Shown: positions 1-26,592 of the stretch, one piece after another
Position numbering within the stretch: position 1 is the first letter of the stretch
Layout: each line of letters starts with the position of its first letter
Notes under the pieces: generated by a model
The model's input: only the letters and a program-made list of their open reading frames with translations
Told to the model about the DNA's origin: nothing
The model's database searches: none
IMG/VR virus record: IMGVR_UViG_3300005336_000047
Span: 1-26,592 of that record
Source of the DNA: a virus
Length of the DNA stretch: 26,592 bases
Strand: one strand, 5' to 3'
Translations under genes and position numbers: made by a program

Positions 1-669
1 TAAATTGGGGATTAGGTTGCTTAGCCGGAGAAGCCCGCTAGCCTTGCCTGATAGGCTCAGCCCGATATTCGTATCGTCACCAGTTGCCGAAATCTGGGGT
101 GAACCCCCGGTGGCAGCATTGGTTACGGTTACCTCATTGACGGCCGATGAAGTAGCTGGAGTCTTTATCACTTCGTTCCCATTGGAGTCATTTATCGAAG
201 TTGTAATCTGGGGAGCTGTCGCTTTGAGCAAGCCAGATCCGAACGTCTTAGCCCCAGTAAAAGTTTGGGAGCCAGCCAATAAGCTGACTATGGTGTTATT
301 GTGGGTTCCGTCCTGGTTGTGCTCGACTAGCAGCCCGTCAACGATGTCGTTTATAGTCCGCTGGTCTACTACCTGCTCCACCACAGCTCCAGTGGAGTGA
401 GCTTGGGCGGTGGAGTTACCTACGCCCCTGACTAAGTTAGTCACATTCGAGCCAGACACCGTGCCGACAACATATTCCCGAAGAGTCGGTGTAGCTGTGC
501 CAGAAGAGTTGACCCTATCTATTACGAATACCGTGCCGGTGTCGGTCGGAAGGTTAGTAGTCGAGGAGAGCGACATAGAACTGTCGGAAGACCCGACAAT
601 CGCCCCAGAGAGAGTGGTAGAGAAGTTATTTGTGAGTTTTTTGAATTTATCTGTGTTGGAGGCAGCCAT
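1..669 (-). CDS. Tail fibre/spike protein, N-terminal part (cut by window edge)
   Basis: The frame opens at ATG 669 and stays open to base 1 (223 codons), so the 3' end lies outside the window. An AAGGA ribosome site sits just upstream. The translation begins MAASNTDKFKKLTNNFS. It carries the pattern LVRGVGNSTAQAHSTGAVVE followed by a Thr/Asn/Ser-rich stretch with SLLAGSQTFTGAKTF, a layout typical of phage fibre and baseplate-attachment N-termini. In this family the N-terminus docks to the tail and the missing C-terminus would bind the host. It follows the nozzle-like gene and has its own promoter and leader cassette. The fibre call is inferred from composition and position; the receptor-binding part is not visible. 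Confidence 0.75.
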   Translation of the reverse strand, partial: MAASNTDKFKKLTNNFSTTLSGAIVGSSDSSMSLSSTTNLPTDTGTVFVIDRVNSSGTATPTLREYVVGTVSGSNVTNLVRGVGNSTAQAHSTGAVVEQVVDQRTINDIVDGLLVEHNQDGTHNNTIVSLLAGSQTFTGAKTFGSGLLKATAPQITTSINDSNGNEVIKTPATSSAVNEVTVTNAATGGSPQISATGDDTNIGLSLSGKASGLLRLSNLIPNL

Positions 670-691
670 GATTTTCCTTATTTTTTCGTAT

Positions 692-718
692 AAAAAAAGC
701 CACCTGTTTCAAGGTGGC
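692..718 (-). terminator. Intrinsic terminator/attenuator ahead of the fibre gene
   Basis: On the minus strand a 6-bp stem GCCACC/GGTGGC with an 8-base loop is followed directly by seven T. It lies between the promoter at 756-770 and the ribosome site of the fibre gene, so it can end read-through from the nozzle gene and also attenuate the fibre transcript. Confidence 0.8.
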
Positions 719-755
719 ATTCGCTTAGTAACGAGTAGCCTACGGCGCCGGCCGT

Positions 756-770
756 ATTACTTATATTATA
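756..770 (-). promoter_or_regulatory. Promoter element TATAATATAAGTAAT (copy A)
   Basis: The minus strand reads TGTTATAATATAAGTAAT, an extended -10 (TGnTATAAT) plus a conserved ATAAGTAAT tail. The same 15-mer occurs at 3571-3585 and 18635-18649. No convincing -35 hexamer lies 16-18 bases upstream. It is followed at once by a small hairpin TACGGC-CGGC-GCCGTA. It sits just after the stop of the nozzle gene. Confidence 0.7.
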
Positions 771-775
771 ACAGA

Positions 776-2776
776 TTACTTGCGCCAGGATGATGGGTCG
801 CCCGATGGTAGGATATTGCCGACAATCCCGACTTCTAGTAGGGTAAACGAGGCATTGACATCAGATGAGGTGATGTTCCACTCCAGGTTATTTAAAGGCT
901 TGTTTATATATAAGACTTTCTTAACCGAGGCCTGGGAATAGGTAGACGGTGAATTGTTGGAGTTCCCGACCTCGAAGTTGCCGACTAAATCCGATCCCAC
1001 TCCCGCATTGGATGTGGTATCGGTAATCGAAATGGATTTAAGCGACGATAGGTTCTTATTAACCGCCGTTCCGGATACTGTCAGGGAAAGGTTGCCCTTC
1101 GGCCTGCCCAGCTCAAAGTAAACCTTTTCGACCCAGGCGAACTCAAAGTGGTTCTTGTCCCAGGATATTAATCCGGATTTTAGGTTTATTGGGGTCGCAA
1201 CTCCGGAGTCGCCTACGAAATTCTCGGAGAACTCAATCAGTTTTGTCCCGGTTATCGGTATGGCGAGTAGGTGAACTATTCCGTCTGAAGACGTATACTC
1301 CAGGAACTGCTTAACCCCGATGTTCCAGTACATGCACCAGGCTTGGCGCTCCAGGTCGAGAACCCATATCTGGTTATTGGTCGAGCTTCCATAAGGAACA
1401 CTCCAGAATATCCGGCCATAGTAATAAATCCCGGCGATTGAGGAGGCCGCGGAATTTGAGATTCCCTTAACAGATGGTCTTATCGCCGTGGAAACCTCCG
1501 AAGTTACCAGCACGTTAAGTATCTGCTGGGCTGAGCCGATTGACTGAAAGCCTTTTATTGATGGGTAAAAGACGTTGTTGTTGGCTTGGACAACCCCCCT
1601 GGGTGAAGTCGTGCCGATGGTTCCCTGTGATAGAGCTGAAGGAATGACGATAGTCAAGGTATCAACGGTCAAGGTTGTGAGAGGTATGAACCAAACTGAA
1701 CCGCCACCGGTCGGTGAGGAGGTCAGAGCAATGACTTCCTGGTTGCCCTTGCCGTCACGAAAATGTTGCAAGGCGACAGGTTTCTCGTCCCCGCCGAGGT
1801 TCAAATCTATATATCCGCCACCGTAGAACGGGTTGAACGAACCCAAGTACTGCCCAGTCCCGGTCCAGTAAATCCGATAAGGAACAGCGGGGTTGCCAGT
1901 CCCCCAAATACGGTTGCCAGATTCAATTAAGGTGGTCATGGGCGGTCCGGCGGTGCCGTCTGTCGAAGGTGCGGCCTGGTAGGGGTTAGGGGTTGTCTGC
2001 CCGTAATCCGAGTAGGAGTTTACCGAAGTGGAGTCAATGAATATTTCCTGGCCGGTAGTGTCGGAGTAGTAGATATTATATGAGTCCGCACCTGTTACGG
2101 CAGTCCAGGATAGATCGATATGCTCCGTGAAATCCGTTTTCCAAGCGTCACGTTGCTTATTGACTGTAATAGTAGCTTCGGCTGAGGCGGCGGTTTCACC
2201 GATGGAGGCTTTGACGGCTGTAATCTTGTAATAGATATTATACGAGCCAGAAGTTAAAACAGTTCGGGCCAGTGTGACCGTTCCGGGTGTCGACAGAGCT
2301 GTATATTTAACGATTGTCGGCGTGGTGGTCATGGTCGTCAAGTCGACATAGGAGAGATTGTCCTTACCGTTATTTACATAAAGCCGGGAGTTAATCTGGT
2401 TCAGTGTCGCCGTATAACCGGTGGTCCAGGTATTACCGGAGATAGTTGTCCACGATCCCCCGTCTTTGCAGTACTTAATAGCCCCGTTGTCGATGGCGAA
2501 TAGGTAATTTGTATTGGTGCCGTCGGAGTTATAGACCACGCCCCGGCCGATGCCGTCAATCGGGCCGCTCAGCGAAGCACCGTAGGACTGCGAGCCGTAG
2601 CGCACCCGCCAGACCCCATCCTGATCCAGCATCATGTTTACTGATTGGGAGATAGTGTTATTGGGAATCCGGCCTTCGTCTAATAAAGTGTTCGTCCCGC
2701 CCTTAAAATCATTGATAATCACCTCAAAGGGCTTGCCGTCTTTCTGGTCGAATACCGGCGGTTTTCTAACCGGCAT
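776..2776 (-). CDS. Tail nozzle/hub-like structural protein with FN3-like segments
   Basis: A 666-residue protein starting at ATG 2776, two bases after the adaptor stop, with an AGGACT ribosome site. It is rich in Thr, Ser, Gly and Tyr with repeated beta-strand signatures (for example GVVYNSDGTNTNYLFAID and RIFWSVPYG), as expected for beta-propeller or nozzle tail proteins of podoviruses. About residues 165-275 hold FN3-like text (GSYNIYYKITAV, then HIDLSWTAVTGADSYNIYYS). Its place directly after a gp11-like adaptor matches the T7 gp11-gp12 order. I infer that it forms the distal tail tube through which DNA leaves. Cruder alternatives are a tail hub or a stabilisation protein. No enzymatic motif was seen. 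Confidence 0.65.
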   Translation of the reverse strand: MPVRKPPVFDQKDGKPFEVIINDFKGGTNTLLDEGRIPNNTISQSVNMMLDQDGVWRVRYGSQSYGASLSGPIDGIGRGVVYNSDGTNTNYLFAIDNGAIKYCKDGGSWTTISGNTWTTGYTATLNQINSRLYVNNGKDNLSYVDLTTMTTTPTIVKYTALSTPGTVTLARTVLTSGSYNIYYKITAVKASIGETAASAEATITVNKQRDAWKTDFTEHIDLSWTAVTGADSYNIYYSDTTGQEIFIDSTSVNSYSDYGQTTPNPYQAAPSTDGTAGPPMTTLIESGNRIWGTGNPAVPYRIYWTGTGQYLGSFNPFYGGGYIDLNLGGDEKPVALQHFRDGKGNQEVIALTSSPTGGGSVWFIPLTTLTVDTLTIVIPSALSQGTIGTTSPRGVVQANNNVFYPSIKGFQSIGSAQQILNVLVTSEVSTAIRPSVKGISNSAASSIAGIYYYGRIFWSVPYGSSTNNQIWVLDLERQAWCMYWNIGVKQFLEYTSSDGIVHLLAIPITGTKLIEFSENFVGDSGVATPINLKSGLISWDKNHFEFAWVEKVYFELGRPKGNLSLTVSGTAVNKNLSSLKSISITDTTSNAGVGSDLVGNFEVGNSNNSPSTYSQASVKKVLYINKPLNNLEWNITSSDVNASFTLLEVGIVGNILPSGDPSSWRK

Positions 2777-2777
2777 G

Positions 2778-3485
2778 TTAGAGTCCTAAGCTGGCGTTAT
2801 TTCGTATAAGGTCGAGGTCTTCGATTTCCCTGGAGCCGTAAGGCACCCGCATGGCATTACGGATCTTCATGGCGTCCATGGCGGCGATCATGTCACCTTG
2901 GTAATCGGCGGCCACGTTGGAGCGGCCGTTATACAAGTTCTTCCTATAAGATACGTAGGAGACTATGAATGACGGGTCGCTCATCTCTGGAACATCCGAC
3001 GTGTTGGTCGTCATCCGGGTGGCCGACTTGTAGTAATTGAAGCTCATGGTAGCCCCGTAATAGACATCGCCGGAAGTCGGGGTGAAAGTCAGGTTGATGG
3101 TCCAGCCGGCCTTCGGGTTCCCTGTGATATAGGCTGTCTTGGCACCCGATAAGGCATACTTAAAAGCCTCTTCCGGCTCTACGATTTCCAAGTAGTTATC
3201 CGCTCCATTGAGGGTGAATTTCAGGTATGAACCGTTGAACCTGTAGTCGGTGGCGGCGATAACATAAGTCGTGGCGGCCGTGACGGTTGAGCCGTGAGTG
3301 TAGGTCGCCCAAAGTTCCTGCCACAGTACGTCTTCCCGCTCCCAGGCTTTGATAGCCATGTTTATCAGGCGTAAGCGGGTAGTCCATTCGTCATCAACGG
3401 TGGTCGAGGAGGTGGGGTCGTTATCGACGGCGACATAGATTTCATCCATCATGTCTTGGACTGTCATGGGAACGGTTGCGCTCAT
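2778..3485 (-). CDS. Head-tail adaptor protein (gp11/SU10-adaptor-like)
   Basis: A 235-residue protein from ATG 3485 with an AAGGAAAA ribosome site. The N-terminal part (about 1-60) is helical and reads TVQDMMDEIYVAVDNDP with WTTRLRLINMAIKAWERED, the usual start of podovirus adaptor proteins (helix pairs inserting between portal subunits). A beta-rich middle (YVIAATDYRFNGSYLKF, GDVYYGATMSFNYYKS) follows, and the C-terminus returns to helices (ADYQGDMIAAMDAMKIRNA). Length and layout agree with gp11/SU10-type adaptors. It would join portal to nozzle. The next gene begins two bases after its stop, so the two are co-transcribed from the promoter at 3571. Confidence 0.7.
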   Translation of the reverse strand: MSATVPMTVQDMMDEIYVAVDNDPTSSTTVDDEWTTRLRLINMAIKAWEREDVLWQELWATYTHGSTVTAATTYVIAATDYRFNGSYLKFTLNGADNYLEIVEPEEAFKYALSGAKTAYITGNPKAGWTINLTFTPTSGDVYYGATMSFNYYKSATRMTTNTSDVPEMSDPSFIVSYVSYRKNLYNGRSNVAADYQGDMIAAMDAMKIRNAMRVPYGSREIEDLDLIRNNASLGL

Positions 3486-3508
3486 TTGTTTTCCTTATTT
3501 TTGGGTAT

Positions 3509-3533
3509 AAAAAAACCGCCCTTTTCAGGACGG
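3509..3533 (-). terminator. Intrinsic terminator/attenuator ahead of the adaptor gene
   Basis: On the minus strand CCGTCC-TGAAAA-GGGCGG (6 bp, one G-U pair) is followed by a run of seven T. It lies between the copy B promoter and the adaptor's ribosome site, in the same layout as at 692-718. Confidence 0.8.
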
Positions 3534-3542
3534 CATCTATTT

Positions 3543-3600
3543 GATTATAGGTAGCCTACGCTTCGCGCGTATTACTTATATTATACCAGATTATAGGTAG
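3543..3600. repeat. 12-bp direct repeat flanking a promoter cassette
   Basis: The 12-mer GATTATAGGTAG occurs at 3543-3554 and again at 3589-3600, 34 bases apart. The 3589 copy includes the stop codon of the 1539-residue gene. Between the copies lies the whole promoter plus the small hairpin (TACGC-GCGAA-GCGTA on the minus strand). A related motif, ACCTATAAATAAATAGAT, occurs in the leader near 9435. Confidence 0.8.
3571..3585 (-). promoter_or_regulatory. Promoter element TATAATATAAGTAAT (copy B)
   Basis: Exact copy of the 15-mer found at 756 and 18635, with an extended -10 (TGGTATAAT) and no clear -35 box. It lies six bases after the stop of the 1539-residue gene and would drive the adaptor and nozzle genes. 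Confidence 0.7.
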
Positions 3601-6600
3601 GACTTACTCTTGATGCCGATGTGCTTGTTGGCTTTGTTTTTAATCCTGACTGGCGAAGGCGGAGTATTTAAGTGAACTTTGTGGGATTTATGCGGTTTAG
3701 TGATGTATATTTTCCGAGGGTTCTTGCGGAAGAACAGGGGTTTTTTCTTGGACTTGGAGCCCGATGACTTTGAACTTACCTTACCGCTTTGGACGGCATT
3801 GCTCATCCAGGCCGCCGGCAGAACTGAGTACTGACCCGTTAGGGGGTCTTGGACGATGTCCTGGGACACGGCTTGGATAGCTTTAAGTTCCTTACTGGTG
3901 GCATCGGGTTGTCCAGCGAACTCGGTATTGGCGACCTGCTTATCGATAGTGTGTAAATCAAGCTGGTCGTAGTACTTAATCATTGAGACGTAAGCCGATG
4001 GGTAGGCACTCCGCATCGACTGGCGGTTAGCTTTATCGGCGGCGTTATAGGCGTTCATGAAAGCTTGGGTCTGCTCATCAGCCTCTGGCGAGGGTTTGTA
4101 CTTCGGTGCACCTTCGGCCGAGCGCATATCATTGGTGTATTTATCGAAAGATTTATAAGCGGCTTGGACGCTGGTGTCGCTTTCTAGCTGATGTAAGTGG
4201 TCTAGCCCTGCTTGGCTTAAACCTCTGGGGTCGTTGGTCATCTGGGTGATTTCATCGAGCTTAGATTGTGTAGCCGAATCGACATTCGGGTAGGCTACGT
4301 TCTCGGGGTTGTTAATCGTTTTCGAGTTGCCGGTCTGGGAGTTATCGAATCCTTCAGCCCGCTGTTTGATAAACGGTGCGAGCCAGGGGTTGTTAAACTC
4401 CAGTCCTATCCTATCAGCATCACCGGTAAACATTCCCTGGTAATTCTCAAAGGTCTTTAGCTGGTCGGGGGATAAGTCCCACTTGGGGTCATGGTTCGGC
4501 TGAGATTGTTCAAACTGCTGCATTGCACTACGGACGGAATCATTAGCATAAAGTGTCCGGGCATCGGCGATTCTTTGACGAGGCGAGCTGGAGATAGTGT
4601 TTCCATCGGCGTCATGCTCATGTCCCAGGACGGCATTGAAGGTATCTACGTCTTTTTGCGAGTTACCGAGTGATTTAATGGCGTTATCCTTAGCCTGGAA
4701 GTAAGCGGTTTGTGAAGCTAGGCCGTTGCCCGGTTTGGCGTTAGGGGTGTTTAGTATCTTTATCTTAGATGAAGCTTGTGAACCGCTAGCGTGGGGCGCG
4801 TACAGGCCCAATATGTTGCCGGCTACGGCTTCGGCCGGAGAGGTTTTACCGGACTGGGTACGCTGGATGGTCATGCCGGGTCCGAAAACATCTTTGACGG
4901 ACTGCCCTAACCTGTCGCCAGAGATCGTATTATTAGCCGCTTCTGGGCCGACAACCGGTTTGGACAAGTCGCGGTTTGTCGCCTGTTCAACGCCTAGTCG
5001 GATTAAAGGATTGGTGTGGCTTGTAATTACAGATGGGACTTGGCCTCTTTGGATCTGCCTGGGTGATCGGACAATCTGTATCCCACTTCCCACGAAGCCC
5101 GGCGCCCGGACTGAGGCGTTGGGGTTGCCACTGATTTCCTGCCAAGCTTTGTTGGCTGCCATATAAGCTCCATAAGCGGCCGCAATCCCGATAATCGGGG
5201 CAAGGTTGCCCTTGCTAGCTGCGACTCCAGCCCGGCCGAATATCTTGGCGTTAGTGACGAAGTAGTGTAGGAACAACCCGAACGAACTGGCCATATCGCC
5301 TAAAAGTTTTGAATCACCTAAGGCGTTATCGACGGCTTTGATCGCCTGCTCGCCGCTCATCCCGGCTTCCCGGCCGGCCTTATATGTCGCCACCCTGATG
5401 TTCTCTTCAATCGAGGCCATGGCCCTGGGTGAAAGCTCGGCGTGTTTGGGATTGACCCCGGCTTTTTCCAGTCCCCTGGCGATGAAGCCGTACTGCTCTT
5501 TCCCATAATCCGGCGAGAAGCCACCGTGTTTATAGAAGTCGCTGCGCCATTTGTCATAAACTTCCGGTTTGCTCGCCAGTTCCATCTGGTTGCGGATAAT
5601 ACCCATCATGTTCTTACCCTTAAAGCCGGGCATGTTGAAAGCCGCACTGAAGGTTGCGTTCAGTTCCTGGTTCAATCCGTGGGGCAGCGGAAAGGCCACG
5701 ATTGTTTTGACTATCGTTCGGGAAGTAGATCGCAACCCCTTTTGGACAATGTTTATCGGCTCGCGGACACCTTCATTCTTTAGGATTTTTAATCCTTCTT
5801 TATTAACCGACACTGGGCTGGCGCCCGGCAAGTCAATCGAGTACTGCTGGCCGACCTTAATCGGTTCGGCTTCTTTTAGACCTTGGATAATCGCCTGATT
5901 GCCCAGTTGTAACTTAGCTCCAGCAAAATACCTCCTTAGCGCATCATAGGGATTGTCGAACATGGGTTTAAACCCAGCGGCCCGGCCCTCAGCGTTGTTC
6001 TTAAAGGTTTTACCCTTAGAGTGGAAACCGGCATAGTTAGCATCTTCTGAACCGCCAAAGGGTTGCTGGAAGTAATCTTCCATAGCTTTAGCCTTTTCGT
6101 CATCGCTCATACCGTTCCACTCTTGTGTGCCGTATTGTTCCTCTAAATCCTGCTCGGCTTTGAGCCGTTCCATTTCCATAGTCGCCGGGTCTTCTCTGTC
6201 CCAGTAACCGGGGAAAAACTGGTCTATGTGTTTTGTGTTGCCGTAGTTTTCGCCTATAGCGTGTACGGTATCGGTCGCCCGGTTAATCTCGGCTACGGCT
6301 TGCCGGACTAACTCTGGGTTGTCGGCAGTTGATATATCTCTTGTACCTTGTACGAAGTCATCCATGTTCGCCCGGTCTGCTGGAGAAAGCTTATTCTCAA
6401 AAGACAAAGACCTTTTTTCAACGTGTTCAATACTATTGACGACCGCCCGGCGGTTGGAGGGGATTTTCTCATACTCTCCGGCTTTAGGTTTATCGAGTTT
6501 GAACTGCTCTAGCAGGGGGTTTTCCGAGGCTTTGGACACGTTGAGTGATTGCTCGGCCTGTTTGGCTATTTTTTGAATCCTGAATTTAGCCATCTTCTCG

Positions 6601-8210
6601 GATGCGCCAGTTGCGTTCTGATAAATCTTAACCGCTTCATCCCTGGTGCCGCCACTTTTAAGGTGTTCAAGGGCTTGGCGTTCGGCATCGATTTTACGCT
6701 GGCTGGCTATTCTATCCGCCGCCATCGTGGCTTCGGATTTGCCGGTTGAGTTGGACATAATAGTATCGATGCCTGAGCCACGCTTACCATTGCCCAAGTC
6801 CTTACCGTTTAGAATATCGGCCTCTGGGACGCTAGCAATCTTAATCTGCTGATTCTGGTTATGCCGGACGATGTCTATCTTTTTGGGTATTACATCCCCT
6901 TGTGTGGGTTGGGTGAATTCTCTTTGTAGCTCTTGATGTCTTTGGAGGAAAGGTTTGGCTACCGCTGGCGTGTCGCTACGCATCTGATAACCCTCCCCTT
7001 GCTTTTTTAAACTCATAAAGTCAGCGGGCGTTTTGCCTGTAGCCTGTTTCAGAGCATCTAAGTTAGCGGAAATATCAGCCCTTATTGCATTCTCACTTCT
7101 CGGTACTTCCGGTACATTAGGCTTGGCAGCCGGGATAGTGTCGCCTGATACATCCTTAGTGGATAAACCTAATCGGCCAACTCCTAACCCTTGTTTGATT
7201 TCATTGAATCTAGCGTCTCTGGCTTGCTGAAGCTGGACAGCAGCCTGTTTGAACTGATTACGCTCTTTAACGGTCGGAGCGTTAGAAGCTCGTTCCTGGG
7301 CATAGGATACACGGTTGTTTAAATCGCTCCATGTCTGGTCATGCTTGGCGATTATCGCCGTCGGTTTATTGTCGGCTATCTTAATTACTCCTGAAGCTTT
7401 AGCTCCAATTCCGGCCGCACTGCCTTCTGGCATCTTGCCCATAAATAAAGGCGTCGAGGCGGCTTGTGCTAGCAGGTTGGCCTCTTTAAGTCCTAGCCGA
7501 ATGCCATGATCTCTTAAATCAAATCCCTGGGTGTTATAAGACGGGTTAACTGCTTCATTGAGTTGCGCTGATTTAACTTCTGGTGAGGTATTTGGGTTAT
7601 TAAGCATCTTGTTGGCGGCGATGTTCGTCCCGGCGATGTTAGCCAACGATGCAAGTGGCCCTATGAAAGAATCGGTGGCATGTTCGCTGAATTGGTCCCG
7701 TCCGGCCTGTCGGACATAGGGGTTATGTGATAACTGAGACGCCTGACTGACAATCGCATCGGCAGGCAACTTTACTGTATTGGCTGCTGGTTGGATAATG
7801 TTTTGTTTTATTGTCTGCTCAGCACCCTCTTTAATCCCTCCGGCTATATTGCCCGGTGAATATTTCTGGAGGAAACCGGCGTGTGAAGGGTTAGCCCTGT
7901 TCAGAGCGTTATAGAATGTCTGTTTCGGTATTAACCCAGCCATCGCCTGATGTTGGAGGGTTTTTAAATCAACCTGCGGATGGGGTTGAGTCGCTCCAGG
8001 CGCCGAAGCCGGCGAGTACATACTGGCGAAGCTAGGTTGTGGTAAATGATTCTGAATAGATACGCCGCTTGGCTGAGGGGTCGGCGGATGGAATTGCGGT
8101 GGTGGTGGAGCTTGCGGAGCCGGGGCATGAGCCGGCTGGCCCGTGACTAACGAGCCTGCATTATCCAGCTCCTTACGGAGCCAGTTTCCCAGTCCGCCGA
8201 GTAAGCTCAT
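3591..8210 (-). CDS. Very large internal virion/ejection protein candidate (1539 aa)
   Basis: ATG 8210 follows an AGGAGG ribosome site and starts 11 bases after the preceding stop. No catalytic motif is recognisable. The N-terminus (about 30-100) is Pro/Gln-rich. Long charged helical stretches cover roughly 270-750. A hydrophobic Ala/Gly segment near residues 1010-1045 (NLAPIIGIAAAYGAYMAANKAW) could insert in a membrane. The last ~60 residues are strikingly basic (SSGSKSKKKPLFFRKNPRK and onward, many Lys/Arg/His). Size and position between a Gln-rich protein and the adaptor resemble gp15/gp16 of T7-like phages, which are stored in the head and ejected to form a DNA conduit. That role is inferred from position and size. 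A polyvalent protein with unseen domains is the main alternative. Confidence 0.55.
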   Translation of the reverse strand: MSLLGGLGNWLRKELDNAGSLVTGQPAHAPAPQAPPPPQFHPPTPQPSGVSIQNHLPQPSFASMYSPASAPGATQPHPQVDLKTLQHQAMAGLIPKQTFYNALNRANPSHAGFLQKYSPGNIAGGIKEGAEQTIKQNIIQPAANTVKLPADAIVSQASQLSHNPYVRQAGRDQFSEHATDSFIGPLASLANIAGTNIAANKMLNNPNTSPEVKSAQLNEAVNPSYNTQGFDLRDHGIRLGLKEANLLAQAASTPLFMGKMPEGSAAGIGAKASGVIKIADNKPTAIIAKHDQTWSDLNNRVSYAQERASNAPTVKERNQFKQAAVQLQQARDARFNEIKQGLGVGRLGLSTKDVSGDTIPAAKPNVPEVPRSENAIRADISANLDALKQATGKTPADFMSLKKQGEGYQMRSDTPAVAKPFLQRHQELQREFTQPTQGDVIPKKIDIVRHNQNQQIKIASVPEADILNGKDLGNGKRGSGIDTIMSNSTGKSEATMAADRIASQRKIDAERQALEHLKSGGTRDEAVKIYQNATGASEKMAKFRIQKIAKQAEQSLNVSKASENPLLEQFKLDKPKAGEYEKIPSNRRAVVNSIEHVEKRSLSFENKLSPADRANMDDFVQGTRDISTADNPELVRQAVAEINRATDTVHAIGENYGNTKHIDQFFPGYWDREDPATMEMERLKAEQDLEEQYGTQEWNGMSDDEKAKAMEDYFQQPFGGSEDANYAGFHSKGKTFKNNAEGRAAGFKPMFDNPYDALRRYFAGAKLQLGNQAIIQGLKEAEPIKVGQQYSIDLPGASPVSVNKEGLKILKNEGVREPINIVQKGLRSTSRTIVKTIVAFPLPHGLNQELNATFSAAFNMPGFKGKNMMGIIRNQMELASKPEVYDKWRSDFYKHGGFSPDYGKEQYGFIARGLEKAGVNPKHAELSPRAMASIEENIRVATYKAGREAGMSGEQAIKAVDNALGDSKLLGDMASSFGLFLHYFVTNAKIFGRAGVAASKGNLAPIIGIAAAYGAYMAANKAWQEISGNPNASVRAPGFVGSGIQIVRSPRQIQRGQVPSVITSHTNPLIRLGVEQATNRDLSKPVVGPEAANNTISGDRLGQSVKDVFGPGMTIQRTQSGKTSPAEAVAGNILGLYAPHASGSQASSKIKILNTPNAKPGNGLASQTAYFQAKDNAIKSLGNSQKDVDTFNAVLGHEHDADGNTISSSPRQRIADARTLYANDSVRSAMQQFEQSQPNHDPKWDLSPDQLKTFENYQGMFTGDADRIGLEFNNPWLAPFIKQRAEGFDNSQTGNSKTINNPENVAYPNVDSATQSKLDEITQMTNDPRGLSQAGLDHLHQLESDTSVQAAYKSFDKYTNDMRSAEGAPKYKPSPEADEQTQAFMNAYNAADKANRQSMRSAYPSAYVSMIKYYDQLDLHTIDKQVANTEFAGQPDATSKELKAIQAVSQDIVQDPLTGQYSVLPAAWMSNAVQSGKVSSKSSGSKSKKKPLFFRKNPRKIYITKPHKSHKVHLNTPPSPVRIKNKANKHIGIKSKSYL

Positions 8211-8221
8211 TTAAGAGCCTC

Positions 8222-9352
8222 CTAGAATCCTACGTTTGGTGATTGGTCTGGTTTCTTGGTCAGCGAGGCGATGGCTGTCGGAGCCGAGTCATCGACCTGG
8301 TTATTTGCGAAGCTTAATTGCTGGAGCTGGTCGGGAGAGATTTGATTGATCTGGTACGGTCCGGCGTATTTGCTGATATCGGCTTGCGGAGCGGCGACTT
8401 GCTGGAAGTGGGAGTTCAGTTGTCCGACCTGGTCCTTGTACTGGGCTTCTAGGCCTTGCATCTGGGAGATGACCTGGTTGGCCAGAGCGGTCTGACCGTA
8501 CATCGCTAAGTAGCGGGCTTCATCGCCCTGGGCACCCATAATCTGATTCTGTAGCTGTTGCTGGGTCTGGGAGTAGCGGGCGGCGATGTCGTTTAAGTTA
8601 GACTGTTTCCAGGCGTTAAGTGAGTCCAACTGGTTCTGGTAATTGGCCTGGAGATTCTTACGCTGTAAGTCCAATCCGCTTTGCTGCTGATTGAAGTTAG
8701 TGCTCATGTCCGCCATCGAGCGGTTGCCCTGTTGTGAGAGTGCGTAACCGATTAGAGGGGCGGCTGAGGAGTTGCCGGCGCCCATGACACCAATTTGATT
8801 TTGGTAGCCGTTTAAAGCGGTCCTTAGCTGGTTGCCAAGGTTTCTTAACCCCTGGGAGTGCTGGGTGTCTAACTGGTTCTGAGCTAAGTCAAGGTTGGCG
8901 GTGCCGGAAGCATTCTGGGTGTTTAAGGTATTTAGCTGGGGATTGTATTGGAGATTGACCGAACCGGTGGCCTCGTCCTGATACGCTGGCAGGGCGTTAT
9001 ATTGGTTCTGTAGGTTGCCAATCTCATTGTCGTAAAGACCTTTGAAGATAGAGTAGTCTGGTGAGCCGACACCGGTTGTGCCACCGCTATAAGCTCCAGT
9101 CGTGCCATAGTAGCCAGATGGTTGTGTGCCTTGCGGCGCAGGGTTGCTGGTCACTCCGGTCTGAGACGCGCCTGAGCCAGGGACACCTGGGCCAGATGGG
9201 CTACTCGGAGTTCCAAAAGCTGCTGATAACACCTGTCCCGTTACGGGTAGCTGTGCGCTAGCTTCGTTAGGGTTTCCAAACACTGAACCGATATTGTTGC
9301 CAAGATGGGCTATGTCTGCGAAGGGGTTAAGACCGAATCCGCCTAATGCCAT
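8222..9352 (-). CDS. Gln-rich coiled-coil virion protein
   Basis: 376 residues. I choose ATG 9352 because it has a GCAGGAGG ribosome site 8-9 bases upstream; the in-frame GTG at 9400 would run through the terminator hairpin. The first ~110 residues are Gly/Pro/Ser-rich (PSSPSGPGVPGSGASQTG). Residues about 115-345 are helical with many Gln and Asn (DLAQNQLDTQHSQGLRNLGN, YSQTQQQLQNQIMGAQGD), probably a long coiled coil. It precedes the 1539-residue protein and is probably co-expressed with it. By analogy with small internal core proteins of short-tailed phages it may be an ejection protein, but a tail or scaffold role is not excluded. Confidence 0.55.
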   Translation of the reverse strand: MALGGFGLNPFADIAHLGNNIGSVFGNPNEASAQLPVTGQVLSAAFGTPSSPSGPGVPGSGASQTGVTSNPAPQGTQPSGYYGTTGAYSGGTTGVGSPDYSIFKGLYDNEIGNLQNQYNALPAYQDEATGSVNLQYNPQLNTLNTQNASGTANLDLAQNQLDTQHSQGLRNLGNQLRTALNGYQNQIGVMGAGNSSAAPLIGYALSQQGNRSMADMSTNFNQQQSGLDLQRKNLQANYQNQLDSLNAWKQSNLNDIAARYSQTQQQLQNQIMGAQGDEARYLAMYGQTALANQVISQMQGLEAQYKDQVGQLNSHFQQVAAPQADISKYAGPYQINQISPDQLQQLSFANNQVDDSAPTAIASLTKKPDQSPNVGF

Positions 9353-9359
9353 TTTATTT

Positions 9360-9379
9360 CCTCCTGCACCCCGCAGGAG
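9360..9379 (-). promoter_or_regulatory. Hairpin occluding the ribosome site of the Gln-rich protein gene
   Basis: On the minus strand CTCCTGC-GGGGT-GCAGGAG forms a perfect 7-bp stem. Its 3' arm contains the Shine-Dalgarno sequence AGGAGG for the ATG at 9352, so the folded RNA would hide the ribosome site. No U-tract follows, so this is not a terminator. Confidence 0.65.
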
Positions 9380-9389
9380 TTTTGGATAT

Positions 9390-9413
9390 AAAAAATACAC
9401 CCCTTTCGGAGTG
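9390..9413 (-). terminator. Intrinsic terminator/attenuator upstream of the Gln-rich protein gene
   Basis: On the minus strand CACTCC-GAAA-GGGGTG (6 bp, GAAA tetraloop) is followed by TATTTTTTAT. It ends the CAP-gene transcript and lies inside the leader of the next unit. Confidence 0.75.
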
Positions 9414-9467
9414 CTTATCTATTTATTTATAGGTAAAGCTCGTCGCCGGTGTCGGCTTCGTTCTGTC

Positions 9468-9476
9468 TATATTATA
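9468..9476 (-). promoter_or_regulatory. Promoter -10 element (diverged copy C)
   Basis: The minus strand reads ATGCTATAATATAGACAG, an extended -10 sharing TATAATATA with the other copies but not their ATAAGTAAT tail. A TTGACT lies only 13 bases upstream, too close to be a normal -35. It lies just past the CAP gene stop and upstream of the terminator at 9390. Confidence 0.55.
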
Positions 9477-9481
9477 GCATA

Positions 9482-10126
9482 TTACTGGCAGTCAATACCT
9501 GGCACCCAGTTCGCGTAGGAATTGGGGTCGTATTGTGGACACGGTGGAAGGTTATGAGGATTAAATGCGCTTATAGTAACCGGTTTGTCGAAATGTTCCA
9601 CCACAAAGACGGTTGGTCTATTCTGATATGTTCCTTCGCAGGTGGCGAAACCGACATTGGTATCGATTGTGTCTAATATGTTCTTCCTATGCTCAGGGCT
9701 GTTCATAAATAGCTGATTAATCGATTCAGCCGTCTGATTATCGAAGTTGGCGTCAATGTTCTCTGTCGCTTCCTGATAAGCTGGCACGAATTTTCTAAGG
9801 GTCATATACCAGGGATTGCCTGCAGGGTCATCATGGGAGTAATAACCTTTTGCCGCCATATCATCACATCTAGCTTGAGCTGAAGCATTTAGTGAATTAT
9901 CCAAAGAAAGTGGTGTAATACCACTGTTGGCTCTGTCTTGATTGGTGAGGGTCAATAGATTATTAAGGTTTATGGAGTTTTTATTTAGAACAGGCGTTAC
10001 TTGCGTATTTGTCGCATTAACGGACTGGTCGCCCCAGTAATTGGAACTTAGATAGGCGCAGATTATCAGGAAGGGTATAGCTAACAGAAACCATGTGGCC
10101 GTCAGAATCCTTTTCCTGATTTTCAT
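9482..10126 (-). CDS. Secreted/membrane-anchored CAP (SCP-like) domain protein
   Basis: 214 residues from ATG 10126. A longer TTG frame starts at 10162, but that codon is part of the -35 box, so the ATG is preferred. Residues 1-28 (MKIRKRILTATWFLLAIPFL onward) are a basic start plus hydrophobic core: a signal peptide or anchor. The CAP domain follows, with LLTLTNQDRANSGITPLSLD, GYYSHDDPAG, EATENI and SPEHRKNIL carrying the conserved His, Glu and Asn positions, then PTVFVVEHF. CAP proteins are extracellular and their biochemical role in bacteria is poorly defined. Its own near-consensus promoter and the terminator behind it make it an independent unit among virion genes, that is a moron-like cargo gene probably acting on the host surface. 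Confidence 0.85.
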   Translation of the reverse strand: MKIRKRILTATWFLLAIPFLIICAYLSSNYWGDQSVNATNTQVTPVLNKNSINLNNLLTLTNQDRANSGITPLSLDNSLNASAQARCDDMAAKGYYSHDDPAGNPWYMTLRKFVPAYQEATENIDANFDNQTAESINQLFMNSPEHRKNILDTIDTNVGFATCEGTYQNRPTVFVVEHFDKPVTISAFNPHNLPPCPQYDPNSYANWVPGIDCQ

Positions 10127-10133
10127 GAGAGTG

Positions 10134-10162
10134 ATTATACCAATTAACGGACTGTACGTCAA
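10134..10162 (-). promoter_or_regulatory. Sigma-70-like promoter of the CAP gene, apparently leaderless
   Basis: On the minus strand TTGACG (10162-10157), a 17-base spacer ending TGG, and TATAAT (10139-10134). Only seven bases separate TATAAT from the ATG at 10126, so the usual start point falls at or next to the ATG. No Shine-Dalgarno sequence is present. Confidence 0.8.
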
Positions 10163-10165
10163 GGA

Positions 10166-10717
10166 TTAGCGGTGTTCGTAAAGGGTTTCTGGCACTCTTA
10201 CGAACTTACCTGATTCGGCGACCGCCTTAGCATGGATGCCGTCGGCGTTATATGTCCTGTCGGTATAGCCTATTGTCAGCGCCAGCTCCCTTCTTACTAT
10301 GAAACTACCTCTGGTAATCTGTCCGACTACCGGCGCTACCTGGGCATTCTGTCCGACGTGGCGCGAATTAAAGTCACAGGCGATAATATCGCCATCTTCC
10401 CCTAATAAACGCTCCAGGAAGCGTTCTGAGGGCTTGTCATCGGTATTGGCATACCAAACATAGTCAGATGTGGCCAATTTAAGGCCTTGTTCGCACTTCT
10501 CAGCCCCCCAATCTTCTCTATGAGGAGATTTTACGATAATATCGCAGTCGATACCGTCTAGCTCCATGCAGCAGACACAAGCAATTACCTCATCGGGCTG
10601 GCGGGTTTGTTGTTTTAGGGAATCCAAGAACTCAATAAGCTGTTGTTTATCCTGATGACAAATGACTACAGCGCTAATCGTGCGTAACTTTGTAGTAGAT
10701 GTGGTTGTATCCGACAA
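10166..10717 (-). CDS. Family 2-like glycosyltransferase (short)
   Basis: 183 residues. The start is TTG 10717, inside the methyltransferase gene (44-base overlap), supported by a GGAG site nine bases upstream; no ATG occurs before residue 50. The N-terminal part matches GT-A glycosyltransferases: TISAVVICHQDKQQLIEFLD, then SLKQQTRQPDEVIA, and YVWYANTDDKPSERFLE with an acidic DD in place of the DXD metal site. GSFIVRRELALTIGY and DGIHAKAVAESGKFVRVPET resemble the later acceptor-side region. It is shorter than typical GT2 enzymes (220-300 residues) but has no obvious break. It would transfer a sugar from a nucleotide-sugar; donor and acceptor are unknown. It is the last gene of the sugar cassette. 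Confidence 0.7.
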   Translation of the reverse strand: MSDTTTSTTKLRTISAVVICHQDKQQLIEFLDSLKQQTRQPDEVIACVCCMELDGIDCDIIVKSPHREDWGAEKCEQGLKLATSDYVWYANTDDKPSERFLERLLGEDGDIIACDFNSRHVGQNAQVAPVVGQITRGSFIVRRELALTIGYTDRTYNADGIHAKAVAESGKFVRVPETLYEHR

Positions 10718-11234
10718 AGTCGTGTTCTCCTATCCTCTCGCCAGCTAAATCGTTCTTCCATAAACAGTCCAGCCATTCGCCTTCGCTGAACCGCCGGACA
10801 TGTAAATCATTGACGTCGTCTTCGCCCAGTAGGATGTCTATAAGTGCGAACTCCGTGAAGTTGCGTTTGACGTCCTGCAGGCATTCCGACACATAAGCTT
10901 TCGGTATATGGGTGAAGACAGATTGTGCGACTGCCATATCTCTTGGCACAACCATCAAATCACCCATCTCTAAAACCCTAAAGTCGTGTCCGGGGTAGCG
11001 TTTCTTTGCTAGCCTGATAGCTTCTGAGCTAATATCGACACCTAAGTAATCCTTTATTCCGGCTTCTAGCATCACTCCAACGCCACAACCATAATCTAGA
11101 ACGCTCATAGAGGGCTTATAACCGGCTTTTAGCCAGATTTGGTACTGGGGTTCCCAAACGAGCTGTCCGGCGCCGGTTTCGCCCATCCGCTGATAATGCT
11201 CATCATAGTGTTTGACATAATCCTTGCGATTCAT
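10674..11234 (-). CDS. SAM-dependent class I methyltransferase
   Basis: 186 residues from ATG 11234, which shares ATGA with the stop of the cytidylyltransferase gene. Motif I VLDYGCGVG is at about 45-53, the acidic ribose-binding strand end GVDIS at about 65-69, and the motif II-III region follows (EMGDLMVVPRDMAVAQSVFT). It fits the small class I (Rossmann) methyltransferases often found with glycosyltransferases, which methylate sugars or small metabolites. The target cannot be read from the sequence. Translation is probably coupled to its neighbours. A DNA methyltransferase is unlikely because no DPPY or PC motif is present. Confidence 0.8.
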   Translation of the reverse strand: MNRKDYVKHYDEHYQRMGETGAGQLVWEPQYQIWLKAGYKPSMSVLDYGCGVGVMLEAGIKDYLGVDISSEAIRLAKKRYPGHDFRVLEMGDLMVVPRDMAVAQSVFTHIPKAYVSECLQDVKRNFTEFALIDILLGEDDVNDLHVRRFSEGEWLDCLWKNDLAGERIGEHDFVGYNHIYYKVTHD

Positions 11235-11647
11235 TGGAGCCGGCCTTTCAGCTCAGTCGAGCTTAACGTACCAATCCTGGGGATATAGACCATGCTGATA
11301 CGTTTCTCGTCTAAATAATCCTGGGTCACATCAATCTGGGCATAGTAGTCTTTTCTGGCCCAGTCCGAACCGACTACTAGCACATCAGGCCCTACCGCTT
11401 CAATACATTCCCGTCCGGCCGAGGAGTTCTTGATAGTTTCATAGCCTAAAGCCCGGATGAGCAGTTCGCGCTCGTCATAGGAGTATTCGGGGGTCTTGCC
11501 TTTATATTGCTCGACGAACTCATCGGAGTTGATGCCGACTATGACTTTATCCCCATAGCGCTCGCACTCCTTGAATAAATAAGCATGGCCGAGATGCGGC
11601 GGAGAGAAGGTTCCGATAGTCAATACGGTGCGCTCAGGTAGTGACAT
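11231..11647 (-). CDS. Cytidylyltransferase-like nucleotidyltransferase (TagD-like)
   Basis: 138 residues from ATG 11647, overlapping the end of the upstream glycosyltransferase by 14 bases, with GGAG about 10 bases upstream. The nucleotidyltransferase motif GTFSPPHLGH is at 12-21 (HxGH-type), followed by DKVIVGINSDEFVEQYKGK and PDVLVVGSDWARKDYY. Near the end GTLSSTELKGRLQ replaces the usual RTxGISTT. Length equals that of TagD/GCT-type enzymes, which couple CTP with a phosphoalcohol or phosphosugar to give an activated CDP precursor. It probably supplies or links a group for the glycan built by the flanking transferases. The exact substrate is not deducible; ADP-heptose-type activity is an alternative. 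Confidence 0.75.
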   Translation of the reverse strand: MSLPERTVLTIGTFSPPHLGHAYLFKECERYGDKVIVGINSDEFVEQYKGKTPEYSYDERELLIRALGYETIKNSSAGRECIEAVGPDVLVVGSDWARKDYYAQIDVTQDYLDEKRISMVYIPRIGTLSSTELKGRLQ

Positions 11648-12710
11648 CTTCGATTATCTCCTTTAGCCTCATCCAATTAGTTGATATGTCCCAGTTCCGC
11701 TTCACCTCAATCTTAGCGTTGTGCGCCAGTTGTTTCCGCAGTTTGGCGTCCAATACCAGTCTCTCCAAGGCTTTGTACCAGCTATCGGCGTTGTTCTCGA
11801 CTAACAGTCCGGTCTTTCCATCCTCGACCGAACCTTTATACGGCTCGATGTTGGAAGCAATGAAAGCCGAGGGAATATAAGCCGACTCAAACCATTTGAT
11901 ATTTGACTTACATCTGTTAAATTGGTTGTCTTCGAGAGGGGCGCAGGATATGTCGGCGTTGATGTTCGGCCAGACTTCGGTGATGTATCGCTTGCCGGCG
12001 ATGCCATTGTGGTGGGTGTATCTTTGTTTGGGCAGATAAGCGTCAATCTTGATGCCGACGGTGCCGACCCGGACGTTCTTATACTTGTGCGTGATTCGCT
12101 GCAGGGCTTCTAGGAAACCTGTTTCAGATACATCCTTCTTGTGGGTGATGGAGCCGAAGTAGGAGATGACCACATCCTGATTCTCAAACTTTTTGTGTTT
12201 ATAATCCGACCCTATGTAATTGGGCAGGATGTAGGTCTTGCCCCGGACATGCTTGTCCAATTCCTTTTTTAGATTAGGTGTCGAGGTCACGACGTAATCA
12301 GAGTTCTCAATTATCCAGTGGACTTCTTTTAGGCCTTTGATGCCGCCGTAGGGGTCGTTCCAGAAGTTATTATGTTTCGGCAAGTGATAGAAGTCGTCAT
12401 CGATGTCCACTACTACTTTGGTGCCGAACTTCATGGAAACGAAGGACAGAACATCGAAAAGCCTTTCATCGACGAAGTACCCAGTCCAGATAATATCGTA
12501 CTGGCCGTATCTCTCGGCCATTTCCGCCAGGTCATCTGGTAAGTACCCCCCATCTGGCTGCTGCTTCGACTCATCTAGCAGATATGGGACATGGTCTATC
12601 TGCCAATCAACGTGCTTAGATAGTTCTTTAAACGGCCGAATAATCCGCCATAAGTCAATAGACTCCCTCGCCGCCAGCTTAGGATCACTATGAGCGAGAA
12701 GAATCTTCAT
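11634..12710 (-). CDS. Group 1 (GT4/GT-B-like) glycosyltransferase
   Basis: 358 residues from ATG 12710. The first strand MKILLAHSDPKLAARESIDL and the C-terminal nucleotide-sugar half look like GT-B glycosyltransferases: SYFGSITHKKDV, CAPLEDNQFNRCKSNIKWFE, AFIASNIEPYKGSVEDGKTG, then LLVENNADSWYKALERLVLD. DIIWTGYFVDERL and VVVDIDDDFYHLP lie in the N-terminal half. It begins four bases after the stop of a small virion gene with no strong ribosome site, so expression may depend on coupling. It is the first of four cassette genes with overlapping ends. It probably transfers a sugar to a glycan on the virion or host envelope; specificity is unknown. Confidence 0.8.
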   Translation of the reverse strand: MKILLAHSDPKLAARESIDLWRIIRPFKELSKHVDWQIDHVPYLLDESKQQPDGGYLPDDLAEMAERYGQYDIIWTGYFVDERLFDVLSFVSMKFGTKVVVDIDDDFYHLPKHNNFWNDPYGGIKGLKEVHWIIENSDYVVTSTPNLKKELDKHVRGKTYILPNYIGSDYKHKKFENQDVVISYFGSITHKKDVSETGFLEALQRITHKYKNVRVGTVGIKIDAYLPKQRYTHHNGIAGKRYITEVWPNINADISCAPLEDNQFNRCKSNIKWFESAYIPSAFIASNIEPYKGSVEDGKTGLLVENNADSWYKALERLVLDAKLRKQLAHNAKIEVKRNWDISTNWMRLKEIIEDVTT

Positions 12711-12713
12711 GAC

Positions 12714-13007
12714 TTAGTCGTAAATTACTACTACGGTTGCTTTGGTGGTGCCGCCAGCTACTGCGCAGTACAATCCGTTGGAGAACGGAATACCGCCGCC
12801 ATTGCCGTCGTTCTGGGCGAAACTTTCCTGGGTCAGGCCGTCGCCGTCAAATAGTTTGGTGCCGGAGGCTGAGGTGTTATCGTACAGAGTCACGCCGGGG
12901 CTTGTACCGGTGGCGACTTTGCTGATATTGACGTTCCAGAGGGTGCCGTTGCCGGTTTTGACCAGCGCGCTACCTGAGCTGTTGTCGACTATCGCTACTT
13001 TTGCCAT
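12714..13007 (-). CDS. Small beta-rich virion protein (possible head decoration/fibre)
   Basis: 97 residues from ATG 13007 with an AAAGGAT ribosome site. The text is Gly/Thr/Ser/Asn-rich with alternating hydrophobic strands (ALVKTGNGTLWNVNISKVA, GTSPGVTLYDNTSASGTKLF) and ends GGTTKATVVVIYD. This resembles short surface-exposed phage head proteins or fibre domains; no enzymatic motif is seen. It is the last of five small genes after the capsid gene and directly precedes the sugar cassette. A decoration role is inferred. Confidence 0.5.
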   Translation of the reverse strand: MAKVAIVDNSSGSALVKTGNGTLWNVNISKVATGTSPGVTLYDNTSASGTKLFDGDGLTQESFAQNDGNGGGIPFSNGLYCAVAGGTTKATVVVIYD

Positions 13008-13008
13008 A

Positions 13009-13296
13009 TTATCCTTTCTTAACTTGTTTGACCCACGCTCTCGTGAAGCGGAGCCGGTGATGTATTCTGTTATGTTGGTCTATCTGATGGGAGATTCTGA
13101 TAATCTCATCGTGGTCGGATGCCCTGGCCGCGGATAAAAGTCTGTCACGCAAAGAGTGCATCGTCTTACATTTGCCCTCTTCGATCAGGTCTTGAATCTT
13201 GAGCTGTATATTATCCCACTCAGGGGTATATCGTTCGGCTGCTGCTGAGCGGTTAAGCAGCATATTCATGTCTGCTGTCCGACCAGGAGCTAGCAT
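13009..13296 (-). CDS. Small helical hypothetical protein
   Basis: 95 residues from ATG 13296, immediately after the stop of the previous gene. The sequence is helical and charged (DNIQLKIQDLIEEGKCKTMH, SLRDRLLSAARASDHDEIIR) with a basic His/Arg end (HNRIHHRLRFTRAWVKQVKK). No family is recognised. Its place between capsid-associated small genes suggests a head-completion or assembly protein. Confidence 0.45.
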   Translation of the reverse strand: MLAPGRTADMNMLLNRSAAAERYTPEWDNIQLKIQDLIEEGKCKTMHSLRDRLLSAARASDHDEIIRISHQIDQHNRIHHRLRFTRAWVKQVKKG

Positions 13297-13584
13297 CTAC
13301 TTATGTCCCTTGACCTTGCCGACTTCCGGATTTTCGCCTTCGGGTAAGGGCTGGATGATTGATTCGACTATCGAATCGACCGGAGCCTGTTTGTTGCCGT
13401 TCTCGTCCGCCGGTACGAAAGCTAGCCTGGCATCAGCGTCACTGATGATTTGCTTGACGCGCTCAGTGTCCAGGCCGTATTTCTCGGCTATGGCGTAACC
13501 ACCGAGTCCGCTGACATGGTCATTGACTATATCTTGGACGGTGGCTGCTCTTTGGACTTCTACGATTGGTTCATCTGGGTTCAT
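13297..13584 (-). CDS. Small hypothetical protein with HTH-like segment
   Basis: 95 residues from ATG 13584 with AAGGAGAA upstream. Residues about 15-50 (TVQDIVNDHVSGLGGYAIAE then KYGLDTERVKQIISDAD) look like a helix-turn-helix of the kind found in small packaging or regulator proteins. The C-terminus is acidic with many Pro (SIIQPLPEGENPEVGKVKG). Function is not assignable. It lies in the post-capsid small-gene cluster. Confidence 0.45.
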   Translation of the reverse strand: MNPDEPIVEVQRAATVQDIVNDHVSGLGGYAIAEKYGLDTERVKQIISDADARLAFVPADENGNKQAPVDSIVESIIQPLPEGENPEVGKVKGHK

Positions 13585-13593
13585 GTGTTCTCC

Positions 13594-13827
13594 TTAAAGT
13601 TTTCCGCTTTTGCGCATCCGCTGGAATATCGCTCCGGCGACACGTTTGCCAGCAGCCTTAGAGCCGTATTCTTTGCCGGCTTTGGCTGCTATCTTACTGA
13701 AGTTTTTGCCTGGTTTACCCATATCGGCACCGCTTTTAGCCTTTTTGGCGGCGGCTGATTTGGACATGACCTTTTTCTTTTCGTTATCGTCCATGAGGGC
13801 TAGTAGTCGCTTGCTTGGTTTTGCCAT
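13594..13827 (-). CDS. Small lysine-rich basic protein
   Basis: 77 residues from ATG 13827 with an AGGAG ribosome site. More than a quarter of the residues are Lys/Arg, with Ala-rich helices (KSAAAKKAKSGADMGKPGK, AAKAGKEYGSKAAGKRVAGA). This composition suits nucleic-acid contact, perhaps DNA condensation inside the head, but only composition and place near the capsid gene support that. No family is recognised. Confidence 0.45.
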   Translation of the reverse strand: MAKPSKRLLALMDDNEKKKVMSKSAAAKKAKSGADMGKPGKNFSKIAAKAGKEYGSKAAGKRVAGAIFQRMRKSGKL

Positions 13828-13835
13828 ATCAGCTC

Positions 13836-14021
13836 CTAATAGCGGTTATCGGCGCCGTCTAGGCCGTTATTGGTGTCGGCTCCACTTTTATTGTGGATGA
13901 CCTTCTTAACGGCTACGGCATTCAAAGCCTTGGCGGTGTGAGGATGGACGCGCACTTTGCCGGGAATCGAGCTTTTGCCCATCTGGCGTTGGCCTTTAAC
14001 GCTTCGTTTTACGTCTTTCAT
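13836..14021 (-). CDS. Small basic hypothetical protein after the capsid gene
   Basis: 61 residues. ATG 14021 (MKDVKRSVKGQRQMGKSSIP) has AAAGGAGT six bases upstream. A longer frame back to 14162 overlaps the capsid gene and is rejected. Basic N-terminal half, Asn/Gly/Asp-rich end. No family is recognised. It is the first small gene behind the major capsid gene and is separated from it by a strong hairpin. Confidence 0.55.
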   Translation of the reverse strand: MKDVKRSVKGQRQMGKSSIPGKVRVHPHTAKALNAVAVKKVIHNKSGADTNNGLDGADNRY

Positions 14022-14041
14022 GTTTACTCCTTTTAGTTTGG

Positions 14042-14063
14042 TGGCGGGATAACGCTCCCGCCA
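14042..14063 (-). other. Strong hairpin behind the capsid gene
   Basis: A perfect 8-bp stem TGGCGGGA/TCCCGCCA with a six-base loop lies in the 65-base gap after the capsid stop. The bases after it are CCAAACTAAAAGG, with no T-run, so it is more likely an mRNA-stability or processing element than a terminator. Confidence 0.65.
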
Positions 14064-14086
14064 GGCGATAAAGACTAGGCGACAGA

Positions 14087-15007
14087 CTAAGCTGAAGCAG
14101 CGGTCTTTATGTTGACCAACCAGTTTGCGTTCAAGGTTTTTGCTGCAAACGCGGCTTTCCAACCAATCGTCATGAACAGGTTTAGAGCGTTGCTCGTGTC
14201 CTGGTCGCCGGATTGCTTGATGATCAGACCGTTCGGCAGGCTGTCGAGATCGACAGTACCGAAGGCCTGCTGGCCGTGGATGAAGTTTGAGAACACAGTC
14301 ACCGTCGAGCTTTCGCTCTTCTGGTTACTGGTGGCTTCCACGAAGCGAACCTGGAATAGTTTTCCAACTTCGTTCTGGAAGATCTGAGACTTGGCGGAAT
14401 CGCCGTACTCAGAGACGGCCAGCCAGACCGAGTCATTGACTAAGTCGAAGCTGGTGTCGGGACCGATCTTGCCCAAGTAGCTGCCATCCTCGTAAGGCAT
14501 AGCGTTATTCTTGCGCAGGGTGCGGCGGGCTTTCCTAACTTCCGTAGAAGTCAGCAGGTCGGTGCTGGCGATAGCAGTCAAAGCTGCTCGGCCGGCGCCA
14601 AACTGTACGGTTGCTCCCGTGAACAATTCGTCACGGATAAGCTGATCGAGAGTCTCGGCCATGTTCTGAGCCATCAGGTCAGTCTTTTCTTTGGCTTCGC
14701 GGTCAATCGACGTTACGAAGAGTAAGTCGGTGATAGCCGATACGTTGCCGTATTGGGCCAAAGTAGCTGTAACCTGGGCGGCAGATGGCTGGACAGTCGA
14801 GGGGTTTGTACCTTCAGTCAAAGTAGCGGTCGCTACGGATAGCGGGCTGTATCGGTTGAAGGTAATGGATTTACCACTGTTTGCCGGGAGAGTTTGCTTC
14901 TGGGCGCCTTCCCCGTAAACGATAGCGGCGCGGGAGCGCTGCAGGAACCGCTTTTCGAGGTAGGCCAGAAGTTCACCTGACAATGTGGAGGTGGTTGTAG
15001 TTGCCAT
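14087..15007 (-). CDS. Major capsid protein, N4-gp56-like family
   Basis: 306 residues from ATG 15007 with an AAAGGT site. The start MATTTTSTLSGELLAYLEKR, then SGKSITFNRYSPLSVATATL and TEGTNPSTVQPSAAQVTATL, then QYGNVSAITDLLFVTSIDRE, match the arrangement of N4-gp56-type HK97-fold capsid proteins. KTDLMAQNMAETLDQLIRDE is the long spine helix. YLGKIGPDTSFDLVNDSVWL fits the peripheral/axial region. Length is slightly below the family norm (330-400). It follows a scaffold-like gene and precedes a strong hairpin, consistent with the highest expression in the region. Identity is judged by recalled family patterns, not by a search. Confidence 0.85.
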   Translation of the reverse strand: MATTTTSTLSGELLAYLEKRFLQRSRAAIVYGEGAQKQTLPANSGKSITFNRYSPLSVATATLTEGTNPSTVQPSAAQVTATLAQYGNVSAITDLLFVTSIDREAKEKTDLMAQNMAETLDQLIRDELFTGATVQFGAGRAALTAIASTDLLTSTEVRKARRTLRKNNAMPYEDGSYLGKIGPDTSFDLVNDSVWLAVSEYGDSAKSQIFQNEVGKLFQVRFVEATSNQKSESSTVTVFSNFIHGQQAFGTVDLDSLPNGLIIKQSGDQDTSNALNLFMTIGWKAAFAAKTLNANWLVNIKTAASA

Positions 15008-15049
15008 TTTTGTTACCTTTGATTGTTATTGGTTTATGTTTCGGTTGGC

Positions 15050-15889
15050 TTAGACGTCGTGGCCTTTGGCCCGCAAGTAGGCTTCCTGTTCCGGCAGGGA
15101 CATGTCTTGAAAAGATTTCTCTACCGGGGTGTCGCTGGTTGGAGTGACGGCCGAGTTGTCCGCTTGGGTAGCTAAGGCAGCATTGGTCTGGGCTTTACCG
15201 GATTCCACCGCTTGTCGCCAAGCCTCAACCTCTTCTTTCGCTATATCCGCAAGCCGGGGCGCTTTGGGATTAAGCACCAACTGATTAGGATTTAGCGGGT
15301 TTGGTATGAGAGCCTCACGCTGATAGCGACTGACGATTCTTTGCTCAAGCGCCTTACTGGCCGGGTTTCCGTCTTTCAGTTCGTCATAACTATTGGAAAT
15401 GACGGCCGCGTCTTTTTCGGTCTCGTTGATAAACTCATTGATGACCACGCGGTTAGCTAGTTGCTGGTACTTCAAATCAGCGTTCACCGATGATGCCTGG
15501 GCAACCCGCTGCCCCAACTGGTCTAGTTCGGCCGGGTCGATTGACTCTTTGCCTTGGACTAGCTCAGATAGGCGGGGTTGTGGCATCTCCGGAACGGGAG
15601 CGCTTGCCTGATCCCTAATCTGCTTTAAATTACTCAGCACATTATCGTAGCCGTCTCGCTTGGATTCGACTTGATCGATGCGCTTGTCCAGTCGTGATGG
15701 CTGGGGTTCGGACGGACTTTCTGGTGCTTCGGGGGCAGGCTCATTGATTGGAGCTTGTTCTGCTGGCCCTGCTGGTGCTGGTACGTCTGAAGTGTTTGTT
15801 TGAGCAACTGGCGAAGGTTGCGGGCTGCTGTCTTCTGCAGCCGGTTGAACAACAGGTTCAACTGCCGGGGGCGCTGGATTTTCGTCCAT
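15050..15889 (-). CDS. Scaffold-like protein
   Basis: 279 residues from ATG 15889 with an AAAGGA site. The first ~90 residues are Pro/Ala/Glu-rich and disordered (EPVVQPAAEDSSPQPSP). Helical, charged segments follow (RLDKRIDQVESKRDGYDNVL, VNADLKYQQLANRVVINEFI). The C-terminus ends with a short helix (QDMSLPEQEAYLRAKGHDV). Position between portal and capsid genes, acidic disordered composition and coiled-coil middle are the usual signature of assembly scaffolds. No protease domain is seen, so release by processing cannot be predicted here. Confidence 0.7.
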   Translation of the reverse strand: MDENPAPPAVEPVVQPAAEDSSPQPSPVAQTNTSDVPAPAGPAEQAPINEPAPEAPESPSEPQPSRLDKRIDQVESKRDGYDNVLSNLKQIRDQASAPVPEMPQPRLSELVQGKESIDPAELDQLGQRVAQASSVNADLKYQQLANRVVINEFINETEKDAAVISNSYDELKDGNPASKALEQRIVSRYQREALIPNPLNPNQLVLNPKAPRLADIAKEEVEAWRQAVESGKAQTNAALATQADNSAVTPTSDTPVEKSFQDMSLPEQEAYLRAKGHDV

Positions 15890-15939
15890 AACGTCCTTTC
15901 TGATTAGTTTTACGACCTCGTATCGCTCGTGTCGTCGCG

Positions 15940-15956
15940 TGAGTGTTAAGCACTCA
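15940..15956 (-). other. Small hairpin in the gap ahead of the scaffold gene
   Basis: A 6-bp stem TGAGTG/CACTCA with a five-base loop lies in the 77-base gap 15890-15966. No U-tract follows. A near-palindrome TACGAGGTCGTA lies further downstream in the same gap. No promoter-like element is visible. Confidence 0.45.
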
Positions 15957-15966
15957 GGTCGCCGGA

Positions 15967-16200
15967 CTATTTTGGCCCGGCAGCCTCAGCTCTCAACTTG
16001 CGTATCAGCGGTTTTCCATCTTCGTCGATACCGCATAACTGCATTCCCGGTTCGATAAAGGTAGCGTGTCTGAAAGGGCAGGACTGGCAGATCAACTGCG
16101 TACCCTCTTGCCGCCACATGTGTCCTGATAGTGAGGCTTGGGGTAATTGGTTCAAATCAATATAGGCTTCTCCGTTATTTAAGTTTTGCTCGTTCTGCAT
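15967..16200 (-). CDS. Small Cys-containing hypothetical protein
   Basis: 77 residues from ATG 16200, overlapping the previous gene by 26 bases. The middle holds CQSCPFRHATFIEPGMQLC, a CxxC plus a third Cys and a His that may bind a metal. No family is recognised. It lies between portal and scaffold, a place where small head-assembly proteins are common. Confidence 0.5.
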   Translation of the reverse strand: MQNEQNLNNGEAYIDLNQLPQASLSGHMWRQEGTQLICQSCPFRHATFIEPGMQLCGIDEDGKPLIRKLRAEAAGPK

Positions 16201-16516
16201 CAGCTACCGCCTTGGCCGCGTCTTCGACTTTAGTTAGATAGGCTTGCAAGATAGTGGCTACGGTCTGGTGGATGACGAACAGCTTGCCGACTTCTTCTAA
16301 GGACAGGTCTTCGGGCTTCTTGATGAACTCACCGGTGCGGAACTTATCGATATCAGCTTTCATATCGGCGGCTAACCGGGAAAAACCTTTATGGAACAGC
16401 AGAGACCCAAGCTCTTTTTCCTCATCCTGGGCTACTGATATAGCTTCATCCTGGGCGGCTTGAATAGGCTCGGCATTCAAAGCGAAGTCTTCTGGTGGTA
16501 GGGCGCTATTGTCCAT
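16175..16516 (-). CDS. Small helical protein after the portal
   Basis: 113 residues from ATG 16516, overlapping the portal stop by 11 bases. Acidic helical start (ALNAEPIQAAQDEAISVAQD), then KGFSRLAADMKADIDKFRTG, LSLEEVGKLFVIHQTVATIL and a Lys/Ala-rich tail (DAAKAVADAERAKLK). Function is unknown; translation is probably coupled to the portal gene. Confidence 0.5.
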   Translation of the reverse strand: MDNSALPPEDFALNAEPIQAAQDEAISVAQDEEKELGSLLFHKGFSRLAADMKADIDKFRTGEFIKKPEDLSLEEVGKLFVIHQTVATILQAYLTKVEDAAKAVADAERAKLK

Positions 16517-18452
16517 TGATAGGTGCTCCTTGCATCGGTGCGTTTACTTGACCCTGGGGAATCTGTGACTGGCCTTGCGGCTGCTGACCGAATAAGTGCT
16601 GAGCAACGGCTTGGATGTCCGGGTCTTGAATCTGGGCAAGTTGGTTAGGGTCTATCTGGGCCGGCTGCATCGGCAACTGTGAGCCCTGGTCGCTCATCTT
16701 GGTGATGATGGAGTCGGGGTCGTTAATCTTTAAGTTGTAGATATAGGACTTAAAGGCCGCGCCGAAGTTGAACTGGTATTGGTCGTTCTGCAGAAGCTGG
16801 TCGATAACTTGTGGGTTGCCCTCTAAATAAAGTGATATGACTTGTCCGAGCCCTTCGACTTGACCCTCTTCGTCATCACGCATCGTCGAGGAGGCATCGA
16901 CTATGAATTTGTAATTACCCTTGATCAGGGATTTGGCGATAGTCAGTTTGGCGGATTTACCCATTACTTTCATGAAGTCCGGTGCGTCATCCTTATCGTC
17001 GGAGAACTGTTGGGTTATCTGCTCGACATCCGAATCAAACACATGGAAGTTGATGGGTTTCTCCTGGTTCTCGGCTAAGAGATTAATCATGCCTTCCAAT
17101 AGGTCTTCGATGGTCTTTTCTAGCTGGAATCTATCCCAGTTGTCCCTGGCACTCTCCCGGTCCTGCTGCTGCTCGATTGCCTGGGGTGTCTTACCGAAGG
17201 CCGGATTAGAGGCTATCCGTTGTGGTGTCGTTGTGTCGGTCGAGCCGAATTGGTTGGCTAGCGAGGTCGACAAGAAACCGAAAGTCCCCTGGAAGTTATT
17301 AAGGGCGTCGCCGCCGCCGGAGTCATAAGGCATCACGCCCTGAGGGTCTTTCATCAGCCAGCGAGCACCGGCTTCCATCTTGATAGAACTCATGGTGACG
17401 TTAGACGGGTCGATTTTCAGCGGTTTGAAGATTGATAATTTAACACCGTCCAAGTAGAGGTTGATTAGCGAGTCTTTAGCTTTTTGCAGGGTGATACCCC
17501 GCTCGAAGTCTCCCAATCCCCAGATTGAATCGATTAATGGGAAGCACTGGCGCATAACCACTGGGATGCGGCCATTCTTATGCGGATTGGCAATCGACCG
17601 TAGAATCCCGCAGTCCTTATAATCCGGAGCAAATGTTATCCACTTGCCGCTGGTTCCTTTTTCATACTTGGTAACTATCTCTACCCTGGCGGCCGAGCCT
17701 TTATCGCCGTAAGGCCTGCCGAAAGTTCTAATATTCTCGATGGCTGATTTGCGTGAGGAATCTATATCCCTTGACGGGACAGAACCTTTTTTGGCGGCGT
17801 CAATCAGCTCCTGGACATTCTTGGTATTCCAGGAGGTTTTAGATTTCTTAGCGATGCCCTCTAGATATGAGATAGAGACGATGGTGCTAATCATCACCCA
17901 GTCACAATCCCTTATGGAGTTCTTGCCGGGCTGAGGATAGAAGTTTCGCGGTGCAATCAGCCAGAAGTCCGGGCCGATATATTCATCGTCTATGCGATAG
18001 TCATAAAGGATCGGGCAAGCACCGTATACTGACGAGTAAACACCGCTCATCCGCAGTTTAGTCAGCGAGTCCATCTGTGAGTTAGCGTTGGGCAGGATGT
18101 ACTTGTTCAGTACCAGATTCATCAAGGTAGCTGATTTATCATCATCGGCTGACAGCGAATAAATCGTGCCGGTCGGCAGTTGGGCGGCGACACGGGCCTG
18201 TCTCTCGAAGGCCAAGGTCGATAAATGCCCGTCTGTGACATGGCTGCGGGTGGATTTCTGGGAATATGAATCAGCCGCCCGGTTAATCAGCAGGCGTTCC
18301 CGGTCAGACCAGTTGGATTGAATCGGCCTAAGGGCGTCCCAGGCGGCTTGTTTCTGGCTTATGAGTTCGTCAATAGAGCCGTCGATATTGGCGGCCGCAG
18401 TATCATAACTGCTGTCTTCGCTATAACTGGATTGTTTGGGCTTGCGAGCCAA
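16506..18452 (-). CDS. Portal protein
   Basis: 648 residues. The start is TTG 18452, supported by AGGAG eight bases upstream. Portal-like text includes WDALRPIQSNWSDRERLLIN, TLAFERQARVAAQLPTGTIY, and FWLIAPRNFYPQPGKNSIRD with DCDWVMISTIVSISYLEGIA, followed by PFKPLKIDP-type membrane-free core strands and GDFERGITLQKAKDSLINLY (clip/wing region). The C-terminus is Gln/Pro-rich (QLPMQPAQIDPNQLAQIQDP). Size and layout resemble P22/SU10-type portals of short-tailed phages. Twelve copies would form the DNA entry vertex to which terminase and, later, the adaptor attach. Its leader region (18453-18650) is unusual: it holds a promoter, a GC-rich structured stretch and a second -10 element. Confidence 0.85.
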   Translation of the reverse strand: MARKPKQSSYSEDSSYDTAAANIDGSIDELISQKQAAWDALRPIQSNWSDRERLLINRAADSYSQKSTRSHVTDGHLSTLAFERQARVAAQLPTGTIYSLSADDDKSATLMNLVLNKYILPNANSQMDSLTKLRMSGVYSSVYGACPILYDYRIDDEYIGPDFWLIAPRNFYPQPGKNSIRDCDWVMISTIVSISYLEGIAKKSKTSWNTKNVQELIDAAKKGSVPSRDIDSSRKSAIENIRTFGRPYGDKGSAARVEIVTKYEKGTSGKWITFAPDYKDCGILRSIANPHKNGRIPVVMRQCFPLIDSIWGLGDFERGITLQKAKDSLINLYLDGVKLSIFKPLKIDPSNVTMSSIKMEAGARWLMKDPQGVMPYDSGGGDALNNFQGTFGFLSTSLANQFGSTDTTTPQRIASNPAFGKTPQAIEQQQDRESARDNWDRFQLEKTIEDLLEGMINLLAENQEKPINFHVFDSDVEQITQQFSDDKDDAPDFMKVMGKSAKLTIAKSLIKGNYKFIVDASSTMRDDEEGQVEGLGQVISLYLEGNPQVIDQLLQNDQYQFNFGAAFKSYIYNLKINDPDSIITKMSDQGSQLPMQPAQIDPNQLAQIQDPDIQAVAQHLFGQQPQGQSQIPQGQVNAPMQGAPINGQ

Positions 18453-18509
18453 CGTCGATACTCCTGGGTAGGATTTATCGACTCGGTTGGCCTCGTCGTT
18501 CTTGTCTTT

Positions 18510-18515
18510 ATTATA
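18510..18515 (-). promoter_or_regulatory. Candidate -10 element directly ahead of the portal gene
   Basis: The minus strand reads ATGTTATAATAAAG, an extended -10 (TGTTATAAT), 57 bases upstream of the portal start. No -35 hexamer is visible. Transcripts from here would skip the structured leader. Confidence 0.5.
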
Positions 18516-18527
18516 ACATAATGACGA

Positions 18528-18636
18528 AAGCCGCCTCCACCTTGCGGCTTCAGCGGCTTCCGAGAGAGAGTCTCTTCAGCCGTCTATCCCGCGCGAGACA
18601 AACAGCCCCTAAAACTCCCCCAGCGATCCGGGTCAT
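18528..18636 (-). ncRNA. Candidate structured RNA/leader between terminase and portal
   Basis: A GC-rich stretch directly downstream of promoter copy D, with no good gene. Minus-strand foldings seen by eye: CCCGG-ATCG-CTGGG (18619-18632); a 12-bp stem GCTGTTTGTCTC/GGGATAGACGGC with GCGC loop (18579-18606, four G-U pairs); AGAGA-CTC-TCTCT (18563-18575); and AAGCCGC/GCGGCTT (18528-18550). A second AAGCCGC at 18553-18559 can compete for the same partner. A 28-codon ATG frame (18550-18636) also crosses it, seven bases after TATAAT, but lacks a ribosome site. It could be a leader switch, a small RNA, or a packaging-related RNA or site; function is unknown. Confidence 0.5.
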
Positions 18637-18649
18637 TACTTATATTATA
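18635..18649 (-). promoter_or_regulatory. Promoter element TATAATATAAGTAAT (copy D)
   Basis: Exact copy of the 15-mer at 756 and 3571, 13 bases after the stop of the 104-residue gene. No -35 box is visible. It would start the transcript carrying the structured leader and the head genes. Confidence 0.7.
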
Positions 18650-18662
18650 CACTACGCTTATT

Positions 18663-18977
18663 TTAGAGTTTTTTGAAGTCCTGAACCTGCATCTGTTCCG
18701 CATTTCCATTCTTATCGATGGTGATAGTGAATCCAAGCGAAGTCGGCCGGTTAGTCTGTCTGGCGACCTCACAGGTGCCTTTGAAGAGCTTTAGGATGTC
18801 CGAGGCGGCCGAGACGTTGGGTTCTATGTCTGAGTACTTGATGCTCTGGACTTTGACCACGTCGGTATTGGAATAAGCCCCGACGTGTTTCTTGATATGG
18901 AGTTGAAGCTGTCCGAAGTCGGACAGACCATCTAATTGGGCGGCTACCATCTCCAATATGCGAGTTTTATCGTTCAT
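18663..18977 (-). CDS. Hypothetical protein after the terminase nuclease
   Basis: 104 residues from ATG 18977, sharing ATGA with the stop of the nuclease gene. N-terminal helices (RILEMVAAQLDGLSDFGQLQ) are followed by a beta-like C-terminus (SLGFTITIDKNGNAEQMQVQ). No family is recognised. It is the last gene of the packaging operon, ahead of promoter copy D. Confidence 0.5.
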   Translation of the reverse strand: MNDKTRILEMVAAQLDGLSDFGQLQLHIKKHVGAYSNTDVVKVQSIKYSDIEPNVSAASDILKLFKGTCEVARQTNRPTSLGFTITIDKNGNAEQMQVQDFKKL

Positions 18978-19630
18978 ATCTCATTCCATATCCTTTCCAT
19001 AACCGGGTCTTTAGCATAAAGCTGCCAGTTTTGGGTTTGTTCGGGTGATTCGGTCTGATAAAGTTGCCAAGCTCCAGCCAGCGACATAATCAAGTCGTCG
19101 TGGGCTCCTGATTCGGCTTGGGCTTTCCAAGACGATGAGGTTTGAGCCACAATGAAGCTAAACATCTCGTTGATGGTTGGACGGTCGTAGAGTGTAAGTA
19201 TTCGGCTATCAATAGCCTCTTTAAGCATCGAGAGCATCGCAGGACGCGTAGCCGTTGAAGTTGTCCAGCCGAGCTTAGAGGTGCTTTGAGTCGTACTCGT
19301 ACTGCCGATGTTATTCTTCTCCTGGTAAATCGAGTATTTACCCAATCGGTTAAGCGTCGCCAGACGTTCCAGCTCATAAACTCCTCCGTTATTTCTTTCA
19401 AATGCTATTACTGGTTTGACGTGCGTCTGGTCATAAATACGTTCTAGTTCATGATGTATGAGTGGTGTCATCTCGGTAGCGATAGTCTTAGAGTGGTAAA
19501 CAATAGGAACATCTAGTTTGGTCTTTGATAAGAATTGAGCAGCGCAGTAATCAAGCCCTCCGGCCGCGGTATCAGCGAAGACGCAGAAAAATTCACCTAT
19601 CTCAGGTTGACGGTATCTTCTAAAACTCAT
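18974..19630 (-). CDS. Large terminase, nuclease half (separate gene)
   Basis: 218 residues from ATG 19630, overlapping the zinc-ribbon gene by four bases. This is the RNase H-like nuclease of a large terminase: FADTAAGGLDY puts the first catalytic Asp at 20, IAFERNNGG gives Glu 78, and GAHDDLIMSLA gives Asp 178/179. KLGWTTSTATRPAMLSMLKE is the usual region between them. The protein starts where, in one-piece terminases, the inter-domain linker ends. It has no ATPase motifs; those are in the gene at 20300-21199. Together the halves total 517 residues, a normal full length. The nuclease would cut concatemeric DNA at the portal. Three small genes separate the halves. Confidence 0.88.
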   Translation of the reverse strand: MSFRRYRQPEIGEFFCVFADTAAGGLDYCAAQFLSKTKLDVPIVYHSKTIATEMTPLIHHELERIYDQTHVKPVIAFERNNGGVYELERLATLNRLGKYSIYQEKNNIGSTSTTQSTSKLGWTTSTATRPAMLSMLKEAIDSRILTLYDRPTINEMFSFIVAQTSSSWKAQAESGAHDDLIMSLAGAWQLYQTESPEQTQNWQLYAKDPVMERIWNEI

Positions 19631-19755
19631 TCCGGAATCTGCTCTACCAGAGGTTTAAGCCACGCCCCGCAGAAATCGCAGGCTCCGTGTTCATCGAATA
19701 ACAACAGGCAAGCCGGGCAGCGCCAAGCGATGATTACCGGTTCTTCATCTACCAT
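19627..19755 (-). CDS. Zinc-ribbon microprotein (42 aa) inside the terminase gene cluster
   Basis: A frame of 42 codons from ATG 19755, overlapping the upstream gene by 11 bases and sharing ATGA with the nuclease gene. The translation contains WRCPACLLLFDEHGACDFCG, two CxxC pairs 11 residues apart, a classic zinc ribbon. Its overlap with both neighbours supports real translation. It directly precedes the nuclease half, so a structural or DNA-contact role in packaging is possible, though unproven. Confidence 0.75.
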   Translation of the reverse strand: MVDEEPVIIAWRCPACLLLFDEHGACDFCGAWLKPLVEQIPE

Positions 19756-20011
19756 CTTGCCTCTTTAACTCAGCCCTTAGAAATTCAATCTCAGCTATTA
19801 ATAACTCGATGGCTTCGGTCAGACAGAAGATGTAGGTATATTGGTCTAGTGCTTCGGCTGATATCTCCTTAGCTAATTGGCGGATGGGCATTTCCCATAA
19901 CTTGCCGCCATGTTCTTCGACTCCCTTGGGATATTTAATATCCAGGTCTTTGATGAACTTGTCTTTGATTCGCAGCATATGGGCTAGGTGTTCGGGGGTC
20001 ATTTCAGCCAT
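19745..20011 (-). CDS. MazG-like/all-alpha NTP pyrophosphohydrolase-type small protein
   Basis: 88 residues from ATG 20011, overlapping the HAD gene by 13 bases. The segment KYPKGVEEHGGKLWEMP (27-43) followed by KEISAEALDQYTYI, with ExxD at 53-56, matches short phage MazG-like proteins, where acidic residues bind Mg and (d)NTPs. The C-terminus is a long helix (EAIELLIAEIEFLRAELKRQ). It would remove or recycle nucleotides. The family call rests on recalled motif similarity, and activity is uncertain because the protein is short. Confidence 0.55.
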   Translation of the reverse strand: MAEMTPEHLAHMLRIKDKFIKDLDIKYPKGVEEHGGKLWEMPIRQLAKEISAEALDQYTYIFCLTEAIELLIAEIEFLRAELKRQDGR

Positions 20012-20307
20012 GTTTCTTCCTCAGCGTTTATGGCGCGATCATCGACGTAGTGAATCGCAAGATATTTTCCCAAGATGATGCCGTTATACGGTATGCCGTG
20101 TTCCTGTAACCAGCGTTCTAATTGCTTAAAATCACTCCACGGCCGGGCGGAATGGATGATAATGTCATGTCCGGCCTCGTGGACTTCTTCTAACTTGTCG
20201 ATGTTCTCATGGATGGGTTGTCCGATTCCCGGCTCCGGCCAGATTTCCTCGGCGATTGTATTGTCGAAGTCGATGGCGTAGGGGAGTTTTAAGACCTCGT
20301 TAGACAT
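19999..20307 (-). CDS. HAD-like phosphatase
   Basis: 102 residues from ATG 20307 with AAGGAG upstream, overlapping the terminase ATPase stop by eight bases. HAD motif I IDFDNT (Asp 13 and Asp 15), motif II HSARPW (Ser 53), a Lys at 81 (LGK) and motif IV VDDRA (Asp 89/90) are all present in order, with almost no cap domain. This minimal HAD type is common in phages and acts on phosphate esters such as nucleotides or polynucleotide 3'-phosphates. It sits between the two terminase halves with a MazG-like gene, so a nucleotide-related role is the simplest reading. Confidence 0.8.
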   Translation of the reverse strand: MSNEVLKLPYAIDFDNTIAEEIWPEPGIGQPIHENIDKLEEVHEAGHDIIIHSARPWSDFKQLERWLQEHGIPYNGIILGKYLAIHYVDDRAINAEEETWLK

Positions 20308-21199
20308 GGGCTAGCTCCTTAACATCTTTAACTGATTCAAGGTAATAGCGCATAGCATCTTGGTCGAAGTAGGTATCGCCAGAGGTGATAAAGGCTTCTT
20401 CTGGTGTCATGGGATACTCCTGCGGGCCAAGGCGGCCTAAGTCATTCCGCTTTTTTGCTATATACTCCTGCGAGTATTCCCATAGTGGTGAGTAGAATAA
20501 CGCGGCGAAGTTATTGCTCCCTAGGACGGCTTCATCCCAGGTTGATTTATAGCTATTGAATCCGTTTGCGGTGGTCTCAAGTATCTTATGGGCTTTAGGC
20601 AGACAAGCTTCGCCTACGCCAGCCATAAGCTGTAGGAGATCTGCAAGCGAAACCTCAGTCAAGTGTAGGAATGTTATGTCATCGCCACGACCGAACGATG
20701 TGTTTCCGAATGTCCCAACCTGTAATATGTTCTGGTAATAGTCATAACCACCGTCGGCATTATTTACTTTGCCCTCTAGGGCCATTGTATTTTTAGAGTT
20801 ATACTTTAGATTAACTTTTACTTTATTAATCTGTTCATAGGATTTGATGTAATACTTAGCTCTAGCAAGCTGCTTCTCTGATGCGCCTTGCTCAAAGGAC
20901 ATTGATACGCACTTTTCGTTCCGGCCAGTCAAGAATTTAGTTGTGCCTATCCCTAAAGCATCTGACGAGAAACCCATTTTCCTAGCCTTCAGAACTAATA
21001 TGTCTAAGTAAAATTGCAGATGCCAGTTCAAACTGTGTTGAGCTGGATTAACCTTAAACATAACCGGCTCCTGCTCTTTGTTCACGATTTTGAAGTTATC
21101 GCCCATAAAATCTTCGTATCCCTGAGCATTAAAGCCAGTATCAACCGTTGGAGGTTTATTCATTAAAGGATTCGGGTATTTTGATAAATCAAATGTCAT
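20300..21199 (-). CDS. Large terminase, ATPase half (separate gene)
   Basis: 299 residues from ATG 21199, overlapping the small-subunit gene by 11 bases. ATPase motifs of a large terminase: a Walker A-like KARKMGFSSD at 71-80, Walker B DITFLHLTEVS at about 174-184 (catalytic Glu 182; Thr in place of the usual Asp/Ser), and coupling motif LETTANG at 207-213. EEAFITSGDTYFDQDAMRYY is the end of the ATPase domain, and the protein stops there with no nuclease residues. The nuclease lies three genes downstream. Its stop overlaps the HAD gene, so the break is not a simple frameshift. It powers DNA translocation at the portal. Confidence 0.87.
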   Translation of the reverse strand: MTFDLSKYPNPLMNKPPTVDTGFNAQGYEDFMGDNFKIVNKEQEPVMFKVNPAQHSLNWHLQFYLDILVLKARKMGFSSDALGIGTTKFLTGRNEKCVSMSFEQGASEKQLARAKYYIKSYEQINKVKVNLKYNSKNTMALEGKVNNADGGYDYYQNILQVGTFGNTSFGRGDDITFLHLTEVSLADLLQLMAGVGEACLPKAHKILETTANGFNSYKSTWDEAVLGSNNFAALFYSPLWEYSQEYIAKKRNDLGRLGPQEYPMTPEEAFITSGDTYFDQDAMRYYLESVKDVKELAHV

Positions 21200-21593
21200 A
21201 TTTATCTTTCTGATCCTGAATTACCTGTACGAAGTTAAATGTATTGCCCTGTACGTCTTGATTGACTCCTAGAAGCTTCAGGGCGCGGTCTGATGCTTTT
21301 AGCTGAGTTCCCAGGTCTTCGGTTACTTCCCCAGTGAACTCATTAAACTTGACGGCTTTTAATCCTTTACCGATTGGAGCTATGGCAGAATCAAGGGTGA
21401 TGTCGTGTTTTTGGAGTATTGGTTCTAGCTTTTCAACTATCTGAGGTTTTCTTAAGTTTTCACTCGCTATTACTGCGGCGGTATTCTCGTCTTTAGTATC
21501 GTAGGCTTCAAGTGCTGCTTTAGTTCCAGATTTGCCTTTTGCTACGCCTTCTACGAACTTCTTTTGCTTTAGCGTTAATTTAGGCTTGCTCAT
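21189..21593 (-). CDS. Small terminase subunit
   Basis: 134 residues from ATG 21593, which overlaps the upstream stop by four bases. The N-terminal LTLKQKKFVEGVAKGKSGTK and AALEAYDTKDENTAAVIASE then LRKPQIVEKLEPIL match the helix-turn-helix start of phage small terminases. The C-terminal part carries TQLKASDRALKLLGVNQD and a Gln-rich end. It recognises the packaging site and loads the ATPase half, whose gene follows with an overlap. Confidence 0.8.
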   Translation of the reverse strand: MSKPKLTLKQKKFVEGVAKGKSGTKAALEAYDTKDENTAAVIASENLRKPQIVEKLEPILQKHDITLDSAIAPIGKGLKAVKFNEFTGEVTEDLGTQLKASDRALKLLGVNQDVQGNTFNFVQVIQDQKDKYDI

Positions 21594-21832
21594 GCTTTAG
21601 TCTTTTCCCTGAAGAACATTCGCCTATATTCATAATCGGAGTATTTAGTGCCGGGCGGTTTAGCTTTCTTTGGCGCGCCATATTTATCGATGATGGATTG
21701 ATGGGTAGTCTCGGATTCCAGGACATACTCTTCATAGGTCTTAGGTGCGTCATAAATGATGTGACAGAATTCATCACGCTCGCTGTTTCGCGGCTTACCG
21801 CATTGTTCACAGATAGATTGCCCATTGCTCAT
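21590..21832 (-). CDS. Zinc-ribbon-like small protein
   Basis: 80 residues from ATG 21832. CEQCGKPRNSERDEFCH near the start is a CxxC...CH metal-binding pattern. The rest is charged and Tyr-rich (PPGTKYSDYEYRRMFFREKT). No strong ribosome site is visible. A frame-shifted ORF over the same bases (21580-21825) lacks the Cys pattern and is rejected. It precedes the small terminase gene with a four-base overlap. Function is unknown. Confidence 0.6.
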   Translation of the reverse strand: MSNGQSICEQCGKPRNSERDEFCHIIYDAPKTYEEYVLESETTHQSIIDKYGAPKKAKPPGTKYSDYEYRRMFFREKTKA

Positions 21833-21854
21833 CTTGTTAGAGGTCTATCACCCG

Positions 21855-22035
21855 AGAGGAAGCCCGCGTTTGTTTGTTTTAAGGTGGAGAAGAAAGTGAG
21901 GTGTACTACAGATGAAAAGTTCGCTTCAGCGGGCTTATCCTAAAGGAACCCGTATTTCAGGGTTCAAGGAACTAAGCTTCTCCGGGCTGCGAGGCTACCG
22001 GCGAGCTTCCTTCCAGGTGATAGGTTCCTTCTGAG
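21855..22035 (-). ncRNA. Candidate structured noncoding element upstream of the packaging genes
   Basis: The 267-base gap 21833-22099 has no convincing gene. Stems seen: AAGCCCGC (21936-21929) with GCGGGCTT (21867-21860); GAACCC/GGGTTC (21946-21965); AAGGAAC (22030-22024) with GTTCCTT at either 21972-21966 or 21949-21943, two exclusive options; and a nested AAGCT/AGCTT pair at 21974-21978 with 22004-22008. The exclusive pairings resemble a switch. The location just ahead of the terminase genes also fits a packaging (cos/pac) region. An A/T-rich stretch (about 22040-22095) may hold a promoter, but no clear one was found. Confidence 0.45.
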
Positions 22036-22099
22036 CAAGACTCTATAGAATAAAGTTTGAAAACACAAGCACTTTTATGTTCTAGTATTTTATTGTCCG

Positions 22100-22450
22100 C
22101 TACTGATCCTTAGACTTATCTGCTGGGGATTTAAGTTCAATTTCCACAAAGCTTTTGCCATATGCATCTAAAGGTATTTTAAGTTTCTGTCTGGGTGCAA
22201 TGTCCTGTGGCTCCCAGGTTTTATCATATTGGTCATATCCCTTCGGAGTCCATAATCTAGTTTTAACTCGTAATTGGACCTTTCTTTTTACTTCATCTTG
22301 GATGTGCTGGGTGATGGCGGCTTCTAGGTTGTTATAGAACTTCGTCGTGGGGTAGATACCAAGGTCGCCGGGATTGTCCAGCATCTCGCTAGTGTGTTTG
22401 ACGATTAAAGTTCTGAGCCAATCATCACTCGGCTGTGGGGTGTTAGACAT
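22100..22450 (-). CDS. Hypothetical protein
   Basis: 116 residues. ATG 22450 is chosen because GGAG lies seven bases upstream; an in-frame ATG at 22465 has no ribosome site. Helical start (WLRTLIVKHTSEMLDNPGDL), middle EAAITQHIQDEVKRKVQLRV, then RLWTPKGYDQYDKTW and a Lys/Glu-rich end. No family is recognised. It is the last of the overlapping small-gene run before the noncoding stretch. Confidence 0.5.
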   Translation of the reverse strand: MSNTPQPSDDWLRTLIVKHTSEMLDNPGDLGIYPTTKFYNNLEAAITQHIQDEVKRKVQLRVKTRLWTPKGYDQYDKTWEPQDIAPRQKLKIPLDAYGKSFVEIELKSPADKSKDQ

Positions 22451-22550
22451 TACTTGGCTCCACATCTAATGAACCGCACCAGTAACAGTCCATATTAGGG
22501 TGTCTGCTGGGGTTAACTCTGCCGCAAGCATTACAGATTATTCTAGTCAT
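22443..22550 (-). CDS. Zinc-ribbon microprotein (35 aa)
   Basis: A 35-codon frame from ATG 22550 with two Cys pairs: IICNACGRVNPSRHPNMDC then YWCG (CxxC and CxxC). It overlaps the genes on both sides by eight bases, the same overlap style as its neighbours, which argues for translation. A free-standing zinc ribbon of this size may act as a DNA- or RNA-binding or protein-binding adaptor; nothing more can be said. Confidence 0.7.
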   Translation of the reverse strand: MTRIICNACGRVNPSRHPNMDCYWCGSLDVEPSNV

Positions 22551-22653
22551 TGTTTTGCTCCTCGCTTTTATTGTAAGCTTGGTCAATTAGCTTCAGGTAT
22601 TTCTTAGCGTAGTTTTCGGGTAGGCCGAGCCAGCGGCGAATCTTCTCAATCAT
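22543..22653 (-). CDS. Microprotein (36 aa), function unknown
   Basis: A 36-codon frame from ATG 22653, overlapping the neighbouring frames by eight bases at both ends. The sequence is helical and charged (MIEKIRRWLGLPENYAKKYL). No Cys pairs. A GGAG sits ten bases upstream. Conserved overlap spacing is the main support. Confidence 0.55.
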   Translation of the reverse strand: MIEKIRRWLGLPENYAKKYLKLIDQAYNKSEEQNND

Positions 22654-22759
22654 CTTTACCTGTCTCCTTGTTAGATTGGGCGTGGGCTTTACAGTAAAGC
22701 AAAATCCCCGGCCAGTAGTTTATGCAGCCACAGGGATAACAGTTTGACGGTCTAATCAT
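22646..22759 (-). CDS. Cys-rich microprotein (37 aa)
   Basis: A 37-codon frame from ATG 22759 that overlaps the upstream stop by eight bases. Cys cluster CYPCGC followed by INYWPGILLYC and KAH suggests a small metal-binding fold. Function is unknown. Confidence 0.6.
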   Translation of the reverse strand: MIRPSNCYPCGCINYWPGILLYCKAHAQSNKETGKDD

Positions 22760-23093
22760 CTTCGCTTCCTTCCTGAGATGTAGGGGCGGCTTCAATAGGT
22801 TTTTCTTTATATGCTTGACGCCAGCTTTTCTTACGCAATCTCCACAGCTTAACTAGCTTGGCCGGGATAATGATGTGCGGTAATCCCCACCACCTGCTTT
22901 GATTTGAATTAAGCCGTCCGGTTAGAAACGCACAGTCGTAATATTCCCAGCCGCCAGGCATCCACTTAGGATAGCTTTGCCAGCCGCTATGCAGGGGAAA
23001 ATGAAATCCAATAAACCTAGAGCCTTGCTTATCTCCGAAATAAATAGTAAAGTCCCGCCAACTCAATTCATCGTCTCTCTTAATTCGTATCAT
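22752..23093 (-). CDS. Hypothetical protein, Trp-rich
   Basis: 113 residues. ATG 23093 (MIRIKRDDELSWRDFTIYFG) is preferred over the TTG at 23141: GAGG lies eight bases upstream and it shares ATGA with the previous stop. Trp/Tyr/Phe-rich text (HSGWQSYPKWMPGGWEYYD), then LVKLWRLRKKSWRQAYKEKP and an acidic end. No family is recognised. Confidence 0.5.
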   Translation of the reverse strand: MIRIKRDDELSWRDFTIYFGDKQGSRFIGFHFPLHSGWQSYPKWMPGGWEYYDCAFLTGRLNSNQSRWWGLPHIIIPAKLVKLWRLRKKSWRQAYKEKPIEAAPTSQEGSEDD

Positions 23094-23377
23094 TTCTTCA
23101 ACCTCTTTATCTCGGCATTCCTGAATCTTACATCGATACAATGATTCGTGTGACTGGCGTGACGTTGATGAACTTGTGTTGGTAGCCCCTCCAATAGCTC
23201 TATCTGGGCTTCGGTATTACTGGCTGATATGAGGGCTTCTGCGAACTCCATGATTTCAACTTTTAATTTTTCGGGGTCGGCGGTTTTAAGCTTCATTTCG
23301 TTTAAGCTCGCCCCTACTAGTCTTTCAAACTGCTGTATAGGCGTTTCGCCATTTGACTGCTGGTTATCGGTACTCAC
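23090..23377 (-). CDS. Hypothetical helical protein
   Basis: 95 residues from GTG 23377, with GGAG eight bases upstream. Start MSTDNQQSNGETPIQQFERL, then a helical core (VEIMEFAEALISASNTEAQI, ELLEGLPTQVHQRHASHTNH). No family is recognised. It overlaps its neighbours by four bases on both sides. Confidence 0.5.
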   Translation of the reverse strand: MSTDNQQSNGETPIQQFERLVGASLNEMKLKTADPEKLKVEIMEFAEALISASNTEAQIELLEGLPTQVHQRHASHTNHCIDVRFRNAEIKRLKK

Positions 23378-23670
23378 GACTCAATCTCCTTAGCTTGTTT
23401 ATCTAATTCGTCCAGAATTTCATCAATATATTCATCGGTGGCGTTATCGTAATCGTGGCTATTGCCAGCTCTGTGAGCTTTTAAGAGAGCTTCCTTGCGG
23501 TCTTTGATGGATTGTTGGGCGAATAGGGCAAGTAATTTATCAATCTGTGATTTAGAAAGAACCACCCGGCCATACTCGTAGCTCCAGTCTCTAAGGTCGC
23601 CATCCTTATCAATATCAGAGACATCAAAACCAAGTTCTTCTATTAGCTTATTCCGCAATTTATCTTCCAT
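23374..23670 (-). CDS. Hypothetical acidic helical protein
   Basis: 98 residues from ATG 23670, overlapping the upstream gene by 11 bases. Helical segments (EDKLRNKLIEELGFDVSDID, SQIDKLLALFAQQSIKDRKE) and a tail NATDEYIDEILDELDKQ. The layout recalls small phage proteins of unknown role. No motif is assignable. Confidence 0.5.
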   Translation of the reverse strand: MEDKLRNKLIEELGFDVSDIDKDGDLRDWSYEYGRVVLSKSQIDKLLALFAQQSIKDRKEALLKAHRAGNSHDYDNATDEYIDEILDELDKQAKEIES

Positions 23671-23956
23671 CTTTGGTGTCCTTTGTGGGGCAGACCAAGT
23701 GCTTCACTTTGCCGCCTTTTTTCAATTCATAGCCGTAATCTTCAAACGGCCACAGATTTATTAGCCCCTTGCATTTAGTACACTTTTTGGGGGCGGCACG
23801 TTTCTTCATCTGAGACTTCCAAAATGCTACATTTCCCTCAGTTTTTCTAAGTTCTTTGCCCAGATTCTCGATGTCGTCTCGTAGTTTTCCAGTAAGATCG
23901 TTAACTTGCTCCTTTGTTAAGCCCCCTCGCTTAAACAGTGTAAGTGTAATATTCAT
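23660..23956 (-). CDS. Hypothetical coiled-coil protein with Cys motif
   Basis: 98 residues from ATG 23956 with GGAGG eight bases upstream. Helical N-terminal half (LTKEQVNDLTGKLRDDIENL, GKELRKTEGNVAFWKSQMKK), then CTKCKGLINLWPFEDY and a final VCPTKD, three Cys that may bind zinc with help from another residue. No family is recognised. Confidence 0.5.
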   Translation of the reverse strand: MNITLTLFKRGGLTKEQVNDLTGKLRDDIENLGKELRKTEGNVAFWKSQMKKRAAPKKCTKCKGLINLWPFEDYGYELKKGGKVKHLVCPTKDTKDGR

Positions 23957-23986
23957 CGTTCAATCCTCCATTCAGGGTTTAAGGGG

Positions 23987-24082
23987 TTATAGGTATTGAG
24001 GGTCATAGGCTATTCCTTTCATGATTTCGATTGCGACTTGGGGGACGATGGCATTGCCGAGGCTTTTGAGCCTTCTTTCCAC
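23987..24082 (-). pseudogene. Relic of a DNA cytosine-5 methyltransferase C-terminus
   Basis: The frame GTG 24082 to TAA 23987 reads VERRLKSLGNAIVPQVAIEI then MKGIAYDPQYL. The segment RLKSLGNAIVPQVA with a following helix is the conserved C-terminal motif (motif X region) of C5 methyltransferases. The in-frame stop just upstream and the absence of motifs I and IV (PC) nearby show that the rest is missing. It overlaps a 48-residue gene in another frame. It is either a degraded gene end or recombination debris; a translated 31-residue peptide is possible but not supported. Confidence 0.6.
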
Positions 24083-24165
24083 TCCTTCTTAATCTCGTCC
24101 GATAATTCTAAATATTCAAATATCCAGTTCGGCATTTCGCCGACTATGCTTTTTAAATCACTCAT
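24019..24165 (-). CDS. Microprotein (48 aa), partly overlapping the methyltransferase relic
   Basis: 48 codons from ATG 24165 with GGAG nine bases upstream, overlapping the previous gene by eight bases. The first half (SDLKSIVGEMPNWIFEYLEL, SDEIKKEWKEG) is acidic and helical. The last half is low-complexity (SKASAMPSSPKSQSKS) and lies out of frame over the methyltransferase remnant, so it looks like a gene whose 3' end was replaced by foreign DNA. Confidence 0.5.
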   Translation of the reverse strand: MSDLKSIVGEMPNWIFEYLELSDEIKKEWKEGSKASAMPSSPKSQSKS

Positions 24166-24475
24166 TCGTATTTTCTCCTCTAATAACTTGATGGGCGGTT
24201 TTAATGGCGTCTGTCACGCTGGATGGAATCCAAGTACTGTCAGATTGAGTGACCATAATATAATCCAGAACCGCCTCCACGCAGTCTTTTATGGCCTCGG
24301 CCTGGGCTTTTGATACCCCACATAAGCGTGCTTTCACAATGTGTAAGTCTTCAATGTTTAGGCGAACTACCTCCCATTTCTTAGACTCTATGGGGATGAT
24401 AAGCTTTTCTTCGACCGCATCGGGGTGCGGGCCTATCGCTTTCCACTTCTTACCATTTTCATCTATGTAAATCAT
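24158..24475 (-). CDS. Hypothetical protein
   Basis: 105 residues from ATG 24475, sharing ATGA with the upstream stop. Beta-rich start (MIYIDENGKKWKAIGPHPDA), helices in the second half (KAQAEAIKDCVEAVLDYIMV, VTDAIKTAHQVIRG). No family is recognised. Confidence 0.5.
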   Translation of the reverse strand: MIYIDENGKKWKAIGPHPDAVEEKLIIPIESKKWEVVRLNIEDLHIVKARLCGVSKAQAEAIKDCVEAVLDYIMVTQSDSTWIPSSVTDAIKTAHQVIRGENTNE

Positions 24476-24615
24476 GATTCCTCCTCTATTAATTCAACTT
24501 CGACTTCAACGCCTTCCAGCGCGGCTTGACCGCCTTTTTGGGCTAGTTCATCTAATTTAGTAAGTAGGTCATCGCGGAATTCTGATTGGACGGGGAATTG
24601 TTCGTAATTGGTCAT
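24472..24615 (-). CDS. Acidic microprotein (47 aa)
   Basis: 47 codons from ATG 24615, preceded by GGGAGGTGAT, one of the best ribosome sites in the window, with ATGA overlaps on both sides. Sequence MTNYEQFPVQSEFRDDLLTK then LDELAQKGGQAALEGVEVEV, ending in acidic residues. Function is unknown. Confidence 0.65.
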   Translation of the reverse strand: MTNYEQFPVQSEFRDDLLTKLDELAQKGGQAALEGVEVEVELIEEES

Positions 24616-24827
24616 ATCACCTCCCACTTATAGCTCTTATGAGGTTCACGGATTATTTGCTCTGGCTTGTGGGCTTCCAGCGGGATTGAGTTATCCAGCC
24701 AGACTGAGTTCTTCGTCCGCTCGATTAGTTTCTGGTTAATCGGGTCGGCGTAGCGTTTCCAGTCCATCACCTCTTTGGGGACGACAAGTGCCGGCGCCCA
24801 GGCTTTCTTAGCTGCTTTGAATTTCAT
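24612..24827 (-). CDS. Hypothetical protein
   Basis: 71 residues from ATG 24827, overlapping the KGG-type gene by 20 bases. Sequence MKFKAAKKAWAPALVVPKEV with DPINQKLIERTKNSVWLDNS. No family is recognised. Confidence 0.45.
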   Translation of the reverse strand: MKFKAAKKAWAPALVVPKEVMDWKRYADPINQKLIERTKNSVWLDNSIPLEAHKPEQIIREPHKSYKWEVI

Positions 24828-24996
24828 GCTTCCTGCCTTTCACCGAACCGCCTTTGCGCCCGGCTGCCCGGCGGGCTTCCGGTGGCATGTTTTTAAAATT
24901 AGTCGGGCTTGATTGGCCGCCTTTCTTGACTAAGGCGTAGAAGCGTTCTGGGTCGCTGAGTTTCAAGGCGGCTAAGCCTTTGGGTTTATCGGTCAT
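24808..24996 (-). CDS. Short KGG-type basic protein
   Basis: 62 residues from ATG 24996, overlapping the HNH gene stop by four bases. It holds the Gly-rich repeats seen in KGG-domain small proteins (FYALVKKGGQSS, RRAAGRKGGSVKG). These proteins are often basic and common in phages; their role is unknown. A second, longer relative lies at 25819-26067. Confidence 0.6.
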   Translation of the reverse strand: MTDKPKGLAALKLSDPERFYALVKKGGQSSPTNFKNMPPEARRAAGRKGGSVKGRKHEIQSS

Positions 24997-25388
24997 TCTA
25001 AATTCCTCGCTTGTTCTAGGGTTAATTCACCCGATTTAATTCTGTTAAGAAATGCCACGCGCTCCAGCCAGTCAACCTTTGTGGGGGTAATGGATCGTCT
25101 ATAAACCAGATCGTAGTGTTCCTGAGCCCAGGTACCAGTGATGAACTTTGAAAATTGCCTAGGATAATCGTGGAAGTACCGGTGGTGTGCGAAGCAGAGG
25201 CAAAAGGCATTCCGTAAATCCGTACGTGTAGCTGATCGGCCTCTGGTAACAATGTGCGCGGCCTGTAATTGGGCAGAACACCGCCGCTCGTCGAAGCCTT
25301 CGGCTTCACAGTAACCCTGACTTCTGATGATTTCTGAGAATAGGTCATCGGCTTTTCCTGCTCCACCCTTACGCTTTTTTACCGGCAT
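24993..25388 (-). CDS. HNH-type endonuclease
   Basis: 131 residues from ATG 25388. The pattern GYCEAEGFDERRCSAQLQAA then HIVTRGRSATRTDLRNAFCL and CFAHHRYFHDYP carries the Cys pairs, the AH catalytic His, the central Asn and the final His of the HNH fold. The length suits small phage HNH or NinG-like recombination nucleases. It could act in DNA replication or recombination, or at packaging; being far from the terminase, a replication role is more likely. Neighbours are small unknown genes. Confidence 0.8.
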   Translation of the reverse strand: MPVKKRKGGAGKADDLFSEIIRSQGYCEAEGFDERRCSAQLQAAHIVTRGRSATRTDLRNAFCLCFAHHRYFHDYPRQFSKFITGTWAQEHYDLVYRRSITPTKVDWLERVAFLNRIKSGELTLEQARNLE

Positions 25389-25575
25389 TAGATTTCCTTG
25401 CTCTGTTCCGTATGTATTTCTGGCGTTCGGCCTCCGAGGGCTCGGCTAAGAGCTCATCTATCGGCTCGAGTATCTGTGAGGTAAATTCGCGGTCTTCTTC
25501 GACCATGTTCTCCAGCTTGACGAAAACCTTGTGTCCTATCCGGGAGAAGTAGAATAGCGGTTTGAGGTTACTCAT
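25369..25575 (-). CDS. Hypothetical protein
   Basis: 68 residues from ATG 25575, overlapping both neighbours (eight bases with the HTH gene, 20 with the HNH gene). Sequence MSNLKPLFYFSRIGHKVFVK, then an acidic middle (EEDREFTSQILEPIDELLAE) and a basic tail (RQKYIRNRARKSNAGKKA). No family is recognised. Confidence 0.45.
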   Translation of the reverse strand: MSNLKPLFYFSRIGHKVFVKLENMVEEDREFTSQILEPIDELLAEPSEAERQKYIRNRARKSNAGKKA

Positions 25576-25798
25576 TTGTATATTCCTTCTCTTCTAGCAA
25601 GATGTGGCGGAAAACTCCGGGTTTGACCCGCTGGGTGAGGATGTTATAGCCCTCAGCCCGAAGCTCGTAGACCCTGGCTCCATACCTAAAGCCAACATGT
25701 TCGTTCAGCTCATAGTTATAAGCCCCGTATTTACCCCTAGCTTTGAGGATTTTTAAGAGTCTTTGTTTTTGCGTCGGCCGTGTGTGTGCGGTCAACAT
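25568..25798 (-). CDS. Winged-helix/HTH-type DNA-binding protein
   Basis: 76 residues from ATG 25798 with an AGGAGGGT ribosome site. The text QKQRLLKILKARGKYGAYNY, ELNEHVGFRYGARVYELRAE, GYNILTQRV matches the small helix-turn-helix domain found in many phage proteins (HTH_39-like): three helices then a beta-wing. It probably binds DNA or a partner in the early region; whether it is a regulator is not known. Confidence 0.65.
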   Translation of the reverse strand: MLTAHTRPTQKQRLLKILKARGKYGAYNYELNEHVGFRYGARVYELRAEGYNILTQRVKPGVFRHILLEEKEYTNE

Positions 25799-25818
25799 TT
25801 TAACCCTCCTTTTAGAAC

Positions 25819-26067
25819 TTACTTATTAGCTAACTTCTTGGCGACGTGTAACGCCTTATGAGTCTCGCTCATCCGCCTGCGGACTTCTTCGGTTGGCCGC
25901 CACAACCCACCGATGCGACCGGCCGTAGAGGCGTGTCCCGCTATCGCAAATCCTTTCTTGACCTTAGCGGCTCCGCCCATCCTTCCAATCCGTCTATAAA
26001 AGTCTGAGCCGTATAGATTCTTATTTGTGGCCGCTGTCCGATAACCGCCCTTTGATGTGCCCGACAT
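25819..26067 (-). CDS. KGG-type Gly-rich small protein
   Basis: 82 residues from ATG 26067 with AAGGAGAT upstream. The segment SGTSKGGYRTAATNKNLYGS, DFYRRIGRMGG, then KKGFAIAGHASTAGRIGG repeats the pattern of KGG-domain proteins related to stress and con-10-like sequences. Basic, Gly-rich, probably flexible. Function is unknown. Confidence 0.65.
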   Translation of the reverse strand: MSGTSKGGYRTAATNKNLYGSDFYRRIGRMGGAAKVKKGFAIAGHASTAGRIGGLWRPTEEVRRRMSETHKALHVAKKLANK

Positions 26068-26077
26068 ATATATCTCC

Positions 26078-26326
26078 TTATTTATTGGCTAAAAAGCGTA
26101 AACTTTCCCAGGCTCCGCGTACCGCGATGACGACACAGGAAGCCAGGATACAAAACCGTGAGAACCCAGTCAGATGGGCGGGATTGATGTTCCCCCGCAC
26201 CATCAGGTAACAGGTGACTGCGACTACCACCAGGGCGGCCGATTCGATTAACCTATCGAGATTGTGCAGCACGGTCTTCGTCTCACCGTTGACCTGTGCT
26301 AAACCTTGTTTCACGTTATATCCCAT
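26078..26326 (-). CDS. Small membrane protein, possible holin
   Basis: 82 residues from ATG 26326. Two hydrophobic segments: SAALVVVAVTCYLMV (about 29-43) and FCILASCVVIAVRGAW (about 58-73), separated by a short polar loop, with charged ends. Two helices in such a small phage protein are typical of holins, but no endolysin gene is next to it in this window. A superinfection-exclusion or other membrane role is possible. Confidence 0.5.
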   Translation of the reverse strand: MGYNVKQGLAQVNGETKTVLHNLDRLIESAALVVVAVTCYLMVRGNINPAHLTGFSRFCILASCVVIAVRGAWESLRFLANK

Positions 26327-26347
26327 TTCTAAACTCCTTAAATTTAC

Positions 26348-26587
26348 TTAATAGGGCAGGTCGTCTAGTGATATGCCCTCCTTGAGTTGTTTTTCGCTTA
26401 ACTCCACCACCGGGTCTTCAATGACTTTCGGCTTCTTCGATTCGGCTATCATTTCTTTGCCGGACTCGGTCAAGTCCTTGATGGCTTTGTCTACTTCGTC
26501 CATAGTGATGTCGTCAATAGTCTTGCCGAGAACCGATGTGGCCCAGTTGTAGGCATCATCAGCTTCCCAGTTGTTCACGGCCCGCAT
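26348..26587 (-). CDS. Hypothetical protein with SSB-like acidic tip (possibly cut at the window edge)
   Basis: 79 residues from ATG 26587. The frame stays open to the edge, so this may be only the C-terminus of a longer protein. Helical text (TIDDITMDEVDKAIKDLTES) and an end EGISLDDLPY that resembles the DDDIPF-type tip of single-strand DNA-binding proteins, which recruits partner enzymes. No OB-fold is visible in the part seen. A replication or recombination role is a weak inference. Confidence 0.45.
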   Translation of the reverse strand: MRAVNNWEADDAYNWATSVLGKTIDDITMDEVDKAIKDLTESGKEMIAESKKPKVIEDPVVELSEKQLKEGISLDDLPY

Positions 26588-26592
26588 AGCTC

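What the first reader, a model, noticed from the sequence alone, without database searches (positions are those of the whole stretch)
18974..21199. Large terminase split into separate ATPase and nuclease genes with three genes between
The ATPase motifs (Walker A-like, HLTEVS, ETTANG) are in one 299-residue gene that stops at the end of the ATPase domain. The RNase H-like nuclease triad (Asp 20, Glu 78, Asp 178/179) is in a separate 218-residue gene. A HAD phosphatase, a MazG-like protein and a zinc ribbon lie between them, all with overlapping start/stop codons. Known broken terminases usually involve inteins, introns or frameshifts; here no intein or homing nuclease is seen. The intact overlaps and intact motifs suggest a stable split enzyme, perhaps reassembled on the portal, with the zinc ribbon as a possible bridging partner.
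Basis: partly seen in the sequence, partly recalled or inferred. Interest (0 to 1): 0.78.

Follow-up and report, generated by a model that had tools for sequence, protein, structure and literature searches.

The report
Two-gene split DNA-packaging terminase
A large group of uncultured phages encodes the two halves of its DNA-packaging motor, the ATP-driven pump and the DNA-cutting nuclease, as separate genes, although the related phage T4 motor stops pumping when cut at the same place in the laboratory.

Summary
The 299-residue protein is a complete T4 gp17-type terminase ATPase domain, and the 218-residue protein is the matching RNase H-fold nuclease domain. All catalytic residues are intact and three overlapping genes lie between them. 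It is not an error: among 106 distinct relatives, 101 have the halves on separate ORFs (75 adjacent, 26 with DNA between) and only 5 have them fused. Both halves are under strong purifying selection. No second ATPase or nuclease of this family was found in 20 relatives' contigs of 27-45 kb. I found no intron and no conserved frameshift.

The zinc ribbon and other intervening genes are lineage-specific and are missing from most split relatives, so the 'bridging' idea is not supported. Several relatives carry HNH endonuclease genes in the same gap. The two halves have strongly discordant family trees, so they have been exchanged between lineages as separate modules.

A split large terminase is already reported in cultured Arthrobacter cluster AY phages, in an unrelated terminase family. 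Splitting T4 gp17 at its linker kills translocation in vitro. This is therefore a new, widespread variant of a known but little-noticed kind. How the halves join is not shown.

The parts
21189..21593 (-). small terminase (TerS)
   Evidence: Pfam Terminase_2 E 3.6e-8, above its cut-off; PHROG 51 E 3e-14
20300..21199 (-). stand-alone terminase ATPase subunit, 299 aa
   Evidence: profile of 66 relatives matches T4 gp17 E 3.5e-9; AF2 pLDDT 91.9; Foldseek best hit T4 gp17 ATPase E 1.8e-10; Z 20-23 to TerL ATPase domains
19999..20307 (-). intervening gene: HAD-like phosphatase, 102 aa
   Evidence: Pfam Hydrolase_3 E 8e-5, above its cut-off; PHROG 1238 E 4e-22
19745..20011 (-). intervening gene: 88 aa protein, no family match
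   Evidence: no Pfam or PHROG family
19627..19755 (-). intervening gene: 42 aa CxxC...CxxC zinc-ribbon-like protein
   Evidence: sequence; no significant family match
18974..19630 (-). stand-alone terminase nuclease subunit, 218 aa
   Evidence: phmmer to RB49 gp17 nuclease E 4e-6, profile E 1.8e-10; AF2 pLDDT 90.5; Foldseek best hit T4 gp17 E 6e-10
18663..18977 (-). 104 aa gene overlapping the nuclease stop; unknown
   Evidence: no convincing family match
16506..18452 (-). portal protein
   Evidence: Pfam SU10_portal E 2.6e-7, 29.9 bits against a cut-off of 30

Best explanation
This is a genuine two-polypeptide large terminase. The T4 gp17-type enzyme has been cut into two genes exactly at the flexible hinge between its ATPase and nuclease domains, with no loss of either domain. 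The ATPase subunit drives DNA translocation and the nuclease subunit makes the initiation and headful cuts. The two most likely assemble non-covalently at the portal through the domain interface that covalent terminases already have. Shown: homology, intact active sites, conservation, purifying selection, independent inheritance of the halves. Inferred: joint assembly and the division of labour. Because the genes are separate, other genes (including HNH endonucleases) collect in the gap, and the halves are exchanged between phage lineages as modules.
For: Separate ORFs in 101 of 106 distinct relatives, in viral contigs and MAGs. In an intact CRP-7-type control family only 2 of 133 look split. 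Folds and profiles match T4 gp17 for each half; the model aligns to T4 residues 41-360, up to the hinge. Catalytic residues invariant. Ka/Ks 0.03-0.09 for both halves in six informative pairs. One ATPase and one nuclease match in each of 20 contigs of 27-45 kb, 18 of them split. Nuclease starts lie in all three frames relative to the ATPase, with a ribosome-site-like motif in 41% against 12% background. Discordant trees: AU p from 2e-4 to 1e-100.
Against: No physical interaction, packaging or cleavage has been measured or modelled. For T4 gp17, splitting at the linker abolished translocation while each half kept its own activity (PMC3012670), so either this family has compensating contacts or the halves do not form one motor. 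No complete genome was available; the longest contigs are classed linear.
Confidence: 0.85

Rival explanations
1. The halves never form one motor. The ATPase alone (with portal and TerS) pumps DNA, and the nuclease acts as a separate maturation enzyme that cuts before and after packaging.
For: T4 gp17 halves keep their separate activities when split, and translocation is lost (PMC3012670). The halves have different evolutionary histories. TerS distances track the nuclease (r 0.42) and not the ATPase (r 0.02), n = 38.
Against: In the T4 model the C-domain carries the translocation groove (PMC3012670). Fused relatives exist inside the same clade, so a joint unit is still usable. The two genes almost always stay in order and near each other.
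Confidence: 0.2
2. The polypeptides are joined after all, by programmed frameshifting, trans-splicing or intron removal.
For: 44 of 70 adjacent pairs share one frame relation. Phage terL genes interrupted by introns or inteins are known (Jug phages PMC12363816; Mic1 PMC7156551).
Against: The rest use the other two frames. 26 relatives have 135-1,315 bp between the two open frames, usually filled by other genes. No Rfam match in the window or in 12 gap-bearing relatives. No intein halves at the junction ends.
Confidence: 0.04
3. Sequencing or assembly error, or a decaying gene.
For: The window is a metagenomic fragment.
Against: An identical second contig, the family-wide split, Ka/Ks well below 1 in relatives and clean gene overlaps.
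Confidence: 0.01
4. Origin only: insertion of a homing endonuclease at the hinge split the gene, and the endonuclease was later lost or replaced by other cargo in most lineages.
For: HNH_3 genes in the gap of L012, L019, L031, L052, and a NinG-like nuclease in L020. Precedents: nrdA of phage Aeh1 split by mobE, and gene 43 of Aeromonas phages (PMC2988022).
Against: 75 relatives have no insert, and HNH genes occur in few. Cargo may have entered a gap that already existed.
Confidence: 0.35

Closest known systems
Arthrobacter cluster AY phages (BillyTP, BlueShadow) and Gordonia phage Ewald: terminase ATPase domain and nuclease domain in two consecutive genes (PMC11920828, PMC12820723)
   Same: Large terminase encoded as separate ATPase and nuclease genes; in the cluster AY phages these lie next to TerS and portal.
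   Different: Different terminase family: no significant match to either profile of this family (best E 0.07), and the AY nuclease is Pfam TerL_nuclease. The AY genes are adjacent. Here other genes may lie between, and the halves have separate histories. Most likely an independent split.
Phage T4 gp17 (intact large terminase)
   Same: Closest solved relative of both halves by sequence profile and Foldseek; same fold, same motifs, cut at its hinge.
   Different: One polypeptide; artificial splitting at the linker abolishes translocation (PMC3012670).
Split phage enzymes reassembled without splicing: nrdA of Aeh1 (mobE), gene 43 of Aeromonas phage 25 (PMC2988022)
   Same: One enzyme made from two polypeptides that co-assemble; homing-endonuclease link.
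   Different: Other enzymes, few phages; there the endonuclease still lies in the gap.
[quoted passage not shown]
   Same: terL in pieces.
   Different: There splicing restores one coding region; here no intron was found.

Membership tests
T4 gp17-type large terminase (Terminase_6N) | ASCE ATPase with terminase Walker A, Walker B and coupling motif, TerL ATPase fold | tested here: met
   Invariant motifs; profile E 3.5e-9 to gp17; Terminase_6N matched by 6 of 66 members, best E 7.5e-9; Z 20-23. The window's own sequence has no Pfam match on its own.
T4 gp17-type large terminase (Terminase_6N) | RNase H-fold nuclease with Asp/Glu/Asp triad | tested here: met
   D20, E78, D178/D179 invariant; gp17 nuclease profile E 1.8e-10; Foldseek E 6e-10
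T4 gp17-type large terminase (Terminase_6N) | both domains on one polypeptide | tested here: not met
   Separate ORFs in the window and in 101 of 106 relatives
T4 gp17-type large terminase (Terminase_6N) | gene neighbourhood TerS - TerL - portal | tested here: met
   TerS just upstream, portal downstream of the nuclease
T4 gp17-type large terminase (Terminase_6N) | ATP-driven DNA packaging activity | not testable with these tools
   needs biochemistry
Cluster AY-type split terminase | ATPase and nuclease in separate genes | tested here: met
Cluster AY-type split terminase | same protein family | tested here: not met
   No significant profile match, best E 0.07 for the ATPase and none for the nuclease
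Homing-endonuclease-split gene | endonuclease gene between the two halves | tested here: inconclusive
   None in the window; HNH_3 in four relatives
Intron- or intein-split terL | group I/II intron or split intein at the junction | tested here: not met
   No Rfam match in the window or 12 relatives; both proteins end at the domain edges

The most novel reading that the evidence does not exclude
In this phage group the covalent hinge of the T4-type packaging motor is dispensable. The motor is a two-subunit machine whose ATPase and nuclease/translocation subunits dock non-covalently and are freely reassorted between lineages, so force coupling must run through the docking surface and not through the linker.
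Probability: 0.5. Interest if true: 0.75.

Novelty: new variant of a known kind. Interest (0 to 1): 0.6.

Why it matters
Packaging models for T4-type motors couple ATP hydrolysis to DNA movement through the hinge between the two terminase domains, and cutting T4 gp17 there destroys translocation. A large natural group that is cut at the same place gives a direct way to test whether a covalent link is needed. The natural exchange of halves also shows which ATPase and nuclease pairs are compatible. For annotation, it warns that single-gene TerL models and TerL trees will miss or mis-place these phages.

Tried and rejected
Assembly or sequencing error: rejected. Hidden second terminase: none found with Terminase_6N or this family's own profiles in 20 contigs; the one Terminase_6N hit is the ATPase itself. 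Intron: no Rfam match. Zinc ribbon or HAD as conserved partner: not conserved in relatives; L169 alone has another HAD-like gene in the gap. Programmed frameshift: all three frames are used. Portal as the partner of one half only: portal distances correlate weakly with both (0.24 and 0.22). Rank-correlation contrast with a fused control was not clean, because the fused set spans a narrow identity range (0.44 against 0.34); the spread of identity differences is clearer. Host assignment: not resolved; MAG hits are weakly labelled. The first fused-control scan with CRP-7 alone gave mostly near-identical copies. KU647628 turned out to be phage Mudcat with an intact terminase, a wrong guess of accession. 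Literature: ten paper searches found no split T4-type terminase; one led to cluster AY.

Full report
OBSERVATION. The window is a 26,592-base linear virus record. On the minus strand the order is TerS (21189-21593), ATPase (20300-21199), HAD-like protein (19999-20307), an 88-residue protein (19745-20011), a 42-residue zinc ribbon (19627-19755), nuclease (18974-19630), a 104-residue protein, then portal (16506-18452). Neighbouring genes overlap by 4 to 13 bases from TerS to the 104-residue gene, and a second contig is identical over 4,790 bases. The 'MazG-like' label of the 88-residue protein is not supported by Pfam or PHROGs.

WHAT THE TWO PROTEINS ARE. Single-sequence searches are weak: the ATPase has no sequence hit among solved structures, and the nuclease hits the RB49 gp17 nuclease at E 4e-6. 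Profiles of 66 relatives match phage T4 gp17 at E 3.5e-9 (ATPase) and the RB49 gp17 nuclease at E 1.8e-10 (nuclease). AlphaFold models are confident (pLDDT 91.9 and 90.5). Their best Foldseek matches are the T4 gp17 ATPase domain and T4 gp17. The ATPase model aligns to gp17 residues 41-360, so the gene ends at the hinge. In the fused relative L039 the two matched regions are 3 residues apart, so the split removes nothing. Motif residues are invariant in all 66 sequences of each half.

IT IS A FAMILY TRAIT. Searches of viral contigs and bacterial genome contigs gave 106 distinct loci with both halves. 101 are split (75 adjacent or overlapping, 26 with 135 to 1,315 bp between the open frames) and 5 are fused. 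In a control family of intact terminases only 2 of 133 look split. The loci were found by similarity to the window's halves or to a fused member; a fused relative would have been found as easily, but several hundred further relatives were matched and not examined. Both halves are under strong purifying selection (Ka/Ks 0.03-0.09 in pairs with usable Ks). Twenty contigs of 27-45 kb each carry one ATPase and one nuclease match (18 split, 2 fused) and no other Terminase_6N hit apart from one ATPase itself. All are classed linear, so absence elsewhere in the genome is not proven.

HOW THE HALVES ARE EXPRESSED. Nuclease starts are in all three frames relative to the ATPase (44, 20 and 6 of 70 adjacent pairs). 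A ribosome-site-like motif precedes about 41% of them against 12% at random positions. No Rfam family matches the window or 12 gap-bearing relatives. Separate translation is therefore the simplest reading.

THE GAP. Genes between the halves differ from lineage to lineage: HNH_3 endonucleases in L012, L019, L031 and L052, a NinG-like protein in L020, methyltransferases, nucleotidyltransferases, a HAD-like protein in L169. The window's zinc ribbon has no match among the relatives searched except in the identical contig, so it is unlikely to be a required bridge. Phage enzymes split by homing endonucleases and reassembled from two polypeptides are known (PMC2988022); that is a plausible origin but is not shown.

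SEPARATE HISTORIES. The ATPase tree has a clade of 21 loci, including the window type, with full support. The nuclease data reject that grouping (12 members tested, AU p 9e-101), and the ATPase data reject the nuclease clades L002/L007/L010/L050 (p 2e-12), L012/L013/L018 (p 1e-6) and L022/L028/L031 (p 2e-4). Groups were named from one half and tested on the other. Example: window type against L050 has nuclease 82%, portal 73%, ATPase 41% identical. Distances agree within each half (0.78 and 0.60) but much less across the split (0.26 to 0.38). In the fused control the standard deviation of the ATPase-minus-nuclease identity is 0.049 against 0.103, and the largest difference is 0.16 against 0.41; that control is one lineage of 24 thinned sequences. 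Fused L039 and L040 and the differently fused L042 lie inside the ATPase clade, so re-fusion or mixed ancestry has occurred; the direction is not resolved.

MECHANISM. T4 models couple the ATPase to the C-domain through the hinge, and a review states that splitting gp17 at the linker kept both enzyme activities but lost translocation (PMC3012670). My best account is that in this family the same two domains dock non-covalently at the portal (inferred). The main rival is that the ATPase pumps alone and the nuclease only cuts.

NOVELTY. Split large terminases are already reported in Arthrobacter cluster AY phages (PMC11920828, PMC12820723), and are also annotated in Gordonia phage Ewald. That is a different terminase family with no significant match to these profiles. 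No description of a split T4-type terminase was found in the paper library, which covers open-licence papers only. The class is therefore a new variant of a known kind.

Noticed in passing
L020:4912-6555: The nuclease gene of this relative carries an in-frame intein (Hint_2 E 4e-8) inserted directly after the catalytic HDD of the active site.
   Followed up: partly
L042:1704-3143: A window-type ATPase domain is fused to a nuclease domain not recognised by this family's profile: apparently a natural nuclease swap.
   Followed up: partly
L016:524-1195: The nuclease frame has an in-frame TAG where relatives have Gln; possible stop-codon reassignment or an error.
   Followed up: partly
38 relatives with a detectable TerS: Small-terminase distances follow the nuclease (r 0.42) and not the ATPase (r 0.02).
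   Followed up: partly
window 10166-12710: A cassette of glycosyltransferase, cytidylyltransferase-like and methyltransferase genes lies among the structural genes.
   Followed up: no
window 9482-10162: A 226 aa CAP/SCP-like secreted protein (PHROG 'sporulation protein', E 1.5e-16) lies in the structural region.
   Followed up: no
L108 and L169: A fused and a split relative share ATPase (74%) and portal (64%) but have different nucleases (46%); the split one has a HAD-like gene in the gap.
   Followed up: no
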